Source: Candidatus Diapherotrites archaeon (GTDB lineage Archaea; Iainarchaeota; Iainarchaeia; Iainarchaeales; 1-14-0-10-31-34). From it: a DNA stretch of 64,000 nt. This document shows positions 1 to 64,000 of the stretch, piece after piece. The stretch spans positions 448,637 to 512,636 of the forward strand of contig JBFMAK010000001.1 of the NCBI GenBank assembly GCA_040755695.1, in the 5' to 3' direction. How positions within the stretch are numbered: the first letter of the stretch is position 1; each line of letters opens with the position of its first letter. The translations under genes and the position numbers were made by a program. The notes under the pieces were generated by a model that made no database searches, had not been told where the DNA came from, and saw only the letters and a program-made list of their open reading frames with translations.

Positions 1-13
1 TTTTTTTTAATAA

Positions 14-88
14 TGGGCCCAGGGAGATTCGAACTCCCGACACTTGGTGTATAAGACCAATGCTCTGACCAGGCTGAGCTATGAGCCC
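14..88 (-). tRNA. tRNA-Ile (anticodon UAU)
   Basis: A complete cloverleaf folds on the minus strand: acceptor GGGCTCA/TGGGCCC with one G-U pair, D arm GCTC/GAGC, anticodon stem TTGGT/ACCAA with loop CTTATAC, and T arm GGGAG/CTCCC with loop TTCGAAT. The discriminator is A and no CCA is encoded. The anticodon reads UAU, so this tRNA should decode Ile AUA directly. Most archaea instead read AUA with a CAU tRNA modified to agmatidine by TiaS; a genomically encoded UAU is known only in a few lineages. No intron is seen. Confidence 0.93.
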
Positions 89-118
89 ACAACAACCGCC
101 ACTGCCGTTGACGTCAGT

Positions 119-147
119 ATACTACCTTCGCATTCGCTCGGTAGTAT
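119..147. other. Stem-loop downstream of tRNA-Ile region
   Basis: Perfect 8-bp inverted repeat ATACTACC/GGTAGTAT with a 13-nt loop that itself repeats TTCGCATTCGC-like words. It lies just upstream of the minus-strand tRNA. It could be a terminator for genes further right or a small repeat. The rest of 89-280 shows no coding signal. Confidence 0.3.
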
Positions 148-283
148 TTGCTTCGCATTAAAATTATAATTTGAAGTATTAATGAATTCGCGGAAAACCT
201 TTTTATTATTATTCAATTTGCCAGAATCAGATGCATTTTCATTGCTGCAGTATTTGTAAATCCCTTCTCATTGTCTCACCTGT

Positions 284-448
284 TCAGTGATGAAGTCTCC
301 TCAGCATGTTTAATCTTCTTCTTTCTCCAAGGCTGATTTTATTTTGCCTTTCAAGTTCTTCCAGCCTTTTAATTTCGTTCAGATTGACTTTTTTTGAGCC
401 CCATTCTCTTGTTCTTCTTTTGGTTACTGTTGCTATAAACCGTCTCAT
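284..448 (-). CDS. Small basic helical protein, 54 aa, unknown
   Basis: An open frame encodes 54 residues starting MRRFIATVTKRR and ending LRRLHH. It is strongly basic with heptad-like leucines (LEELERQ...LGERRRLNMLRRL), which suggests a short helix or coiled coil. The sequence before the ATG has no clear Shine-Dalgarno site, and an in-frame TTG nine bases upstream is an alternative start. Codon choice resembles neighbouring genes. I do not recognise a family; a chance ORF cannot be excluded. Confidence 0.42.
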   Translation of the reverse strand: MRRFIATVTKRRTREWGSKKVNLNEIKRLEELERQNKISLGERRRLNMLRRLHH

Positions 449-562
449 ATCATTCAATAATTTTTTGCTGCAGTGATTTTTTAATTATTGCGGCCTTACA
501 GCTAACTAAAAGAAAAATAAAAAAAGAATCAGTTCAAAAAAAAATTTTTATGTTTTTTTTAT

Positions 563-1108
563 TTATTCTTCGTCTTCGCTGTAAGATTCGTCTTCGCCGC
601 TTGACTCTTCGTCTGAGTATTCCTCTGATTCCTCTCTTGGTTCGTATCTCTTTCTTTCGAATCCGCCTCTGTTACCCCTATTGTATGAGCCTCTGCCCCC
701 GCCATAGCCTCCTCTGCCGTAACCGCCTCTGCCTCTATTTTCAAATCTTCTGGGCCTTGACTGGAATTCCTTTTCTGAGAGATTGTTTTCTGTGTTCACT
801 TCGCTTAATGCTGTCTCTGATTCCTTTATTTCGCCGTATCTGCCTATGTTCATTCTCAGGGAATTCTTGAATAGGGAAGTATAGCCGTTTGCTATAGTGT
901 AGGTTTTGTCTATTTCAATTTTGTCTATGAGGTCGTCCCATAAAGTCAGCAGTATTGCCCCTGAGTCGTCTGCTACCAGAGCCTCTGTGACCTTATGGCT
1001 TGTGTTGTCAAGCTTTGAGGTAACCTCTCTTACCTCGTTCTTTGAGATAACCTTTGCGGTTAACTCCACCCTTTTCTGGAAGGGTCTCAGTTCAGAAATT
1101 TTGTTCAT
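563..1108 (-). CDS. OB-fold single-stranded nucleic acid-binding protein (SSB/RPA-like) with RGG tail
   Basis: Residues 1-100 match the short archaeal OB-fold SSB/SOSS-B pattern (LRPFQKRVELTAKVISK, ALVADDSGAILLTLWDD, IDKTYTIANGYTSLFKNSLRMNIG). Residues about 118-152 form a glycine/arginine RGG-type segment and the last 30 are highly acidic (Ser/Glu/Asp), the usual SSB partner-binding tail. The role inferred is ssDNA protection in replication and repair; RNA binding through RGG is possible. The start is supported by GGAGG eight bases before the ATG. A TATA-like TTTTATA lies about 100 bp upstream, giving a leader. Confidence 0.85.
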   Translation of the reverse strand: MNKISELRPFQKRVELTAKVISKNEVREVTSKLDNTSHKVTEALVADDSGAILLTLWDDLIDKIEIDKTYTIANGYTSLFKNSLRMNIGRYGEIKESETALSEVNTENNLSEKEFQSRPRRFENRGRGGYGRGGYGGGRGSYNRGNRGGFERKRYEPREESEEYSDEESSGEDESYSEDEE

Positions 1109-1300
1109 GTGAAAAATCCTCCGTGAATCATTTCATTTTTTTTAGTGGAAGTGAAATAAAGTTAATTCTTCTTTCAAGAGAAAAGAATCAGTGCTAATTT
1201 CACTCCATTTTATAGAAATAATTGGATGAAAAAGAGTTTAAAAAACCATATGAAGGCAATGCATGAAATGCATATAATAGAATAAAAGAAAAAGAAGAAA

Positions 1301-1322
1301 AAAAGGTTTTTTTCAACCTTTT
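1301..1322 (-). terminator. Intrinsic-type terminator overlapping a stop codon
   Basis: Inverted repeat AAAAGGTT/AACCTTTT with a 6-nt loop begins at the stop codon of the membrane-protein gene, and on the minus strand is followed by a T-rich tract. This fits an archaeal poly-T terminator helped by a hairpin. The rest of the 1109-1300 gap carries the promoter and leader of the OB-fold gene. Confidence 0.45.
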
Positions 1323-2014
1323 TAACTGAAGTCTTTCTTCATGTCATTGGCAAAGGACTTGATGTCTTTCTTGAAAGCCAAGGCAAACGTTATTCCAAAG
1401 ATTACTGCTAATACTACTGCAAAGACCGTGAAAGCAATCTTGAATGCTTCAATCAATATCTGGACATTCTCTACCCCTATTACAAGGCTTAATGCAAGAA
1501 CAACTGAAACGTACATTATGATTATTTCTATTGCCAGGCCAAGATAGTTCTTGTAGGTGTAAGATGTCTTGTCAACCTGGTTCCTGCAGTATCTTGCCAC
1601 AATGAAACCCAATGCCATGAAAAGCCCTGCTGCCAGAATACTTGGAATATAGTACACCAAGTACGAGAAGAATGTGCTGAGCACTTGCACGTTAACTGCA
1701 ATCACCGAAAGACCTCCTGCAAGGAACAATGCTATAGTGTACCATTTCACTATTGTTCCAACTATCGCAGAGAAAGGCACGCCGCCTAGCACTGGCATTA
1801 GATTGTGTTCGTGGAACCAGTCGTCAACCTTGAGAGCCACCAGAACCCTTACAACTATCTCTTTCAGTATTCTTCCAATAATCCATCCTATTATTAAGAG
1901 AATGATTATTGCAAGAATTCCTAGAACATAGAAGAAGAATGAATTTACTAATTCTGTTGCTGCCTGTATTATTGAATTCCCTAGTCCGTTTAAGGTCCCG
2001 TCCACCAAAACCAT
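1322..2014 (-). CDS. Membrane protein with conserved TM helix repeats (mechanosensitive-channel-associated type)
   Basis: A 230-aa protein with about five hydrophobic helices near residues 28-50, 80-108, 118-142, 155-180 and 190-212. The pattern IIGWIIGRILKEIVVRVL followed by a charged linker and VGTIVKWYTIALFLAGGL matches the conserved TM-helix family (PF05552-like, CmpX-type) found with or next to MscS channels. No MscS beta domain follows, so it is not a complete MscS. The likely role is membrane stress response, which is inferred. It ends in a basic tail. Confidence 0.7.
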   Translation of the reverse strand: MVLVDGTLNGLGNSIIQAATELVNSFFFYVLGILAIIILLIIGWIIGRILKEIVVRVLVALKVDDWFHEHNLMPVLGGVPFSAIVGTIVKWYTIALFLAGGLSVIAVNVQVLSTFFSYLVYYIPSILAAGLFMALGFIVARYCRNQVDKTSYTYKNYLGLAIEIIIMYVSVVLALSLVIGVENVQILIEAFKIAFTVFAVVLAVIFGITFALAFKKDIKSFANDMKKDFS

Positions 2015-2041
2015 TTTGAGATCACCAATAATAAGTCTGCT

Positions 2042-2581
2042 TTACTCTTTATAAATCTTTTCCATTAACTTGAGAATTTTTCTATGTAAAGCTTTTTTTG
2101 TGGAATTATTCTGCAAAACAAAACCAGCTTTATTGATTGCCTTATGGAGGCCTTTCCTCTTTTTGTCTCTTTCATCTCTTTCCCTGAACTTTCTCAAATT
2201 AATTTTTTTTATTGCCTGCTGCCTCTTGAACCTTTTCTGCAGTGGAGCAGTAACAGCAACCACAAAAACATTCCTTAATTTCCTCTTGAAGAATTCTATT
2301 TCCTCTAGGGACCTTGCCCCAGTGATAACGCAGTTCCTTCTCTTATCAATCTTCCCGTAAACCATTTTTGCAATTGCATCCATTCCCTTCTTCTCCCTTA
2401 ACTCATCTCCGTAAGAGCTCAGCATCTCCTTTGTCTGCGGCAGGCCTTTTTTCTTTAATTCCTCTTTGATGAAGTCACTCATGACATATTTCTTAAAATT
2501 AAATTCCTTCACCAGAAAGTCTGCGGTAGTGTCTTTTCCGCTCCTTGCAAACCCGGCCAAAATAATCGCAATATTTTTCAT
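2042..2581 (-). CDS. P-loop nucleotide kinase, dephospho-CoA kinase-like AAA family
   Basis: The 179-aa protein begins with a Walker A motif GFARSGKDT at residues 10-18 (GxxxxGKD/T), then SDFIKEELKKKG and a second strand NCVITGARSLEEIEFF typical of the archaeal dephospho-CoA kinase-like/NMP kinase group. The LID region is rich in Arg and Lys (FRERDERDKKRKG). The substrate is unknown; archaeal members are often called dephospho-CoA kinase or deoxynucleotide kinase without proof. It starts near an AT-rich promoter facing the ArsR gene. Confidence 0.72.
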   Translation of the reverse strand: MKNIAIILAGFARSGKDTTADFLVKEFNFKKYVMSDFIKEELKKKGLPQTKEMLSSYGDELREKKGMDAIAKMVYGKIDKRRNCVITGARSLEEIEFFKRKLRNVFVVAVTAPLQKRFKRQQAIKKINLRKFRERDERDKKRKGLHKAINKAGFVLQNNSTKKALHRKILKLMEKIYKE

Positions 2582-2664
2582 ACCAAAATAATTTAGTTTA
2601 ACAATTTATTAAATGATGCCGTTTCCTGCTAAAGGCAAGAGAAGAAAGCGGAAGGTTTAAAATA

Positions 2665-2688
2665 ATATGTGAATTATAATTCACATAT
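2665..2688. promoter_or_regulatory. 24-bp perfect palindrome, ArsR operator candidate
   Basis: ATATGTGAATTA and its mirror form an uninterrupted 24-bp palindrome ending on the ATG of the ArsR gene. A TATA-like TTTAAAATAA lies at 2655-2664, so the palindrome covers the predicted transcription start about 25 bp downstream. A dimeric HTH repressor bound there would block transcription, which suggests autoregulation. Confidence 0.7.
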
Positions 2689-2980
2689 GAGGAATGCCTG
2701 TTATTTGTTTTTTGAGACTTTGGCTACAAAACTGAAAGCCGACATAATAACCGCATTAAAAGGGAATCCATTAACTGTCAATGAATTATCAAGACAGCTT
2801 AAACAGGAGAGGAGCAAGGTTTCTCATGCTCTGATTTCGTTACGCGAATGCGGTTTCGTTGAATTCAAAAAAGAAGGCAGGAATAGAATATATTCTCTAA
2901 ACAAAAAAACCATCTTGCCTCTCTTGAATTTGGTTGAAAAGCATGTTAAAAGATACTGTAAGATTTGCAGGAAAAGTTAG
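2687..2980 (+). CDS. ArsR/HTH-family transcriptional regulator
   Basis: A winged-helix protein of 97 aa. LATKLKADIITALKGNPLTVNELSRQLKQERSKVSHALISLRECGFVEFKKEGRNRIYSL is a clear ArsR-type HTH and wing, and the C-terminus carries CKICRK, a possible metal or redox thiol pair. I prefer the ATG at 2687 over the upstream GTG at 2669, because 2687 lies about 25 bp from the TATA box (leaderless) and the GTG lies inside the palindrome. The gene ends 14 bp before the hemerythrin genes and probably controls them. Confidence 0.85.
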   Translation: MRNACYLFFETLATKLKADIITALKGNPLTVNELSRQLKQERSKVSHALISLRECGFVEFKKEGRNRIYSLNKKTILPLLNLVEKHVKRYCKICRKS

Positions 2981-2994
2981 GGGGGCAACAAAAA

Positions 2995-3981
2995 ATGAAT
3001 AATACAATTAATTTGGATTTAAGGAAAATGATGCCTTTTAAAAGGCATACAAAAATTCTTGAAACATGGAATAATTTAAAGGAAGGACAAACACTAAGAA
3101 TAATTAACGATCACGAGCCAAAACCCCTGCATTACCTGTTCCAAGCAGAATTCAAAGGTCAATTTGAATGGAATTATGAGCAGAAAGGCCCCAAAGACTG
3201 GGTTTTTAAAATCAAGAAAATACCAAAACAAAAAGACAAAAAAAAAGAAATCAAAGAATTGCTGAAAAAATTTCATTCAAAAAAAGCAGGGGTCAAAGAA
3301 TTAAAAAAGAAAGGAAGAAGAATCCTCAAAGAGATTTCTCCAACAGACCTAGCCTTGCTGGAACAGGAAATGATTCAAGAAGGCACTACAAGAGAAGAGA
3401 TGAGAAGGTTGTGCGATGTTCATTTAGAGCTAATGAAGGACAGCATTAAAAAACCTAAAGTAAAATTAAAGGCAGGCCATCCAGTTCATACCCTAACTGA
3501 AGAGCATAAAATAATACTAAAATTCATTCAAAAACTAAAGCGTGTAACTAATTTACTTAAATCTGTAAAAGACTTCAGCAAGGCAAAAAAAGAAATTGAA
3601 TTATTGAAGCACATTGCAGTTCATTTGATTGAATCCGAAAGGCATCATCAAAGAGAAGAAGAAGCCTTGTTTCCTGAATTAGAAAGATATGGGGTTACAG
3701 AGCCCCCTGAAATAATGCGGGAAGAGCACCTTAACCTTAAGGCAAAAAAGAAATTATTAGAGAAAATTGCAAAACAAAACACAAAAATGCCTTACCCAGA
3801 TTTCTTAAATAAATTAATTGAAACTTCAGGGTATTTAGTGCAAGAACTGCCCAACCACATTTACAAGGAAGACAACATTCTCTATCCAATGGCACTCCAG
3901 GTAATCCCTGAAAAGGAATGGAGTAAAATCAAAAAGAAATGCGATACAATAGGCTACTGCTGTTTTACCCCTAAATCTTGA
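2995..3981 (+). CDS. DUF2249-DUF438-hemerythrin (HHE) fusion protein
   Basis: Three parts in order. Residues 1-70 (LDLRKMMPFKRHTKILETW...LRIINDHEPKPL) look like DUF2249. Residues about 80-145 (IKELLKKFHSKKAGVKELK...TTREEMRRLCDVHLELM) look like DUF438. The C-terminal half is a hemerythrin-like four-helix bundle with His/Glu ligand candidates in TEEHKIILKF, ERHHQREEEALFPELE, MREEHLNLK and PNHIYKEDNILYP. Such proteins bind a di-iron centre and sense or handle O2 or NO. GGGGGG eight bases upstream supports this ATG. It overlaps the next gene by a few bases or abuts it, depending on that start. Confidence 0.82.
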   Translation: MNNTINLDLRKMMPFKRHTKILETWNNLKEGQTLRIINDHEPKPLHYLFQAEFKGQFEWNYEQKGPKDWVFKIKKIPKQKDKKKEIKELLKKFHSKKAGVKELKKKGRRILKEISPTDLALLEQEMIQEGTTREEMRRLCDVHLELMKDSIKKPKVKLKAGHPVHTLTEEHKIILKFIQKLKRVTNLLKSVKDFSKAKKEIELLKHIAVHLIESERHHQREEEALFPELERYGVTEPPEIMREEHLNLKAKKKLLEKIAKQNTKMPYPDFLNKLIETSGYLVQELPNHIYKEDNILYPMALQVIPEKEWSKIKKKCDTIGYCCFTPKS

Positions 3982-3992
3982 AGTGGAAGAAA

Positions 3993-4454
3993 ATGAGGGA
4001 CAGAAATCCAACACAAGTTTTAAGGAAAGAGCACGAAAAAGTACTTAAGATACTTGACGAATTAGAGGAAAGCACAGAGAAGAGAGACCTTAATAATTCA
4101 AGCAAAAACATTGCTGTGCTAGAAAAGGAATTTGAAAAGCATTCATTGAACAAAGAAGAAAAAGCATTGTTTCCGGAATTTGAGAAATTTGTTCCAAGGG
4201 AAGGCGGCCCAACAGGCGTAATGATTTTAGAGCACCAAGAACTGGTTGAATCAATTAAAAATTTTAAAGATGCAATTAAATTGAATGACCCCAAAAAATT
4301 GAATGAAATAGGAAGCCATATAATCTCTCTTCTTAGACAGCACATAGACAAAGAAAACGCCATGCTATTCACGATGGCTGAAATGCACCTTAACAGCAAA
4401 CAAAAAGAATTCATATTAAAGAAGTTTAAAAAAATTGATTCGGGAAAAAGATGA
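3993..4454 (+). CDS. Hemerythrin HHE domain protein
   Basis: A single-domain hemerythrin-like protein of 153 aa: VLRKEHEKVLKILDEL, EKHSLNKEEKALFPEFEKF, MILEHQELVESI and LRQHIDKENAMLFTMAEMHL supply the expected His/Glu di-iron ligands. A TTG at 3978 inside the previous gene is an alternative start; the ATG at 3993 follows GTGGAAGAAA. It lies directly downstream of the DUF438 protein and is presumably co-transcribed from the ArsR promoter. Likely O2/NO binding or iron repair, inferred from the family. Confidence 0.82.
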   Translation: MRDRNPTQVLRKEHEKVLKILDELEESTEKRDLNNSSKNIAVLEKEFEKHSLNKEEKALFPEFEKFVPREGGPTGVMILEHQELVESIKNFKDAIKLNDPKKLNEIGSHIISLLRQHIDKENAMLFTMAEMHLNSKQKEFILKKFKKIDSGKR

Positions 4455-4458
4455 TGCA

Positions 4459-4731
4459 ATGCCTTCACTTGAAAAACACATTGAATTAAGCTTTAAGAGA
4501 ACAGGAAGAGAGCACAGAGAAGTCCACGAATGGCTTGACGGAAGAAAATTGAGCGCAAAAGAAAGGATTGAAAGGCATGACATCGCCAATATTCCAAAGT
4601 TTTTGCCAGCAGTTGAAAAGCAATTCGGAAGAGAAGGAGTAAAAGAATACTTGCAGCACATAAAAGACGACTACGATAAATCTATTCTTTTGTTATTTCT
4701 CGGAAAAATCAGAAAGCTCAAGTTGTGGTAA
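4459..4731 (+). CDS. Conserved small archaeal protein, 90 aa, function unknown
   Basis: MPSLEKHIELSFKRTG...HREVHEWLDG...RIERHDIANIPKFLPAVEKQFG...EYLQHIKDDYD has the look of a conserved soluble helical protein with several His and Asp/Glu residues (HREVHEW, ERHD, QHIKDD) that could bind a metal. I recall similar hypothetical proteins in archaea but assign no name. The ATG at 4459 is preferred over TTG 4435, which sits inside the hemerythrin gene. As the fourth gene of the ArsR/hemerythrin run, it may share its regulation. Confidence 0.68.
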   Translation: MPSLEKHIELSFKRTGREHREVHEWLDGRKLSAKERIERHDIANIPKFLPAVEKQFGREGVKEYLQHIKDDYDKSILLLFLGKIRKLKLW

Positions 4732-4811
4732 AACTCCATGTCAACTCCATAACTCATAAAATACAGTAATTTAATTAAATTAATCAATTAAAAAATGATA
4801 AGTGAACTGGA

Positions 4812-5753
4812 ATGAAGCAAGTGCATCAAATCAATTGCTGGAAAGGAATGACTGCAAACGAATTAACAAAAGAGATGAGCGCTTCAGGAGTCTTCGGCGC
4901 AGGAGCCTTAGGCAGGGCAATTGACATTTACGAGAAAATGATTCTGGACCAAAACTGCAGGAAATTTTTAGGCTTTGCCGGGGCATTGGTGCCTGGAGGC
5001 ATGAAGAACCTGATAGTTGAATTAATTGAAGAGCGCTGGGCTGATGTTGCAGTAACAACCGGCGCCAATTTGACGCATGACTTGATTGAAGCATTAGGCC
5101 ACAAGCACTTGCGAGGGGAAAGCAGTGCAAGCGACGCAGAACTGAACAGGAAGGGCCTGAACAGAATATATAATTCATTAATGCCAAAAAAGGTTTACGT
5201 TGACTTGGAGAAGTTCTGCTTCAAGGTATTTGACGGGCTGCCCTCAAAAAAATTGAGTATAAGGGAATTGCTGCAAAGAATAGGAGAAGAAATTCCAGAA
5301 AACAAAAAAAACAAGTCAATTTTGAGCTCTTGTTACAAAAAAAAGACCCCGTTATTTTGCCCTGCCCTCGCAGACTCAGGCATTGGGCTGATGATATGGT
5401 CTTATTCCCTCAAGCACGAATTGAACGTTGACGCATTCCTGGACTTAAAGGAAATGCTTGAATTATGCTGGCCCCAGAAAAAAGACCTTGCATTAGGCGC
5501 AGTAATCCTTGGAGGAGGCGTCCCAAAGAACTTTATTGCGCAAAGCTTCCAGTTCTCTCCGCGCAAGGCAATGTACGCAGTCCAAATCACAATGGACAGA
5601 CCAGAACATGGAGGCAGCAGCGGAGCAGAATTAAGGGAAGCCATCTCCTGGGGGAAGCTGGACAAGAAAGCAGAATTCCAGGACGTAATCTGCGACGCAA
5701 CAATCGCTTTGCCTTTAATGCTTGCAGCGCTGAAAGAGAGAATCAGGAAATAA
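4812..5753 (+). CDS. dys: Deoxyhypusine synthase
   Basis: A 313-aa NAD-dependent enzyme that transfers the aminobutyl group of spermidine to a lysine of aIF5A, the first step of hypusine formation. Family marks: the opening SGVFGAGALGRAIDIYEKMI, the NAD-site GGGVPKNFI, and EHGGSSGAELREAISWGKL, whose Lys (about residue 282) is the covalent-imine lysine of the family. Length matches archaeal enzymes. It starts after an AT-rich promoter and is convergent with Sec61-beta. Confidence 0.95.
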   Translation: MKQVHQINCWKGMTANELTKEMSASGVFGAGALGRAIDIYEKMILDQNCRKFLGFAGALVPGGMKNLIVELIEERWADVAVTTGANLTHDLIEALGHKHLRGESSASDAELNRKGLNRIYNSLMPKKVYVDLEKFCFKVFDGLPSKKLSIRELLQRIGEEIPENKKNKSILSSCYKKKTPLFCPALADSGIGLMIWSYSLKHELNVDAFLDLKEMLELCWPQKKDLALGAVILGGGVPKNFIAQSFQFSPRKAMYAVQITMDRPEHGGSSGAELREAISWGKLDKKAEFQDVICDATIALPLMLAALKERIRK

Positions 5754-5762
5754 AATAATTGT

Positions 5763-5930
5763 TCAGCTCATCAGCTTTATTGCTATTACTACAATTATTA
5801 GTACAATGCTTACTCCAACCACAAATTCTGGGGTTAACTTTGGGCCCCCGGTGTCCACGTCAAAGAATCGCATTATTCCGACTGCAGAACTCGGCCCAGA
5901 AACTCCAGGGCCTCGCTGAAATTTAACCAT
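5763..5930 (-). CDS. Preprotein translocase subunit Sec61-beta (SecG-like)
   Basis: A 55-aa protein with the archaeal Sec61-beta plan: a flexible Ser/Gly-rich N-terminus (GPSSAVGIMRFFDVD), the conserved LTPEFVVG stretch, then one C-terminal transmembrane helix (VSIVLIIVVIAIKLM). It is the small tail-anchored subunit of SecYE. The gene is easily missed because of its size. It converges with deoxyhypusine synthase; its promoter region (5931-6010) is shared with the divergent membrane protein. Confidence 0.85.
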   Translation of the reverse strand: MVKFQRGPGVSGPSSAVGIMRFFDVDTGGPKLTPEFVVGVSIVLIIVVIAIKLMS

Positions 5931-6031
5931 AAAAAAACACTCTTTTTTGCTTAATTAATTGTTTTAATAATAAACTATTTAAATACATAAAATTAAATTA
6001 CTTACTATCACAATTGGAAAAGGAATTGAAA

Positions 6032-6943
6032 ATGAAAGAGGAAGCTGTAAGAAGATACACTAAGGATGCAATCCATATTGTGATATTGCTCGCCCTGCTT
6101 TTCCTGTTGCTTGGAATCCTCACCTGGACTGGAGTAATGAGATGCAATCAAGTGCCTGCATGGTGTGGCATTTATTACGCAATAATGGGAGAGCCTAAAG
6201 TTCTCATAGTGTACAGCGGTTCAGGTTTGGGAGACGCATTCAAACTGCAGAAGGCAATGGCTGACCCTCAAAGATTAGGCGTTCACCCTTATGTAGTGAA
6301 TGCAGACAACATAGGCTTAGGCAACCTGAAGGAATACCAGTTAGTTATTGTTACCAACGCAAAAAAATTGAGTACTGAACAAATTAAGACTTTCATTAAT
6401 TATTACCTGCAGGGAGGCAGGATTGTCTGGACTGGAGACGCAGGAACAGAATTAACTGAAGGAGACTCTTATGCCTACAAGGACGAACTGCAAGTAGGAG
6501 ACAAGCACGAAATAATCGGCCCTTGGGCTAGAATGGACGGCAATAATGCAATAAGGCTGGATTACATGCTTTCAGCTGAATTCCTTTCAACTTACTGCGA
6601 GGCAAAAGACTGTAAGGGGAAAGTTCCATGGATTGGAAGGCTGGAGAAGACCCCAGGAAAAGAGCACAGGTTAGTTGAAGGATTAAGTCCAGACTTCCCC
6701 TTGTACGGAGACATTGCTTTAGTAAGGCAGGTTCAAGGCGACAACACAAAAACAGTCCTCACAGTGAACGCTTTAAGCGTAATAATCTCCAAGGACGGAG
6801 AAGACTTAGGGAAAGAGTTCCCTGTGATAATCACAAGCGGTTTAGGGGAGAGAGTGGCATACTATGCAATTCCACTGGAAACCCTTGCAGACAGAAACCA
6901 ATTCCACTTGCTCGGAAAAATGTATTATGGCATGATACAGTAA
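6032..6943 (+). CDS. Membrane-anchored protein with ThuA/glutamine amidotransferase-like domain
   Basis: One N-terminal TM helix (IHIVILLALLFLLLGILTW, about residues 13-32), then an extracytoplasmic domain. Its strands PKVLIVYSGSGLGDAF, YQLVIVTNAKKLSTEQI and INYYLQGGRIVWTGDAG resemble the flavodoxin-like fold of ThuA/type 1 GATase-like domains. No catalytic Cys-His-Glu triad is evident, so a binding rather than catalytic role is likely. A TTG start at 6014 is possible. A TATA-like TTTAAATA lies at 5978-5985. Confidence 0.6.
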   Translation: MKEEAVRRYTKDAIHIVILLALLFLLLGILTWTGVMRCNQVPAWCGIYYAIMGEPKVLIVYSGSGLGDAFKLQKAMADPQRLGVHPYVVNADNIGLGNLKEYQLVIVTNAKKLSTEQIKTFINYYLQGGRIVWTGDAGTELTEGDSYAYKDELQVGDKHEIIGPWARMDGNNAIRLDYMLSAEFLSTYCEAKDCKGKVPWIGRLEKTPGKEHRLVEGLSPDFPLYGDIALVRQVQGDNTKTVLTVNALSVIISKDGEDLGKEFPVIITSGLGERVAYYAIPLETLADRNQFHLLGKMYYGMIQ

Positions 6944-6945
6944 AA

Positions 6946-7299
6946 CTAATTCTTTCGTTCGTATTTTTTTAATAATTGATTAATTTTTTTAATAAGGCTT
7001 TTTCTCCAGTCACGCTCTAATTGTGTTTTAATAAATTTGATTAACGATCTGTCCTCTTTTGATAACTTTATTTTCTCTAATTTTTTGCACTTGCCTAAAA
7101 TTTCAAAATCCTTATCTAGCGATAAAACATATTTTCTTTTTTCAATTGGGCTTACCTTAAAATTTTTGGTTAATTTTTGTTTTCTTTCTTTGAGCAGTTT
7201 CTGGTATGTTTTATCCTTTTCTAGAATTTTTATGAGGCTTTCTCCTTTATACCCTAAACTAAAATAGCGATCTTCAATTTGTTGCAAAGACTTCTTCAT
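6946..7299 (-). CDS. Lysine-rich hypothetical protein, 117 aa
   Basis: A 117-aa, very basic, helical protein (SLQQIEDRYFSLGYKGESLIKILEKDKTY..., ending INQLLKKYERKN). It is convergent with the ThuA-like gene, with two bases between stops. I recognise no family. Its Lys/Ile/Leu-rich composition is more AT-biased than its left neighbours, and it borders the accessory stretch that runs to about 9.4 kb. Confidence 0.6.
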   Translation of the reverse strand: MKKSLQQIEDRYFSLGYKGESLIKILEKDKTYQKLLKERKQKLTKNFKVSPIEKRKYVLSLDKDFEILGKCKKLEKIKLSKEDRSLIKFIKTQLERDWRKSLIKKINQLLKKYERKN

Positions 7300-7611
7300 T
7301 TAAGGCGCTTCCAATAAAAAGGCTCAGGGTTGAGTTAAGTCTTCACAGGCTTGCGCCTCAGAAGGTGTTAACCTCATCATCGCCGTAAAATTGGTAGGTG
7401 TTAGCACCTTTAAAGAATATTGTTGCGGTTAGCTGAAATCCTCGTTGAAATCTTGAAATCTGTCTACATTTTATACGAACTATTGCAAATTAAAGAGCAA
7501 ACTTTGTATGCGGAAAAATGCAAAAATTTGGTTTTGTCCAAAAAAGTAAATTTTGTCCAAAAGTTTGGACAAACAACAGTTAGACTGATGATTTACAGAT
7601 ATCTTATCAGC
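7300..7611. other. Non-coding stretch, probably decayed sequence
   Basis: I see no convincing gene here. The 69-codon plus-strand frame at 7420-7629 has no ribosome site or family match and runs into the dehydrogenase gene. A short open piece around 7345-7430 (reading GVNLIIAVKLVGVSTF) may be a relic. A hairpin AGGTG/CACCT sits near 7400. Confidence 0.4.
7533..7573. promoter_or_regulatory. Operator-like inverted repeat with extra half-site
   Basis: TTTGTCCAAA and TTTGGACAAA form a perfect 10-bp inverted repeat with a 2-nt spacer (7552-7573), and an identical half-site TTTGTCCAAA lies 19 bp upstream (7533-7542). The half-site spacing near two helical turns suggests cooperative protein binding rather than only an RNA hairpin. 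A role as terminator for the minus-strand operon is an alternative. Confidence 0.45.
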
Positions 7612-8535
7612 CTAATCGCTATTTTCTAGGTATGATTTTACATTGCCCAAAGTGATTTCTCTGACTCTTTCCTGCGCTTCTTTTGTCATCCAACCGTAAT
7701 CTGGTGTCAAATAAACATTGTTTAACTTTCTGAATTTGTTCCGCCAATTTTTGTCTTGGAGTTCATCAAACCAAACAAAAATCTTTTTTTGTCGGCAGAG
7801 TTTATATAATTCCTTTAAATCAACGAGTTCCATTCTTGCAGAATTCAATAACACCGCATTTTTCTTCAAGAACTTCAAATTATTTTTGTTCAAAATGTTT
7901 TTGGTTTCGTCAGTAAGTGGGCAATGTAAGCTTACTACATCACTTTGTTTTAGCAAATCATTCAAACCCAAAAATTTGTAAGGACCCTCTTTTTGGCTTT
8001 TTGAATTGTAAATAACATTCATTCCAAAACTTTTGGCGATTTCAGCGACTCTGGTTCCAATTCTGCCCAAGCCAATTACCCCAATTGTTTTGCCTTTCAA
8101 CTCCCAACTTAAAAATTTCTCAAAGCCCCACTTGCCTTGTTTGACAAAATTCATCGCATCGTGGGATTGTCTGGAAATGTTAAGCAAAGCAGAGATTGTC
8201 AACTCTGCAACTGCTTCAGTCGCATAATCGGGAACATTAGTCAAAGTTATGCCTTTTTTGTTCAGGAAATCCTTGTCGAAATGTGAAATGTCTGTGTGCA
8301 TTGCTCCAATGTACCTTATTTTTGTGTTTTCAAACAGCGAGATGTCATAATAATCAAATATTCTTGTAACCAAAGCATCAGCGCCAATAAGGTCTGTTGG
8401 TTTTAGCGTTCTTGCATATTCGGCATCAGCAAAAACCACTTTCATGGAATTAGTAAATTCTTTAAGCCTTTTTATGAATTCCTTTTCAAGCGGCTTTTGT
8501 TTCAAGTCATACAAAACAATCTTTCTAAATTTCAT
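7612..8535 (-). CDS. D-isomer-specific 2-hydroxyacid dehydrogenase-like protein, catalytic His missing
   Basis: About 307 aa with the family's N-terminal substrate domain and a Rossmann domain (KGKTIGVIGLGRIGTRVAEIAKSFGM, then SLHCPLTDETKNIL). The Arg (LNSAR) and Glu (FDELQDK) of the catalytic triad are visible, but the usual TPH is TPD (YLTPDYGWMTKEAQ), so the general acid His is replaced by Asp. The start MKFRKIVLYDLK is chosen; a longer frame reads into the upstream toxin-like gene, whose stop is 11 bp away. The true substrate and even activity are uncertain. Confidence 0.82.
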   Translation of the reverse strand: MKFRKIVLYDLKQKPLEKEFIKRLKEFTNSMKVVFADAEYARTLKPTDLIGADALVTRIFDYYDISLFENTKIRYIGAMHTDISHFDKDFLNKKGITLTNVPDYATEAVAELTISALLNISRQSHDAMNFVKQGKWGFEKFLSWELKGKTIGVIGLGRIGTRVAEIAKSFGMNVIYNSKSQKEGPYKFLGLNDLLKQSDVVSLHCPLTDETKNILNKNNLKFLKKNAVLLNSARMELVDLKELYKLCRQKKIFVWFDELQDKNWRNKFRKLNNVYLTPDYGWMTKEAQERVREITLGNVKSYLENSD

Positions 8536-8545
8536 AAAAACCAGT

Positions 8546-8899
8546 TCAGCTTCTTTTGTATCCAAATTTTCTTTTGTAGTCTTTGTGTGAGACCCATTCA
8601 ATCAGGATGGAAATTATTTCGATTTCATTTCCCCTTATTGTGTATAGCAGCCTCCAGCCGTTTGGCAAATTGTACTTCCGAAGGTTGGTTATGTGGTATT
8701 TTTGGATGTATTGTTTTGGCCATTGTTTGGATGGCACCCTGATTCCGCATAATGGATTTTGCTTCAGGTCTTCCATGGCCCTGTTCAAAAACTCGGCAAG
8801 CTGTTGCTCTTCGTATTTACCTGTTTTGAGTTCTTCAAAGGCGTTTTTCAAGGAAGGCTCAATAAAGGCAATGCCTTTGATTCGCTCTTTTTGGTTCAT
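8546..8899 (-). CDS. RelE/ParE-superfamily toxin-like protein
   Basis: A 117-aa protein whose C-terminal half (LRKYNLPNGWRLLYTIRGNEIEIISILIEWVSHKDYKRKFGY) has the beta-sheet and terminal HKDYxRxFGY pattern of RelE/ParE-type toxins and related mRNA interferases. The N-terminal half is helical. Its start overlaps the stop of the upstream small wHTH-like gene by four bases (ATGA), the usual coupling of antitoxin-toxin pairs. Toxic activity is inferred from family and context only. Confidence 0.72.
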   Translation of the reverse strand: MNQKERIKGIAFIEPSLKNAFEELKTGKYEEQQLAEFLNRAMEDLKQNPLCGIRVPSKQWPKQYIQKYHITNLRKYNLPNGWRLLYTIRGNEIEIISILIEWVSHKDYKRKFGYKRS

Positions 8900-9180
8900 C
8901 TGACCACAAGCCCTTTCTTTTTAAGCTTTTCAATTTCTTTCGGTGCCCAAATCCAAATAGGGTGCTTTTCTTGGTCAATAAGAATCTTGCCACTATATTC
9001 CAAGTAATCCAGCGTAGCCATATATGTTTGCCACATTACCTGTTTCGGAAGCTTTTTCCAAAGCTCTCTGACAGAATAATCTCCGCCAGCATTCATTAGT
9101 GCCTTTTCAATCATCAGCACAGTATCAAGCCTTGGAAAACGGAGCACTTCATTTTTGAAAATTTGCATTTCTTTTTGCAT
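8896..9180 (-). CDS. Winged-helix-like putative antitoxin
   Basis: A 94-aa protein: FPRLDTVLMIEKALMNAGGDYSVRELWKKLPKQVMWQTYMATLDYLEYSGKILIDQEKHPIWIW reads as a winged helix with a beta wing. It is translationally coupled to the RelE-like gene, so an antitoxin/autorepressor role is likely. A 20-bp inverted repeat lies just before its start, between the TATA-like element and the ATG, consistent with autorepression. Confidence 0.65.
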   Translation of the reverse strand: MQKEMQIFKNEVLRFPRLDTVLMIEKALMNAGGDYSVRELWKKLPKQVMWQTYMATLDYLEYSGKILIDQEKHPIWIWAPKEIEKLKKKGLVVR

Positions 9181-9189
9181 TTAAACCAC

Positions 9190-9209
9190 TATATATCAAA
9201 TGATATATA
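9190..9209. promoter_or_regulatory. Inverted-repeat operator at toxin-antitoxin-like promoter
   Basis: TATATATCA and TGATATATA form a perfect 9-bp inverted repeat with a 2-nt spacer, ten bases before the start of the wHTH gene. It overlaps the minus-strand TATA-like element, so a bound dimer would block the promoter. Confidence 0.6.
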
Positions 9210-9455
9210 AATGTATTTAAGCTTATCTTTTGGCTTTTGCTCAATGGTTCTTTATAAAGAGAAAAACTTCTTTATAAATAATTCAATTCACGCCCAAACC
9301 CGCCCGAGAGAATGCAACTTTTAAAAGCTCGTCTATATACCGCTCCCACCTATAGGGGGTGGCTTTAGAATTGGTGTTATTGCCTACGCTTTTTCGGACA
9401 ACGACCTCATCATTGCCGACAGAAATGTATAGGGATTATTCCTTAAAACCTGTTG
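9210..9455. other. Non-coding stretch with hairpin, possible insertion-element relic
   Basis: No intact gene. A CCACC/GGTGG hairpin near 9347-9363 is followed by an open piece with no start codon that reads IGVIAYAFSDNDLIIADRNV and then stops at about 9432. The hairpin and its AT-rich flank resemble ends left by IS200/IS605-type elements, but this is only suggestive. Confidence 0.3.
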
Positions 9456-10572
9456 TTAAACCAAACCCAACACTACTGCCAGCCCTAATGCAAGCATTAT
9501 TACTCCTGCCACTAAATGCAGTATTCTGATGTTTTTTTTCTTTCCATTCGCTTGCTTTTTCTACGCTGTAAAAGCCAAAGTAGAGCAAAAGCGTTATTGC
9601 TATTAATGGTAGCACAAAGAACAGGTTGTAGAGCAAGAGTATTGGAATTGCTGCTGCCATTGTTGCCCTTTCTGCGAGAAGGCCAAGGATGAAAATGTAC
9701 GGCCCGCCAGTGCAAGGCAATTCAAACAAGCATACTGCGAATCCTGCCAAGAAAGCCCCAATTGGAGAGGTAACGGCACCCAAGATTTTTTTGATGCTTG
9801 GCCGCCAGCTTCTCGGGATTTCCATTACAAATCCGCCTGCCCCATACCAAAAATAGTCTTTGATGTTTGCCAAGCCAATTATTATTGCAAGCAAACCAAT
9901 TATTTTGTAGAACCAGTATGACAAGCCGGAAATCTGCAATGCTGAGAATAAACTCAGCCCAAACAAGAAATATGCTATGTAAATTGATAGTGTGAATGCG
10001 ATGCCAGCTTTCAATGCCTTCTTTTTGTCGCCTGCTGCAAGCAAAGCGCCAAGCAGAATAAGCAGCACTGCTATTGCGCAGGGATTAATCGAATCAACCA
10101 ATGCAGCGCCGATTACTGTTAGCAGTGAAAGTGCTCCAATGCCTTCCAGCGGCGATTTTTCTCCAGACGTGCCGGTGGCAGTGCCATTTTCAAGGCTTGG
10201 GCATTCTGAAGACGAAACTGTCGATATTTCTCCTTCAAGGTTCTCAATTATTGGCTTGTCTCCAATCAAGTATTTTTTTGAAACGAATGCAGCTGGTATC
10301 CCTCTTTCGATTTCAGGAACTCCAAATGCCTCAAAGTATTTGTTCAGCAGTAAAGCATTTTGCCTGTCGTTGTAAATCTCGAACTTTTCAATCTTTAGTT
10401 CGGGATATTTTTGTCCAAGTTGTTCCAGAAAAGGCTCTACTCTTGCACAGTGCGGGCAGCCGTTGCCGTAAAAGAAGTAAACGCAAGCTGCTTGTTCGCT
10501 TTCAATTGCATGCACTGTGCTAAAAAAGAACAAAAACATCGCAAGCAAAATGAAAAAGTGCTTCGTTTTCAT
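9456..10572 (-). CDS. Thioredoxin-CcdA (DsbD-like) membrane thiol-disulfide transporter, frameshifted near C-terminus
   Basis: Signal peptide (residues 1-22), thioredoxin-like domain with CPHC at 39-42, then a CcdA-type membrane domain with the paired cysteines of DSINPC and ELPCTGGPY. It would move reducing equivalents across the membrane. The frame breaks at an 8-T run (9532-9539; A8 on the coding strand): the reading frame as given ends with unrelated residues. One base fewer restores a last TM helix (HLVAGVIMLALGLAVVLGLV) ending at the TAA at 9456. Its start overlaps the stop of the MinD-like relic upstream. Confidence 0.85.
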
Positions 10573-11348
10573 ATGGTGCTTGACTCCCTTTTTATTTTGT
10601 TTATTATTTCTTTGAATAGCTTGCAGTATGCGGGATTGATTTTTGTTACAGATTTCATTTTTATTGTTGAATTCACAAAATCCTTTTTGTAAGGGATTTT
10701 GCCTACTATTGGAATGTTTTTTTCTTTTGCAAATTTTTCAATTTCCAAGCAAAATTTTCTATTAAGGTCAGACTTGTTGATGACAATGCCGTGCCTTATG
10801 CTGAAATGCTCTGCAAGGTACAGGACTCTTTTCAAATCGTGAAGTGCTGAAGGCGTTGGCTCTGTCACTGCTACAATGTAGTCTGTGCCTGTTAATGAGG
10901 CAATTACTGGGCAGCCAATTCCTGCCGCCGAATCTATTAAAACAATTTTTTCTTTTGTTTTTTCTTTTATTTTTTGTGAAACTTTCCTGACTTCTGCCAC
11001 TACCTCGCCTGAAGCAAGTTCTCCGAGTTTGAGTTCTGATGAAACAAGGTGCACGCCATATTTTTTTCCGGTGTAGATTGTTCCGATTTCTTTTTTTGTT
11101 TCGCTTATTGCGTTTTGCGGGCAGGATACTATGCAGGCTCTGCAGCCAATGCAGACATCTTTCACGAAAGCAGGATATTTTTCTTTTACGAATACTATGG
11201 CGTTTTGCTTGCACACTGTTGCGCATTTTCCGCATTTAGTGCATTTTTCAAAATTCCATTTCGGGATGGGTTGCAGTACGCTTGAGTGCTTTTTTCTTTT
11301 AATTGAAAGCAGCAGGTGGTCGTTTGGGCATTCGAGAAAATAAAAAAT
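10569..11348 (-). pseudogene. MinD-superfamily ATPase with inserted ferredoxin domain, 5'-truncated
   Basis: The reading frame carries two 4Fe-4S cysteine clusters (CTKCGKCATVC and CIGCRACIVSCPQNAI), then VLIDSAAGIGCPVIASLTGTDYIVAVTEPTPSALHDLKR, typical of MinD-type ATPases with a ferredoxin insert. The N-terminal P-loop (expected GKGGTGKT) is absent: upstream the frame reads ECPNDHLLLSIKRKK and meets a stop at 11,349-11,351, where another truncated gene begins on the other strand. It overlaps the CcdA gene by four bases, so it was probably an operon partner. A shorter product from an internal start would lack ATP binding. Confidence 0.8.
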
Positions 11349-11702
11349 TCAAATTTGTTTGGTTATACACCTGAGACAGTAATAAAGCAAATTGATGAAA
11401 CTGCAACACCAGAATATTTTAATGAGAACAATGTTTATGGCTGTAGGTCATCAATAAAGGATGGAAGGATAATGGTATTGAAATTTGCTGACAGCGCTGA
11501 AGCAGGAAAGTACCTGATTGCCTTACAATCCCAGTTAATGGATAACGGCTATGAATTCACTGAAAGGTTGGATTATGAAGAAATAAGCACTTCATTCAAG
11601 GCATCCCTTCATGACAGCGGGGGCTATTACACTGAACATTCTTACCTGCTCAAGAAAGGCTCTTACTTAATAATATTTATTGGCGATTTGTCTACCGCCT
11701 AA
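11316..11702 (+). pseudogene. 5'-truncated ORF of unknown family
   Basis: The frame gives 128 aa from a GTG, but its first ten or so codons are antisense to the MinD-like remnant, so the native gene probably began upstream in sequence now lost. The remainder (TPETVIKQIDETATPEYF...VLKFADSAEAGKYLIALQSQL...LKKGSYLIIFIGDLSTA) looks like a genuine soluble alpha/beta protein and I do not recognise it. It could still be translated from an internal start. Confidence 0.5.
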
Positions 11703-11755
11703 TTTTTGTTATAAACCAAAAACAATTAAATTCCCTTAAGCTGTAATTTAATTGA

Positions 11756-14293
11756 ATGAATGAAAACTATTATTCTTTGGGCAAAGAGGAATTATTAAGG
11801 AAGCTGAGCTGTTCCGAGTACGGCTTAAGCTCGCAGGAAGCAAATAAAAGGCTTGAAGAGTATGGCCTTAATGACATTTCATTGAAAGACAAGAGGAGCA
11901 CAATTGAAATTTTCCTTTCCCAGTTCAAAAGTCCACTAATTTTAATCCTGCTTGGGGCAACAGTGATTGCAGGCATTTTGGGCGACCCACAGGACGCACT
12001 AATAATTTTAGGGATTGTTGTAATTAACGCCTGCCTGAGCTTCTACCAGGAATTCAAGAGCGAGAAAGCACTGGCAGAATTAAGGAAATACATTTCTTTC
12101 AAGGCAAAAGTATTGCGCGACGGCCAAGAAATTGAATTGGATGTAAGGGAGCTTGTGCCAGGAGACATTGTCTTCCTTGAAATAGGCGACATTGTGCCTG
12201 CAGACCTAAGGCTAATTAAAGCTGAAGATTTAACCTTGAACGAATCAGTTGTCACGGGAGAATCATTTCCAGTGCACAAAATAATTGAAATAATTAATAT
12301 TCCCAATACTCAGCTTTCACAGCAGAAAAACATTGCCTTCATGGGCACAAGTGTTGCAGGCGGAGAAGGAAAAGGCATTGTAATTGCAACAGGCGAAAGA
12401 ACAGAGTTTGGCAGGACAGCAAACATCTTGAGCGCAAAAGAGCCTCCCACAGACTTCCAGAAAAGCATCAAGAAGTTCGGGAACTTCCTCATAAAAATAA
12501 TTTTACTTCTTACAATATTTGTTTTTGCTTCAAATTACCTGCTCGGAAAAAATTTACTGGAATCTTTCCTTTTTGCTCTTGCACTGGCAGTGGGAATTGC
12601 CCCAGAACTCCTACCAATAATAATTACAATATCCTTGTCTGCAGGGGCAGTTCATTTAGCCAAAAAAAAGGTGATAGTGAAAAGGCTTGTGTCCATAGAA
12701 GACTTGGGGAACATTGATGTATTATGCATGGACAAGACAGGCACTCTCACAGAAAACCAGATTACCCTGGAGAATTACTTTGATTTTAAAGGAATAAAGT
12801 CAAGGGAATTAATTGAATTAGGCCTAATATGCAATTCAGCAATAATTGAGAAAAGTAAAGCAAGGGGAAATGTCATTGATGTTGCAATATGGGATTATGC
12901 AAAAAAAGAAGGCATTACACCTGAAAAATTCACTAAAATAAAGGCAATTGAGTTTGACTATGAAAGAAGGAGGATGAGCTTTGTAATAGAGAAAAGCGGC
13001 AAAAGGTTTCTGGTTTGCAAGGGAGGCCCCGAATCAATTGTAAGCGTTTGCATTTCAGTGCAGAATGGAAGCCAGTTAATTCCAGTAAAAGAATATGAAA
13101 AAGAATTAATTCAAAAATTCCGTGAATTAAGCAATGAAGGATTCAGGGTAATTGCAATAGCAACAAAAGAAATCGAAAAGAAAAAAAGTTATGGAATAGA
13201 AGACGAAAAAGAATTGACCTTTAAGGGATTTATTGCCTTCTTGGATCCGCCCAAAAAGACCGCAATCCAGTCCCTAAAAGAATTCCAGAATTTAAATGTT
13301 GAATTAAAGGTTCTCACAGGAGACAACGAATTAGTCACAGAGGAAATAGGCAGGGAAATCGGGCTGAAAATAAAAGGAAAAATTATTCTAGGATCAGAAA
13401 TAGAGAAAATGAATGAAATCGAATTCCTGAAGGCAATAGAAGAAAACAATATCTTTGCAAGGATAACCCCAGAACAGAAATACAGGATTGTTGAAGGCCT
13501 TGGAAAGAGAGGCCACATAGTAGGCTTTTTGGGAGACGGAGTGAATGATGCTCCAGCGCTTAAAGCTGCTGATGTAGGCATTACGGTTGACTCTGCAGTA
13601 GACGTAGCAAAAGACAGCGCAGACATAATCCTCCTCAAGAAAAGCCTTATGGTGATAGCTGACGGCATAAAACAGGGAAGAAAGACCTTCGGGAACATAA
13701 TAAAATACATATTTAATACAATAAGCGCAAACTTCGGCAACATGTTCACTTTGGCTTTCTCTTCTTTATTCCTTAAGTTTATTCCGTTGCTTCCAAGCCA
13801 AATCCTTCTTGCAAACCTTGTTTCTGATATACCATTAATTACTGTCTCAACAGATAATGTGGACGAAGATTACCTGCACAATCCCAAGAGATGGAACATA
13901 AAAACAATAAGCAATTTCATGGTTTACTTTGGAATAATAAGTTCTGTCTTTGATTTTATTACAATCGGCTTTCTTATGTTCATTGTAGGGGCGGACGCAG
14001 CAATATTCAGGACTGCATGGTTCCTTGAGTCAGTGCTCTCAGAAATAATTGTTACCTTCGCCATAAGGACTAAAAGGAGCTTCTGGCAGTCGCATCCAAG
14101 CAAGGTGCTAATCTACTCCTCAATAGCAGCAATGATTCTTACAATTGCATTAGTTTATTCTCCCCTCGCTTTCCTGTTCAGGTTCGAGAGCCTTGCAGTG
14201 CCAGTGCTTGTATCCATAGGCGTAATTCTTTTAGCTTACTTCCTTTTGGTTGAAGGAGCAAAAAAGAAATTCTTCCAAAAGCACGAAATATGA
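11756..14293 (+). CDS. mgtA: P-type ATPase, Mg2+-importing (P3B, MgtA-like)
   Basis: 845 aa with cation-ATPase N-terminal domain, actuator motif TGES, phosphorylation motif DKTGTLT (Asp about residue 326), nucleotide-binding GDN and hinge GDGVNDAPALK. The M4 region AVGIAPELLPIIITISLSAGAV and the segment DKTGTLTENQITLENY are typical of MgtA-type magnesium importers rather than calcium pumps or CopA. The C-terminal six helices are present. The gene starts with an ATG without a Shine-Dalgarno site, probably leaderless. Substrate is inferred from subfamily. Confidence 0.86.
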   Translation: MNENYYSLGKEELLRKLSCSEYGLSSQEANKRLEEYGLNDISLKDKRSTIEIFLSQFKSPLILILLGATVIAGILGDPQDALIILGIVVINACLSFYQEFKSEKALAELRKYISFKAKVLRDGQEIELDVRELVPGDIVFLEIGDIVPADLRLIKAEDLTLNESVVTGESFPVHKIIEIINIPNTQLSQQKNIAFMGTSVAGGEGKGIVIATGERTEFGRTANILSAKEPPTDFQKSIKKFGNFLIKIILLLTIFVFASNYLLGKNLLESFLFALALAVGIAPELLPIIITISLSAGAVHLAKKKVIVKRLVSIEDLGNIDVLCMDKTGTLTENQITLENYFDFKGIKSRELIELGLICNSAIIEKSKARGNVIDVAIWDYAKKEGITPEKFTKIKAIEFDYERRRMSFVIEKSGKRFLVCKGGPESIVSVCISVQNGSQLIPVKEYEKELIQKFRELSNEGFRVIAIATKEIEKKKSYGIEDEKELTFKGFIAFLDPPKKTAIQSLKEFQNLNVELKVLTGDNELVTEEIGREIGLKIKGKIILGSEIEKMNEIEFLKAIEENNIFARITPEQKYRIVEGLGKRGHIVGFLGDGVNDAPALKAADVGITVDSAVDVAKDSADIILLKKSLMVIADGIKQGRKTFGNIIKYIFNTISANFGNMFTLAFSSLFLKFIPLLPSQILLANLVSDIPLITVSTDNVDEDYLHNPKRWNIKTISNFMVYFGIISSVFDFITIGFLMFIVGADAAIFRTAWFLESVLSEIIVTFAIRTKRSFWQSHPSKVLIYSSIAAMILTIALVYSPLAFLFRFESLAVPVLVSIGVILLAYFLLVEGAKKKFFQKHEI

Positions 14294-14299
14294 TTTAAA

Positions 14300-14413
14300 T
14301 TATTGTTTATACCATTTTTCGTATTCTTTGTGGTTTCCAATAGAAAATATTTTTTTTGTTTTTTCTTTTTCACTTACTTCAAAGCATATCCTGTATTGGC
14401 CTACTCCTTCCAC
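14300..14413 (-). pseudogene. C-terminal relic of a RelE-type toxin
   Basis: On the minus strand a frame reads VEGVGQYRICFEVSEKEK, then KKIFSIGNHKEYEKWYKQ and a stop. The last part is a near-exact match to the RelE/HigB toxin C-terminal pattern (IGNHKEYEKxY). No start or N-terminal half exists: upstream the frame runs into a stop within the MscL terminator region. It therefore looks like a gene remnant; no antitoxin is seen. Confidence 0.5.
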
Positions 14414-14449
14414 AAAAAAAACAAAACAGAAGAGAGTTTTGACTATCTT

Positions 14450-14782
14450 TTACTTTGCCTCTCTTATTGCGTACTTTATTACAATGAATATTACCAGTGC
14501 TACAACAAGGAAGTCGATTAATGCTGTAATCAATGCGCCAACCAGAAAGTTTGCCCCTAAAACTGTCACCTTGAACTGCTCGAAGTTTGCTTTTCCCAGG
14601 AATATCGCAAGCAGCGGGCTAATAATATCTGTTACAAATGCTGTAATGAGCTTCTGTGCTGCTCCGCCCATAATGAAAGCAATTGCAAGGCCTATGATTT
14701 GGTACTTCTTAATGAATTCCATGAACTCCTGAATGAAAGACTTCTTTTTTTCCTCTGGCTTTTTTTGCTGCCATTGCTTCAC
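14450..14782 (-). CDS. mscL: Large-conductance mechanosensitive channel MscL
   Basis: A 110-aa protein with the MscL plan: an N-terminal helix (SFIQEFMEFIKKYQ), TM1 IIGLAIAFIMGGAAQKLITAFVTDIISPLLAIFLG with the small-residue pore helix, a very short external loop, and TM2 ALITALIDFLVVALVIFIVIKY. The usual longer periplasmic loop is much reduced. The start is taken as GTG next to a GGGGGG tract; an upstream TTG at 14,806 adds eight residues. It opens under osmotic downshock. Confidence 0.85.
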   Translation of the reverse strand: MKQWQQKKPEEKKKSFIQEFMEFIKKYQIIGLAIAFIMGGAAQKLITAFVTDIISPLLAIFLGKANFEQFKVTVLGANFLVGALITALIDFLVVALVIFIVIKYAIREAK

Positions 14783-14848
14783 CCCCCCTAAACCAAATGA
14801 TAACAATTAATATTTAAAACATGATGCATTTTTATTGATAGGAACACA

Positions 14849-15355
14849 ATGAATTACTCCATTAATTACAGTAAATTGTTCGGCTTTAACGTGAAATGGA
14901 ACGCAAAAACCATTTCACTAATTCTATTTTTGGCATTAATCCCAAATCTGCTTGGACTGCTGAATTACAGGACGCCTTATGGTTTTACCTTCCATTTCTT
15001 TCAGGTAGCAGTATTCTTGGCTGCGGCACTTTACGGGCCAAAGGGGGGAGCAATTTCTGGCGCAATAGGCTCAATGTATTCTGCTGCAATAATGGCGAAC
15101 CCTTACATTGTACTGGGGAATTTGTTGTTAGGATTATTTGCAGGAATCTTTTTCAGGCTCTTTAATTCTTTGTTGCTCGCAGGAATAACTGCATTCATTC
15201 TTCAGGCGCCATACATTTACTTCTCTGACACAGTCCTTGCAGGAATGCCTCATTCTATTGTAATTGCAATCCTCTGGGGCTTGCTTGCAAGTGACATAAT
15301 ATGGGCCTTCACAGCAGGAAGAATCTACTTGAAGGCAAAGAATTTAGTGCACTGA
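14849..15355 (+). CDS. ECF-type transporter S component-like membrane protein
   Basis: 168 aa, five to six TM helices. YGPKGGAISGAIGSMYSAAIMANPYIVLGNLLLGLFAGIFFRLF resembles the S components of energy-coupling-factor vitamin or metal importers (and archaeal DUF relatives), including the small-residue helix that contacts EcfT. No EcfA or EcfT gene lies nearby, so the module would be shared. The substrate cannot be read from sequence. It is convergent with PPDK, four bases apart. Confidence 0.65.
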   Translation: MNYSINYSKLFGFNVKWNAKTISLILFLALIPNLLGLLNYRTPYGFTFHFFQVAVFLAAALYGPKGGAISGAIGSMYSAAIMANPYIVLGNLLLGLFAGIFFRLFNSLLLAGITAFILQAPYIYFSDTVLAGMPHSIVIAILWGLLASDIIWAFTAGRIYLKAKNLVH

Positions 15356-15359
15356 ATTT

Positions 15360-18008
15360 TTAATAATTCTTCAATGCGGCCTGTGCTGCTGCAAGCCTTG
15401 CTATTGGCACCCTGAAAGGAGAGCAGCTTACATAGTCCAGTCCTATGCTATGGCAGAATTCAATTGAGTTAGGGTCGCCCCCGTGCTCTCCGCAGATGCC
15501 TATCTTCAGTTTCGGATTCTTCTTCCTGCCTAATTCTACTCCCATCCTCATTAGCTTGCCTACTCCCTCGCGGTCAATGGAAACAAAAGGCGACAAAGGC
15601 AGAATTTTCTTGTCAATGTAATAAAATAGGAATTTCCCTTCAGCGTCGTCCCTTGAGAGACCGTAAGTTGTCTGCGTTAAATCATTTGTTCCAAATGAAA
15701 AGAATTCAGCGTGCTCTGCGATCTCGTCTGCTGTGAGTGCTGCCCTAGGCAATTCAATCATTGTGCCAATAGGAATCTCCATTCCAGTCTTATTCCTTTC
15801 CAATACTTCATTGATTTTCTTTTCTGTTATCTCCCTGCACAGCTTTAATTCGTTTGCATGCCCTACAAGAGGAATCATTATTTCAGGCTTTACTATAAGG
15901 CCTTCTTTTTTTAGTTGGACTGCTGCTTCGGTTATTGCCTGCACTTGCATTTCAATTATTTCAGGGTAAAGGATTCCAAGCCTGCATCCTCTCAGACCAA
16001 GCATTGGGTTGGCTTCATGCAATTCATTCACTTTTTTTAACAACAGCTCTTTTTCGTGCAATTCTAATTCCTTTTCTTTGTTTTTGTTTTGTTCATTTTT
16101 GATTGCATTAATTTCTTCGATTAATTGCTCTCTTTGAGGAAGGAATTCGTGCAATGGAGGGTCAATAAGCCTTATTGTCACAGGGAAGCCTTTCATTGCC
16201 TTGAATATTTCAATGAAATCCTGCTTCTGCATTTTCTCGAGTTCAGCCAAAAACTTTTTTCTCTCTTCTGTTGAATTGCTCATAATCATTTCCTGCACTA
16301 AAGGCAGCCTTTCAGGAGCAAAAAACATGTGTTCAGTCCTGCACAATCCTATTCCTTGGGCTCCCAATTCAAATGCCTTCAATGCATCCTTTGGAGTGTC
16401 AGCATTCGCCCTCAGCCCAAGCCTCCTGTACTTGTCAGCCCAGGAGAGGATTGACTGAAAGAATTCTGAAGGCTTTGGCTCAATCAAATTGGCTTGGCCT
16501 AAAAAGACATTCCCTGTTGTTCCATCAATTGAAATTAGGTCTCCATCTTTTACAGTATAATTCTTTGCAGAAAAACTTTTTTCCTTTAAATTTATTTTTA
16601 TTTCCTCGCAGCCAACAATGCAGGGCTTGCCCATTCCCCTTGCCACGATTGCCGCGTGAGCCGTATTTCCTCCCCTTGTGGTAAGTATTCCCTGCGCTGC
16701 AATCATTCCGTGAATGTCTTCAGGCGTTGTCTCATTCCTGACTAAAATTACTTTTTCTTTTTTTGATTTTTCTTCTGCTTCCCCTGCAGTAAAAACAACT
16801 TTTCCTGAGGCCGCGCCAGGAGAAGCAGGAATGCCTTGAGCTATTGCATCTCCACCCTGTTTAGAGTCAATGGTTTTGTGCATTAACTGGTTCAAAGAAG
16901 AGGGTTCAATTCTCAGCAATGCCTCTTTTTCTGTTATGAGCCCTTCCTTCACCATTTCTACAGCAATTCTTACAGCAGCATTTGCTGTCCTTTTCCCCTT
17001 TCTTGTCTGCAACATAAATAATTTGCCTTTCTCTATTGTGAACTCCAAGTCCTGCATTTCCCTGAAGTGCTTTTCCAGTAGCCCGCAGTAATTCTTGAGC
17101 TGCTCAAAGATTACAGGAAACTCTTTCTCTAATTCGTTTATAGGATTTGGAGTCCTTATTCCTGCCACGACATCTTCGCCCTGCGCATTAGTAAGATATT
17201 CCCCGAACAATTCCTTTTCTCCTGTAATTGGATTCCTGGTGAATGCAACACCTGTAGCAGATTCTTCTCCTAAATTCCCGAAAACCATTTCCTGTATGCT
17301 CACTGCAGTGCCCCAATTGTCTGGGATATTATTTGCTTTCCTGTAAGCAATTGCCCTCGGCGTATTCCAGGAATTGAACACTGCCTTCACTGCAAGCATT
17401 AACTGCTCTTTAGGGTCTTCAGGGAATTGTTTTCTCTTCTCTTTCTTCACTAATTCCATGAATTTTTTTGTTATTGCCTTCCAGTCCTCTGCGTTCAATT
17501 CAGAGTCAATCTTTTTCCCGCTTTTCTTTTTTGTTTCCTGAATTATTTCCTCGAATTTCTCGTGCTTTACCCCAAGCCCTACATCCCCGAACATCTGGAT
17601 AAGCCTTCTAAAGCAATTGAATGCAAACCCTTCATTGCCCGATTCCATTGCAAGAACTTTAACTGTATTGGAATTAAGGCCTAAATTTAATACTGTGTCC
17701 ATCATTCCAGGCATTGAGGCTCTTGCCCCGCTCCTCACGCTCACAAGCAATGGATTCTTTTTTGCTCCAAAACTTTTTTTTGTCTTCTGCTCTAATTGGC
17801 TTAAAGCCCTCTCAATCTGTTCTGCCAGGCCTTCAGGCATTTTTCCGCCTTTCTCGAAGAATTCCACGCAGGCCTCAGTTGAAACAATGAATCCTTGCGG
17901 GACAGGCAGGCCTAATGAAGTCATCTCGCACAGGTTGGCTCCCTTTCCTCCCAGGAGCTCTTTCATTCCCGCATTCCCTTCAGAAAAAAAATAAATGTAC
18001 TTCTTCAT
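15360..18008 (-). CDS. ppdK: Pyruvate, phosphate dikinase
   Basis: 882 aa, full length for the family. It interconverts pyruvate + ATP + Pi with PEP + AMP + PPi, linking glycolysis and gluconeogenesis. The N-terminal ATP-grasp domain (LGGKGANLCEMTSLGLPVPQGF), the swivelling phosphohistidine motif GGNTAHAAIVARGMGKPC and the C-terminal PEP domain (GLCRTEHMFF, GLRGCRLGI, FSFGTNDLTQ, GICGEHGG) are all intact. AMP released here could feed the AMP-RuBisCO route encoded at 29.6 kb, which is inferred. Confidence 0.97.
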   Translation of the reverse strand: MKKYIYFFSEGNAGMKELLGGKGANLCEMTSLGLPVPQGFIVSTEACVEFFEKGGKMPEGLAEQIERALSQLEQKTKKSFGAKKNPLLVSVRSGARASMPGMMDTVLNLGLNSNTVKVLAMESGNEGFAFNCFRRLIQMFGDVGLGVKHEKFEEIIQETKKKSGKKIDSELNAEDWKAITKKFMELVKKEKRKQFPEDPKEQLMLAVKAVFNSWNTPRAIAYRKANNIPDNWGTAVSIQEMVFGNLGEESATGVAFTRNPITGEKELFGEYLTNAQGEDVVAGIRTPNPINELEKEFPVIFEQLKNYCGLLEKHFREMQDLEFTIEKGKLFMLQTRKGKRTANAAVRIAVEMVKEGLITEKEALLRIEPSSLNQLMHKTIDSKQGGDAIAQGIPASPGAASGKVVFTAGEAEEKSKKEKVILVRNETTPEDIHGMIAAQGILTTRGGNTAHAAIVARGMGKPCIVGCEEIKINLKEKSFSAKNYTVKDGDLISIDGTTGNVFLGQANLIEPKPSEFFQSILSWADKYRRLGLRANADTPKDALKAFELGAQGIGLCRTEHMFFAPERLPLVQEMIMSNSTEERKKFLAELEKMQKQDFIEIFKAMKGFPVTIRLIDPPLHEFLPQREQLIEEINAIKNEQNKNKEKELELHEKELLLKKVNELHEANPMLGLRGCRLGILYPEIIEMQVQAITEAAVQLKKEGLIVKPEIMIPLVGHANELKLCREITEKKINEVLERNKTGMEIPIGTMIELPRAALTADEIAEHAEFFSFGTNDLTQTTYGLSRDDAEGKFLFYYIDKKILPLSPFVSIDREGVGKLMRMGVELGRKKNPKLKIGICGEHGGDPNSIEFCHSIGLDYVSCSPFRVPIARLAAAQAALKNY

Positions 18009-18077
18009 AGCCTTTCACCAGCCAACTTAAATTCTTGCATGAATCAATTAAAAAAATTTGTGATTTAACTTATATCT

Positions 18078-18670
18078 ATGTTGAAAAAACTAGCAGTAAG
18101 TTTATACAAAATGACGCCAGACCATTATGATGCAATGATTTCAACAGAATTGGAGAATATAATCAAGGGCATGCAAACTTCAAATTCATTTTAATGAATG
18201 TTTTGGATTATAAAAGTGATTTGAAATTTGGTATTATTCTTCTGACTTCTGCTTACCATCACGTTGAAGACAAATTCAAAAGCAAGCTCTTGCAGAAAAT
18301 ATTTGAAATGATGAGAGATGATGGAGTGCTTATAATTTATGAAAAAATTATTTCTCCATATTCAAATGAAAGGGAATGGGCTGAAAGCAATGAGCAATTC
18401 TACCTAAAAAGAATTGAATATCTCAGAAAGACCGAAAAGGAAAAACTAACTAAAAAGCAATTCAATGCTTTAATGAATCTTTGTGCACTTTCAGTTCTAA
18501 AAGAAGAAGAATACAAGACGGACTATAATTACTTAGTCAAAGATTTGCGTAGAACAGGATTCAAGGTATTGAAAGAAACAAAAATCTGGCCGAAACAAAA
18601 CCTGTTCTGCAATGAAAAAGTAGGCGATTTTGTTTTCGTGGCAAAGAAACCAATCAAGCGCAAAAATTAA
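18078..18670 (+). pseudogene. SAM-dependent methyltransferase, internally deleted
   Basis: The 5' part reads MLKKLAVSLYKMTPDHYDAMIS... and stops after QTSNSF. The next frame continues NFKFILMNVLDYKSDLKFGIILLTSAYHHVEDKFKSKLLQKIF and on to KVGDFVFVAKKP, which is the second half of a class I methyltransferase (acidic strand, HHVED, REEGFxV-like end). The SAM-binding GxGxG strand between them is missing and the frame changes, so the gene is broken by a deletion. The 158-aa ORF at 18,194-18,670 alone cannot bind SAM. Confidence 0.7.
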
Positions 18671-18785
18671 ATTAAAGATAAATAGTCACTTGATAGAAAC
18701 AAAAAAATAATTCTTTTCTTGAATTAACCAATAACTTTTTATATTCTTCACTTTAAGAAATAATTTAAGGAGGAATGAAAGCAAA

Positions 18786-19280
18786 ATGAAGAAGTACTTG
18801 ATTATAGCAGTTGGCTTTATTCTTTTGAGTGGAATTGCAATGGCGCCAACAACTGATGAGGAAACAGCAACAGCTTCTGTGACAGTAAATACTTTTGTTT
18901 CAATTACTTTAACTGATTTAAATCAATTAGGAATTGCTTTTGGCGGCCTAGATCCTGGAGCAAGCAATAGGCCAGCAGACCAGAATGCAGGTAATGGAAC
19001 AGTAAGAATTACGAACGATTTAGTTTCTAACAAGACAATCGATCTTTATAAATACGGCACCAACTTTACTGGAGCTGGCACTATCACAATAAGTAATGTA
19101 CAATATGATACAGATAATAATGTCTTAGCACCAGCACCTGTGACAATGCCATCAGCTTACACAGACACATTAATTGATTTAGCACCAGGCTCAAGCCAAG
19201 AGTTTTGGTATTGGATTAATATTCCATCATCACAAACAGCAGGCGCTTATACTAGTACATTCTACTACAAAGGACAATAA
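18786..19280 (+). CDS. Secreted surface protein related to the C-terminal domain of the neighbouring subtilisin
   Basis: A signal peptide (cleavage near AMA-PTT) followed by a 145-aa Thr/Asn/Ala-rich beta domain. Its path VSITL...LDPG...DLYKYGTNF...ITISNVQY...LAPGSSQEFWYWINIPSSQTAGAYTSTF matches the last 125 residues of the protease at 20,579 step for step. It has no anchor, so it is secreted or polymerises. GGAGG lies just upstream, with a 4-codon ORF (MKAK) overlapping its ATG. It heads an AT-rich surface locus. Confidence 0.72.
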   Translation: MKKYLIIAVGFILLSGIAMAPTTDEETATASVTVNTFVSITLTDLNQLGIAFGGLDPGASNRPADQNAGNGTVRITNDLVSNKTIDLYKYGTNFTGAGTITISNVQYDTDNNVLAPAPVTMPSAYTDTLIDLAPGSSQEFWYWINIPSSQTAGAYTSTFYYKGQ

Positions 19281-19300
19281 GAACACGGTGAATCACTGAA

Positions 19301-20037
19301 ATGAAAAAATTTCTTTTCTTTTTATTTATTTATATTTGTTTTTTCGGATTTGTTTTTGCCCAAGAACAGCCAAGCTATAACTTTGGTTCAGCCCAAGGAG
19401 AGAAAGAATTAACCGTTTCTCCTGGAGGAGAAGTTACAGCAATAATTTACTTTTACAATGTTTTCGGAAATAGGATTACACACATTTCTCTTTCTGTTGC
19501 TGAAGCACCAGAGAACTGGAAAATTGAATTTGACCCTGCATTACATTCACAAACATATGATGTAGCAGGAGTATTAACTGAAGTGCAGGAAAATTTATCT
19601 GTTGAGCCAAATTTGGTAGTGGAAAAAATTCCAGAAGAAAAAAATGAATTTGTTTACCTTCCTGCTCCAAATATTGGAGGCTTTATTCCAGCAAAAAAAG
19701 TTAAAGTAAAAATCAAGGTTCCAGTTGAAGAGCAACTAGGAAAAGAATTCATTCTTAAGATAGAAGGAACAGCTGAATGGTTAGGTCAAACAGGAACAGT
19801 TGCATTCAAGCAAGGCAGAAGCTTTGAATACAAAATTACCACTATTTCAAAAGAATTCTATGAAAAAAATTAGAAGAAAAAGATAGGAAGGCAGTAAAAT
19901 CTGCAGAGGAATTACCTACCCCTCTAACTGCTTTTGTTTCTTTTGTTTCAAGCAATGCACTAAGCGTTATTTTAGTTTTAATAATAATTATTCTTGTTGC
20001 ATTCATTCTTTTAAAAAGGAAAAGAAAAAGGATTTAA
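19301..20037 (+). CDS. Secreted/anchored surface protein (Ig-like NEW3-type), frameshifted before its TM anchor
   Basis: Signal peptide (residues 1-20), then an Ig-like domain (ELTVSPGGEVTAIIYFYNVFGNRITHISLSVAEAPENWKIEFDP) and a second strand-rich part. The frame stops after KEFYEKN at a 7-A run (19,863-19,869). One extra A would continue into KLEEKDRKAVKSAEELPTP and a TM helix (ALSVILVLIIIILVAFILL) with KRKRKR stop-transfer. As sequenced the product is soluble and released; with slippage it is membrane-anchored with its main domain outside. Confidence 0.72.
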
Positions 20038-20062
20038 TTCTTCTTGAACTATTTATTACTTT

Positions 20063-20555
20063 ATGAGGAAAACAATTACACTTTTTTTGTTTTTTGTCTT
20101 CCTTCTTTCTTTTGTTTACTCTCAGGAAGCATCTCTTCAAGCAACTGTTACAGTTAATCCTCCTCCAATGAATTTAGATGTAGAGATTGATGTTATGCCT
20201 GAATCTATTGAGGTTGGAGAGGATTTGATTTTTTTGCTTTTACTTCAGAAGGATGGAGAAGAAGAAATTACGGTTGATTTAAAGTATGAGGTATTGAGAA
20301 AAAAAGGAAAAGGTAAAGAGGAAGTAATATTAACTGAATACGCTTCAGCCAATTTAAAGAATTACTTGGAGAAAACAGCCTCAATTCATATTCCTTCAAC
20401 CATAAACCCAGGAAAGTATTATTTGAAGGTTACAGCTTCTTACTTCAATCAAAGTGATTCAGATGAAGCTTCATTCAAGATTAAATCAAAAAATTATCAT
20501 TGGTTTCTTTGGAGGTTATTTTCTCTACTCAATACTTTTAACAATATTTAAATAG
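20063..20555 (+). CDS. Secreted surface protein with out-of-frame C-terminal hydrophobic helix
   Basis: A signal peptide and an Ig-like domain (VTVNPPPMNLDVEIDVMPESIEVGEDLIFLLLL...KYEVLRKKGKGKEEVILTEYASANLKNYLEKTASIHIPSTINPGKYYLKVTASYF). The given frame ends KNYHWFLWRLFSLLNTFNNI. Shifting one base at the 6-A run near 20,490 gives IIIGFFGGYFLYSILLTIFK, a better TM anchor, with both frames stopping within 4 bp. Which is native is unclear. It lies between the NEW3-like gene and the protease. Confidence 0.6.
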
Positions 20556-20578
20556 TTTTCACAAGGGAGTTATATATA

Positions 20579-22666
20579 ATGCAATTACAAAGATTTCTTT
20601 TAATAGCATTTTTTTTATTAATTCTAAGCCATGGTTATTCGCAAGAATCCTCATTGAATTTAATTACCTACACTTCTTTTGATTTAGGCGCAAAAATTGA
20701 ATCAAAAGTAATTGAAGAATTAAATGTAAGAGAAGAGGTTAGAGTAATAGTAATATTAAAGGACACTGTAGAAATTCAAGGCTTAAAGAATTCAAAAAGA
20801 TTTGGTTTATTAAAAGAAAAAATAAAAGGAGTGCAAGAACAATTGCTTTATTCTCTTCCAAAGAATGAATTAAAGTTAATTCGAAAATACAAGAATATTA
20901 ATGCAATTGCAGGATATCTAACTAAAAATGGGCTGGCAAAATTTCAGGCTTCTCCTTTCATTGAAAGAGTCTATGAGGACAGAATTGCTTATGTTTCTCT
21001 CTCTGAAAGCGTTCCATTAATTAAGGCGGACTTAGTTCAAAGTAGTGGCATAACAGGTTTAGGTCAAAGTGTCTGCGTAATAGACACTGGAGTTGATTAC
21101 AGGCATGTTGATTTAGGTAATGCAAGTTGTGCTATAACTGGCAGTATAATAAGTGGCGTGGAAGCACCAAATTTAGTTGAATCCTCTCATCCTTATTCAA
21201 ATTATGATAATAATACTTGGACAATCACAAGGCCTGGTTATGAAAACATTGCAGTTCATTTCACTGACATAAATGTAGAAGCAAATTATGATTTTGTATA
21301 TATTTTAGATGCAAACAACAATATTGTTCAAATGTTTACTGGAGGCTATAGTAATATTTGGAGTATTTCAATTCCAGGAGACACAATTAAAGTTAATTTA
21401 GTAGCTAATTATTCAATCACAGATTGGGGCTTTAAAATTGATAAAGATTTAAATGGAACAATTAGTTCAACTTGGAGCAATTGTGGACAAGTAGTTAATG
21501 GATTTGATTTTGTTAATAACGATTACAATCCCATGGATGACGAAGGACACGGAACTCATGTTTCAGGAATAATTGCATCACAGAATTCAACTTATAAAGG
21601 AGTTGCTTCAGGAGCAAAGATAGTTGCAGCAAAGGTTTTAGATGCTCAAGGCAAAGGTTTTTTTTCAAATGTTACGAGTGCAATTGATTGGTGTATTGAG
21701 CACAAAAGTGACTTTAATATTATGGCAATCAACATGAGTTTAGGTGATGGAGGCCAATACAATAATCCTTCAATTCAATGTGATCCTTATGCTACAGCTC
21801 AAGCAATTTCTGCTGCAGTAGCCCAAGGAATTTTTGTTGCAGTTGCTTCTGGAAATGAGGCTTACACTAATGGCATTTCTTATCCTGCGTGTGCTTCTGA
21901 TGCAACTTCAGTTGGAGCTGTCTATGATGCGGATGTTGGGAGAAAAAACTGGGCTCCAACCTGTACAGATAATTCAACTTATGCAGACAAAATCGTTTGT
22001 TTTACTAACAGGGATGAAATCCTTGATTTATTGGCTCCGGGTTGTTCAATTACATCTTTAAAGCTTGGCGGAGGCACAGTTGCATATTGCGGAACTTCAA
22101 TGGCTGCACCGCACGTTGCAGGGGTTGCTGCTTTAATGAAGCAGAATAATCCTTCTTTAACTCCAGGACAAATTAGAGACATAATGAAGAGCACTGGGAA
22201 AAGCATTAATGATTCTAGCACAGGTTTAACTTTTCCTAGAGTTGACGCAAATGCTGCAGTGAATTATCCAATGGAATTCGTTAGTATTACCTTGATTGGT
22301 TTTCCAGTTGATTTTGGAAGCCTGAATCCAGGAACAAATGATAATAATGCTTTAGGCAATTCAAGTAATCAATACCTTGTACAAATTGATGCAACAACAA
22401 ATGTAAATGTTGATTTATATCAAAAGGGGACAGATTTTAATTATGGAGTTGAAACAATTACAGTAAACAACATGAGCTGGAATTCTACAAATAATCCATT
22501 AACTGCAACAAATATGACTACTTCCTATAATTTAATTCAATCAAATATTGCTCCAGACACAAACGTAAACTTGTATTACTGGTTAGACATTCCAGTAGGA
22601 AAAATTGCTGGAGCTTATTCTTCAACAATTTCAATTAAAGCAGTAAAAACAGGAAGCAGCCCTTGA
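20579..22666 (+). CDS. Secreted subtilisin-like serine protease (S8) with inserted domain and C-terminal surface domain
   Basis: 695 aa: signal peptide, inhibitor-I9-like propeptide (VRVIVILKD...NINAIAGYLTKNGLAKFQASPFIERVYED), then the S8 triad Asp about 169 (VIDTGVDY), His about 324 (GHGTHVSG) and Ser about 507 (GTSMAAPH). Between Asp and His lies an inserted beta domain of about 120 residues (ENIAVHFTDINVEANYDFVYILDAN, CUB-like). The final 125 residues match the 164-aa secreted protein at 18,786. It probably acts on the cell surface, perhaps on the neighbouring surface proteins. Confidence 0.88.
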   Translation: MQLQRFLLIAFFLLILSHGYSQESSLNLITYTSFDLGAKIESKVIEELNVREEVRVIVILKDTVEIQGLKNSKRFGLLKEKIKGVQEQLLYSLPKNELKLIRKYKNINAIAGYLTKNGLAKFQASPFIERVYEDRIAYVSLSESVPLIKADLVQSSGITGLGQSVCVIDTGVDYRHVDLGNASCAITGSIISGVEAPNLVESSHPYSNYDNNTWTITRPGYENIAVHFTDINVEANYDFVYILDANNNIVQMFTGGYSNIWSISIPGDTIKVNLVANYSITDWGFKIDKDLNGTISSTWSNCGQVVNGFDFVNNDYNPMDDEGHGTHVSGIIASQNSTYKGVASGAKIVAAKVLDAQGKGFFSNVTSAIDWCIEHKSDFNIMAINMSLGDGGQYNNPSIQCDPYATAQAISAAVAQGIFVAVASGNEAYTNGISYPACASDATSVGAVYDADVGRKNWAPTCTDNSTYADKIVCFTNRDEILDLLAPGCSITSLKLGGGTVAYCGTSMAAPHVAGVAALMKQNNPSLTPGQIRDIMKSTGKSINDSSTGLTFPRVDANAAVNYPMEFVSITLIGFPVDFGSLNPGTNDNNALGNSSNQYLVQIDATTNVNVDLYQKGTDFNYGVETITVNNMSWNSTNNPLTATNMTTSYNLIQSNIAPDTNVNLYYWLDIPVGKIAGAYSSTISIKAVKTGSSP

Positions 22667-22719
22667 TAACACAAAAATTAAAAAACCAACAACACAACAT
22701 ATTTTTGGGGTGCATTGAA

Positions 22720-22776
22720 ATGAGCTGCGGAGTCTGCGGACCAAAAAGGAAGGCAAAGAAGAAAAAGAAGAAATAA
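22720..22776 (+). CDS. Putative 18-aa Cys/Lys microprotein
   Basis: ATG followed by MSCGVCGPKRKAKKKKKK and a stop. A CGVCG thiol pair joined to a poly-Lys tail is unlikely by chance in this AT-rich gap, and GGGGTG lies 8 bases upstream. It could bind metal or nucleic acid. Expression is unproven; I include it because the gap between protease and tRNA has nothing else coding. Confidence 0.4.
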   Translation: MSCGVCGPKRKAKKKKKK

Positions 22777-22867
22777 TTAAAAGCAAATTTTTTTCTCTTT
22801 CTCATTTTTTTTCTCTTTTTGGTTTATTCCAATTTAAAGCTTTTGCGCACTAATTTTATTTATTAAT

Positions 22868-22986
22868 GCAGGGGTACCGAAGTGGACAAACGGATCAGGT
22901 TTAGGCGAATAACAAGTAATTTAATTTTTTATTCGGAAAGACCTGATGGCTCAGTGCCTTCGGGGGTTCGAATCCTCCCCTCTGCA
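22868..22986 (+). tRNA. tRNA-Leu (anticodon UAG) with 35-nt intron
   Basis: Acceptor GCAGGGG/CCTCTGC, a leucine-type D arm, anticodon stem TCAGG/CCTGA, a class II variable arm (GGC/GCC) and T arm with TTCGAAT; discriminator A, no CCA. The anticodon TAG is followed by G37, then an intron at the canonical 37/38 site (22,906-22,940). The intron folds with CGAATAA/TTATTCG, consistent with an archaeal bulge-helix-bulge substrate. The mature loop would be TTTAGGA. It decodes CUA and other CUN codons. Confidence 0.9.
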
Positions 22987-23001
22987 ATGCAAGTGATTAA
23001 A

Positions 23002-23196
23002 ATGAAGAAAAGAAAATACAAAATTGAAATTAGGATTGGAAGGAATTTTGCTGAAGATGTCAAAAGAATTGTTGATAATCCTAAAAAACTTCCTAAGCAT
23101 GATGTAATATGTGCTGATTCAGTCAATGACCTCCAAACATTGTTTGCGCCCAAAAAAATTGAATTAATGAGGTTGATGAAAACAATAACTGCTTAA
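23002..23196 (+). CDS. N-terminal part of an HVO_A0114-like HTH regulator (truncated?)
   Basis: A 64-aa product (MKKRKYKIEIRIGRN...KHDVICADSVNDLQTLFAPKKIELMRLMKTITA). The segment SVNDLQTLFAPKKIELMRLM resembles the stretch that precedes the HTH in HVO_A0114-type archaeal regulators and antitoxins (...L.PKRLELLR.I), but the HTH itself is missing and the protein ends. It starts 15 bp after tRNA-Leu; an ATG directly after the tRNA (22,987) is also in frame. Either a short form or a relic. Confidence 0.5.
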   Translation: MKKRKYKIEIRIGRNFAEDVKRIVDNPKKLPKHDVICADSVNDLQTLFAPKKIELMRLMKTITA

Positions 23197-23233
23197 ATTC
23201 TTTCCTTCAATTAATTTCAAAGGAGATTTTTTT

Positions 23234-23743
23234 ATGGCCAAGAAAGCTGTTTTTGTGATTTCCCCAAAAGATTTCAGGGACGAAGAATTGTTTTTTACTA
23301 AAGAGGAACTGGAGAAAAAAGGAATCAAGACTGTTATTGCCTCCCTCAAGACAGGCGAATGCATTGGAATGCGCGGGGGGAAAGCAAATTCTGAAATCAC
23401 AATAAACCAGATTAATTCAAAGGATTTTGATGCAATCATATTTGTTGGAGGCTCAGGGGCTTCAGTCTACTTTGACAACAACATGGTGTTAAAGATTGCA
23501 AGGGAATTCGCTGAAAAAAACAAGATTGTTGCAGCCATATGCATTGCCCCAAGCACTCTTGCAAACGCGGGCCTCCTTAAAGGAAAAAAGGCAACTTCCT
23601 TCCAAAGCGAGGCAGCCAACCTGAAGGAAAAGGGGGCAATAGTCACAGGAGAGCCTGTTACAGTTGACGGAAAAATAATTACTGCTAATGGACCTGGAGC
23701 CGCAAGAGAATTTGGAAGAAAAATTGCTGACGCGCTAAAATGA
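23234..23743 (+). CDS. DJ-1/PfpI family protein
   Basis: 169 aa with the flavodoxin-like DJ-1/PfpI fold: KKAVFVISPKDFRDEEL (the Glu of the family), DAIIFVGGSGASVYF and the nucleophile elbow VAAICIAPSTLANAGLL with its Cys. Family members act as glyoxalase/deglycase-type enzymes, chaperones or proteases; which applies here is not visible. An AGGAG site lies nine bases upstream. It heads a short plus-strand run with the Cys-rich protein and the kinase-like gene. Confidence 0.88.
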   Translation: MAKKAVFVISPKDFRDEELFFTKEELEKKGIKTVIASLKTGECIGMRGGKANSEITINQINSKDFDAIIFVGGSGASVYFDNNMVLKIAREFAEKNKIVAAICIAPSTLANAGLLKGKKATSFQSEAANLKEKGAIVTGEPVTVDGKIITANGPGAAREFGRKIADALK

Positions 23744-23756
23744 AAAGGCAAAAAAA

Positions 23757-23948
23757 ATGGAATGCAGGCAGAAAATTAACTTAAAGAAATGCACTTGCAC
23801 TTACCCTAATTGCTCTAGGAAAGGCTTATGCTGTGAGTGCATAAGGCACCACAGGGAAAATAATGAATTGCCGGGCTGCCTTTTCTCTAAAGAGGCAGAA
23901 AAATCTTATGACAGAAGCTTGGAAGCATTTTTGAAGGATCAGAGATAA
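23757..23948 (+). CDS. Small cysteine-rich protein (DUF6485-like)
   Basis: 63 aa with eight cysteines: MECRQKINLKKCTCTYPNCSRKGLCCECIRHHRENNELPGCLF. The C-x-C-x4-C-x5-CC-x2-C...HHR...LPGC pattern matches the small conserved DUF6485 family as I recall it and probably binds one or two metal ions or an Fe-S cluster. Function is unknown. Stop and the next gene's GTG are only 2 bp apart, suggesting co-translation. Confidence 0.75.
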   Translation: MECRQKINLKKCTCTYPNCSRKGLCCECIRHHRENNELPGCLFSKEAEKSYDRSLEAFLKDQR

Positions 23949-23950
23949 AA

Positions 23951-24523
23951 GTGAATGAATTGCCTGAAGATTACCTGAAAGAGAAAGGATTGCATTTAAT
24001 TAAAAAAATCTCTAAAGGCCATTCCTCTGAGGTTTTTCTTGTTGAAGATTCAAAGAAGAAAAAGTTTGCGCTGAAGATAGAGAAAAAGACTTCAACTCGC
24101 TATAGGATGGCTGAAAGAGAGGCAGAGAATTTGAAGCTTGCGAACTCTTTTTCTATTGGCCCTAAACTTATTGATTTTGATTTAAGCAAGAGAATTATTT
24201 TAATGGAATTCATTGAAGGGAAAACTTTTTCTGAATGGCTGTTCAAGGAAAACCCTTCAAGGAAAACCTTGAAGAAATTCATTGGGAAACTCCTATTACA
24301 AGCAAGGAAACTAGATGGATTGGGTTTGGACCACGGCCAGCTTGCAGGAAAAGGAAAGAATATTCTTGTGAGAAAAAATTTGCCTGTAATAATCGACTTT
24401 GAGAAGGCCTCCAGGGACAGGAAGTGCCATAACTTCAATCAATTGCACTCTTTTCTCTTCAGGAACCCTAATTCTGCAATAACAAAAAAAGTGAAGAAAA
24501 TATCAGGGAATTCAATTAATTGA
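23951..24523 (+). CDS. Bud32/RIO-like atypical protein kinase
   Basis: 190 aa: a degenerate nucleotide loop (ISKGHSSEVFLVED), the ATP Lys in FALKIEKK, hinge LMEFIEGKTFSEWLF, catalytic loop HGQLAGKGKNILV (HGD/HRD replaced by HGQ) and metal-site DFEKAS (DFG replaced by DFE). This matches archaeal predicted Ser/Thr kinases near Bud32 and RIO. The missing catalytic Asp makes activity uncertain. GTG start, two bases after the previous stop. Confidence 0.7.
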   Translation: MNELPEDYLKEKGLHLIKKISKGHSSEVFLVEDSKKKKFALKIEKKTSTRYRMAEREAENLKLANSFSIGPKLIDFDLSKRIILMEFIEGKTFSEWLFKENPSRKTLKKFIGKLLLQARKLDGLGLDHGQLAGKGKNILVRKNLPVIIDFEKASRDRKCHNFNQLHSFLFRNPNSAITKKVKKISGNSIN

Positions 24524-24566
24524 ATTCAAGGTAAAATATATTAATTAATTAGCCCTTATTAAATAA

Positions 24567-27500
24567 ATGAACCACAAAAAAGAAAATTCTTCAAGTTTTT
24601 GGCGCAAGATAAAGCGCTTCATTAAGCACAATTCTTTTTTGTTTCCAATCGCCTTCATGGCATTTCTTATCTACAGGATAATCCAGAAGCCTACAAGGGT
24701 AACTTATCCCTGCCAGAGGACAATATGGCCTTCAATGATTTCAGTGTTTATTGCTTTTATTCCAGCGCAATCAAATTTTTTAAGGGAATTCTTCAAAATA
24801 TTTTTAAACAAAAAAAACCTTTTCATGATTCTAATAATTTTTTGTGCTTTAATTGCAGCAGAAAAATTGATTGAATTAAATGACTACAACAGGCAGTTAA
24901 ACCACAGCCCAATAGGCTCTGCAAGCGCAATCTACTTTCAGGGAAGCATTCCAGCGCACAGGGTTGTAATGGTTCGCGACACAAGAGCAACCAACTGGAA
25001 TTATTCAACAGGCTATTACGGAGACTATGTAGACCAGAGCGTTGTAAACAACATGGTTGACACAGGGGTAATGCGCTTAACCAATACCTCAAATATTACA
25101 GAGGCATGGCAGACAATTCTTCCAGGCTATGCTTCAGGGCAAAAGATTGCAATTAAGGTGAACTTCAATAATTCAGAGTATGTTTCAGACCCGTGTACTA
25201 GCTCGTATCCTTCAACTTATGTTGACGCAATGATTCAGCCAATTAATTCAATAGTGCGAGGCCTTAAACTGATTGGAGTGCAGGAACAGGATGTTTATGT
25301 CTATGATGCTTCAAGGGCAATTCCAATACGCTTCATGAACGGAAAATTATACAACATCCAGTTCTTCGGGAACAGAAACAAAGTCTGCCCTGGGGCACAG
25401 GCAGCAACATTCAATAACACCACAGACCCAAGCAGATTCATTAATTTCTCTAATCCAAGCATTCCCCAAAGAAGGGTTCCGGACTTACTGTTGGAGGCGT
25501 CCTACTTAATTGAAATAAATTTGATGAAGTCTCATTCAACTGCAGTTACTGGTTCTTTCAAAAACCATTTGGGCACAATGGACGGCCAAATAACAAGCAC
25601 GCACAATTACCTTTACGACGCAACAAACAATCCCTTGGTTGACATCTTCAGCAATTCAAACATAATAAACAAGACCAAACTAATTATTACCGACGGCCTT
25701 TACGGCGGCTTCAGATACAATAGCACTCCAGCGAGATGGGCATCCTTCAATAATGATTCACCAAATTCTTTGTTCTTTTCAATTGACCCTGTAGCAATTG
25801 ATTCAGTTGTATTTGACTACATTGACAGGGAAGCCAACTTAGGCTCCTTTACTAAAATGAGCCCTTACGACCACGACCACTTAGTTGACGCAGCAAACAG
25901 GGGCTTTGGAGTGCACGAGCACTGTCCGCTAACAGCAAATTGCACTTCAATTGAATTCATTGACGTAAACATGGAAGCAACTTCGTGTACCAACGGCCAA
26001 ACTCGTTCATGCAGCATAGCGCATTACGGTATTTGCGCTGTAGGAACAGAAACCTGTACTAACGGAGTGTGGGGCGGATGCCCTTTACCTCAAACTGAAT
26101 CCTGCAATAATTTGGATGATGATTGTGATGGCTCAATTGATGAGTTTTTAAGTAGGTCTTGCAGTGTTTCTCATGTTGGAGCCTGCGCTGTTGGAAATGA
26201 GACCTGTTCCGCTGGCTCCTGGTCTGGCTGTCCTTCTCCATCAACTGAGGTTTGTTCTAATGGAATTGATGAGAACTGTGATGGAACAGACTTGAATTGT
26301 TCTAGTTGCCCTCAAGGCCAGATAACTTCAAGGTGTTTATGCGGAGGCAATGCTTATGATGCAAATGCAGGCGGCTACTACTGCAATAATTCCTTTCAGT
26401 CAGCTCCATGCACCCTGCCTGACACTATTGCGCCATCTGCAATAACTGATTTGAATACCTCAAATATTACTGAAACCACAGTCAATCTCTCTTGGAGGGC
26501 TCCTGGCGATGACGGGAATTTGGGTGTTGCCTCTCAGTATGATTTAAGATATTCTTTTACCCCAATTACTTCTTCTAATTGGGCTACAGCAACTCAGGTT
26601 ATAGGAGAGCCTGCTCCTGCTGTAGCAGGAACACTTCAGTCAATGACTGTTGCAGGACTTCAATCCAATACAACATATTATTTTGCAATTAGAACTGCTG
26701 ACGAGGTTCCAAACTGGTCTTCTTTAAGCAATGTTGTTTCAGCAAAAACTTTGCTTGTGCAGTGCACTCCTAACTGGCAGTGCGGTCCCTGGACTCAATG
26801 CTTGGACAGAAACCAGAGCAGGACTTGCATTGATCTGGACTGTAATTCTCCTGGGAGAGTTGAAACGCAATCATGCGGGGACTGCAATGCAGGCCAAATC
26901 CAGTCATGCACAATTGAATCCTGTGAAGGCACTCAGTCATGCACTGCCCAATACGTTTGGGGATCCTGCGTGAAAGCAGACTTATGCTGTGGCGTTACAT
27001 GCAATGATGGAAGCGACTGTACAACAGATTCTTGTAGTGCAGGGCAATGTTCTTTTTCTTCTATCCCCAATTGCGGTGGCGGCGGAGGAGGGGGAGGCGG
27101 TGGAGGCGGTGGCGGTGGAACACCCCCACAAAAAGAATTCTTGGTTGAATTAAATCCTTCCACAGTTAATGCAGGAGAAAATTTTAATGTAATAGTAAAA
27201 GACTCAAGCACAAAGAATGCAGTGCAGAATGCCTCTGTAGAGTACGCAAAGGAATCAAAGCTCACTGATACACAAACGGAACTGCTGTATTCACTGCAAA
27301 AGAGGGTTATTCTCTGGTTACAGTGAGGAAGGACGGCTACAACAGCAACACACTAAGAATAAATGTAATAAGCCAGACTCCAAGCTCTTTGTGCGGTAAT
27401 GGGGTTTGTGATTTAGGTGAAAGTTACTCAAACTGCCTTCAAGACTGCCCTGAAGAAAAAAAGAATTTACTGAGGGTTGCAACAGAAAGCCCTACAGTTG

Positions 27501-27889
27501 TTTCAGGGGAGAGAGTGAATGTTGTTGTAACAGAAGAGAATGGCAATAGTGTTGCTGGTGCTACCGTAATTTATGCTGGAAAGGGTTATACAACAAATGT
27601 TAATGGGAGAGTTGAATTGACTGCAATCAAAGGCTTTACTGTTATTACTGCAAGGATGGAGGGCTTTGAGCCAGGCTCTGCAATGCTTAAATTTATTACT
27701 GCTAGAATAAAGCCTGAGTGTGGCAATGCAGTCTGCGAGGAAGATGAGAATGCCTTGGCCTGCCCTGAAGACTGCAGAGAAGAATTGGATTTAATGCCTT
27801 TTACTGTTGCCGGAATTGCCTTGGTTCTGATTGTGTTGTTTGCTGTAATAATAATGAAAACAAAAATGAAGGCCGCCAAGCCAGCATAA
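24567..27889 (+). CDS. Giant surface protein: DUF362, metal-binding repeats, Fn3 and TM anchor (frameshifted)
   Basis: N-terminal hydrophobic helices (about residues 20-100), a DUF362 domain (KIAIKVNFNN...MKSHSTAVTGSFKNHLGTM...IDPVAIDSVVFDYID), then Cys-rich MopE-like repeats (ESCNNLDDDCDGSIDE, NGIDENCDGTDLNC), an Fn3 domain (LSWRAPGDDGN), a thrombospondin-like CxxWxCxxW stretch, a Gly14 linker, carboxypeptidase-regulatory-like beta domains, GNGVCDLGE-type repeats and a C-terminal TM. The frame breaks near 27,272 at ACACA; removing two bases joins LTDT to NGTAVFTAKEGYSLVTVRKDGY, so the ORF at 27,323 is the same gene's end. About 1,100 aa in total. Confidence 0.8.
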
Positions 27890-27953
27890 CTTTGCGTCTG
27901 CTTTGCCGAAAGTTTTTTATAGGTGAAAGAACATTATTCTTGTTTGGTTGAAT

Positions 27954-28157
27954 ATGAGCGAATTATCCTTGTCTGCAATTGAAAGAATCATAAGGAAAGG
28001 CTCCGGCCTTAGGGTGAGTAACGACGCAGCAAAGGCCTTAGGGGAACTCCTTGAACTGGAGGGAGAGAAGATTTCAAGGCAGTCAGCAGAGTACGCCAGG
28101 CACGCGAAAAGGAAAACAGTAACAGCAGAGGACATCAAGCTCGCAGCAAGAAAATGA
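27954..28157 (+). CDS. Archaeal histone
   Basis: 67 aa, the standard histone-fold length: SLSAIERIIRKGSGLRVSNDAAKALGELLELEGEKISRQSAEYARHAKRKTVTAEDIKLAARK. The helix 2 region and the terminal TVTAEDIKLA motif are diagnostic. ATG at 27,954 is preferred to TTG 27,948. TTTTTTATA about 35 bp upstream is the likely TATA box, giving a near-leaderless mRNA. It wraps DNA as dimers or longer assemblies. Confidence 0.96.
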   Translation: MSELSLSAIERIIRKGSGLRVSNDAAKALGELLELEGEKISRQSAEYARHAKRKTVTAEDIKLAARK

Positions 28158-28181
28158 TTTTTTAATTCTTTAATTCAATTT

Positions 28182-28766
28182 TCAGATTTTTCCAATTATT
28201 TTTTCCAGGTATCCTAAAATTATTTCGTGTGTTTCTTCCTGGGCCAAATGGGTTGTGTCAATGACCAGATTGAATGGCTTCAGGTCTTCGCCTGCAGTGA
28301 AGCCGTAAATCTTCTTGTAGATTTTCTTTGTTGCGAACTCTTTGTGCTTGATCCTCTTCAATACTTCCTTGAACGGAAGATTGTCTCTCACTGCAATCCT
28401 TTTGGCTCTCTCTTTGTCATCAACCTTAAGCCAGATCTTGAATCCTTTCCTGCTTAAGTAGCCCATAGTCCAGGAATCCATTGCAACCTTCCCTCTTGAA
28501 ATTATTTTGAGCAGTTGCCCGTCAAGGATTTTGTCGAACTTGCTGTTCTTGAGCCTTTGCTTGAAGTATTCTTTTCCTTCCCTGCTCTCCCACCACCCAA
28601 TATTTTTTTCTGACGGCTCTTCACTTAAATCCAATTTATGGTCTTCCTTTAATTTCCTTAAAAGCCCTGAAGAGTGCACGCACTTCAAATTGAATTTTTT
28701 TGCTATTGCCTCAACTAATTCAGACTTCCCTGAGCCGCTGAAGCCTGAAACAATTATCACAGTCAT
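28182..28766 (-). CDS. cmk: Cytidylate kinase (archaeal type)
   Basis: 194 aa: P-loop VSGFSGSGKSELVEAIA (residues 5-20), HSSGLLRKL, WWESREGKEYF, ILDGQLLKIISRG and the LID-type KVDDKERAKRIAVRDN all match archaeal CMP kinases, which make CDP/dCDP. GGAGG seven bases before the ATG fixes the start at 28,766. That GGAGG sits in the loop of a hairpin whose 3' arm runs into the ATG. It follows the MFS gene in the same direction. Confidence 0.87.
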   Translation of the reverse strand: MTVIIVSGFSGSGKSELVEAIAKKFNLKCVHSSGLLRKLKEDHKLDLSEEPSEKNIGWWESREGKEYFKQRLKNSKFDKILDGQLLKIISRGKVAMDSWTMGYLSRKGFKIWLKVDDKERAKRIAVRDNLPFKEVLKRIKHKEFATKKIYKKIYGFTAGEDLKPFNLVIDTTHLAQEETHEIILGYLEKIIGKI

Positions 28767-28813
28767 TTCAAAACCTCCATTTTGAAATATTTCAATTCTA
28801 TTTGAATTGAAAT
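28765..28813 (-). promoter_or_regulatory. Two directly abutting hairpins filling the MFS-cmk gap
   Basis: Hairpin A is ATTTCAAAA/TTTTGAAAT (28,765-28,788) with a 6-nt loop that is the complement of TGGAGG, i.e. the cmk Shine-Dalgarno site is displayed in the loop and the ATG closes the stem. Hairpin B is ATTTCAATTC/GAATTGAAAT (28,789-28,813). They abut without a spacer and together fill the whole gap between the MFS stop and cmk start. Confidence 0.65.
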
Positions 28814-29463
28814 CATGGTTTAGACCTCCTTTCCCTTTCAAATGTCGTTATCCTTTGAGGTAAATGCTTTTGCCTGAAAAGCCTTCTAACAGATCTTACC
28901 ATTATTATTTCTCCTAAATCGTCTTCTTTAATAAAAATTAATACAATTATTCCAGACAGGAATGCAAGGCTTGCGGTTATGGCAAATAATCCTTGGAATG
29001 AAAAGAAGGTTACAATTATTCCTCCAATTAAAGCCGAAGCCGCCGTAGCGTAACCGTAAGCTGTATTCCATAAGCCCCACTGCTGGCTTTCCTTTTGCGG
29101 CTCCAAGCTTTTGCTGAAAAGGCCGTCATATGCTGGGGTTCCAATTGCAGTGAACATTCCAATAAAAAATTCTGCAATAAAGAGCTGCCCAACAGAATTA
29201 ATGAATATTAGGCTGTAGTAAATTATTGCATTGCCGAAAATCAGGATTAACATAAAGGATTTTTTTGAGAACCTGTCTGCAAGAAGGCCTGCAGGGTACT
29301 GGAGGCTCGCGTGAACAAATGCTGCAATACTCCACGCAATCCCTGCATCAATTAGTTTTCCTCCAATGTTTTCAACATACAAGGCATAGATTGGAGTAAG
29401 AAGCCCGACAGCAAAAGCAAATATTGCCTCTATTACAAGCAGGAAAAAAAGGGTTTTCTTCAA
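28813..29463 (-). CDS. MFS transporter, six-helix half-size protein
   Basis: 216 aa, about six TM helices, with the MFS signature between TM2 and TM3 (LQYPAGLLADRFSKKSFMLI). Full MFS proteins have 12 helices; this one ends after six with a basic tail (RLFRQKHLPQRITTFERERRS), so it is either a dimerising half transporter or the result of truncation. The substrate is unknown. The stop codon forms the edge of the hairpin pair before cmk. Confidence 0.72.
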   Translation of the reverse strand: MKKTLFFLLVIEAIFAFAVGLLTPIYALYVENIGGKLIDAGIAWSIAAFVHASLQYPAGLLADRFSKKSFMLILIFGNAIIYYSLIFINSVGQLFIAEFFIGMFTAIGTPAYDGLFSKSLEPQKESQQWGLWNTAYGYATAASALIGGIIVTFFSFQGLFAITASLAFLSGIIVLIFIKEDDLGEIIMVRSVRRLFRQKHLPQRITTFERERRSKP

Positions 29464-29554
29464 AATTTCTCACTCAATTATTAATAATTAATTTTTCTCA
29501 AACGCTAATTATTTTAAGGCATTCCATTATTTATAGCTTTAGGTGAAACAAAAA

Positions 29555-30832
29555 ATGCCTGCCTATTCAGGATTCATTGAATTGAATTACAAGCCCAACA
29601 AAAACGATTTAATTGCAGGGTTCTTCCTTGAACCAAACAACTGCGCTTTTGCTGAAGCAGCCCAGGCGATTGCATCAGAGTCAAGCATTGGAACCTGGAC
29701 TGATATTGCAACACTCAAAAAAGAAACCCGGGAAAGATTGAAGGCAAGAATTTTTTACTTAAACGAAAAAGAAGGCACAGCAAAAATTGCCTATCCCCTG
29801 GAATTATTTGAATTAGGAAATATCCCCCAGCTCTTGAGTTCTGTTGCAGGAAATGTCTTTGGAATGAGCATAGTGAATAATCTGCGCCTGCAGGATATTG
29901 AATTCCCCGAAGCTTACATTAAAGCATTCAAAGGGCCAGAATTCGGAGTGCAAGGAATAAGAAAATTAATGAGAATAGAGAAAAGGCCTTTGATTGGAAC
30001 AATAATAAAGCCTAAACTGGGGTTGAACGAAAAAGAGCATGCAAAAGTCGCATACAATGCATGGCTTGGAGGCATAGACATAGTGAAAGACGACGAGAAC
30101 CTGACCTCAATGCCTTTCAATAACTTCCAGAAAAGAGTGCAAGAAACCTTGAAGATGAGGGACAAAGTCCAGGAGGAAACAGGAGAAAAGAAGATTTACA
30201 TGCCCAACATTACAGCTGAATGCAATGAAATGCTGAAAAGAGGCAAATTCATTAAGGAGGCAGGCGGAGAATACGCAATGGTTGACTTAATCACCTTGGG
30301 CTTCAGTTCACTGCAATCCTTGCGCGATGCAGAATTAAAATTAGTATTGCACGGGCACAGGGCAATGCACGCTGCTTTCACTCGAAACCCAAAGCATGGC
30401 ATTTCAATGCTTGTAATTGCAAAGCTCTGCAGGCTGATTGGATTGGACCAACTGCATGTCGGGGCAATTGTCGGGAAAATGACAGGCGAGAAAGAGGAAG
30501 TGAAATTGATTGGAGAGGAAATAGAGCAGCAAATTATCACAGAAAAAGAGGAAAGCCATTTGCTTGCAGAGAACTGGTTTAATATAAAGCCAGTGTTTGC
30601 TGTCTGCTCAGGAGGCCTGCACCCCGGCAAAATTCCTGCTCTAATTCAAGCAATGGGAAGAGACATTGTAATTCAGGCAGGGGGCGGAATTCATGGTCAT
30701 CCAAAAGGCACGATAGCAGGAGCAAAAGCCATGAGGCAGTCAGTGGAAGCCACTATAGCAGGAATTCAATTGCACGAGTATGCCAAAACCCACAAAGAAT
30801 TAAGAGAAGCATTAGAGAAATGGAAGGACTAA
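29555..30832 (+). CDS. rbcL: Ribulose-bisphosphate carboxylase, form III (archaeal)
   Basis: 425 aa. Key residues intact: substrate lysines in GTIIKPKLGL (about residue 152), the carbamylated-Lys motif IVKDDE (about 178), HGHRAMHAAF, loop-6 Lys in VGKMTGE, SGGLHPG and the phosphate loop QAGGGIHGHP. In archaea form III works in AMP/nucleoside salvage, turning ribulose-1,5-bisphosphate into 3-phosphoglycerate with AMP phosphorylase and ribose-bisphosphate isomerase; those partners are not in this window. A GTG at 29,543 would add four residues. It faces the pur operon. Confidence 0.96.
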   Translation: MPAYSGFIELNYKPNKNDLIAGFFLEPNNCAFAEAAQAIASESSIGTWTDIATLKKETRERLKARIFYLNEKEGTAKIAYPLELFELGNIPQLLSSVAGNVFGMSIVNNLRLQDIEFPEAYIKAFKGPEFGVQGIRKLMRIEKRPLIGTIIKPKLGLNEKEHAKVAYNAWLGGIDIVKDDENLTSMPFNNFQKRVQETLKMRDKVQEETGEKKIYMPNITAECNEMLKRGKFIKEAGGEYAMVDLITLGFSSLQSLRDAELKLVLHGHRAMHAAFTRNPKHGISMLVIAKLCRLIGLDQLHVGAIVGKMTGEKEEVKLIGEEIEQQIITEKEESHLLAENWFNIKPVFAVCSGGLHPGKIPALIQAMGRDIVIQAGGGIHGHPKGTIAGAKAMRQSVEATIAGIQLHEYAKTHKELREALEKWKD

Positions 30833-30834
30833 TT

Positions 30835-31314
30835 TCATTTCCTAATTTCTTCATCATCTTTCATTATCTGCTCTGCGTTCTTTTTCTGGTAATCCAAAAT
30901 TTTCTTTTTCAATTCAGGATTCTGAAGAGAGAAAATTTTCACTGCTGCAAGAGCTGCACCTTCAGCTTCAATCATTGTAGTGCAGGAAATCCCTGAAGGC
31001 ATCCTCAAAGAAGAAAGCAAATCCATTCCGCCGAACTTCTCTGAATAAGGAGGGCAGGTGATGACTGGGTTTTGCGTGTTCCCGTCCAAGACGCCGCATA
31101 ATGCATTGCTCCTGCCTGCAACAGCAATGTAAATTAGGTTAGAGTGCTTTAAATCCAGTTCCTTTACTGCCTTAAGAAGGTGCTCTGTTGTCTTGTGCGC
31201 TGAAGCAATCCTGTAGCAGAATTCAATTCCAAACTTCTCCAATGTTTCAGCAATCTTTTTTGCGTGCTCTAAATCGCTTTTCGAGCCCATCAGAATTGCA
31301 ACAAATTCATTCAA
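30835..31314 (-). CDS. purE: Class II PurE, AIR carboxylase
   Basis: 159 aa. MGSKSDLEHAKKIAETLEKFG and SAHKTTEHLL are PurE marks, while AVAGRSNALCGVL, NPVITCPPYSE and SSLRMPSGI follow the class II (CO2-using, animal-type) pattern rather than the class I GAGGAAHL form. It would convert AIR directly to CAIR without PurK, which is absent here. It is the last gene of purB-purC-purE, five bases after purC. Confidence 0.9.
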   Translation of the reverse strand: MNEFVAILMGSKSDLEHAKKIAETLEKFGIEFCYRIASAHKTTEHLLKAVKELDLKHSNLIYIAVAGRSNALCGVLDGNTQNPVITCPPYSEKFGGMDLLSSLRMPSGISCTTMIEAEGAALAAVKIFSLQNPELKKKILDYQKKNAEQIMKDDEEIRK

Positions 31315-31319
31315 TCACA

Positions 31320-32291
31320 TCACCTTCCATCCAAGAACTGCTTGTATTCTTCAACTGCTTCCCCTATGCTTGGGGTTTCTTCCCAGAATTTTTTATTGCA
31401 CCATTCTTCAGTAACAGACTTGTACATATTGGAGACAATCTCAACCAATTCTTTCGACAGCCTTTGAGGAGCAGGCCATTCTTCTTTAGGCAGCCTTTTT
31501 GCTTTTGCTTCCTCTATTTTCTTGTACCATTCAGTCTTCAGATAATAATCTCTTAGAACCTGCTTGCTTATGTGCATTCCATTGAAAAGCATTCTGTTTT
31601 CGTCCAGTGTTCCAACAACGTCCACAAGCATTAATTCCCTTTTTGGAGAGAGAGCAAATTCTACTTTTCCGTCAGCGTGCTCCAAGCCAATTTCTTCTGC
31701 TTTCTCTGTGAGAAAGCCATTAATCAGAAAAGTTTTTTCTTTCAATTCATTCAATTCCTTTTCCTTCAATCTTGCAAGGCTTTGCGCTTCACTCCATGAC
31801 AGATACCTGTCTGTCTCCTCCAGTTTAGTGCTCACGTCAAGCAATGGCTTCTCTAGTTTCTCTCCTGGCTTAGGCATTTCCTTCAAGCCTAAGTCCTTGA
31901 AATTCAGTTCACCTTTTGCAATTCTCTTGAATACACTGCTTCCTTCCGGAAGAGAGTTCCTAAAAATTATTTCTAATGGAACCAAATAGTTTGAACTTGA
32001 GTCTTTCAGCTCATTCTTCTGCGGCCTTAAAACTTGAACTAAATTCACTTCCATTTCATTTCCTTTTAGCAGTTTCCTGTAATGGCTTTTCACACCCCTT
32101 TTCTCTAATTCCTCGAAATTGAATGCAGCCATCCTGCATAATGCTTCTCCCTTGAATGGAATTACGTCAGGCATTTTGCCGTAATCGAACACAGAGTAAT
32201 CGTCTGTGAAACTGAATACACCTAAACCCATTTCTTTTTCTGAAGGCTTTTTTATTACGCTCAAATCCTTTACAGAACCCATTTTTTTCAC
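31320..32291 (-). CDS. purC: SAICAR synthetase
   Basis: 323 aa; KDLSVIKKPSEKEMGLGVFSFTDDYSVFDYGKMPDVIPFKG, VPLEIIFRNSLPEGSS (GSS substrate loop), TKLEETDRYLSWSEAQ and the metal-site LVDVVGTLDENRM identify phosphoribosylaminoimidazole-succinocarboxamide synthase. It is longer than the 240-aa bacterial form, as in many archaea. It joins aspartate to CAIR between purE and purB steps and lies in that operon. Confidence 0.92.
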   Translation of the reverse strand: MKKMGSVKDLSVIKKPSEKEMGLGVFSFTDDYSVFDYGKMPDVIPFKGEALCRMAAFNFEELEKRGVKSHYRKLLKGNEMEVNLVQVLRPQKNELKDSSSNYLVPLEIIFRNSLPEGSSVFKRIAKGELNFKDLGLKEMPKPGEKLEKPLLDVSTKLEETDRYLSWSEAQSLARLKEKELNELKEKTFLINGFLTEKAEEIGLEHADGKVEFALSPKRELMLVDVVGTLDENRMLFNGMHISKQVLRDYYLKTEWYKKIEEAKAKRLPKEEWPAPQRLSKELVEIVSNMYKSVTEEWCNKKFWEETPSIGEAVEEYKQFLDGR

Positions 32292-32301
32292 CTCAAATAT
32301 T

Positions 32302-33762
32302 TCAGAAAACTGCTTCCTCTTTTCTTACAATCAATTCCTTGTATGGATTTAATTTCTTTTCTAATTTTTTTGAGAATTCAATGCATTTTTCTTCTGCCAA
32401 GCCCAAATGCTTTCCTGCATCTAACAGTTCTTCAATCCTTTCCCCAGAAATTTTTTCTTTTATTCTTGCATCCTTTGCAAGAAGCTCCTTCAAGGGATTG
32501 CTTTTGCCTTCTGTTACTGCATTCCAGGCATTAATTGAATGCTCTCTTATTATTTCATGGCTTTCCTGCCTGCCCAAGCCTTTTTCAACCAATTCCATTA
32601 ACACTGCCTCTGTTCCGGCAAATACTCCATAATTCAATAAATTATTTTCAACCTGCTTTTCGTTCACCTTCATTCCCTCAATCACTTTCCCTGCAATAAT
32701 CAAGGCTTCGTCCAATGCAAGGAATGCCTCTGCAATTATAATTCGCCTGTTGGCTGAATCATCCAATGTCCTCTCCAAAACAGAATTGGCTGCATTGTCC
32801 CACGCAATCTTAGGCATAGAGGAAACAAACCTTGTGAGAGAGCATATCCTCTCTGAATTCATTGGGTTTCTCTTGAAAGGCATTGCACTGCTTCCAACCT
32901 GCTTTTCCTTGAATGGTTCATTCCATTCACTGAAAGGCGTTGACTGCAGGACACGAAAATCCAAAGCGAATTTATGCAGTGACTGGGCAATTGAAGAAAG
33001 AACATTCAATACAATGAAATCTTCTTTTCTCGGATAGGTTTGAGTGCTCACATAAAAGTAATTCAATTCCAATTCCTTCATTACCTCTCTCTCTAATTCT
33101 ATTGCATTCAAATTCTTTCCCTCAAGCAGTTTGGTGTAAGAAGCATAAGTGCCTACTGCGCCCTTCAATCCTTTCCCCTTCAAATTTTCTTCTGCGAATT
33201 CTAATTGCTCTAAATCCATTAATAGTTCTTGGGCGTAATTGCACAGCCTGTATCCTACTGTACTAGGCTCTGCTGACTGCAAGTGCGTGAAAGCAATGCA
33301 AGGCCTTCCTTTATGCTCCAAAATCTTTTTGTCCAGCAAGTTCAGGCAATTGACAAGCTTTGCTTTAATTAACTGCAGTGCTTCCTTCATCCTTATTACA
33401 TCTGCGTTGTCTTCAATGTCCATTGAGGTTGCCCCTAAATGGATTTTTTTCCCTCCATTAGGGCACTGCTCAGCAAAAGCCTTCACTTCAGCCATTAAGT
33501 CATGCCTTATCTCTTTCTCTATTTCATGGCTTCTCTGAAGATCAATTTTCTCCTTGTTTGCCTCCAATTCATTCAATTCCTCCCTGCTCACAAGCCCTGC
33601 ATTCATTTGCGCTTTAGCTAAAGCAACCCAGATCTTCCTCCAAAGCTTCCTGTACTCAATCTCTGAAAAAATAGTTTTCATTTCCCTGCTGCCGTAACGC
33701 CAGGTAAAGACACTCAAATAAGAATCAAAACCAAAGGATGCCTCTTCAGCCAATTGCCCCAC
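32302..33762 (-). CDS. purB: Adenylosuccinate lyase
   Basis: 486 aa of the fumarase/aspartase superfamily. The signature loop SSAMPFKRNPMNSE, LGATSMDIEDNAD, and FTHLQSAEPSTVGYR are present and intact. It acts twice in purine synthesis (SAICAR to AICAR, adenylosuccinate to AMP). It is first in the operon purB-purC-purE, 10 bp before purC. AMP made here is also the source of the RuBisCO substrate, since rbcL is next door. Confidence 0.94.
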   Translation of the reverse strand: MGQLAEEASFGFDSYLSVFTWRYGSREMKTIFSEIEYRKLWRKIWVALAKAQMNAGLVSREELNELEANKEKIDLQRSHEIEKEIRHDLMAEVKAFAEQCPNGGKKIHLGATSMDIEDNADVIRMKEALQLIKAKLVNCLNLLDKKILEHKGRPCIAFTHLQSAEPSTVGYRLCNYAQELLMDLEQLEFAEENLKGKGLKGAVGTYASYTKLLEGKNLNAIELEREVMKELELNYFYVSTQTYPRKEDFIVLNVLSSIAQSLHKFALDFRVLQSTPFSEWNEPFKEKQVGSSAMPFKRNPMNSERICSLTRFVSSMPKIAWDNAANSVLERTLDDSANRRIIIAEAFLALDEALIIAGKVIEGMKVNEKQVENNLLNYGVFAGTEAVLMELVEKGLGRQESHEIIREHSINAWNAVTEGKSNPLKELLAKDARIKEKISGERIEELLDAGKHLGLAEEKCIEFSKKLEKKLNPYKELIVRKEEAVF

Positions 33763-33818
33763 CAGAAAAAATACTTTAAGAAAACAATTTAAAAATCAAT
33801 ACAAAGCAATTTTTTTAA

Positions 33819-34127
33819 ATGAATAAAGTGAATTTCAGCCAGAAAGCCTGGGAGAAAATGAAGGAAATCCCGAAAGGCAGAATTTCAACTTACAAGGAAA
33901 TTGCAAAAGCAATAGGAAAACCCAAAGCAGTGCGCGCAGTAGGGAATGCCTGCAACAAGAATCCCTTTGCCCCGAAAGTACCCTGCCACAGGGTAGTGCA
34001 AAGCAACGGCAAAATAGGAGGCTTCGCGCAAGGAATTAAAAAAAAGAGAGAATTGCTGGAAAGCGAAGGCCTCAAAATAAGAAAAGGAAGGATTGTGAAT
34101 TTTGAAGAGAAATTGTTCAAATTCTGA
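33819..34127 (+). CDS. ogt: O6-alkylguanine-DNA alkyltransferase, single-domain
   Basis: 102 aa containing only the DNA-binding/active domain: IPKGRISTYKEIAKAIGKPKAVRAVGNACNKNPFAPKVPCHRVV with the acceptor Cys in PCHRVV, then GGFAQGIKKKRELLESEG. The Cys is present, so this is a suicide repair enzyme rather than an alkyltransferase-like protein (PWHR). The N-terminal ribonuclease-H-like domain of larger forms is missing. Its stop abuts the convergent kef gene. Confidence 0.92.
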   Translation: MNKVNFSQKAWEKMKEIPKGRISTYKEIAKAIGKPKAVRAVGNACNKNPFAPKVPCHRVVQSNGKIGGFAQGIKKKRELLESEGLKIRKGRIVNFEEKLFKF

Positions 34128-35906
34128 TTAAAGCCTGAATTTTTTTTCCTCTTTTTCTGTTTCGTCTTTTAAGTATTGAATGAATTCTTCCTTGTAGTTT
34201 TGGATGTCCAAGGTTTTACCTGTCTCAAGGAAGTGCATTATGTTCCTTATGAAGACATTGCTTCCAATGATGTCAGGCAGGATAACATAGTCTGCGCCTG
34301 CCTCGTATAATTTCAATGCGGCTTCCTTTGATTTGGCGCGAGAGAAAATTGTAATGTTTGAATTAAGGTTGCGTGCCTTCTTTGAAAGGAATAAAGACCT
34401 TTCAATTTCAGGAATTGTAATTATAAGCAGGGAGGCATTCCTTAAGTTCACTTTCTCCCAGAGCTCGTCATTCTCGATGTTCCCGTAAATTGCTTTGAGT
34501 CCTTTCCCTATCTGCTCGAATACAACTTCAGGGTCGTGGTCTACTACAATAACAGAATGCAAGTCATTCAATGCAGAGGCAATGCCAGAGCCTGTAACCC
34601 CGCAGCCCATTACAATAATGTGCTTTGAAAGCTCTGTTGTCTCGGGGATTCCCTCCAGTTCCCTTAATTTTTTCCTGAAGAACATGTTCTCCAAAAAAGG
34701 ATTATTATAGCGCGCCAGCCTCAAATAAATTCTTTCGCTGAAATCTATGAGGTAAGGGGTAATGGTCATTGTGATTGCAGTCACAATAATAATAATTGAG
34801 TAAATGTCCCGGGAAATGACATTGTGGGTTAATCCCTGGTTTGCAATAATGAAAGAGAACTCTGATACTTGCGCCAAGCCCAATCCAACTAAAACCCCAA
34901 TCCTGAAGCCGTAGCCTCCAAGGGCAGTAATTCCAACGAAAATCAAGGGCTTCAAGATTAACACAATCACAAACATTACTGCTGCAAGAAGCAAGGCGTA
35001 ACCCAAAGACATCGAGGAAAGGAAAGGCATTATCTGCATTCCCAGTGAAACAAAAAATATTGTTACAAAGAAGTCTCTCAAGCCCTTGATTTTTGAGGCC
35101 AATTCAATGTTGTAAGAGAGAGAGGAAAGGGAAAGCCCTGCAAGGAATGCCCCGACAGCAGGAGAGAAATCCAGCAGGTAAGACATAAAAATGAATAGAA
35201 AGCACATGCTCACTGCAGTCAAATACATTAATTCCTGAGATTTAATGGAGAAAGTTAATAGCTTTGAGAAGACATATCTTCCAAGCATGAACGCAAGGAA
35301 CACAAGCAAGGCTCCCTTAAGCAGGGTCATGCCTAAAAATCCCAAGGAAAAGAATTGAGTGCTCCCTGCAAGCAATGGCAAGGCAAAAATTACAATCAAA
35401 TCCTGCATTACAAGGAATCCAATCATGAGCCTTCCGTGCAGTGTGTTCAAGTGATGGTTGTCTGAAAGAATTTTCACCACAATTGTGGTACTACTGAATG
35501 CCAGAATCAAACCCAAATAAATTGAGGTAAGCAAAGCCAATCCTAGCAAATAAGAGAATATTGCAGTGAACAAAACAATCAATACAACTTGAAGGCCTGT
35601 GCCAAATAATATCAGCCTTCCAATATTCTTCATTTTGTTTAAATCTGATTCGACCCCAACAGTGAACAGAAGGAAAGCAATGCCTAGTTCGCTTAACAGC
35701 CTTACTGGTTCAGTGTTCCCTATAATTCCAAATCCTATTGGGCCAATTATGAGGCCTGCAATAATGTATGCAAGAATCATTGGCTGCTTCAAGAGCTTTG
35801 TTATTATAGCAGCAATAGTGGCAAAAACAACAATGATTCCTACATCGTACACTATGCCCAAAGTGGAAACAGAACCCAGCCCGGCAAAAAACGTGACATC
35901 AATCAT
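34128..35906 (-). CDS. Kef-type K+/H+ antiporter with RCK/TrkA-N domain
   Basis: 592 aa. Residues 1-390 are a CPA2 monovalent cation/proton antiporter (about 12-13 TM; QPMILAYIIAGLIIGP, FLVMQDLIVIFALPLL). Residues from about 425 are a TrkA-N Rossmann domain (HIIVMGCGVTGSGIASALNDLHSVIVVDHDPE, AIYGNIEN). NAD(H) binding would gate K+ efflux. Upstream lies a leader with two abutting hairpins and a tiny ORF. Confidence 0.9.
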   Translation of the reverse strand: MIDVTFFAGLGSVSTLGIVYDVGIIVVFATIAAIITKLLKQPMILAYIIAGLIIGPIGFGIIGNTEPVRLLSELGIAFLLFTVGVESDLNKMKNIGRLILFGTGLQVVLIVLFTAIFSYLLGLALLTSIYLGLILAFSSTTIVVKILSDNHHLNTLHGRLMIGFLVMQDLIVIFALPLLAGSTQFFSLGFLGMTLLKGALLVFLAFMLGRYVFSKLLTFSIKSQELMYLTAVSMCFLFIFMSYLLDFSPAVGAFLAGLSLSSLSYNIELASKIKGLRDFFVTIFFVSLGMQIMPFLSSMSLGYALLLAAVMFVIVLILKPLIFVGITALGGYGFRIGVLVGLGLAQVSEFSFIIANQGLTHNVISRDIYSIIIIVTAITMTITPYLIDFSERIYLRLARYNNPFLENMFFRKKLRELEGIPETTELSKHIIVMGCGVTGSGIASALNDLHSVIVVDHDPEVVFEQIGKGLKAIYGNIENDELWEKVNLRNASLLIITIPEIERSLFLSKKARNLNSNITIFSRAKSKEAALKLYEAGADYVILPDIIGSNVFIRNIMHFLETGKTLDIQNYKEEFIQYLKDETEKEEKKFRL

Positions 35907-35923
35907 TCAATCAACCCAAATTC

Positions 35924-35976
35924 ATTTCAATCCACTTCAACCTGTGGATTGAAATATTTCAAGCATAGCTTGAAAT
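35924..35976 (-). promoter_or_regulatory. Two directly abutting hairpins in the kef leader
   Basis: On the coding strand hairpin 1 is ATTTCAAGC/GCTTGAAAT (3-nt loop) and hairpin 2 is ATTTCAATCCAC/GTGGATTGAAAT with loop AGGTTGAA. They share the junction TTGAAATATTTCAA (35,949-35,962). Hairpin 2 ends in GAAATG, and that ATG opens a 4-codon ORF (MNLG) just before the kef start. Architecture is the same as at cmk although arms and loops differ. Confidence 0.65.
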
Positions 35977-36047
35977 CAGTAAAAATAGCGAATTAAAAGA
36001 ATAAAAGCTTTATGCAGAAAATGAGGAAAATGAAAAAAAGAGAATTG

Positions 36048-36275
36048 TTAATTTCTTTTCCTGCTGACACTTTTTCCTGTGTGAATTAATTCGTTTTTTA
36101 TTCCAGCAAGCTCTTTCCCTTGATCGTAAACCATCTTCCATAAAATTGCCTGCGAGCCAAGCAGGGCTGCAGCCAGTGTTTCTGCTTCAGGCGAATGCCC
36201 AAAAACCAGCCAGGCAAGAATAATCAAAGCAAAAACCAGGAAAACCCAGAAAACTATTGTCTTCCAGTCAACCAT
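36048..36275 (-). CDS. Small single-TM membrane protein, 75 aa
   Basis: One N-terminal TM helix (KTIVFWVFLVFALIILAWLVFG) followed by a short soluble part (SPEAETLAAALLGSQAILWKMVYDQGKELAGIKNELIHTGKSVSRKRN). I do not recognise a family. Its ATG directly follows the stop of the 29-aa microprotein upstream (TGA-ATG), so the two are translationally coupled. Confidence 0.6.
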   Translation of the reverse strand: MVDWKTIVFWVFLVFALIILAWLVFGHSPEAETLAAALLGSQAILWKMVYDQGKELAGIKNELIHTGKSVSRKRN

Positions 36276-36365
36276 TCAAACACCTTTCATTAAACTGAAA
36301 ACAATCAAAATAATCACAATAATTATCACAACCAAAATTATTACGTCAGACAAATTCAATTTCAT
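36276..36365 (-). CDS. 29-aa single-TM microprotein
   Basis: MKLNLSDVIILVVIIIVIILIVFSLMKGV: nearly the whole length is one TM helix. The stop TGA abuts the ATG of the next small membrane protein, which argues that it is a real coupled gene. Upstream is TTTTTAAGG as a possible TATA box and no close ribosome site, so a leaderless mRNA is possible. Function unknown. Confidence 0.55.
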   Translation of the reverse strand: MKLNLSDVIILVVIIIVIILIVFSLMKGV

Positions 36366-36445
36366 ACTTAATTAAAGAAATAGTTTCTCCTTAAAAAGAT
36401 TTCTCTACGACAATCACCAAACCTGCAGAATTAACTTGAATTCCT

Positions 36446-36459
36446 TGTTGTACAACAAC
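36446..36459. promoter_or_regulatory. 14-bp palindrome upstream of small membrane-protein operon
   Basis: TTGTTGTACAACAA is a perfect 14-bp palindrome in the gap between the 80-aa basic gene and the microprotein operon, about 80 bp upstream of the latter. It may be an operator; nothing else in the gap is recognisable. Confidence 0.35.
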
Positions 36460-36472
36460 TGTATATTCCCAA

Positions 36473-36715
36473 TTATTTTCTCTTTCTTCTTGCTACTGGT
36501 CCTTTAGAGAAATATAAATCTTTGGCTTTGCCTTTTATTACTGGATAGGATGGAGGCACACTAAAAGACTCTAATTTTTCTTTAACCTCTCTTTTTAATT
36601 TGCGTCGTTCTCGTGTCCACGTCCCTTTAGTAGAAAGTCTTCCAATTCCATGAGCCCATTCTCTTATTTTATGTATCTTCTTCTTATCTCTTATTTTTTT
36701 AAAAGGTTTTTTCAT
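36473..36715 (-). CDS. Basic hypothetical protein, 80 aa
   Basis: About 40% Lys/Arg (KKPFKKIRDKKKIHKIREWAHGIGR...TWTRERRKLKREVKEKLESF...ARRKRK). Probably a nucleic acid-binding or nucleoid protein. No family recognised. Its style (short, very basic, GTWTRERR/GPVARRKRK) resembles the three-gene basic-protein operon at 38.2-39.5 kb on the other side of cysS, so they may be part of one element. Confidence 0.55.
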   Translation of the reverse strand: MKKPFKKIRDKKKIHKIREWAHGIGRLSTKGTWTRERRKLKREVKEKLESFSVPPSYPVIKGKAKDLYFSKGPVARRKRK

Positions 36716-36777
36716 TAGCCTATCACCTCATTTAATAAAACTCTTTTCTCCTATAAAAACCTTGCCCAAAATTCGCT

Positions 36778-38181
36778 TCATTTTACTCTCTTCCATTTCA
36801 CGCCGTCTCTGGTGTCATCCAATTGAATGCCTTTCTCCAGCAGTTCTTTTCTGATTGCATCTGCTTCAGCAAACTTCTTTTCCTTCCTGTACTGCTCTCT
36901 CTTTTTTATGAGGTCTTCAATTTCTTTTTCTATTTTCTCTTCCCTGAACCCAAGGAGTCCAAGCACTTTATCAAACTTATTCATTAAAGCAAGAACTTTT
37001 TTGGCATCCTTCTCTCCCAATTCATTTGAATCCATAAGCCTGTTTGCTTCCTTCATGAAGTCAAATATCCTGCTTAAAGCAAGAGCAATGTTCAAATCAT
37101 CATCCATTGCGTCCTCAAATTCTTTTTCTATTCCTGCAATCAATTCATTAATCTTCTTGTTCTCCTTTTTTTGCTTTATAGTCTTCAATTTTTCAATGAA
37201 CTCCCTGAACTTTTCTATTACATTCTTTGCTGAATTCAATCCTTCAAAACTTAAGTTTAATTCATTCCTGTAATGGGTTGAAATGAGAAGGAATCTGATT
37301 GCTTTAGGGTCATAATTTTTTTTGAGGAGGTCCCTTAAAGTGTAAAAATTTCCCAAGGACTTTGACATCTTTTTTCCTTCTACGATCAAGTGAGAATTAT
37401 GAAGCCAGTAATTCACAAACTTTTTGCCTGTAGCTCCCTCGCTTTGGGCTATCTCGTTCTCGTGGTGCGGAAACATGTTGTCAGTTCCGCCCGTATGAAT
37501 GTCAAAGCTTTCCCCCAAATACTTCATGCTCATTGCACTGCATTCAATGTGCCAGCCAGGCCTTCCTTTCCCTAATTCAGCCTCCCAGAATACATTGCCG
37601 TCCTCTTCGCTCCATGCCTTCCATAAAGCGAAATCCTTTGCCTCCTCTTTCTCGTACTCGTCCTGGCTTACCCTTGCGCCTTCCTTTAATTTCTTTATTT
37701 TGAAGTGGGACAGTCTTCCATAGTCCTTGAATTTCTTTATGCTGAAATAAATGCTTTCGTCTTCGCCCTTGTAGGCAAGACCTTTCTTCAATAATTTTTT
37801 TATTAATTCAACCATTTCAGGAATATGCTTTGTTGCTTCAGGGTAATGCTCTGCCTTCTCTATGTTCAAGGTTTGAATGTCTTCAAAGAATGCCTTCTTG
37901 TATTTCTGCGTGAATTCATTCAATGATATTCCTTCTTCTTTTGCTCCCTTTATTGTCTTGTCGTCAACATCAGTCAGATTTATTACCTGCGTTACCTTGA
38001 ATCCCTTGTATTCCAAGTATCTTCTCAGCAGGTCGTCAAAAATGTAAGCCCTGTAATTCCCTATGTGCGGATAATTGTATACAGTAGGGCCGCAGGTGTA
38101 CATTCTAACTTCCTTTGCCTTCAAGGGCTTGAATTCCTCTTTCTTTCTTGAAAGCGTATTATAAAACTTGAGCAATTCCAC
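36778..38181 (-). CDS. cysS: Cysteinyl-tRNA synthetase
   Basis: About 467 aa, class I. HIGH motif in YNYPHIGNYRAY, zinc ligands in YTCGPT, GWHIECSAM and PHHENEIAQSE, and KMSKSLGNFYTL. The start is placed at a GTG before ELLKFYNTLSRKK, the usual N-terminus; a TTG at 38,199 would add six residues. The C-terminal DALR-like helices and the terminal DTRDGVKWKR are present. Full length for archaeal CysRS. Confidence 0.95.
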   Translation of the reverse strand: MELLKFYNTLSRKKEEFKPLKAKEVRMYTCGPTVYNYPHIGNYRAYIFDDLLRRYLEYKGFKVTQVINLTDVDDKTIKGAKEEGISLNEFTQKYKKAFFEDIQTLNIEKAEHYPEATKHIPEMVELIKKLLKKGLAYKGEDESIYFSIKKFKDYGRLSHFKIKKLKEGARVSQDEYEKEEAKDFALWKAWSEEDGNVFWEAELGKGRPGWHIECSAMSMKYLGESFDIHTGGTDNMFPHHENEIAQSEGATGKKFVNYWLHNSHLIVEGKKMSKSLGNFYTLRDLLKKNYDPKAIRFLLISTHYRNELNLSFEGLNSAKNVIEKFREFIEKLKTIKQKKENKKINELIAGIEKEFEDAMDDDLNIALALSRIFDFMKEANRLMDSNELGEKDAKKVLALMNKFDKVLGLLGFREEKIEKEIEDLIKKREQYRKEKKFAEADAIRKELLEKGIQLDDTRDGVKWKRVK

Positions 38182-38219
38182 CACTACATTATTATACAAC
38201 CAAAAACAATAAAATTGCT

Positions 38220-38489
38220 ATGCCTAAAGGAAAAAGAACAAAAACCCCAAACTGGATGGTAAAAGGCCGGCAGAAAGATTTGAGAAACAAGCCTAAACCT
38301 AAATGGGATTTCAGAAAAAAACCTGAACGCCCATTGGATTCAGGGGAAATACACATGTTTGCAATGTATCACGGAAAACAATTAAGAAAATCGGGAATCA
38401 GAAAAATAACTGAAACAGAAAATAAATTTGTAATAGAATATGTTGACAATGCCGTGCAATTCCTTCCTAAGCCGCATTTGAAAAAATGA
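38220..38489 (+). CDS. Basic unknown protein, first gene of a three-gene operon
   Basis: 89 aa, rich in Lys/Arg/Pro (PKGKRTKTPNWMVKGRQKDLRNKPKPKWDFRKKPERPLDSGEIHMFAMYHGKQLRKSGIRKITETENKFVIEYVDNAVQFLP). An unstructured basic N-terminus is followed by a small alpha/beta part. I recognise no family. It starts 39 bp from the divergent cysS and runs 16 bp ahead of the next gene. Confidence 0.6.
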   Translation: MPKGKRTKTPNWMVKGRQKDLRNKPKPKWDFRKKPERPLDSGEIHMFAMYHGKQLRKSGIRKITETENKFVIEYVDNAVQFLPKPHLKK

Positions 38490-38505
38490 AATAAAAGGAA
38501 AACTT

Positions 38506-38769
38506 ATGCCCTCAAAAATTTTCAGCCAAGTGAAAAAGAGAAAAAACGTGCACGGCAAATTAAAAGGCCAGTGGAGGTATGTTGAGCGCATTAAAAGATT
38601 AAATCCAGGTCAAGTGAAGTCATTCCTAAATAATTACAGAAAACTTCTATGCATTTCTAAAGAGGAGGCTGCCAAAATTAAAATAATAACCGAAAAAAAA
38701 GACGTCCTTGTAATTTGGTATGATAAAAATAAACGCCGCACTGTATCCAAAAGCCTCCTGAAAAAATAA
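38506..38769 (+). CDS. Basic unknown protein, second gene of the operon
   Basis: 87 aa: KIFSQVKKRKNVHGKLKGQWRYVERIKRLNPGQVKSFLNNYRKLLCISKEEAAKIKIITEKKDVLVIWYDKNKRRTVSKSLL. Basic, with a helical middle and two C-terminal strands. AAAGGAAA precedes the start. No family recognised; likely nucleic acid-binding from composition only. Confidence 0.6.
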   Translation: MPSKIFSQVKKRKNVHGKLKGQWRYVERIKRLNPGQVKSFLNNYRKLLCISKEEAAKIKIITEKKDVLVIWYDKNKRRTVSKSLLKK

Positions 38770-38800
38770 AAAATCAGTCATATTGAGAAAGGTGATGTGA

Positions 38801-39469
38801 ATGGGTTTTGGTCCTCGCTCTTATAGACAATTCAAAAAGGTCAGAGGTCGCAAATATTCTTCGTATGGTGAATTAACTAGATTCATATATGAAAAAGAAG
38901 GCAAAAAGCGTTTGGATTGGGAGGGCAAAAGAGAATTAGAGAAAAAAAGAATAAAACTGCAGGAAAAGCAAAAAATGCTTGAAAGGCATCAAAGAAAAGC
39001 TTTCTTGAAAGATGTTCAAGCGAACCCCATTCGCTTTAAAACCAGCGACGGAAGCAAAGTAAGAATACTGCGCCACGTTTTTGAAAACATTTTTGCGGGT
39101 ACACGGCACAACCCCAGGGCACTGGCATTAGTATTTGTTAACGGCAAAAAAATATTCTTTTACAAGAGCAGTGGAGAATCAAGCAAACGACCGGGAAAAT
39201 GGCTGCCAACAATGGGGCCAACAAAAATAGTGGATTACGAAAAAAATGACTTTAAGTTGGATTGGCTGGAAAAAGTGCCAGGCCATTATATAGGAGAAAA
39301 GCCAGTCCTTGAATTTGCTCCGTGGGTGAATGAAGTCAGCCAAAAACTCAAGCAATCAGAAAACCGACTCAAATTTCATTTGGATTGGAACAAGCACACT
39401 TATGTAAAAATACTTGAATTGTTTAAGGTAATTCCATTCACGGAGAAAAAAACTGATGATATTTGGTAA
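38801..39469 (+). CDS. Unknown protein, third gene of the operon
   Basis: 222 aa. Residues 1-75 are basic and helical (RQFKKVRGRKYSSYGELTRFIYEKEGKKRLDWEGKRELEKKRIKLQEKQKMLERHQ); the rest is alpha/beta (VRILRHVFENIFAGTRHNPRALALVFVNGKKIFFYKSSGESS, GHYIGEKPVLEFAPWVNE). GGTGATG precedes the ATG. I do not recognise a domain; the conserved-looking HNPRALALVFVNGKKIFFYKS could be a core strand pair of an unknown fold. Confidence 0.6.
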   Translation: MGFGPRSYRQFKKVRGRKYSSYGELTRFIYEKEGKKRLDWEGKRELEKKRIKLQEKQKMLERHQRKAFLKDVQANPIRFKTSDGSKVRILRHVFENIFAGTRHNPRALALVFVNGKKIFFYKSSGESSKRPGKWLPTMGPTKIVDYEKNDFKLDWLEKVPGHYIGEKPVLEFAPWVNEVSQKLKQSENRLKFHLDWNKHTYVKILELFKVIPFTEKKTDDIW

Positions 39470-39478
39470 TTTCAGGAG

Positions 39479-39931
39479 TTATTCCACTTTTACTTTGACT
39501 GTCTTGCCGGCTTTGCGGGAAGGGAATTTTTTGGGGAGATCTAATTCAAGGATTCCGTTCCTGAGCTCGGCTTTTGCTTTCTCTGGAATGACTTCTGCTG
39601 GCAAAGGAATGCTCCTGTAAAAGCTCTGATACTTTCTTTCCTTGTAGAAATAGCCTTTCTCTTTTTCTTCTCTTTCTGCTTTTGCTTTTGCGCTTAAAGT
39701 CAGCTGCCTTTCTGTTAAATCAATGTTTAATCCTTTCTTGTCTGTGCCTGGAATTTCTGCTGAAATCTTCAGGCTTGGCCCTGTGTCCTTTATGTCAATC
39801 AACGGCGCCCTTATGAGCTCGTGTGGAAGCTTCATCCTGATTGGAGCAAGAAAGTCTTCGTCAAAAAATCCTAGTCCTCTCTCCCTTTTCTTGAGTTTCC
39901 TGAATGGATCCCATATGTCTACTTCATTCAT
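39479..39931 (-). CDS. Small heat-shock protein (Hsp20/alpha-crystallin)
   Basis: 150 aa: alpha-crystallin domain from IDIKDTGPSLKISAEIPGTDKKGLNIDLTERQLTLSAKAKAE to FYRSIPLPAEVIPEKAKAELRNGILELDLPK, with the G-I-L-E-L and RSIPLP signature. An ATP-independent holdase. The C-terminal I-x-I/V tail is reduced to VKVKVE. AAGGAGG lies seven bases upstream. Convergent with the unknown operon. Confidence 0.93.
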   Translation of the reverse strand: MNEVDIWDPFRKLKKRERGLGFFDEDFLAPIRMKLPHELIRAPLIDIKDTGPSLKISAEIPGTDKKGLNIDLTERQLTLSAKAKAEREEKEKGYFYKERKYQSFYRSIPLPAEVIPEKAKAELRNGILELDLPKKFPSRKAGKTVKVKVE

Positions 39932-39950
39932 TTTTATACACCTCCTTAAA

Positions 39951-40580
39951 TTAAATTAAGGTTGGGCTGAAGAAAAGCATTAATGCAATCAATATAAGCC
40001 AGACAATGAATGCCTTGCCTCCAGTGAATTCAGTGAATTCTCTTACAATGACATAATACATGTACAGGGACAAAATGAATAATGCGAATGCAATCAATGC
40101 AAAGACAACCAATGGAAGTAAATTAATTGAATTGGGGTTCTGCTGGAGTTCTGCAGCAAACTGCACTGCAAACTCGTTTGTGCCTAATTCTCCTTGATTC
40201 AATTGTTTTGTTAAATCCAAGAGCTTTCCCGAAACAGTCAATGGAATGAAAAGCATCATGACGATAACGAAAGCAGAGCTCAAGACCTTCACTAAAGCAA
40301 AAGAGCTTGCCACGCCAGCAAAATGCCTTTTCTTTTCTCTAACGCCAAAAACATAACCTAAAAACATTAAAACCAAAGAAAAGGCAAGCCAGACGACAAG
40401 CAGTGAAATCAATAATAGAATAAAATTAACAAAATCTATTTTCATGCCGTAAACTAAATTTCCAATAAGCGCAAGTACTGCAGGCGCAAGCACAAGGACA
40501 ACGCTTAACCCCAAAGAAGGCTTGTTCATTGCGTCAATTATGGTTTTCTTAGGGCTGTAAAATACTCCTAAAATATTCAT
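39951..40580 (-). CDS. YIP1-like multi-pass membrane protein
   Basis: 209 aa with five TM helices, opening with ILGVFYSPKKTIIDAM and followed by an FGVREKKRHFAGVASSFALVKVLSSAFVIVMML stretch as in archaeal Yip1/DUF-type proteins. No catalytic motif. Co-directional with and 19 bp ahead of hsp20, so it may share the same transcript. Confidence 0.6.
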   Translation of the reverse strand: MNILGVFYSPKKTIIDAMNKPSLGLSVVLVLAPAVLALIGNLVYGMKIDFVNFILLLISLLVVWLAFSLVLMFLGYVFGVREKKRHFAGVASSFALVKVLSSAFVIVMMLFIPLTVSGKLLDLTKQLNQGELGTNEFAVQFAAELQQNPNSINLLPLVVFALIAFALFILSLYMYYVIVREFTEFTGGKAFIVWLILIALMLFFSPTLI

Positions 40581-40635
40581 TTTCTTTCCCCTGTTATTTC
40601 TCCTTTAAAATTAAGGCAATTCATTATTTAAAAAA

Positions 40636-41613
40636 TTATGCTGTAATCCCCTTAAACGCCTTCCTTGCAGGCTCTAATATTTCAATCAATTCCATTGCAA
40701 CAGCATTCTTCAAGTCCTGGGGATGCAGTTTCTTTTCCTCAAACTCTCTTTTCAATTCAGAAAAACCAGAGAAAGAAATTCTTCCCCCAAACTTTTGTGG
40801 CCTTTCAATTTCAAGGCTTTTCTTCCTCGGAAAAATAATTAATTCTGCTATCTCAAGCAATGCATTGCCTTTTGCTTCGCCTTCAACACAGTAAGCCTTG
40901 TTAATTTTATTCTTTATGTCCTGCTCTGAATCATTAACAGAAATCATTGTCTCAGGGACAGAAGAAGACATCTTGCTGCCAGGGCCTCTTAATGAATCAA
41001 TTAATGGCGTGTGAACAAACAAGGGCTTTCTTCCTTCTATTTCCTGCATTATCTCCCTTGCGAGCATGTGAATCTTTCTCTGCTCCAATCCTGCTTCTGT
41101 TAAATCGACATTCAAGTGCTTTATGTCTGCCACCTGCATTAAGGGGTAAACAGCCTGCGAAACATGCGCGTTCTCTATGTCCCTTGCAATTTCTTGCATT
41201 GACCTCAAAGCCCTGTTCAATGTAGTGTGAAGAGACAACTTCAATAAATCATCAAAGTATTCTCTTGTCCTCTGAAAGCTTGAGCCCAAAACGAATTCAG
41301 CTTCCTTCAGGCCTAACGCCTGAAATCCTTTCATCCAAATCTTTGCCTGCTTTTCCACGAAATCCCAGTTGCCTTTCCTGTTCAGCCAGCCGTGATAGTC
41401 TGCAAGAAGAACTTTCACCTTGAATTCTGCTTTTCCCAAATCAACCAATTTGTTTATTGTTACTAAATGCCCTAAGTGTATTGGGCCTGAAGGCTCATAG
41501 CCGCAGTAAGCAATTGGATCCTTTTTCTTTTCAGTCAATTCCCTTATTTCAGGTTCAGTAATGAGTTCTGCTGAATTCCTTGCAATCAATTCAAACTTTT
41601 CTTGTGCGTTCAA
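40636..41613 (-). CDS. tyrS: Tyrosyl-tRNA synthetase (archaeal type)
   Basis: 325 aa, class I. CGYEPSGPIHLGHLVTINKL (HIGH-like), Tyr/ATP-site VYPLMQVADIKHLNVDLTEAGLEQRKIHMLARE and the KMSSS loop, all of the archaeal/eukaryotic short form. Start and length are normal. Transcribed divergently from the FAD synthetase gene across 47 bp. Confidence 0.96.
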   Translation of the reverse strand: MNAQEKFELIARNSAELITEPEIRELTEKKKDPIAYCGYEPSGPIHLGHLVTINKLVDLGKAEFKVKVLLADYHGWLNRKGNWDFVEKQAKIWMKGFQALGLKEAEFVLGSSFQRTREYFDDLLKLSLHTTLNRALRSMQEIARDIENAHVSQAVYPLMQVADIKHLNVDLTEAGLEQRKIHMLAREIMQEIEGRKPLFVHTPLIDSLRGPGSKMSSSVPETMISVNDSEQDIKNKINKAYCVEGEAKGNALLEIAELIIFPRKKSLEIERPQKFGGRISFSGFSELKREFEEKKLHPQDLKNAVAMELIEILEPARKAFKGITA

Positions 41614-41660
41614 TTAAACCACATAAAATAAAAAGCCTTAAGTGTTTAAATTAGTTTACC

Positions 41661-42143
41661 ATGCCAGCAAAACCAGAACAGAAAAAATTAAAGAAAGGGA
41701 TAATACACAAGCCCTCTCGCGTCCTTGTATTTGGAACCTTTGACATCCTTCATCCGGGGCATCTCTATTACCTCGAAGAAGCAAAAAAGTACGGTGATGA
41801 ACTCTGCGTTATTGTTGCAAGGGACGAAACAGTAAGGAAAGTGAAAGGCAGATATCCTGTAATGGATGAATTGAACAGGGTGAAATTAATTAATGCATTA
41901 AAGGTAGTTGACAGGGCAGTATTAGGATGCAAGGGAGACATTTACGCCAGAGTAAGAGAGTTGCAGCCTGACATTATCTGCTTGGGCTACGACCAGCAGC
42001 CTCCAATAGAAGAATTAAGGAACGAGTTAGAGAAGGTTGGAATGCAGGTCGAAATGTACCGCATCAAGCCCTTCAATCCAGAGCAACTGCAGTCCACCAA
42101 AATAAAACAGAAAGTAATTGAAGCCCAGAAAAAGAAACAATAG
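41661..42143 (+). CDS. ribL: FAD synthetase / cytidylyltransferase-like (RibL type)
   Basis: 160 aa. VLVFGTFDILHPGHLYYLEEAKKYGDELCVIVARDETVRKVKGRYPVMDELNRVKLINALKVVDRAVLG has the HxGH nucleotidyltransferase motif (GTFDILHPGH) and matches archaeal RibL, which adenylylates FMN to FAD. A lysine-rich N-terminus and tail flank it. It is a leaderless-type start just after a promoter. Confidence 0.9.
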   Translation: MPAKPEQKKLKKGIIHKPSRVLVFGTFDILHPGHLYYLEEAKKYGDELCVIVARDETVRKVKGRYPVMDELNRVKLINALKVVDRAVLGCKGDIYARVRELQPDIICLGYDQQPPIEELRNELEKVGMQVEMYRIKPFNPEQLQSTKIKQKVIEAQKKKQ

Positions 42144-42176
42144 CTTTTTTAAGCAGAAAGACCCTTTTCTTATTTC

Positions 42177-43016
42177 ATGTCGAAAACTGTTTTGGCTGCA
42201 ATGATGAAGCACAAAACCCCAACTGAATTCATTAAAAGGTTTATTCTCCCATCCATTAAAAGATGTAGGGTGCCTTTTATTAGAACCCAGAAAATGAAGG
42301 AACTAAAACTGCCAAAAGGAACTGTCAAGCACATTGTTTTTGTTGATGAATCAAACCCAAACAAATTATGTTATTTTAATATTGAAGCAATTCAAGAAAA
42401 GAGAGGGCAAAAGAAAATTGGGCTGCCTCACATTCGCCTGTTCAAAGACCTGAAAGCCACAGTAAAGCGCAAGGACTTTAATTTTGCAGTAGAGCAGACA
42501 GGGAAATTTGAGTTAAGGCATCCAATCAAGGAAGATTATTTTTTTCATCAACTGCTCTTCCCTGAAGAATTAATTGAAAAATGGCCTAAACGGGAAGGTG
42601 TTTTCAATGGAAAAAAAATGTTCTATTATGTTCTGGACAGCAGCACTTTCAAGGAACTAGAAAAATACAACAGGGTTTCATCGCAAATAGGCCTTTTTGC
42701 CGGAGCAATAAAAGTCCAAACAGGCAAAAAGAGTCCTGTAGTTTTCATGAAAGAATTCGGGCTGGACAAAATAAAATGGCTTAAGGGCGATACTCCACTG
42801 GAAAAATTCTATAATGCCACCATGCATTACCAGCCTGTTTTCAGGAAAATAATGAATTGCAGTAATGTTCAAGAGACTGCAGGCATAATTTCAGAGAACT
42901 TCGGTGTATCCAAAAGATTTGCTTATTCTTGGGCAAAACAATTAATGAAATTGTTATCACACCCTCAAGGAAAAAAAGCAGCAGAAGAATTAGCAGAAAG
43001 ATTCAGGAAAGGCTGA
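42177..43016 (+). CDS. Unknown protein, 279 aa
   Basis: A long soluble protein (IKRFILPSIKRCRVPFIRTQKMKELKLPKGTVKHIVFVDESNPNKLCYFNIEAIQEK...VFNGKKMFYYVLDSSTFKELEKYNRVSSQIGLFAGAIKVQTGKK...SENFGVSKRFAYSWAKQLMKLL). The VFVDES strand followed by LCYF and the basic N-terminus could suggest a nuclease-like domain, but no motif is conclusive. It lies between RibL and an orphan HicB-like gene, in a stretch that looks accessory. Confidence 0.5.
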   Translation: MSKTVLAAMMKHKTPTEFIKRFILPSIKRCRVPFIRTQKMKELKLPKGTVKHIVFVDESNPNKLCYFNIEAIQEKRGQKKIGLPHIRLFKDLKATVKRKDFNFAVEQTGKFELRHPIKEDYFFHQLLFPEELIEKWPKREGVFNGKKMFYYVLDSSTFKELEKYNRVSSQIGLFAGAIKVQTGKKSPVVFMKEFGLDKIKWLKGDTPLEKFYNATMHYQPVFRKIMNCSNVQETAGIISENFGVSKRFAYSWAKQLMKLLSHPQGKKAAEELAERFRKG

Positions 43017-43023
43017 TTTCTTC

Positions 43024-43191
43024 TTAGTTCACTTCTCCCAAGCATAATTCTATTACTTCTTTTACTCTTTCGATTAGTTCATCAAGGGTCTTTGCTTGCG
43101 TGTGGCAGCCTTCAAGCTCCGGCACATCAGCAACAAAAAAGCCGTCTTCATCCTTCTCAATTATGACATTAAAAACCATTTTCTCCTTCAT
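43024..43191 (-). CDS. HicB-family antitoxin-like protein (orphan)
   Basis: 55 aa: MVFNVIIEKDEDGFFVADVPELEGCHTQAKTLDELIERVKEVIELCLGE is the classic HicB/UPF0150 fold core (EDGxFxADVPELxGCxTQGxTxxEAxxNxxEAI). HicB usually neutralises a HicA toxin; no HicA-like frame lies next to it. Convergent with the unknown 279-aa gene. Confidence 0.82.
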   Translation of the reverse strand: MKEKMVFNVIIEKDEDGFFVADVPELEGCHTQAKTLDELIERVKEVIELCLGEVN

Positions 43192-43249
43192 ATAAACCAC
43201 AAAAATTATTAAGCATTAGTTAATTTAAGATTAATGCTGAAAATTAAAT

Positions 43250-45940
43250 TCAACTCAACTGGATTGCAGGTTTTAGTGGAAGGGCTCTCCTTGCTTTCTC
43301 TTCTCTTGATGCTTCAGCCTTGATTATTTCAACCTTGCACTCGAATTCCCTTTCTATTTCTCCTTGCGCTTCCTTGAGGGCATTGAATTCGTCCAATTTA
43401 ATTAATTCCCGCATTTCATTCACTTTCTTTGTGATGGACTGAACGAATTGTGCTGCCTCTTTTGCCTTGTCTTTGACTTCCTTTTCTTCCAGAACCGCCT
43501 TCATTGCATCGCTGTAAGAAATCATTTTCCCTTCCTTCTTTAACTCAAAAATCTTTTTGAGTGCAGTCCACTTCCATTTCTCTGCAGCAAAAATTGTTAT
43601 TTTGCTTAATTTCTCTTTTTTTATTAACTGCTGGATGCTCTTGATGTCCTCTATTGTCCTTTCAATCAATTCCTGTTCTGCCTCAGCTTTCACGTCAATT
43701 TTCCTTTCGTCAAAAGCAGGCCACTGCGCAAAGGAAACAAATCCTTCCCCTCTCAATTCCTTCCATAATTCCTCGCATAAATGCGGAGCAAAAGGCGCAA
43801 GCATCAAAACCAAGACCTTCACTGCTTCATTCAAAATTTCTTTATTGCACTCGTCCCTGCATTTTTCTATTAGGCTTTCAAACTGCATTAACTGCATTAA
43901 AGCCTTGTTCAATTCAATTCCCTCCAAATGCCCTGTTACAGTTTTAATTGTTCTGTGAGTAATTGACTGGAGCAGCCTGCTTTTCCTGTTCAATTCCTTT
44001 TCTTTTCCTTTTTTAGCTTCCTTTAATTCAAGTGCAATTCTTTGTACCCTGTTCAAGAACCTGTAAATGGATTCTATCCCCTTATCGTTCCACTCCATCT
44101 CGCTTTCAGGACTGCTCACAAAAAGCACAAAACAGCGCGTTGCATCTGCGCCAAACTTTTTCATTGTCTCTTCAGGGCTTACAACATTGCCTAAGCTCTT
44201 GCTCATTGCCTTTCCGTCCTTCAATACCATGCCTTGGGTTAAAAGCCTGGCGAAAGGCTCGTCAAACCTGAATAATTTCAGGTCCCTTAAAATTTTAGTG
44301 AAAAACCTAGCGTAAATAAGGTGACCAGTAGCGTGCTCTATGCCTCCAATGTACTGGCTTACAGGCATCCAATATTCTGCCTTCTCTTTATCAAAAATTT
44401 TACTTGACTTGGGGGAAGTATAACGCAAAAAATACCAGCTTGAATCCACAAAAGTATCCATTGTGTCTGTCTCCCTTCTTGCTTTTCCTCCGCACTTAGG
44501 GCATTTTGTTTCAATGAACTCCCTCACTTTGTCCAATGGATTTCCTTCTCCAGTGAATTCTGCTTTTTCTGGCAGAAGAACAGGAAGATCTTTTTCTGGC
44601 ACTGGAACAACGCCGCATTTCTCGCAGTAAATTATTGGAATTGGGGTGCCCCAATACCTTTGCCTTGAAATAAGCCAGTCCTTGAGCCTGAATTGAACGC
44701 TCCTTTTACCTAAAGCTTTTTCTTCAAGGAAATCAGATATTGCTTCAATTGCTTTACTGCTTTCCATCCCATTGAATTTCCCTGAATTAACCATTACGCC
44801 TTCTCCTGCAAAGGCTTCCTTCATTTCGTTTTCATTCAGTTTTCTTCCCTGCGGCTGAATTACAATTTTGATTGGAAGCTTATATTTTTTTGCGAACTCA
44901 AAGTCTCTTTGGTCGTGGGCAGGAACAGCCATTACTGCACCAGAACCATACTCTGAAACAATATAGTCTGCAACATAAATAGGAAAGGACTCATTATTCA
45001 CTGGGTTGATGAAGTGTTTTCCAATGAACAAGCCATTCTTTTCCTCTTTCTCTTCCCTCTCAATTACACTCTTCTTCTTCACTTCCCTTATGAATTCATT
45101 CAATTCTTTCTCGTATCTTGTTCCCTTCACCCACTCCCTTACTTTAGGGTACTCTGGAGATAATACCAAATAAGTTACTCCATAAATTGTGTCAGGCCTT
45201 GTAGTGAAAACAGCAATCCTGTCCTTTGAGTCTTTTATTTGGAAGTAAATATCTGTTCCCTTGCTCTTTCCAATCCAGTTCTCCTGCATTAATTTTACTT
45301 TTTCAGGCCAGCCGTCCAGTTTTTTTAGGCCTTCAAGGAGTTCTTCAGCATACTTGGTTATTGCAAAAAACCATTGCTCTAACTCCTTCAATTCTACTCC
45401 GCTCTTGCAGCGCCAGCACCTGTCCTGTATGACCTGCTCGTTTGCCAAGACAGTATTGCATTTAGGGCAGTAATTCACTGAAGCCTTTTTTTTGTACGCA
45501 AGGCCTTTCTCGTACAATTTAAGGAAGATCCACTGGTTCCACTTATAGTATGAAGGGTCGCAGGTCTCGAAAGTCCTGCTCCAGTCATAACTGAACCCAA
45601 GCATTTTCTGCTGTCCTTTCATTTCTGTAATCCTCTCATAAGTCCATTTCTTTGGGTTGACCTTTTCTTTTATTGCAGCGTTCTCCGCCGGAAGCCCTAA
45701 AGCGTCATAGCCCATAGGGTAAAGGACATTGAAGCCCTGCATTCTCTTGAATCTGGCGATTGAGTCCCCAATGGAATAATTCCTCACGTGGCCCATGTGG
45801 AGTTTGCCTGAAGGATAAGGGAACATTTCAAGCATGTAGAACTTCTTTTTCTTTTTGTCTTCCTTCACCTCAAAAATTCCGGCTTTCTCCCATTCCCTCT
45901 GCCATTTCTCTTCCATTTCCCTGAAATTGAATTCGCTCAT
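43250..45940 (-). CDS. leuS: Leucyl-tRNA synthetase, bacterial-type core
   Basis: About 896 aa. The catalytic core is of bacterial type: MFPYPSGKLHMGHVRNYSIGD, NVLYPMGYDALGLPAENAAI, DTFVDSSWYFLRY, MSKSLGNVVSPEE and the editing motif FTTRPDTIYGVTYLV with DQRDFEFAKKY. The C-terminal region (EKWKWTALKKIFELKKEGK...IEREFECKVEIIKAEASREEKARRALPLKPAIQL) instead resembles tails of archaeal and some non-classical bacterial enzymes. The start MSEFNFREME follows GTGGTGTGAA. Two zinc-cysteine knuckles are present. It charges tRNA-Leu, including the intron-bearing one in this window. Confidence 0.93.
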   Translation of the reverse strand: MSEFNFREMEEKWQREWEKAGIFEVKEDKKKKKFYMLEMFPYPSGKLHMGHVRNYSIGDSIARFKRMQGFNVLYPMGYDALGLPAENAAIKEKVNPKKWTYERITEMKGQQKMLGFSYDWSRTFETCDPSYYKWNQWIFLKLYEKGLAYKKKASVNYCPKCNTVLANEQVIQDRCWRCKSGVELKELEQWFFAITKYAEELLEGLKKLDGWPEKVKLMQENWIGKSKGTDIYFQIKDSKDRIAVFTTRPDTIYGVTYLVLSPEYPKVREWVKGTRYEKELNEFIREVKKKSVIEREEKEEKNGLFIGKHFINPVNNESFPIYVADYIVSEYGSGAVMAVPAHDQRDFEFAKKYKLPIKIVIQPQGRKLNENEMKEAFAGEGVMVNSGKFNGMESSKAIEAISDFLEEKALGKRSVQFRLKDWLISRQRYWGTPIPIIYCEKCGVVPVPEKDLPVLLPEKAEFTGEGNPLDKVREFIETKCPKCGGKARRETDTMDTFVDSSWYFLRYTSPKSSKIFDKEKAEYWMPVSQYIGGIEHATGHLIYARFFTKILRDLKLFRFDEPFARLLTQGMVLKDGKAMSKSLGNVVSPEETMKKFGADATRCFVLFVSSPESEMEWNDKGIESIYRFLNRVQRIALELKEAKKGKEKELNRKSRLLQSITHRTIKTVTGHLEGIELNKALMQLMQFESLIEKCRDECNKEILNEAVKVLVLMLAPFAPHLCEELWKELRGEGFVSFAQWPAFDERKIDVKAEAEQELIERTIEDIKSIQQLIKKEKLSKITIFAAEKWKWTALKKIFELKKEGKMISYSDAMKAVLEEKEVKDKAKEAAQFVQSITKKVNEMRELIKLDEFNALKEAQGEIEREFECKVEIIKAEASREEKARRALPLKPAIQLS

Positions 45941-46039
45941 TTCACACCACAAAAATAAAATCAAACGCAATTAAAAATAATTAAGGGGTAAATGATTTTA
46001 AAGCAAATCTTTAAATGATTTTGGGAACCCTTTTCCTAT

Positions 46040-46639
46040 ATGCTGATTGCAATAGACTTGGATGAAGTATTGGCTGAATTCATTGAATCTTTCATTGAAT
46101 TCCATAACGCTGTATATGGAACAAAACTTAAGAGAAATCAAATAAAGTCCTATGGGCTCTGGGAAGCATTGGGCTGTTCAAGAGAAGAGGGAATAAATAA
46201 GGTCATTGAATTCCATAAAACCAGATACTTCAAAAACATTAAGCCTGTTGAAGGCGCAATAGAAGGCGTGAAAAAATTAGGGCGCAAAAACGAATTGATT
46301 GTGATTACCTCAAGGCAGGAAGACATCTATGAAGACACAAAGGAATGGGTAAGCAAATATTTTCCTCAATCATTCTCTACAATTTATTTCACAAGCAGTT
46401 ATTTCACGAAAAAATCTTTCAATAAAGAAAACTCATTAATAAAATCAAGGCTCTGCTCTGAATTAAATGTTGGTCTCTTAATTGAAGACTCATTGGATGA
46501 AGCAACTGCATGCTCCTCAGAAAAAACAAAGGTCTTATTGTTTGACTGCCCATGGAATCATTCCAAAAAACTGCCTGCAGGGATTACAAGAGCGCATTCC
46601 TGGAAGGAAATCACCCGGAAAATTTTGGGTAAAAACTAA
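46040..46639 (+). CDS. 5'(3')-deoxyribonucleotidase-like HAD phosphatase
   Basis: 199 aa with HAD motif I IDLDEVLAEF, motif II in LIVITSRQEDIYEDTKEW, and a C-terminal LLIEDSLDEA plus LFDCPWN, matching the NT5C/PF06941 family that dephosphorylates deoxynucleoside monophosphates. Start is near-leaderless after a CTTTAAAT box. It precedes guaB by 28 bp, so both may be in nucleotide metabolism. Confidence 0.85.
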   Translation: MLIAIDLDEVLAEFIESFIEFHNAVYGTKLKRNQIKSYGLWEALGCSREEGINKVIEFHKTRYFKNIKPVEGAIEGVKKLGRKNELIVITSRQEDIYEDTKEWVSKYFPQSFSTIYFTSSYFTKKSFNKENSLIKSRLCSELNVGLLIEDSLDEATACSSEKTKVLLFDCPWNHSKKLPAGITRAHSWKEITRKILGKN

Positions 46640-46667
46640 TTGTTTTAAATTCTTTTTTCTGGAATTA

Positions 46668-48131
46668 ATGGATATGAGGTTCAAGGATTTAGGCAGCGAA
46701 ATTGCTTTGACCTTTGATGACATACTGCTTCTCCCGGGCTATAGTGAAGTCCTTCCAAAAGACGTTGACCTGAGCACTAGGCTCACAAAAAAAATCAAAT
46801 TAAATATTCCACTCTCAAGCGCTGCAATGGATACTGTGACTGAAAGCTCTATGGCTATTGGGATGGCAAAAGAGGGGGGCATTGGAATTATTCACAAGAA
46901 CATGAGCGTTGAAAGGCAGGTTGCGGAATTAGAGAAAGTAAAGCACGCAGAGTACTGGGTTGTAAAAAAGCCTATTACTGTAAGCCCTAAAGACAGCCTT
47001 GCAAAAATAATTGAATTGCAGGCAAGATTTGGTGTTTCCTCCTTTCCTGTAACAGAAGGAAAAAAGCTTGTTGGAATAATTACCGAGCGAGACATGCTTT
47101 TTGAAACAGACATGAACAAGAAAGTAGAGGAATTAATGACCAGAGAGGTCATTTCAGTTGACCATATAGCAGAAGTAGAGGAAGCAAAAGAAGTCCTGCA
47201 CAAGCACAGGATAGAGAAACTGCCCTTCACTAACAAGAAAGGTGAGCTAATTGGAATGGTTACAGTGAAAGACATTGAGAACAGGGAGAAGTTCCCTGAC
47301 TCAAACAAGGACAGCGAAGGAAGGTTTGTTGTAGGCGCAGCAGTAGGCCCAAAAGACTTTGACAGAATGGAGCTGTTGATAAAAGCAGAAGCAGACGTAA
47401 TTGTAATTGATACAGCCCACGGCCACTCAAAGAACGTAATTGAGGCAGTAAAGAAAGCAAAGAAATCCTTTCCTGAACAGGAACTGATTGCAGGAAACAT
47501 TGCCACAAGAAAAGCAGCAGAGGCATTGATTTCAGCAGGAGCAGACGCAGTAAAGATAGGATTAGGACCTGGAGCAATATGCACTACAAGGGTTATCTCT
47601 GGCGTTGGAGTGCCTCAAATTACTGCAGTAATAGAATGCTCTAAGGCATGCGAGGAATCAAACATTCCGTTAATCGCAGACGGAGGCGTAAAGTATTCAG
47701 GCGACATCACCAAAGCAATTGCTGCAGGAGCAGATTCTGTAATGATCGGATCCTTATTTGCAGGGACAGATGAAAGCCCTGGAAAAATGGTTTTTGTAGG
47801 CAGCAGGAAATTCAAGCAGTTCAGGGGCATGGGTTCTATTGGGGCAATGTGCGAGGGCTCAAGCGACAGATACAACCAAGGCCACGTGAAAGAGAAAGAG
47901 AAGCTGGTTCCAGAAGGAATTGAAGGCATTGTTCCATTCAAGGGAAGCCTGCAGGAAGTAATATTCCAGCTATTAGGCGGGTTAAGGTCAGGAATGGGCT
48001 ACTGCGGAGCAAAAAGCATTCTTGAATTAAGGACAAAAACAGAATTCAATCAAATAACCAAGGCAGGCTTAAGCGAAAGCCACCCCCATGACGTTACCAT
48101 TACAGAGGAAAGCCCTAATTATTCAAGGTAA
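46668..48131 (+). CDS. guaB: Inosine-5'-monophosphate dehydrogenase
   Basis: About 487 aa: TIM barrel ([18 protein letters not shown]...[10 protein letters not shown]), a CBS pair (about 95-205), the catalytic Cys loop [26 protein letters not shown] and flap [15 protein letters not shown]. It makes XMP, the first step to GMP. Two ATGs (46,668 and 46,674) are possible; a TTTTAAAT box lies about 25 bp upstream. The longer frame starting at 46,482 is in another gene and is rejected. Confidence 0.96.
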
Positions 48132-48135
48132 AAGA

Positions 48136-48624
48136 ATGATTAAAATAAGAAGAGCTAATTTAGATGATGCAAAAAAGATTGTCGGCTTATGGAAAGAATT
48201 CATGGAATACCTTAATGATCTTTTGAAAAGAAATCCTAAACTGAAACCCTGGATAGAATTAAAGAAAAATTCCCACTCAATCTTTAGGAAATTCTTGAAA
48301 AAAAACCTTAAATCAAAGAATTCTGCTGTATTTCTAGCAGAAATGGATGGCATGCCTGCAGGCTATACTCTAATCTTCATTAAAGAAAACATTCCTATCT
48401 ATAAATTAGAGAAATTTGGCTATATAAGCGATTTATTCGTGAAAAAAGAATTTAGGGGCAAAAATATAAGTTCTAAACTCAAGGAAAAAGCAATTGAATG
48501 GTTCAAGAAAAAAGGATTAAAGCATGCTTCAATTGCCTTATGGAGCGACAACACCAAAGCGCATTCAATATACAAGAAATGGGGCTTCTTTGACCAGCAC
48601 ATAGAAATGAGAAAAAAGCTTTAA
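48136..48624 (+). CDS. GNAT-family acetyltransferase
   Basis: 162 aa: IKIRRANLDDAKKIVGLWKEFM opens the GNAT fold; acetyl-CoA loop YISDLFVKKEFRGKNISSKLKEKAIEWFKKKGLKHASIALWSDNTKAHSIYKKWGF (RxxGx-like). The substrate is unknown. It starts 4 bp after the guaB stop. Confidence 0.88.
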   Translation: MIKIRRANLDDAKKIVGLWKEFMEYLNDLLKRNPKLKPWIELKKNSHSIFRKFLKKNLKSKNSAVFLAEMDGMPAGYTLIFIKENIPIYKLEKFGYISDLFVKKEFRGKNISSKLKEKAIEWFKKKGLKHASIALWSDNTKAHSIYKKWGFFDQHIEMRKKL

Positions 48625-48687
48625 TTAAATTACTTTATATTTTATGGAAATTAAAAAAAAGCTTTAAATATATATAGGCTCCTAATT

Positions 48688-48701
48688 ATTAGTATACTAA
48701 T
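48688..48701. promoter_or_regulatory. Palindromic operator for the MarR/ABC operon
   Basis: ATTAGTATACTAAT is a perfect 14-bp palindrome. A TATA-like TTTAAATATATATA (48,663-48,676) places transcription start inside it, so a MarR dimer bound there would repress the operon. Confidence 0.6.
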
Positions 48702-48719
48702 TGTTTTTTGGTGGTTTCT

Positions 48720-49235
48720 TTGGGCAAGAATGAATTTGAAGATGATGCCATGAAGCTGAAGATGCTTGCTGGCATAATGGGAAGGCTGGCAATGCATAAC
48801 CTGAAAAAAAGGCTTGAAGCAGAAAAAATTGAAGTCAACCCTTTAGGATTAGGGGTCCTCAAGATTATTTCCAGCAATGACTTCACTATAAGCGAATTAA
48901 GCCAGAAATTATTTATTGCTTCTGCAACGCTTGTGCCTGTAATAGACTGCCTTGAAAAAGACGGCCTTATAGTCAGGAGCGCTGACCCTAAAGACAGGAG
49001 AAGGAATCCATTGTCCCTTACGCCGAAGGGAGAGAAGATTATTTCAAAAATTCATTTCGCGCACAAGGACGATTTAATTGTAAAGGTCTTGTCAAAAATA
49101 GGCAGGAAGAAGACAGGACAGCTTATTCAGATTTTATGCGAGCTTGTTGACGGAATGTCAGAGGATTCAGGGCTCTCAAAAAAAATTCTGTGCTCAGTAA
49201 ATAACGGCAAAAAAAAGAGAGGGGAAAAAGATTGA
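48720..49235 (+). CDS. MarR-family transcriptional regulator
   Basis: 171 aa, winged helix: VLKIISSNDFTISELSQKLFIASATLVPVIDCLEKDGLIVRSADPKDRRRNPLSLTPKGEKI is the MarR HTH and wing with the DPxDRR signature. GGTGG five bases upstream favours the TTG at 48,720 over earlier frames. The stop overlaps the start of the next gene (TTGA), so it leads an operon with the exporter below and likely controls it by the palindrome. Confidence 0.85.
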   Translation: MGKNEFEDDAMKLKMLAGIMGRLAMHNLKKRLEAEKIEVNPLGLGVLKIISSNDFTISELSQKLFIASATLVPVIDCLEKDGLIVRSADPKDRRRNPLSLTPKGEKIISKIHFAHKDDLIVKVLSKIGRKKTGQLIQILCELVDGMSEDSGLSKKILCSVNNGKKKRGEKD

Positions 49236-50212
49236 ACGCAATAGAGGTTGTTTCACTGTCAAAAAAGTTCAATGGCTTTACTGCAGTGGACAGCATAAGC
49301 TTTTCAGTTGAAGAAGGAGAGCTTTTCGGGTTCTTAGGGCCTAACGGCGCAGGCAAGAGCACTACAACCTACATGCTTACCACAATACTAAAGCCTTCAA
49401 GCGGTACAGCAAAAATCAATGGCTTTGACATAATGCATGACCCTGAAAAAGTGCGCAAGAGCATTGGGATTGTATTCCAGGACCAGACCTTGGACAACAG
49501 GCTGAGCGCTTATGATAATCTTGACATTCACGGAAGGCTGTATGACATGCCTGGCGCAGAAAGAAAGAGCAGGATAGAAGAGGTATTGGAATTTGGTGAG
49601 CTTTCCGAGTGGTCAAAAAAGCTTGTGAAAACATTTTCTGGGGGTATGAGGAGAAGGCTTGAGATTGCCAGAGGCTTAATGCACACCCCGAAAATACTTT
49701 TCCTTGACGAGCCTACTTTAGGCCTGGACGCACAGACAAGAAGACACATGTGGGGATACATCCAGAAACTCAAGGAAGAGGGAATTACAATTGTGATGTC
49801 CACCCATTACCTTGAAGAGGCAGATGCCTTGTGCGACAGGATTGCAATAATAGACCACGGAAAGATTGTTGCTTTGGATACTCCGGAAAACCTTAAGAAG
49901 ATTGTCGGAGGACAGGTATTGTCAATAAAAAATTCTAATCCAAAGAAATTGGGCGAGATAATAAAAAACAGGAGCATTGGCTCTCATGAAAGGATTTCTG
50001 AGGGCAGCATTTCTTTTGAGGTAAAGAACGGCAGCAAGGAGATTCCTGCCATAATCAGCCTTGCAGAAAAAGAGGGAATAAAAATAGAGAACGTGGAATT
50101 GCATGTTCCAAGCCTTGAGGACGTTTTCATTAAGCTTACAGGAGAGCACATAAGGGAGGACAGCAATGTGCAGTCAGACTTCAAGAGGAGAATGATGAGC
50201 CATGGCCGTTGA
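49232..50212 (+). CDS. ABC transporter ATPase (DrrA-like)
   Basis: 326 aa: Walker A GPNGAGKST, Q-loop, signature FSGGMRRRLEIARGLMHTPKILFLDEPTLGLD, H-loop MSTHYLEEADALCDRI. The C-terminal extension is typical of DrrA/NatA-type exporters. TTG start overlaps the MarR stop. The permease follows with a 10-bp overlap. Confidence 0.94.
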   Translation: MNAIEVVSLSKKFNGFTAVDSISFSVEEGELFGFLGPNGAGKSTTTYMLTTILKPSSGTAKINGFDIMHDPEKVRKSIGIVFQDQTLDNRLSAYDNLDIHGRLYDMPGAERKSRIEEVLEFGELSEWSKKLVKTFSGGMRRRLEIARGLMHTPKILFLDEPTLGLDAQTRRHMWGYIQKLKEEGITIVMSTHYLEEADALCDRIAIIDHGKIVALDTPENLKKIVGGQVLSIKNSNPKKLGEIIKNRSIGSHERISEGSISFEVKNGSKEIPAIISLAEKEGIKIENVELHVPSLEDVFIKLTGEHIREDSNVQSDFKRRMMSHGR

Positions 50213-50951
50213 ATTAAGCAAAGTATACGCGGTATGGCTGAGGGAAGTGAAAAGATTCACTAACTCAAAGTCAAGAATGATAGGAAGCCTTGGCATGCCT
50301 TTATTTTTCCTGATTGCATTAGGTGGAGGCATTGGGGCATTAATTCCTGAATTCAATTACCAGGCATTCATCCTGCCTGGAATCATTGGAATGACAATAC
50401 TCTTCAATTCGCTTTTTGCCGGGGTTTCCATTATCTGGGACAGGGAATTAGGATACCTGAAAGAATTGCTTGTGGCTCCAACCAGCAGGACAACAATTGT
50501 AATAGGCAGGGCTTTAGGAGGAGCAACAACATCTGTAACCCAAGGAATACTCATTTTAGTGCTTGGAATACTGTTGGGATTGACTGCCCCCACACTGCAC
50601 GGCGCGTTATTTGCAATAATTATCATGGGAATTTTTGCAACCCTAATAGTTTCAATTGGGATTGCTTTTGCTTCAGTCATAACTGAGGTTGAGACATTCC
50701 AGCTGATAGTGAACCTCATAATGATGCCTTTGTTCTTTCTTTCAAACGCCTTGTTTCCAATGGAAAAAATGCCTGTATGGCTGAAGGACTTAAGTTCCTT
50801 GAATCCTGTGAGCTATGGCGTTGACGCCTTGAGGACAATGATTACAGGGGCAGGCTCAATTCCAATCATGGTTGATATTGGGGTTTTAGTTGTAATGCTG
50901 GCTGCAGCCTTGGGAATTGCAGGCTTCCTTTTCAATAAAACTAGCATTTGA
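50202..50951 (+). CDS. ABC-2 type permease
   Basis: 249 aa with six TM helices; MGSxGMPLFFLIALGGGIGALIPEFNYQAFILPGI and the ABC-2 signature NPVSYGVDALR identify the partner of the DrrA-like ATPase. It probably exports a drug-like or lipid substrate under MarR control. Ends a three-gene operon. Confidence 0.9.
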   Translation: MAVELSKVYAVWLREVKRFTNSKSRMIGSLGMPLFFLIALGGGIGALIPEFNYQAFILPGIIGMTILFNSLFAGVSIIWDRELGYLKELLVAPTSRTTIVIGRALGGATTSVTQGILILVLGILLGLTAPTLHGALFAIIIMGIFATLIVSIGIAFASVITEVETFQLIVNLIMMPLFFLSNALFPMEKMPVWLKDLSSLNPVSYGVDALRTMITGAGSIPIMVDIGVLVVMLAAALGIAGFLFNKTSI

Positions 50952-51036
50952 ACATAAGGTTATTTATGCAAAAAATAATTTTACCACTACACAGAAACAA
51001 ATTCAATTTTAAACATAACGCAGGAGAAAGATTTTA

Positions 51037-51765
51037 ATGGTTCAACCAATAATCAAAGCGGAAGGAGTCTCAAAAATATATGAGATGGGGGAGCAGAAGG
51101 TTTACGCATTGGATAATGTTTCTATTTCTGTAGAGCAGGGAGAGTACATTGCAATAATGGGCCCAAGCGGTTCAGGGAAGACAACCTTGCTTGATGTCTT
51201 GAGCGTCCTATCAAGGCCCACGAAAGGCAGGATTATAATTAAAGGAAAGGACACTTCAAAGATGAATGACTCTGAATTGGCTAAAGTGAGGGGCAAGACA
51301 ATTGGCTTTGTGTTCCAGACATTCAATCTAATAAACAGGCTTAGCGCATTAGAGAATGTAATGCTGCCTTTATGGTTTAATGGAGTTCCATTAAGCAAGA
51401 GAAAAGAGATTGCTTCAAAGAAACTGAAGATGGTTGGATTGGGTGACAGAATAAAGCACAAGCCTTCAGAGCTTTCAGGAGGCCAGAGGCAGAGGGTGGC
51501 AATAGCAAGGGCCTTGGCTGTAGAGCCTGACATCATTGTTGGAGACGAGCCTACAGGAAACCTGGACTCAAATTCAGGCGAAAAAGTATTGGAAATAATA
51601 GACGAATTGCACGAGAAATTGAACAAGACAATATTGATGGTGACACATGAAAGATATGTGGCTGAAAGGGCTGAAAAAATCCTCCACTTGAAGGACGGAA
51701 AAATACTGGAAAGCGAATCAAACCATAACAAAAAAGCAAAAAAAAGAGGAAAATACAGACAATAG
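51037..51765 (+). CDS. ABC ATPase, MacB/LolD-like
   Basis: 242 aa: Walker A GPSGSGKTT, signature LSGGQRQRVAIARALAVEPDIIVGDEPTGNLD, H-loop VTHERYVAE. This matches the LolD/MacB group, which powers mechanotransmission or lipoprotein/peptide handling with an FtsX-like permease two genes downstream. Own promoter in the 85-bp gap; an AGGAG lies near. Confidence 0.93.
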   Translation: MVQPIIKAEGVSKIYEMGEQKVYALDNVSISVEQGEYIAIMGPSGSGKTTLLDVLSVLSRPTKGRIIIKGKDTSKMNDSELAKVRGKTIGFVFQTFNLINRLSALENVMLPLWFNGVPLSKRKEIASKKLKMVGLGDRIKHKPSELSGGQRQRVAIARALAVEPDIIVGDEPTGNLDSNSGEKVLEIIDELHEKLNKTILMVTHERYVAERAEKILHLKDGKILESESNHNKKAKKRGKYRQ

Positions 51766-51778
51766 GAGGAATTGAAAC

Positions 51779-53026
51779 ATGAACAAAAAATTTCTTGCAA
51801 TAATGTCAATTGCAATAGTAATGGTTGCACTGATGCCTTTAATGCATGCAGCAAACCTGAACATTGAGTCAGTGAGCTATGATCCAAGCCCTGCAATGCC
51901 AGGAAAGGAGATAAAGCTCTGGGTTCACGTGAAAAACACTACAACAAGCACTGCAAAGAATGCGGTGTTCAGCCTTGTTCTGACTGATGTGCAGAACGAC
52001 AGGCCTACAAGCTATCCTTTTTACCTGCCTTCAGATGAAAGCTCTTTCAGGAGCTTAGGAGACATTGAGCCATTGAACAGTGCGGTGGTTGCATTCAGGA
52101 TTAATGTGGCAAAAGATGCCTTGAATGCAGACTACAATATATTTTTTGGGATTGGGGATGAAGGGCAAATAAGCAAGGAAACAAAATACACTATAACAAT
52201 TCTTGCAAGAAAGCCTCAAATTGAATTAATTGAAAGCTCTGTAATTGAATTAAAGCCTGGAGTGAAAACAGAAGTAGAATTGAAATTGAAGAATATTGGT
52301 GCAGCAAAGGCAATCAATGTGCTTGCAGGCACAACAGAGGACAGGACTGTAACAACAACTGGAGTGGTAGTTGAAAGGCAGATAACCCCTTTAGGAAGCT
52401 CTCTGAGCTATCTTGAGTCGATTGATACTGGGAAAACAGCTTCAGTTAAGATTGTTGTGAGCGCTTCAACCTCAAGCGAAGCAAAATTGTATACTGTCCC
52501 AATAAAACTGATATGGTATGACGAGAACAGGACTGAATACACTGCAACAAGATATGTTGGGGTAAGGGTAGTAGAGGACCCTGCATTGGACTTGACAATT
52601 GATTCCATAAGCCCAAAAGCTTTTCCTGGAGGCACTTCAGAGATAACCTTCAACATCTTCAATGTCGGCTCTGTTGCAGCGCACAACATCATAATTGAAC
52701 TGGATGGAAATGACATTGGAAGCTTTGACCAGACCAAGTTCTTTATTGGAAGCCTTGAATCAGATGACTCTGACACAGTAAGCACAACAGTATACTTCAA
52801 CAAGGACTTGAAGCCAGGGCAAAATGAATTAAAGCTTACAGCATACTACAAGAATTCATTTTTTGAGCCCAAACAAATGGAGAAAGGCATTCCATTAGTA
52901 GTCCTTACTCAAAGCCAAGCGCAAGCCTTAAGCCAGGGTGGTGGTAGCATTTTGCTTCCGGCAATTATAGTAATTGTAATTCTGGTTATTGTTGTATTCC
53001 TCTGGCGCAGAAGAAAAAAGAAGTAA
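51779..53026 (+). CDS. Secreted surface protein with CARDB-like domains and C-terminal TM anchor
   Basis: 415 aa: signal peptide (cleaved after LMHAA), two or three CARDB/Ig-like domains (LNIESVSYDPSPAMPGKEIKLWVHVKNTT, IELKPGVKTEVELKLKNIGAAKAI, SISPKAFPGGTSEITFNIFNVGSVAAHNI), then a TM helix with an RRRKKK stop. COG1361-like S-layer proteins. AGGAGG precedes the ATG. It sits between the ATPase and permease of a MacB-like transporter and so is likely its extracellular partner. Confidence 0.85.
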   Translation: MNKKFLAIMSIAIVMVALMPLMHAANLNIESVSYDPSPAMPGKEIKLWVHVKNTTTSTAKNAVFSLVLTDVQNDRPTSYPFYLPSDESSFRSLGDIEPLNSAVVAFRINVAKDALNADYNIFFGIGDEGQISKETKYTITILARKPQIELIESSVIELKPGVKTEVELKLKNIGAAKAINVLAGTTEDRTVTTTGVVVERQITPLGSSLSYLESIDTGKTASVKIVVSASTSSEAKLYTVPIKLIWYDENRTEYTATRYVGVRVVEDPALDLTIDSISPKAFPGGTSEITFNIFNVGSVAAHNIIIELDGNDIGSFDQTKFFIGSLESDDSDTVSTTVYFNKDLKPGQNELKLTAYYKNSFFEPKQMEKGIPLVVLTQSQAQALSQGGGSILLPAIIVIVILVIVVFLWRRRKKK

Positions 53027-53043
53027 GCGGGTTGAATCAAAAA

Positions 53044-54270
53044 ATGCAGTTGCTTGACTTTGAGACATTCAGCGTAGCCTTGCAGAATTTAAGGCACCAG
53101 GGCATAAGGACTTACCTGACCCTGTTAGGAGTCATTATAGGCATTGCTGCAATTGTTGCCTTGGTGTCAGTTGGAGACGGCCTGAATGCTTCAGTGACAC
53201 AGCAGTTCGAGCAATTGGGTTCAAACACTATTTTTGTGCTTCCGGGAAGCATTACTGGTGCAGGAGGAAGTGCAGTTTCAGGAACATCATTGAATACAAT
53301 AAAGGACTCTGACATAAAAAAAATTGAGGGGATTGCCGGGGTGGAAGCAGTAATTCCAATTTACAGCGCTTATTCTCCAGCAGAATTTAAAAGAGAAAAA
53401 CAAGCTGTTGCAGTTATAGGCATTGACCCAAAAAAAGCAAAATACATGGAGGCAACAGGCTTCATGGAACTCCTTGAAGGCAGGCACTTGCAGTCAAGTG
53501 ATATTTATGTTGCAGTAATAGGGGAGAAATTGGCAAAAGAGGGATTCAAGAAGGAAATAAACCTGAGGAACAACATTATTATTAACGGAAAGAATTTCAA
53601 GGTAATAGCAATAGTAAAAGAAACCACTCAAAGCTTTGGAGGCGGAGGCCCAAATGTTTCAACCACAATATTCACAACAGAAAAAGCCATGAAGGCTGCA
53701 TTGAACACTGAGTCTCCAATAATGATGTTCGTGAAAACCTTCAAGAAAGAAGAAGTTGACGCAGTCAAAGACAAGATTGACAAGATAATGACCAAAAGCT
53801 ACGGAGAAAAAAATTTCACTATTTATACAGCGCAGCAGATACTTGACAGCATTAAAATAGTATTAGGATTGATATCCCTATTTTTGGGCGGCATTGCAAG
53901 CATCTCTCTTCTTGTAGGAGGCATTGGAATAATGAATTCAATGCTCATGTCAGTAATGGAGAGGACAAGAGAGATAGGCGTAATGAAGGCAATAGGAGCA
54001 ACCAATTCAAAAATCCTTTCAATCTTCTTAATTGAATCAGGCTTTATTGGGTTGATAGGAGGAATAATTGGGTTAATTTTAGGGTTCCTTATTTCAATTA
54101 TAATTTCTTTTGCTTCAACAGCATTAGGAACAACAATCCCTGTAGCAGTAACTCCTGCACTTGCAATTGGGGCTTTAGCCTTTGCAATGCTTGTGGGGAT
54201 GGCCTCAGGCTTGTATCCAGCCCGCAGGGCAGCAAGGCTTGATCCAGTAGAAGCATTAAGATACGAATAA
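53044..54270 (+). CDS. MacB/FtsX-family permease
   Basis: About 408 aa: N-terminal TM (RTYLTLLGVIIGIAAIVALVSVGDGL), large extracytoplasmic domain (residues about 60-260), then three TMs (SISLLVGGIGIMNSMLMSVMERTREIGVMKAIGATNSKI...GLIGLILGF...LYPARRAARLDPVEALR). Start at ATG rather than TTG 53,032. Forms the transporter with the ATPase at 51,037; co-transcribed. Confidence 0.92.
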   Translation: MQLLDFETFSVALQNLRHQGIRTYLTLLGVIIGIAAIVALVSVGDGLNASVTQQFEQLGSNTIFVLPGSITGAGGSAVSGTSLNTIKDSDIKKIEGIAGVEAVIPIYSAYSPAEFKREKQAVAVIGIDPKKAKYMEATGFMELLEGRHLQSSDIYVAVIGEKLAKEGFKKEINLRNNIIINGKNFKVIAIVKETTQSFGGGGPNVSTTIFTTEKAMKAALNTESPIMMFVKTFKKEEVDAVKDKIDKIMTKSYGEKNFTIYTAQQILDSIKIVLGLISLFLGGIASISLLVGGIGIMNSMLMSVMERTREIGVMKAIGATNSKILSIFLIESGFIGLIGGIIGLILGFLISIIISFASTALGTTIPVAVTPALAIGALAFAMLVGMASGLYPARRAARLDPVEALRYE

Positions 54271-54337
54271 AAAAGGAACGCAATTTAATTTTTAGTTCAT
54301 AATAATTAATTATAATTTTCTAGGAGAGGATAAAAAA

Positions 54338-54922
54338 ATGAATAAAACAATCCAAAACCTTACTAAGGCATTCATTGGAGAAAGCATGGCAAGAAACAGG
54401 TACAGCTTTTACTCAAAGGCTGCAAGAAATGAAGGATTCGAGCAGATAGCAGAAATATTCCTTTTAACAGCAGACAACGAGAGAGAGCACGCCAAAAGAC
54501 TGTTTGAGGCAATAAACGAATTAAAGAAAGGGAGCAAAGAGGAATTAAATGAAATAAAAGTTGAAGCTTCAGCTCCAACAATTCTTGGCACAACAGCAGA
54601 AAACCTTAAGGCAGCAATAGCAGGCGAAAACTATGAGAACACAAAAATGTATCCAGAGTTTGCCGAGACAGCACAAAAAGAAGGCTTTCCTGCAATTACA
54701 GCAAGGCTTAAATCCATTGCAATAGCAGAAAAGCATCACGAAGAAAGATACAGGAAGCTCTTAAAAGAAGTAGAAGCAGGAACAGTATTCAAGAAAGACA
54801 AGGAAGCATGGTGGGTGTGCAGGGAATGCGGCTACATGCACTTCGGAAAAGAGCCTCCAGCAAAATGCCCTGCATGCGACCACGCAAAATCCTTCTACCA
54901 AATAAAATGCGAAGAATACTGA
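54338..54922 (+). CDS. Rubrerythrin
   Basis: 194 aa: N-terminal di-iron four-helix bundle ([64 protein letters not shown]) and a C-terminal rubredoxin-like CRECG...CPACDH. Reduces hydrogen peroxide. AGGAG upstream. It borders the metal cluster and pairs functionally with SOD at its far end. Confidence 0.96.
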
Positions 54923-55005
54923 AAGAAAATTTGGTTGATGAAAGAAATTAATTAATAAACTTATCTGTAAATAATATACTGTGTAGTAATATACTTGGTG
55001 GGTTT

Positions 55006-55146
55006 GTGCATAAGGTTAAAATAATTCAGGAAGGCTTCAAGTGCGAGAGATGCGGTCATAAGTGGGTTCCAAGAATGGAAAAGGAGCTGCCCAGGGTTTG
55101 CCCTTACTGCAAGAGCCCTTACTGGGACACGCCAAAGAGGGCTTAA
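55006..55146 (+). CDS. Small zinc-ribbon protein
   Basis: 46 aa: KIIQEGFKCERCGHKWVPRMEKELPRVCPYCKSPYWDTPKR is a double CxxC zinc ribbon of a kind common in archaea next to regulators. GTG start with GGTGGG five bases upstream. It ends 13 bp before the membrane-HTH gene, so it is likely its operon partner. Confidence 0.75.
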   Translation: MHKVKIIQEGFKCERCGHKWVPRMEKELPRVCPYCKSPYWDTPKRA

Positions 55147-55159
55147 AGGAGATAATTTT

Positions 55160-55672
55160 ATGAGGAACAGGGTTGTGGGAATTATAATAATTGGGATTGC
55201 ATTGCTTATAGGATTCATTGTTTTTTCCTTTAATCAGGCTATGACCACCATAGTAAATTCTACCTGCGTTCACGGCCCAACATGCCCTATGTGGGGCACA
55301 ATAGAATTCCAGACCAATGTTGGGATAGGGGTAATGGCTTTCATAATAATAATCGGCTTATACCTGATTTTCTTCGGGCAAGAAGAAAAAATAATCACGA
55401 GAACCAAGATCAAGACAATAAAGCAGCAGCTTGAAATGAATAACATAACCAAAGAAAATTACGAGAAGATTTTGAACGGAATGAATGCTGACGAAAAAGG
55501 CATACTTGAAAAAATAATTGAAGCCAAAGGTACAATATTCCAGTCAGACCTAGTAGAAAAAACAGGGCTCAATAAAGTAAAGGTCACAAGAGTCCTTGAC
55601 AAGCTTGAAGGCCAGGGTTTAGTGGAAAGAAAAAGAAGGGGCATGACCAATGTGGTTATACTAAAACACTAA
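55160..55672 (+). CDS. Membrane-bound HTH regulator
   Basis: 170 aa: two TM helices (VVGIIIIGIALLIGFIVFSF and GIGVMAFIIIIGLYLIFFG), with an external Cys-containing loop (NSTCVHGPTCPMWG), then a cytoplasmic winged helix (LEKIIEAKGTIFQSDLVEKTGLNKVKVTRVLDKLEGQGLVERKRRGMTNVV). It could sense extracytoplasmic metal or redox through the Cys pair and regulate the cluster downstream. COG2512-like. Sensing is inferred. Confidence 0.85.
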   Translation: MRNRVVGIIIIGIALLIGFIVFSFNQAMTTIVNSTCVHGPTCPMWGTIEFQTNVGIGVMAFIIIIGLYLIFFGQEEKIITRTKIKTIKQQLEMNNITKENYEKILNGMNADEKGILEKIIEAKGTIFQSDLVEKTGLNKVKVTRVLDKLEGQGLVERKRRGMTNVVILKH

Positions 55673-55683
55673 AAGTGAAAAAA

Positions 55684-56037
55684 ATGAAAAAAATAATTTT
55701 TATAATTTCACTGCTTTTAATTGCAATTCTTACGATTGGCTGCATTCAACAGCAGGACAACCAGAATCCCCCTCCAACTCCAGCACCAGGAAACCAGGGA
55801 AGCAGTGTTTCAATCAAAGACTTTGCTTTTAATCCTTCAACCCTTACTGTTAAGGCAGGAACAACTGTTTCATGGGTTAATGAAGATTCTGTTATACACA
55901 CAATTAAGTCACATAATTTTAATTCCGGAAATTTGAGTAAGGGGGATAAATTTGAATTTAAATTTAATGACAAAGGAACTTTTGATTACGTCTGTGGGCC
56001 CCATCCTTTCATGAAGGGCACAATAATTGTGGGGTAA
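55684..56037 (+). CDS. Blue-copper (plastocyanin-like) lipoprotein
   Basis: About 117 aa: signal with lipobox ILTIGC, Pro/Asn/Gln linker, then a cupredoxin domain SIKDFAFNPSTLTVKAGTTVSWVNEDSVIHTI...FDYVCGPHPFMKGTIIVG. Copper ligands are His (VIHTI) and Cys-His-Met (CGPHPFM). An electron carrier on the outer face of the membrane. A GTG at 55,675 is an alternative start. Next gene begins 7 bp later. Confidence 0.9.
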   Translation: MKKIIFIISLLLIAILTIGCIQQQDNQNPPPTPAPGNQGSSVSIKDFAFNPSTLTVKAGTTVSWVNEDSVIHTIKSHNFNSGNLSKGDKFEFKFNDKGTFDYVCGPHPFMKGTIIVG

Positions 56038-56044
56038 TAAAAAA

Positions 56045-56263
56045 ATGCTTGAAAATATAACCTATTTCCCAATTTTTGGCAAGCCTTTAATAATGTACTC
56101 GGGCATTCTCACTTTGCTTTCTTTCTTGTTTACGGCATCAATAGCAATTCTAAACAAAAAAGGCATTAGAAAAATTCCTTTTAACTGGCACCCGAGAATG
56201 GCAGTAATTTCAATAATTTTGGTGGTAATCCACGGCACATTAGGAATACTGGCCTATTTTTAA
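56045..56263 (+). CDS. Small membrane protein with conserved His (b-type cytochrome-like)
   Basis: 72 aa, two TM helices (LIMYSGILTLLSFLFTASIAIL and MAVISIILVVIHGTLGILAYF) with histidines in FNWHPRM and VIHGTLG that could ligate haem, resembling small cytochrome b561/ferric-reductase-type fragments. It follows the cupredoxin gene by 7 bp and could exchange electrons with it. Function inferred. Confidence 0.6.
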   Translation: MLENITYFPIFGKPLIMYSGILTLLSFLFTASIAILNKKGIRKIPFNWHPRMAVISIILVVIHGTLGILAYF

Positions 56264-56288
56264 TTAGAATAATATAATAAAAAAAGTT

Positions 56289-56392
56289 TGGTTTGAAACA
56301 AACCACTGAAACTATTTCAAAGCAAAGGCTTTGAAAAATTTTAAGCAGGGCTTGAAACTAGTTTCATACCTTCTTATATAAGCTGTTTCAGC
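56289..56392 (+). promoter_or_regulatory. Promoter/leader with four inverted repeats
   Basis: In order: TGGTTTG/CAAACCA, TTTCAAAGC/GCTTTGAAA, the palindrome TGAAACTAGTTTCA (56,353-56,366) with a near copy TGAAACTATTTCA at 56,307, and GCTG/CAGC after a TATA box TTATATAA. The GAAAC/GTTTC half-site recurs, suggesting an operator array for the downstream metal genes, possibly read by the membrane HTH protein. Confidence 0.55.
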
Positions 56393-56466
56393 AGCATTAT
56401 GTCTGTCAATTGATTAAGAATAATCAATTTAATCAATTGAAAAAAAAGAGCAGAGAGGTAAAAAAA

Positions 56467-57234
56467 ATGACAGGAGAAAAAACCCGAGAAAAAACAGAAA
56501 ATAAATCGCAATTTTCTATTTTGCTGGCGGGAATAATTGCAGTAATGCTTGTGGTAATAGTGTTCCAGGCGTTCCAGATCAATTCAATGACCTCAGCAAT
56601 AACAGGCCTTAAAACCACTCAAGCAACAACAGGCCTTGTGACAGCTGCTTCTTCAACCAGTAATGCGGCAAATAGTACAGCAAACACTACATCAAACAGC
56701 ACGGCCTTATTGAGCGACGTAATACCAAAAGGGGTTCCGGCAATATACGGAAAAGAATTAGGGGTTTCATTTGATGATGTAAGCGCAAGCAATGCAGCAA
56801 AAGCAGATGAAACAATAGGAAAATTAGGCGCCCTTGACAATCAAATACAGCTTTCAGGAGACCTATTGCAAAGATACATTAAAATTACAGGGCAGATATC
56901 ATGCGAATACTGCTGCGGTGCACAGTCAATTATTTTCACTACAGATTCAGGCAAATACAAGGCAGGGGATGCAGCTTGCGGTTGCGCTCACAGCTTTGCA
57001 ATGAGAGGCGTAGCAAAATACCTGCTCAAGAACCACGCAAGCCAGTATACTGACGACCAAATACTTGAAGAACTGGGAAAATGGAAGACTTTATTCTTCC
57101 CAGGTCAGATAACACAAAAAGCAAAGATATTGCAGGAGAAAGGAATTCAGTTGAATTACATCAATCTGGCTTCAAACAAGTACAGGGGCATTGAAAAAGG
57201 GTCTTCAGGCAGCTCAATGGTAGGAGGTTGTTAA
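56467..57234 (+). CDS. Membrane-anchored Cys-rich metal-site protein ending in MVGGC
   Basis: 255 aa: cytoplasmic tail, one TM (FSILLAGIIAVMLVVIVFQAF), a Ser/Thr/Asn linker, then a helical domain with CEYCCGAQSIIFTTDSGKYKAGDAACGCAHSFAMRGVAKYLL. CxxCC and CGCAH could form a soft-metal site. The protein ends SSMVGGC. GAGAGG precedes ATG 56,467. Function unrecognised; context argues metal binding outside the membrane. Confidence 0.72.
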   Translation: MTGEKTREKTENKSQFSILLAGIIAVMLVVIVFQAFQINSMTSAITGLKTTQATTGLVTAASSTSNAANSTANTTSNSTALLSDVIPKGVPAIYGKELGVSFDDVSASNAAKADETIGKLGALDNQIQLSGDLLQRYIKITGQISCEYCCGAQSIIFTTDSGKYKAGDAACGCAHSFAMRGVAKYLLKNHASQYTDDQILEELGKWKTLFFPGQITQKAKILQEKGIQLNYINLASNKYRGIEKGSSGSSMVGGC

Positions 57235-57235
57235 A

Positions 57236-57484
57236 ATGGAGAATCTGCAGATAATTCTGGTTGTAGTGCTTGTTGCAACGGCTTTTGTAATAATACTCAA
57301 TGCGTTTCAAATCAGTGAATTAAACAGCAAAGTATCTTCAGGAGGCCTTGCAACAGCCCAAACATCATTGGCTTCAGCTCCAAGAACGGATAGTACAGCG
57401 CAAACCTCAAGCAGCACTTCAAGCACAGGCTCGAATAATTCACAATCTAGTACGCCAGTGCCGACAATGGTTGGAGGCTGCTGA
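57236..57484 (+). CDS. Single-TM Ser/Thr-rich protein ending in MVGGC
   Basis: 82 aa: N-terminal TM (IILVVVLVATAFVIILNAFQ), then an almost pure Ser/Thr/Asn/Gln linker, and the C-terminus PTMVGGC. The terminal pentapeptide is identical to that of the previous gene, although the bodies differ. Starts 2 bp after its neighbour's stop. The linker would display a Cys tail at a distance from the membrane. Confidence 0.72.
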   Translation: MENLQIILVVVLVATAFVIILNAFQISELNSKVSSGGLATAQTSLASAPRTDSTAQTSSSTSSTGSNNSQSSTPVPTMVGGC

Positions 57485-57512
57485 AATTATGCTTTAAAGG
57501 AGGTGATTTCTT

Positions 57513-57839
57513 TTGGCAGAAAAAGAATTTTATTTTGCGGTCCTTGCATTAGGGCTTACATTCTTGCTTGCTTTAGGCATAAGTTCTGCTGCAGCAGCAT
57601 TAAACAACAGCAGTACACCAAACAATTCCAGTGAAGGCAACAATAAAAATTCAGCGATGATGAATTCAAATAGCATGCCTAAAGCGTGCGGGCAGGCAAT
57701 GCAGCAGGAGGGCTTAAGTGAAATGCATGAAGAGTGCGAGGAAATGATGGATTCAGGTGAATGCCCAATGCACAACAGCATGATGAATGGAACAATGAAT
57801 TCAATGATGAACGGGCACATGAAAGGAATGATGGGATGA
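57513..57839 (+). CDS. Met/His/Cys-rich metal-binding membrane protein
   Basis: 108 aa: TM/signal (YFAVLALGLTFLLALGISSAAAA), Ser/Asn linker, then a segment rich in Met, Cys, His (MPKACGQAMQQEGLSEMHEECEEMMDSGECPMHNSMMNGTMNSMMNGHMKGMMG). Such Met-rich tails bind Cu(I)/Ag(I). TTG start with AAAGGAGG ten bases upstream. Confidence 0.75.
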   Translation: MAEKEFYFAVLALGLTFLLALGISSAAAALNNSSTPNNSSEGNNKNSAMMNSNSMPKACGQAMQQEGLSEMHEECEEMMDSGECPMHNSMMNGTMNSMMNGHMKGMMG

Positions 57840-57857
57840 ATGCTTAACCGGCAGAAA

Positions 57858-57920
57858 GCTGCAGGCCCAATTGTAGTACCCCTACCCTTTAGTCTGCAGC
57901 ACTGCCTGTTAATTCAGGCA
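57858..57920 (+). promoter_or_regulatory. Structured intercistronic element
   Basis: Outer stem GCTGCAG/CTGCAGC encloses GTAG/CTAC, followed by a separate hairpin TGCCTG/CAGGCA and an A-run. The 110-bp gap between the Met-rich and PCYCGC-type genes holds nothing coding. May be a processing site, a terminator/attenuator or a metal-responsive RNA. Confidence 0.45.
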
Positions 57921-57954
57921 AAAAAATAAAATGAAAAAAATTGGAGTGAAAAAA

Positions 57955-58356
57955 ATGAAAATAAGTAAAATTGTATTGATGGGAATTATTTTATTTTTTG
58001 CTTTTCTAATGTTAATGATTTTTTCCTCAAAAAATACTTCAGTTTCAGGTTATCTTCCTGCTTTTGCCGCAAAGAACCAAAAAATACAGGAAGCATACAC
58101 CTTTGCAAAGAATTCAGGAGAAAAACTTGATGGAGTGCCATGCTTCTGCGGCTGCATGCAGCACATGCACAACGGAAGGATTCACAGCAGAGGCCTCCTG
58201 GACTGTTTTATGGAGGAAGACAATAAAACCTTTGAAGACCATGCTTCAAACTGCGATATGTGCATTAATGATGCGCTTGAAGTGAAAACCCTTTCAGCCC
58301 AAGGCTTAAGCAAGGATGCCATAAAACAGAAGATTTCTTCAAAATATATAAATTAG
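57955..58356 (+). CDS. PCYCGC-motif membrane-anchored protein
   Basis: 133 aa: N-terminal TM (ISKIVLMGIILFFAFLMLMIF), then YTFAKNSGEKLDGVPCFCGCMQHMHNGRIHSRGLLDCFME...HASNCDMCINDALEVKTLSAQGLSKDAIKQKISSKY. PCFCGC, the HxxxxxH, and the terminal CDMC with ALE helix match the PCYCGC family (PF13798-like) which I expect to bind copper or haem-like soft metal. GGAGTGA supports ATG 57,955. Confidence 0.82.
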   Translation: MKISKIVLMGIILFFAFLMLMIFSSKNTSVSGYLPAFAAKNQKIQEAYTFAKNSGEKLDGVPCFCGCMQHMHNGRIHSRGLLDCFMEEDNKTFEDHASNCDMCINDALEVKTLSAQGLSKDAIKQKISSKYIN

Positions 58357-58368
58357 GAAGTGAAAAAA

Positions 58369-58530
58369 ATGTTTGGCTTTTCAAAAAAGAAGGACCCGGT
58401 ATGCGGGATGACACAAGAAAAAGGCAAAGGCATTGAAAAGCAGGGGAAATGGTTTTGCTCTCAGGCCTGCTTGGAAAAATATGGGGCAGGAACAAAAGAA
58501 TCAGGCCAGAGTGGAAGTTGCTGCGGTTAA
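58369..58530 (+). CDS. YHS/TRASH-domain metal-binding protein
   Basis: 53 aa: KKKDPVCGMTQEKGKGIEKQGKWFCSQACLEKYG...SGSCCG. DPVCGM and FCSQACLEKY are the YHS-domain signature; a CCG tail adds thiols. Likely cytosolic, feeding metal to CopA. 12 bp after the PCYCGC gene. Not long enough for typical ORF callers. Confidence 0.8.
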   Translation: MFGFSKKKDPVCGMTQEKGKGIEKQGKWFCSQACLEKYGAGTKESGQSGSCCG

Positions 58531-58545
58531 TTTTAAGGTGGCAAA

Positions 58546-59043
58546 ATGAATAAAGCTTTAATTGCGTTTGCCTCTCTTGTGCTTCTGCTTTCAATTGCGT
58601 CCTTTGCTTCTGCTCACTGCCCTTTATGCACTGGGGCAGCAGCTGGTGCAGTAGCAGCCGCAAGATTTTATGGCGTTGATGACGCAATCGTTGGAGTCTG
58701 GCTTGGGGCATTCATTATTTCCACAGCCTTGTGGTTTGACAGGATTCTTAAAAAGAGATATATTCCAATGCAGACTTTCTCAATAATAATCTTGGCTTTA
58801 GTAATGACTCTTGTCCCATTCTATTTTGCAGGATTGTTTGGTGGAATGCACAAAACATTGTTTGGAATTGACAGGCTCTTTGTAGGAATTGTTTCAGGAA
58901 GCATTCTCACTTACCTTGGATTCATTTTAAGCAATGAAATCAAAAAAGAAAACAAGAAGGTTTTGTTTCCATTCCAAAGCATAATCCTGACTTTTGCAAT
59001 CCTATTGATTGCTTCGCTCATGTTCTGGCTTGTTGCAGTGTGA
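58546..59043 (+). CDS. Multi-TM protein with HCPLC motif
   Basis: 165 aa: signal/TM, then AHCPLCTGAAAGAVAAARFYGVDDAIVGVWLGAFIISTALWFD. HCPLC just outside the membrane followed by four or five TM helices. The motif is thioredoxin- or metal-like. No family named. Its stop is 7 bp before the CCAHH protein. Confidence 0.68.
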   Translation: MNKALIAFASLVLLLSIASFASAHCPLCTGAAAGAVAAARFYGVDDAIVGVWLGAFIISTALWFDRILKKRYIPMQTFSIIILALVMTLVPFYFAGLFGGMHKTLFGIDRLFVGIVSGSILTYLGFILSNEIKKENKKVLFPFQSIILTFAILLIASLMFWLVAV

Positions 59044-59050
59044 ATTTAAA

Positions 59051-59995
59051 ATGCAAGAAGAAACTTCAAAATCAATAATAATCGGGCTTTCCGCCTCAGT
59101 GCTCATGCTTCTGGCTTACATACTCATACTTACAGTTGCAAATTCATTCAGCCATGCAATCGAAGAATTCCTGCTGTTATGGCCTTGGATTATTCCTTTA
59201 GTAATAGGATTCGGAATTCAGATAGGATTGTATTCTTTTATTAGAAGTTCATTGCGCGAGAGAAGGCTTACTGCTGCAACAACTGAAGTTGCGGCAACGG
59301 GAGGCATTTCTACAGCCTCAATGGTTGCCTGCTGCGCCCACCACCTTACAGAAGTGCTTGTATTGTTCGGGCTTTCTGCTGCTGCATTGTTTTTGTTGAA
59401 GTACCAGATTACCTTTATAATTCTCGGAATTTTTTCTAATATTGTGGGCATTACAATAATGCTTGGCATAATCCAGAAAAACAATCTTTTCAGTAAAGAG
59501 TTATCAGGAATGCTTTTCAAATTTGACATGAAGACGGCAAGGAATGCCGCTATAGTTCTTTCTGCAATAATTGTTTCTGTGGCATTTCTTGCACCTCCCC
59601 CCACGTCAATTCCTCAAAATTTTCCAGTAAATTCAAACAACCAGAATGCATCAGCATCACAATTCAATCTTGGCACAAAAACAAACAATGAGAATGAAGT
59701 TTCAGTTGATGTAACCCCAATAGATTTCTCTTTTGGCAGTGAAGTTAGATTCAATATAGGTTTGAACACGCACACGGGCTCTCTTGATTACGACCTAACA
59801 AAAATTTCAGTTCTTCAGGACGATAAAGGAAATTCTTTCAATCCGATTAAATGGGAAGGCCCTCCTCCAGGAGGCCACCATAGGACAGGAATACTGACCT
59901 TCCCAAAGCTTGGAGAAAAAACTTCTTCCATCAAACTCGTAATAAAAGGGATTTATGATGTGCCTGAAAGGGTTTTTGTCTGGCAATTAATGTGA
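59051..59995 (+). CDS. Multi-TM protein with CCAHH motif and external beta domain
   Basis: 314 aa: six or so TM helices; VAATGGISTASMVACCAHHLTEVLVLFGLSAAALFL puts CCAHH in or near the membrane, a likely soft-metal site. After residue about 180 an external beta domain (VDVTPIDFSFGSEVRFNIGLNTHTGSLDYDLTKISVLQDDKGN...GGHHRTGILTFP). A transporter or relay is plausible; unproven. Confidence 0.7.
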   Translation: MQEETSKSIIIGLSASVLMLLAYILILTVANSFSHAIEEFLLLWPWIIPLVIGFGIQIGLYSFIRSSLRERRLTAATTEVAATGGISTASMVACCAHHLTEVLVLFGLSAAALFLLKYQITFIILGIFSNIVGITIMLGIIQKNNLFSKELSGMLFKFDMKTARNAAIVLSAIIVSVAFLAPPPTSIPQNFPVNSNNQNASASQFNLGTKTNNENEVSVDVTPIDFSFGSEVRFNIGLNTHTGSLDYDLTKISVLQDDKGNSFNPIKWEGPPPGGHHRTGILTFPKLGEKTSSIKLVIKGIYDVPERVFVWQLM

Positions 59996-60005
59996 GGAAT
60001 AAAGA

Positions 60006-60506
60006 ATGGGAATAGAAAGCGCCGAAGAATTAGTGAGCAAAATCAATGAACTGAAAGAAAAGGAAAAGATAGACCTTTCCTCTGATGAAGACCTAAGCCT
60101 TGCGTTGATGAATTTGATTTCAATTGAAGAGCACCTGTATTTTTCCGGGATGAAGACAGAAAAAAAGAAGTATTTTGAGCTCCTGAATTCTGTCCGGGAG
60201 TTAAGGAAAAAGCTTTTGAAGGAAATTGTAAGGGAGCCTGAAGGTGAAACATGGTGCATTTCAAAGCATTTGCTTGCATCTTCCATGAGGCTTATAGAGG
60301 TAGGCAACAAGCACCTCACAAAAAAAGAGGGGGAGAAAGCGCACCAAAAATTCCAGGACGCGTTTGAGTTGTACACAATGTTCTGGAGCCTTAACTTAAA
60401 ATTAATAAAAAACGAGGAATTGATTGAAGGGCCAAAAGACGCAAAAAGCTGGAGGGACAAATTCGGTTCAGTAATAAAAAAACTGATTGACTGCTGCAAG
60501 GAATAA
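60006..60506 (+). CDS. Helical protein of unknown function with WCISKH motif
   Basis: 166 aa, all-helical: SLALMNLISIEEHLYFSGMKTEKKKYFELLNSVRELRKKLLKEIVREPEGETWCISKHLLASSMRLIEVGNKHL. ETWCISKH and a terminal DCCKE supply thiols and His. I recall similar proteins in metal loci but name none. Probably soluble, 10 bp after the CCAHH gene. Confidence 0.65.
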   Translation: MGIESAEELVSKINELKEKEKIDLSSDEDLSLALMNLISIEEHLYFSGMKTEKKKYFELLNSVRELRKKLLKEIVREPEGETWCISKHLLASSMRLIEVGNKHLTKKEGEKAHQKFQDAFELYTMFWSLNLKLIKNEELIEGPKDAKSWRDKFGSVIKKLIDCCKE

Positions 60507-60536
60507 ATTATAAAATGTTTTAGGATTGAAGTTTAT

Positions 60537-61157
60537 ATGGACAAAAAAAATAAGACCTTTCTTGAAGGAATAATTTACGGATTGATTCCACACATTGGCT
60601 GCATTGCATTCATCATAGGCTCAATTCTTGGAGTGACAGTGCTCATAAATTTATTCAGGCCCCTGCTCTTGAATAAATACTTTTTTTACATTCTTTTCCT
60701 TGTTTCCATTTCTTTTGCCACAATCTCTGCATTATTGTATCTCAGAAAAAACGGCATTCTCTCCATGGCAGGAGTGAAAAGGAAATGGAAATATCTTTCA
60801 ACAATGTATGGCTCAACTATTGGAGTCAACCTACTGCTATTCTTTGTGCTGTTCCCAATGCTTGCAAATGTTTCTGTGGATTCTTCGCCCAACCTTTCCT
60901 CAACAGGTGCAATTGCTTTTGCAGAGAACAAAAGCCTTGAGGCTTCACTGATAAAATTGAAGGTGGACATCCCCTGCTCAGGCCATGCAGCATTAATTTC
61001 AAGTGAATTAAAGACTTTGGATGGGGTATCAGAAGTAAAATTCTCTTCCCCCAATAACTTCGATGTGAAATGCGATCTTTCAAAGACTTCAAAGGAACAG
61101 ATTTTGTCCCTTGACGTATTCAAGACTTATCCTGCCACCATTATTGAAGAAAAATAA
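60537..61157 (+). CDS. MerT-like membrane protein with C-terminal HMA-like domain (CxxH)
   Basis: 206 aa: TMs from GIIYGLIPHIGCIAFIIGSILGVT onwards (four), a linker, then an HMA-like fold SLIKLKVDIPCSGHAALISSELKTLDGVSEVKFSSPNNFDVKCDLS. The metal loop is CSGH rather than CxxC. A MerT-type importer or copper handling protein. GIPHIGC could be a transit metal site. Confidence 0.75.
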   Translation: MDKKNKTFLEGIIYGLIPHIGCIAFIIGSILGVTVLINLFRPLLLNKYFFYILFLVSISFATISALLYLRKNGILSMAGVKRKWKYLSTMYGSTIGVNLLLFFVLFPMLANVSVDSSPNLSSTGAIAFAENKSLEASLIKLKVDIPCSGHAALISSELKTLDGVSEVKFSSPNNFDVKCDLSKTSKEQILSLDVFKTYPATIIEEK

Positions 61158-61190
61158 TAAGCTATAAATAATAAAACAGCAGCTAATGAT

Positions 61191-63635
61191 ATGATGAAGA
61201 AAGTAATTCCTATTTCAGGCATGCACTGCGCTTCCTGCGCTCAAAACATAGAGTCAAGGCTCAAGAAATTAAAGGGGGTGAATTCTGCCAGCGTGAATTT
61301 CGCCACAGAGAAAGCAACAGTAGAATTCAATGAAGGCATTACAAGCCAAGAAGAAATAAACAAGGTGATTGAAGAATTGGGCTACAAGCCCATAAGGCAG
61401 GAGCCACAGCCTGTTGCAGTGCAGGGAGCCAGCAAGTTAAGGCTCAAAGTAATTGGAATGGACAACCAGCACTGCATTGGCACAGTAAGCAATTCCCTAA
61501 AGATTAGGGGCGTTCTGTCCAAAGAACTCTCACAGAACGAGAGGGCAGTAATAAGATATGACCCTAAAATAATCAGCCCTGAAAAAATAAAGAAGGCAAT
61601 AAAGGACGCAGGCTATGAGCCAATACAAGAAAAAGAAACAGAAGCAGAAGAAGAACTTTTTGACAGGGAGAAAGAGGCAAGAAAAAAAGAAATCAATTTA
61701 CTGAAGAACTTGTTCCTGCTTTCCTTAATTCTTTCAATTCCAATATTCATCCTCTCCTTTCCTGAATGGTTTAATGTAATTATTCCATACCAGAATATTG
61801 TTCTGTTGATTCTTGCAACCCCAGTGCAATTCATTGTTGGCTGGAGATTCTACAAAGGCGCTTTCTCTGCATTAAAGGCAAGGACTGCAAGCATGGACAC
61901 ATTAATAGCAGTAGGAACTTCAGCAGCATACATTTACAGCGCACTCGCAATTCTTCTCCCTTACTTTGGAGATTATATTTACTTTGACACCTCTTCAGTA
62001 ATAATCACTTTTATTATTTTAGGGAAATGGTTTGAGGCAATAACAAAAGGCCGAGCTTCAGAGGCAATAAAAAAATTGGTTGGCCTTCAACCAAAAATTG
62101 CGACAGTAATCAGGAACGGCAAGGAGTTGCAGATTGCAATCAGGGAGGTTGAAGTAGGAGACATTGTGTTAGTTAAGCCTGGCCAGAAAATTCCAGTGGA
62201 CGGAATTGTAATTGAAGGATTTTCTTCAGTGGACGAATCAATGGTCACAGGGGAAAGCATTCCAGTAGAAAAAAATAAGGGAGACACAGTAATAGGGGCA
62301 ACAATAAACAAGCATGGAAGCTTCAAGTTCAAGGCAACAAAAGTCGGCAAGGACACAGTTCTGAGCCAGATAATTAAATTAGTGGAAGAAGCCCAAGGAA
62401 GCAAGGCTCCAATCCAAAGGCTTGCAGACAAGGTCTCCTCAATCTTTGTTCCAGCAGTAATAATAATTGCAATAATTTCCTTTCTCTTATGGTTTCTTGT
62501 TTTCTCCCAGACATTTGTTTTCTCTTTAAGCATCTTTATTGCAGTCCTCATAATCGCCTGCCCGTGCGCCTTAGGCCTTGCGACTCCAACAGCAATAATG
62601 GTAGGAACAGGAAAGGCAGCAGAGAATGGAATCCTGATCAAGACTGCTGAGGCATTAGAGAACGCAAAAAGGATTACAACAATTGTATTCGACAAGACAG
62701 GCACTCTCACAAAAGGAAGCCCAAGCGTCACAGACATTATCCCAACAGGAAAAATTGAAAGGAAAGAGCTCTTAAGTTATGCTGCAATTGCAGAGAAGAA
62801 TTCAGAACATCCACTCGCAGAAGCAATTATCTCAAAGGCAAAAGAAGAAAAAATAAAAGTTCCTGAAGCGCAATCATTCCAAGCAATCCCAGGCCACGGA
62901 ATAATTGCAAAATACAGCAAGAAAGAAATTTTGTTTGGAAACAGGAACTTAATGAAAAAATACAGGATTAATTTCTCGGGCTCAGAAGAAAAAATAATAG
63001 CATTAGAGAACGAAGGAAAGACTGTAATGTTTCTTGCATTAAACAAAAAAATTATCGGGCTCATAGCTGTAGCTGACACCCTGAAAGAATTCTCAAAAGA
63101 AACTGTCCGGAAACTGCATGAAATGGGAAAAGAGGTAATAATGATTACAGGAGACAATAAAAGGACAGCAAACGCAATAGCAAAGCAATTAGGGCTTAAT
63201 GATGTCCTTGCTGAAGTCCTGCCTCAGGAGAAAGAGAAAGAGATAGCAAAACTGCAGAAGAAAGGAAGGATTGTTGCAATGATAGGAGACGGAATAAATG
63301 ATGCTCCTGCCCTCGCAAAGGCAGACATTGGAATTGCAATAGGCGCAGGAACAGATGTTGCACTAGAAACAGGCCAGATTGTCCTGATAAAAAATGATTT
63401 AAGGGATGTCATTACAGCAATAGACTTAAGCAATTACACACTCAAGAAAATAAAACAGAACCTCTTCTGGGCTTTCTTCTATAATTCAATTGGCATTCCA
63501 GTTGCTGCAGGCGCATTGTATGCTTTTGGCATTCTTCTTAATCCAATGATTGCCGGGGCTGCAATGGCTTTTTCTTCTGTTTCAGTTGTCTCAAACTCTC
63601 TTCTAATGAAAAGATATAAAAAAATTAAAATATAA
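61191..63635 (+). CDS. copA: Copper-translocating P-type ATPase (P1B-1)
   Basis: 814 aa: HMA1 with GMHCASC (residues 10-16), HMA2 with a GMDNQHC loop that has lost its first Cys, eight TMs, TGES, CPC (residues 457-459) as the transmembrane Cu(I) site, phosphorylated Asp about 501 in [15 protein letters not shown] and [11 protein letters not shown]. The C-terminal helices [11 protein letters not shown] and [13 protein letters not shown] complete the Cu+ export ATPase signature. Confidence 0.96.
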
Positions 63636-63660
63636 TTAATTAACAGGAGGCGATAAAAAA

Positions 63661-64000
63661 ATGGAGCAAAATAAATTATTAGTTCTGCCGAAATTGAATT
63701 ACGGCTTCAAGGACTTGGAGCCTTACATTTCAGAACAGCAATTGAAAATTCATTACGAGAAACACCACCAAGCTTATGTCAATGCAGCAAACGCAGTATT
63801 CGAGAAACTAGATAAAGCAAGAAAGGAAGGCACAGACCTGGACATGAAGGCCACACTCAAAGAGCTTTCATTCAACATTGGAGGGCACTTGCTGCACTCA
63901 TTATTCTGGGGGAATCTTACACCAGTGGGAAAAGGAGGAGAAAAACCAACAGGCACATTGGCTGAAGCAATAGAGAAGGAATTCGGAAGCTTTGAGAGAT
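63661..64000 (+). CDS. Superoxide dismutase (Fe/Mn), partial at window edge
   Basis: N-terminal 113 aa of a Fe/Mn [37 protein letters not shown] gives metal ligand His31, and [10 protein letters not shown] gives His79. C-terminal ligands (DxW, H) are beyond the window. AGGAGGCG seven bases upstream fixes the start. The gene joins rubrerythrin as oxidative-stress defence beside copper genes. Confidence 0.95.

Follow-up and report, generated by a model that had tools for sequence, protein, structure and literature searches.

The window, a 64,000-nucleotide stretch of the genome of a Candidatus Diapherotrites archaeon, carries fourteen colinear genes on the plus strand, followed by a gene for an Fe/Mn superoxide dismutase (Pfam Sod_Fe_N; plus strand, from 63661) that is cut by the window end. 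A preliminary description had read these genes as a metal-handling cluster, and the open reading frames together with direct reading of the sequence confirm all of its genes, their order and their motifs. The series starts with genes for a zinc ribbon protein (55006-55146), a membrane winged-helix protein with an external Cys loop (memHTH; 55160-55672), a cupredoxin lipoprotein (55675-56037) and a small His membrane protein with two transmembrane (TM) helices, an NWHPRM motif and a second His (approximately 56045-56263); the latter matches no Pfam family above cut-off, and its position fits membership in the cluster. A perfect palindrome, TGAAACTAGTTTCA (56353-56366, not assigned to a strand), precedes the genes for protein A, with its CxxCC and CGCAH motifs (56467-57234), the 82-aa single-TM protein B (57236-57484), which the preliminary description did not single out, and a secreted or anchored Met-rich protein with MMN/HMK repeats (57513-57839), for which no Pfam or NCBIfam family scores above cut-off. 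The remainder encode a PCFCGC protein of the PCYCGC family (57931-58356), a small YHS/TRASH-like Cys protein ending in SCCG (58360-58530), the HCPLC membrane protein (58546-59043), the polytopic membrane protein CCAHH (59051-59995), the helical-bundle protein WCISKH (60006-60506), a MerT/MerTP-like TM protein (60537-61157) and CopA, a predicted P1B-1 ATPase (61191-63635). About half of the cluster genes lack any matching Pfam or NCBIfam family, and no model of either collection scores above cut-off for A, B, HCPLC, CCAHH or WCISKH.

CopA combines the Pfam E1-E2 ATPase and HMA domains with the P-type motifs DKTGT, TGES, HP and GDGIND, an N-terminal HMA GMxCxxC (of its two HMA domains the second, with GMDNQHC, is degenerate) and the P1B-1 signatures CPC457, N757-FWAFFYN..P and M792AFSS (M792xxSS); these motifs mark it as a canonical P1B-1 pump of the Cu(I)/Ag(I) type. 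The lipoprotein scores 52.0 bits against Pfam Cupredoxin_1 (cut-off 27), and type-1 copper ligands of the form H..C.H..M can be read from its sequence (H..CGPHPFM). The PCFCGC protein is a member of PF13798 (53.1 bits, cut-off 25) and falls below the cut-off of the CYCXC model NF041379 (57.7 against 90 bits), as does the YHS-like protein for PF04945 (21.0 against 30.3 bits). Loci of relatives add cupredoxin, PadR-TRASH or TRASH-type genes and, in 32 cases (about a third), CopG/DUF411, a Cu-cluster oxidoreductase found in copper-resistance clusters (PMC8456105). Because CopA has all P1B-1 signatures and the relatives contribute further copper-type genes, the metal of the cluster is probably Cu(I)/Ag(I), in agreement with the copper-type metal proposed earlier. 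DUF411/CopG is absent from the window cluster genes scanned with Pfam and was not detected in the archaeon's own genome, in a search that had no positive control; the lack of a nearby CopG in the window counts against a copper module. It is very improbable that Hg(II) or another soft metal is handled in place of copper: the window does include a MerT-like gene, and CxxCC sites suit Hg and Ag, but the similarity of this protein, with its degenerate, PCSGH-containing HMA-like domain, to the MerTP fusion model NF033556 is weak (19.6 bits, far below the cut-off of 180), its gene is not a recurrent neighbour, and no other mer gene was recognised in the cluster.

Unconnected neighbourhoods in relatives had been named in advance as an observation that would speak against a functional set. 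The opposite was found: the order memHTH, A, B, optionally CopG/DUF411, HCPLC, WCISKH and CCAHH, often with CopA, recurs in approximately 98 loci of DPANN archaea drawn from Woese-, Pace-, Aenigmat- and Micrarchaeota and Diapherotrites, and this synteny rules out a chance neighbourhood. The memHTH family is present in 79 of these loci and the HCPLC family in approximately 60. The conserved core is smaller than the proposed fourteen-gene set: the zinc ribbon, His membrane protein and MerT-like genes are non-recurrent neighbours, and YHS and PCFCGC genes are occasional ones (YHS-like relatives in 9 loci, the PCYCGC family in 6). Among 113 genomes, all 9 with CCAHH and all 5 with HCPLC also have A (for CCAHH, Fisher 8e-8, a nominal value that ignores shared ancestry). 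Collectively, these observations support one conserved, co-regulated set of metal type. Its spread is patchy (19 of 87 genomes of the phylum), and no relative of A was found in viral contigs or plasmids.

The same genes might instead serve to acquire copper and deliver it to cuproproteins of the cupredoxin or CuA type. The cupredoxin gene adjoins the operon, some related loci contain CuA-type genes (family 36), and CuA proteins have been reported in DPANN archaea (PMC10936187). The host genome yielded neither a multicopper oxidase nor a COX2/CuA-type oxidase, so the supply of cuproenzymes would be a weak motive; moreover, CopA is a pump of the exporter type and the patchy distribution suits an accessory resistance trait. 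We therefore consider acquisition, as opposed to detoxification, unlikely.

Protein A consists of a single N-in TM segment, a linker, a helical domain with the motifs C146-x2-C149-C150 and C171-x-C173-x-H175, and a tail with MVGGC at the very C-terminus; its Cys and His residues and the VGGC are invariant in the alignment (A2). The AF2 model of A (mean pLDDT 84) yielded no PDB relative, either by fold match or by sequence, and this lack of a structural relative for the domain counts against assigning it to a copper module. Profile comparison relates the domain to CC...DCNHG proteins (92.8%) and is negative for PCYCGC (2.3% probability); a CcmH-like domain was considered as an idea only, with no PDB fold match to support it. 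Protein B shares with A a similar TM segment and the five-residue tail, between which lies a low-complexity linker, and the likeness of the two proteins is limited to these parts. The identical C-termini of two adjacent genes and the palindrome, which are the cluster's most distinctive features, were overlooked in the preliminary description. A stop codon directly follows MVGGC in most A proteins (68 of 81) and in nearly all of the collected B proteins (89 of 92, the other three ending in QVGSC), and the motif is carried by 49 of 53 B-like open reading frames that had been chosen blind to the tail. Where A is tail-less, the intact B of the same locus retains its C-terminal Cys. Codons for the tail were found in 20 of 113 relative genomes, usually twice in each, in the A/B pair; the sole match in a genome without A (G109) is not a protein end. 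Since all Val, Gly and Cys codons are used and vary freely, selection acts on the protein, and a DNA-level or widespread motif can be dismissed, the matches being confined to the pair apart from that one non-coding chance occurrence.

The distribution of Lys and Arg in A and B points to an N-in/C-out topology, which would place the tails outside the cytoplasm. That Val-Gly-Gly is so extremely conserved, and not Met and Cys alone, counts against the tail being a metal ligand only and suggests recognition by a protein partner. Tentatively, and with the odds rather against it, we propose that A and B form a new metal-handling pair, in which the identical external MVGGC tails would form a Cu(I)-thiolate site between them or pass it from one to the other, directly governed by a membrane-spanning winged-helix sensor. 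That MVGGC is instead a signal for recognition or modification (lipidation, a thioester or crosslink at the terminal Cys, or docking to a dedicated receptor, for example HCPLC or CCAHH) which co-localises A and B while other residues bind the metal is decidedly unlikely. Such a signal would account for five invariant residues behind a variable low-complexity linker in two otherwise differing proteins, and for the C-terminal Cys kept by intact B where A is tail-less; however, no dedicated processing enzyme is found among the 45 largest gene families of the neighbourhood, and the motif lacks the subsequent TM helix and basic residues of GlyGly-CTERM and PGF-CTERM signals.

A and B could also use their terminal Cys as a mobile redox arm that carries electrons, outside the cytoplasm, from one to the other of the membrane thiol oxidoreductases and the CxxCC/CxCxH site of A, copper being only the stress that calls for it; some reductases have comparable Cys pairs at their C-terminus. 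DsbA-like genes in 26 loci, nearby DsbD/CcdA-like genes (families 26 and 31), CxxC-type motifs in HCPLC and the description of CopG itself as a Cu-thiol oxidoreductase (PMC8456105) are compatible with this redox relay, and the DsbA- and CcdA-like genes, which permit a purely redox reading, count to that extent against a copper module. Yet the tail has a single Cys and no resolving one, Met-Val is conserved before GGC, and the tightest linkage is with metal genes and the Cu(I) ATPase, whereas the DsbA-like genes are scattered without fixed positions. On balance, a redox relay seems fairly unlikely.

memHTH has two TM helices, an external C-x5-CPMW loop and a C-terminal cytosolic winged helix of the MarR type (Pfam MarR, 32.8 bits, cut-off 24.6; DUF7343, 40.7 bits), and is proposed to be an extracytoplasmic metal sensor as well as a transcription regulator. 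A gap of 7 bp separates the palindrome from a TATA-like box downstream of it (56374-56381); looser repeats of the palindrome's half-site lie at 56290-56319, and the palindrome is the single exact site in the 1.3-Mb genome. Related loci, 1.26 Mb in all, contain 42 exact sites where 0.012 would be expected, and 36 of these precede A; in some loci the site also stands before CopA or a group comprising f18, cupredoxin and CopA, and in a genome without A (G004) it accompanies the genes for memHTH, HMA and CopA. Its presence follows the winged-helix type of the neighbouring memHTH, which in the window has the wing RKRRGMTN (38 of 42 versus 3 of 25; p ~1e-10, a value that ignores shared ancestry), and the other two memHTH types go with different sites. 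As the palindrome tracks the winged-helix type, a regulator-operator pair can be named, and we propose that memHTH acts at this putative operator.

Three core families remain. In HCPLC, a predicted signal peptide is followed by an invariant H24-C25-P-L-C28 (54 sequences aligned), so that cleavage after ASA would leave His-Cys as the mature N-terminus, an exposed N-terminal His being what a histidine-brace copper site would need; no Pfam, NCBIfam or PDB relative was found. CCAHH, for which the search for family and PDB relatives was likewise negative, has an intramembrane CC-x-H motif and a C-terminal extracytoplasmic NTH...GHH domain that is fused in the window and encoded by a separate gene in other loci. 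Profile comparison gave no kinship between HCPLC and CCAHH, or between CCAHH and its own C-terminal domain. WCISKH is a soluble helical bundle, predicted to be cytosolic, with a C-terminal DCCKE tail; its AF2 model (pLDDT 87.5) has no significant PDB match. A 4-TM protein, likewise ending in ECCK, replaces it in other loci, the two being mutually exclusive; they were not taken to be homologous, the hhalign match (86% over 39 columns) covering helical segments only and leaving the Cys tail unaligned.

Taken together, the evidence somewhat favours a regulated module of DPANN archaea for extracytoplasmic sensing, buffering and export of Cu(I) or another soft metal by means of tethered Met/Cys tails. 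The external Cys loop of memHTH would sense the metal, memHTH would govern transcription from TGAAACTAGTTTCA, just upstream of the promoter of A, and the products would be surface-exposed, membrane-tethered thiol proteins. A would contribute a metal or thiol site (CxxCC/CxCxH). Both A and B would extend a flexible tail with the final residues Met-Val-Gly-Gly-Cys outside the cytoplasm, and several such tails might jointly bind Cu(I) or hand it on by way of Met thioether and terminal Cys thiolate. The ion could then move between A, HCPLC, CCAHH, cupredoxin, Met-rich, PCYCGC or CopG-like acceptors and the exit site of CopA, with the net effect that copper is sequestered outside the cytoplasm and the cell protected. 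In this scheme we infer the identity of the metal for A and B, the topology, the tail chemistry, the sensing and the direction of flow, which the preliminary description had read as capture, relay and export.

Most DPANN archaea are uncultured, many live attached to a host, and little is known of how they deal with toxic metals; with this cluster they have a defined, co-regulated module of copper type, at the centre of which are the five proteins without a family. The twin tails, an invariant C-terminal motif on neighbouring proteins that differ elsewhere, are rare of their kind and open to testing with a peptide of five residues, and the covariation of operator and regulator provides an otherwise unannotated membrane winged-helix family with a DNA site and a regulator. 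The cluster is a candidate for a new, directly testable mode of soft-metal handling at the cell surface. The literature searched yielded nothing on the MVGGC motif, the operator or the cluster; as far as this search reached, the twin-tail cluster is undescribed, bearing out the earlier remark that the genes were not known as a set.

The cluster resembles the CopA-centred operons of bacteria (cue/cop/pco) in its P1B-1 ATPase, extracytoplasmic cupredoxin and Met-rich proteins and dedicated regulator and, in about a third of related loci, in the DUF411/CopG that such operons may contain. Unlike in these operons, multicopper oxidase, CusCBA and CueR/CopRS were not recognised in the cluster, their place being taken by the twin-tail pair, HCPLC, CCAHH, WCISKH and a membrane-embedded winged-helix regulator. 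As in PCYCGC (PF13798) and CYCXC (NF041379) proteins, an extracytoplasmic Cys-cluster protein is present, the Pfam member at 57931-58356, whereas the domain of A is unrelated to PCYCGC by profile comparison. The MerT-like protein shares with MerT/MerTP the succession of a small TM part and an HMA-like domain, but scores far below the NCBIfam cut-off and has CSGH in place of CxxC. GlyGly-CTERM and PGF-CTERM are likewise short conserved C-terminal motifs on otherwise different proteins; MVGGC differs in forming the very C-terminus, neither a TM helix nor a basic cluster following it, and in occurring usually in just two proteins per genome. Flexible Cys tails have been proposed to hand over soft metal in CTR1-type copper transporters and, at the C-terminus, in MerA. 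The tails of A and B share this flexible C-terminal Cys; unlike those, they would be extracytoplasmic, end exactly in MVGGC and are common to two side-by-side single-TM proteins.

The fourteen plus-strand genes listed in the preliminary description are all present at 55006-63635, an anatomy read directly from the window, with a rubrerythrin gene before the cluster and an Fe/Mn SOD gene after it, in a nearly complete genome bin of 1.3 Mb. Pfam recognised the cupredoxin, the PCYCGC protein, the MarR-type wing of the membrane regulator and CopA, and the YHS protein scored below cut-off. No Pfam match was obtained for A (the CxxCC/CGCAH protein; 56467-57234, plus strand), for B (the short single-TM protein encoded by the next gene; 57236-57484, plus strand), for the proteins named after their HCPLC, CCAHH and WCISKH motifs or for the MerT-like protein, and an NCBIfam search of the cluster proteins gave nothing firm beyond Pfam. 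CopA (61191-63635) carries the full set of Cu(I) P1B-1 signatures; in its second HMA domain, GMDNQHC replaces GMxCxxC.

A sample of 113 genomes around the host contains 22 that carry A; every genome in it that has CCAHH (nine) or HCPLC (five) is among these 22. Scanning of species genomes returned 252 relatives of A, and the best-scoring 80, which are the closest relatives, are all archaeal (DPANN included) except for one contig labelled Bacteroidetes. This contig, on which a typical A gene ending in MVGGC lies at the contig end, is suspected to be misbinned archaeal DNA. When genes around A were clustered across ~98 loci (mechanical ORFs in the related loci), a recurring order was observed: the membrane winged-helix regulator memHTH (55160-55672, plus strand, in the window), A and B, often followed by CopG/DUF411, HCPLC, WCISKH or a 4-TM protein, and CCAHH; CopA, PadR-TRASH, DUF5676, cupredoxin and Met-rich genes also occur nearby. 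The neighbourhood of A is thus real and conserved. Three of the fourteen genes, encoding the zinc ribbon, the small His membrane protein and the MerT-like protein, do not recur around A in these loci. WCISKH (44 loci) and the 4-TM protein (19 loci) occupy one slot and never co-occur (p ~2e-6, nominal, phylogeny being ignored). In both families, the C-terminus of most members is [DE]CCK (window 60006-60506; L160:10865-11299), hinting at a cytoplasmic thiol tail; this is a second C-terminal Cys tail common to two differing proteins. The predicted structure of WCISKH is a helical bundle. HCPLC proteins have an invariant His-Cys-x-x-Cys directly after a signal-like segment, and cleavage there, if it occurs, would expose a His-Cys N-terminus.

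Cys146, Cys149, Cys150, Cys171, Cys173 and His175 are invariant in A, the AlphaFold2 model of which is helical and confident (pLDDT 84) and has no match among solved structures. Profile comparison relates its domain to the CC...DCNHG cluster family (92.8%). The same approach showed no relationship to PCYCGC proteins. At L055:8154-9554, a single gene joins the domain to a multi-TM protein carrying GMGCPSCG, which forms the N-terminal part; this gene fusion links A to a membrane metal protein. Beside the fused gene lie CopA and a homologue of the window's MerT-like gene.

Directly upstream of A, 7 bp ahead of a TATA-like box, lies a perfect palindrome, TGAAACTAGTTTCA (56353-56366), the single exact copy in the host genome. 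In 1.26 Mb of related loci, 42 exact copies were found where ~0.012 would be expected. A directly follows 36 of these; other sites, exact or with one mismatch, lie upstream of f18 (a gene family of A neighbourhoods)/cupredoxin, CopA or PCFCGC genes. Presence of the site covaries with the wing type of the membrane winged-helix protein encoded nearby: where the wing is RxGMxN (type I), 38 of 42 loci carry the site, against 3 of 25 where it is of another type (p ~1e-10, nominal, as related loci are not independent and such p-values and the E-values take no account of phylogeny). The two other wing types have recurring sites of their own, TATATGGTTTCA (6/9) and TGAAC[AG]AT (7/13). Because site presence follows wing type, we infer that memHTH binds the TGAAACTAGTTTCA operator. 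In two genomes lacking A, the operator stands at the start of the type I memHTH gene (G038) or between that gene and a short operon that includes HMA and CopA-like genes (G004, locus L167); the latter may be read as a smaller regulon without A and B. A candidate DUF2318-like protein is encoded next to the L167 operator, ahead of the HMA and CopA-like genes. In the window, the presumed 5' leader of A contains a perfect 12-nt inverted repeat, TCAATTGATTAA/TTAATCAATTGA (56406-56440).

A and B resemble each other in the TM segment and share little else, yet both end exactly in MVGGC and a stop codon. A codon-level search matched this ending in 20 of 113 genomes, typically with two matches in each, which fall in the A/B pair. 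Reversing the pattern, as a control, gave zero matches in the 113 genomes, and the sole forward match outside A-bearing genomes is not a protein end. In the 80 further loci, the ending is present in 68 of 81 A and in 89 of 92 collected B, a set chosen by tail, the other three having QVGSC; among B-like ORFs picked by TM segment and position alone, the figures are 46 of 53 and three. Where A lacks the tail, an intact downstream B retains the C-terminal Cys in the loci inspected; at one such locus (L154) the B frame is truncated. Every synonymous codon is used for the tail Val, Gly and Cys, and residues from -6 inwards vary. Charge distribution predicts an N-inside topology for both proteins, with the tail outside. 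Besides metal ligation by the tail, its recognition by a partner is a possible reading, as the strong conservation of Val-Gly-Gly suggests. Many B linkers (L116:4300-4569, L149:9561-9836, L047:7336-7578) and the A linkers of L036 and L037 carry MSGWTxxEKMxYExHGxxPAR or ETYEQMMARMHPDQ motifs, which resemble the small GYTEEAWREHMGHHP protein and are possibly a portable Met/His metal motif.

As to function, we infer metal identity, direction and tail chemistry. A search of the host genome for multicopper oxidases and COX2-type proteins found neither, which makes copper protection a likelier role than the supply of cuproenzymes. Some relatives may have CuA proteins, given the CuA-type cupredoxin genes near some A loci (CTVFCGSGHSDM; L129:2580-2999). 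A redox relay is a possible alternative to metal handling; the CopA type, the cupredoxin, CopG and TRASH neighbours, the external Cys sensor loop and the thiol/Met tails point to extracytoplasmic handling of Cu(I).
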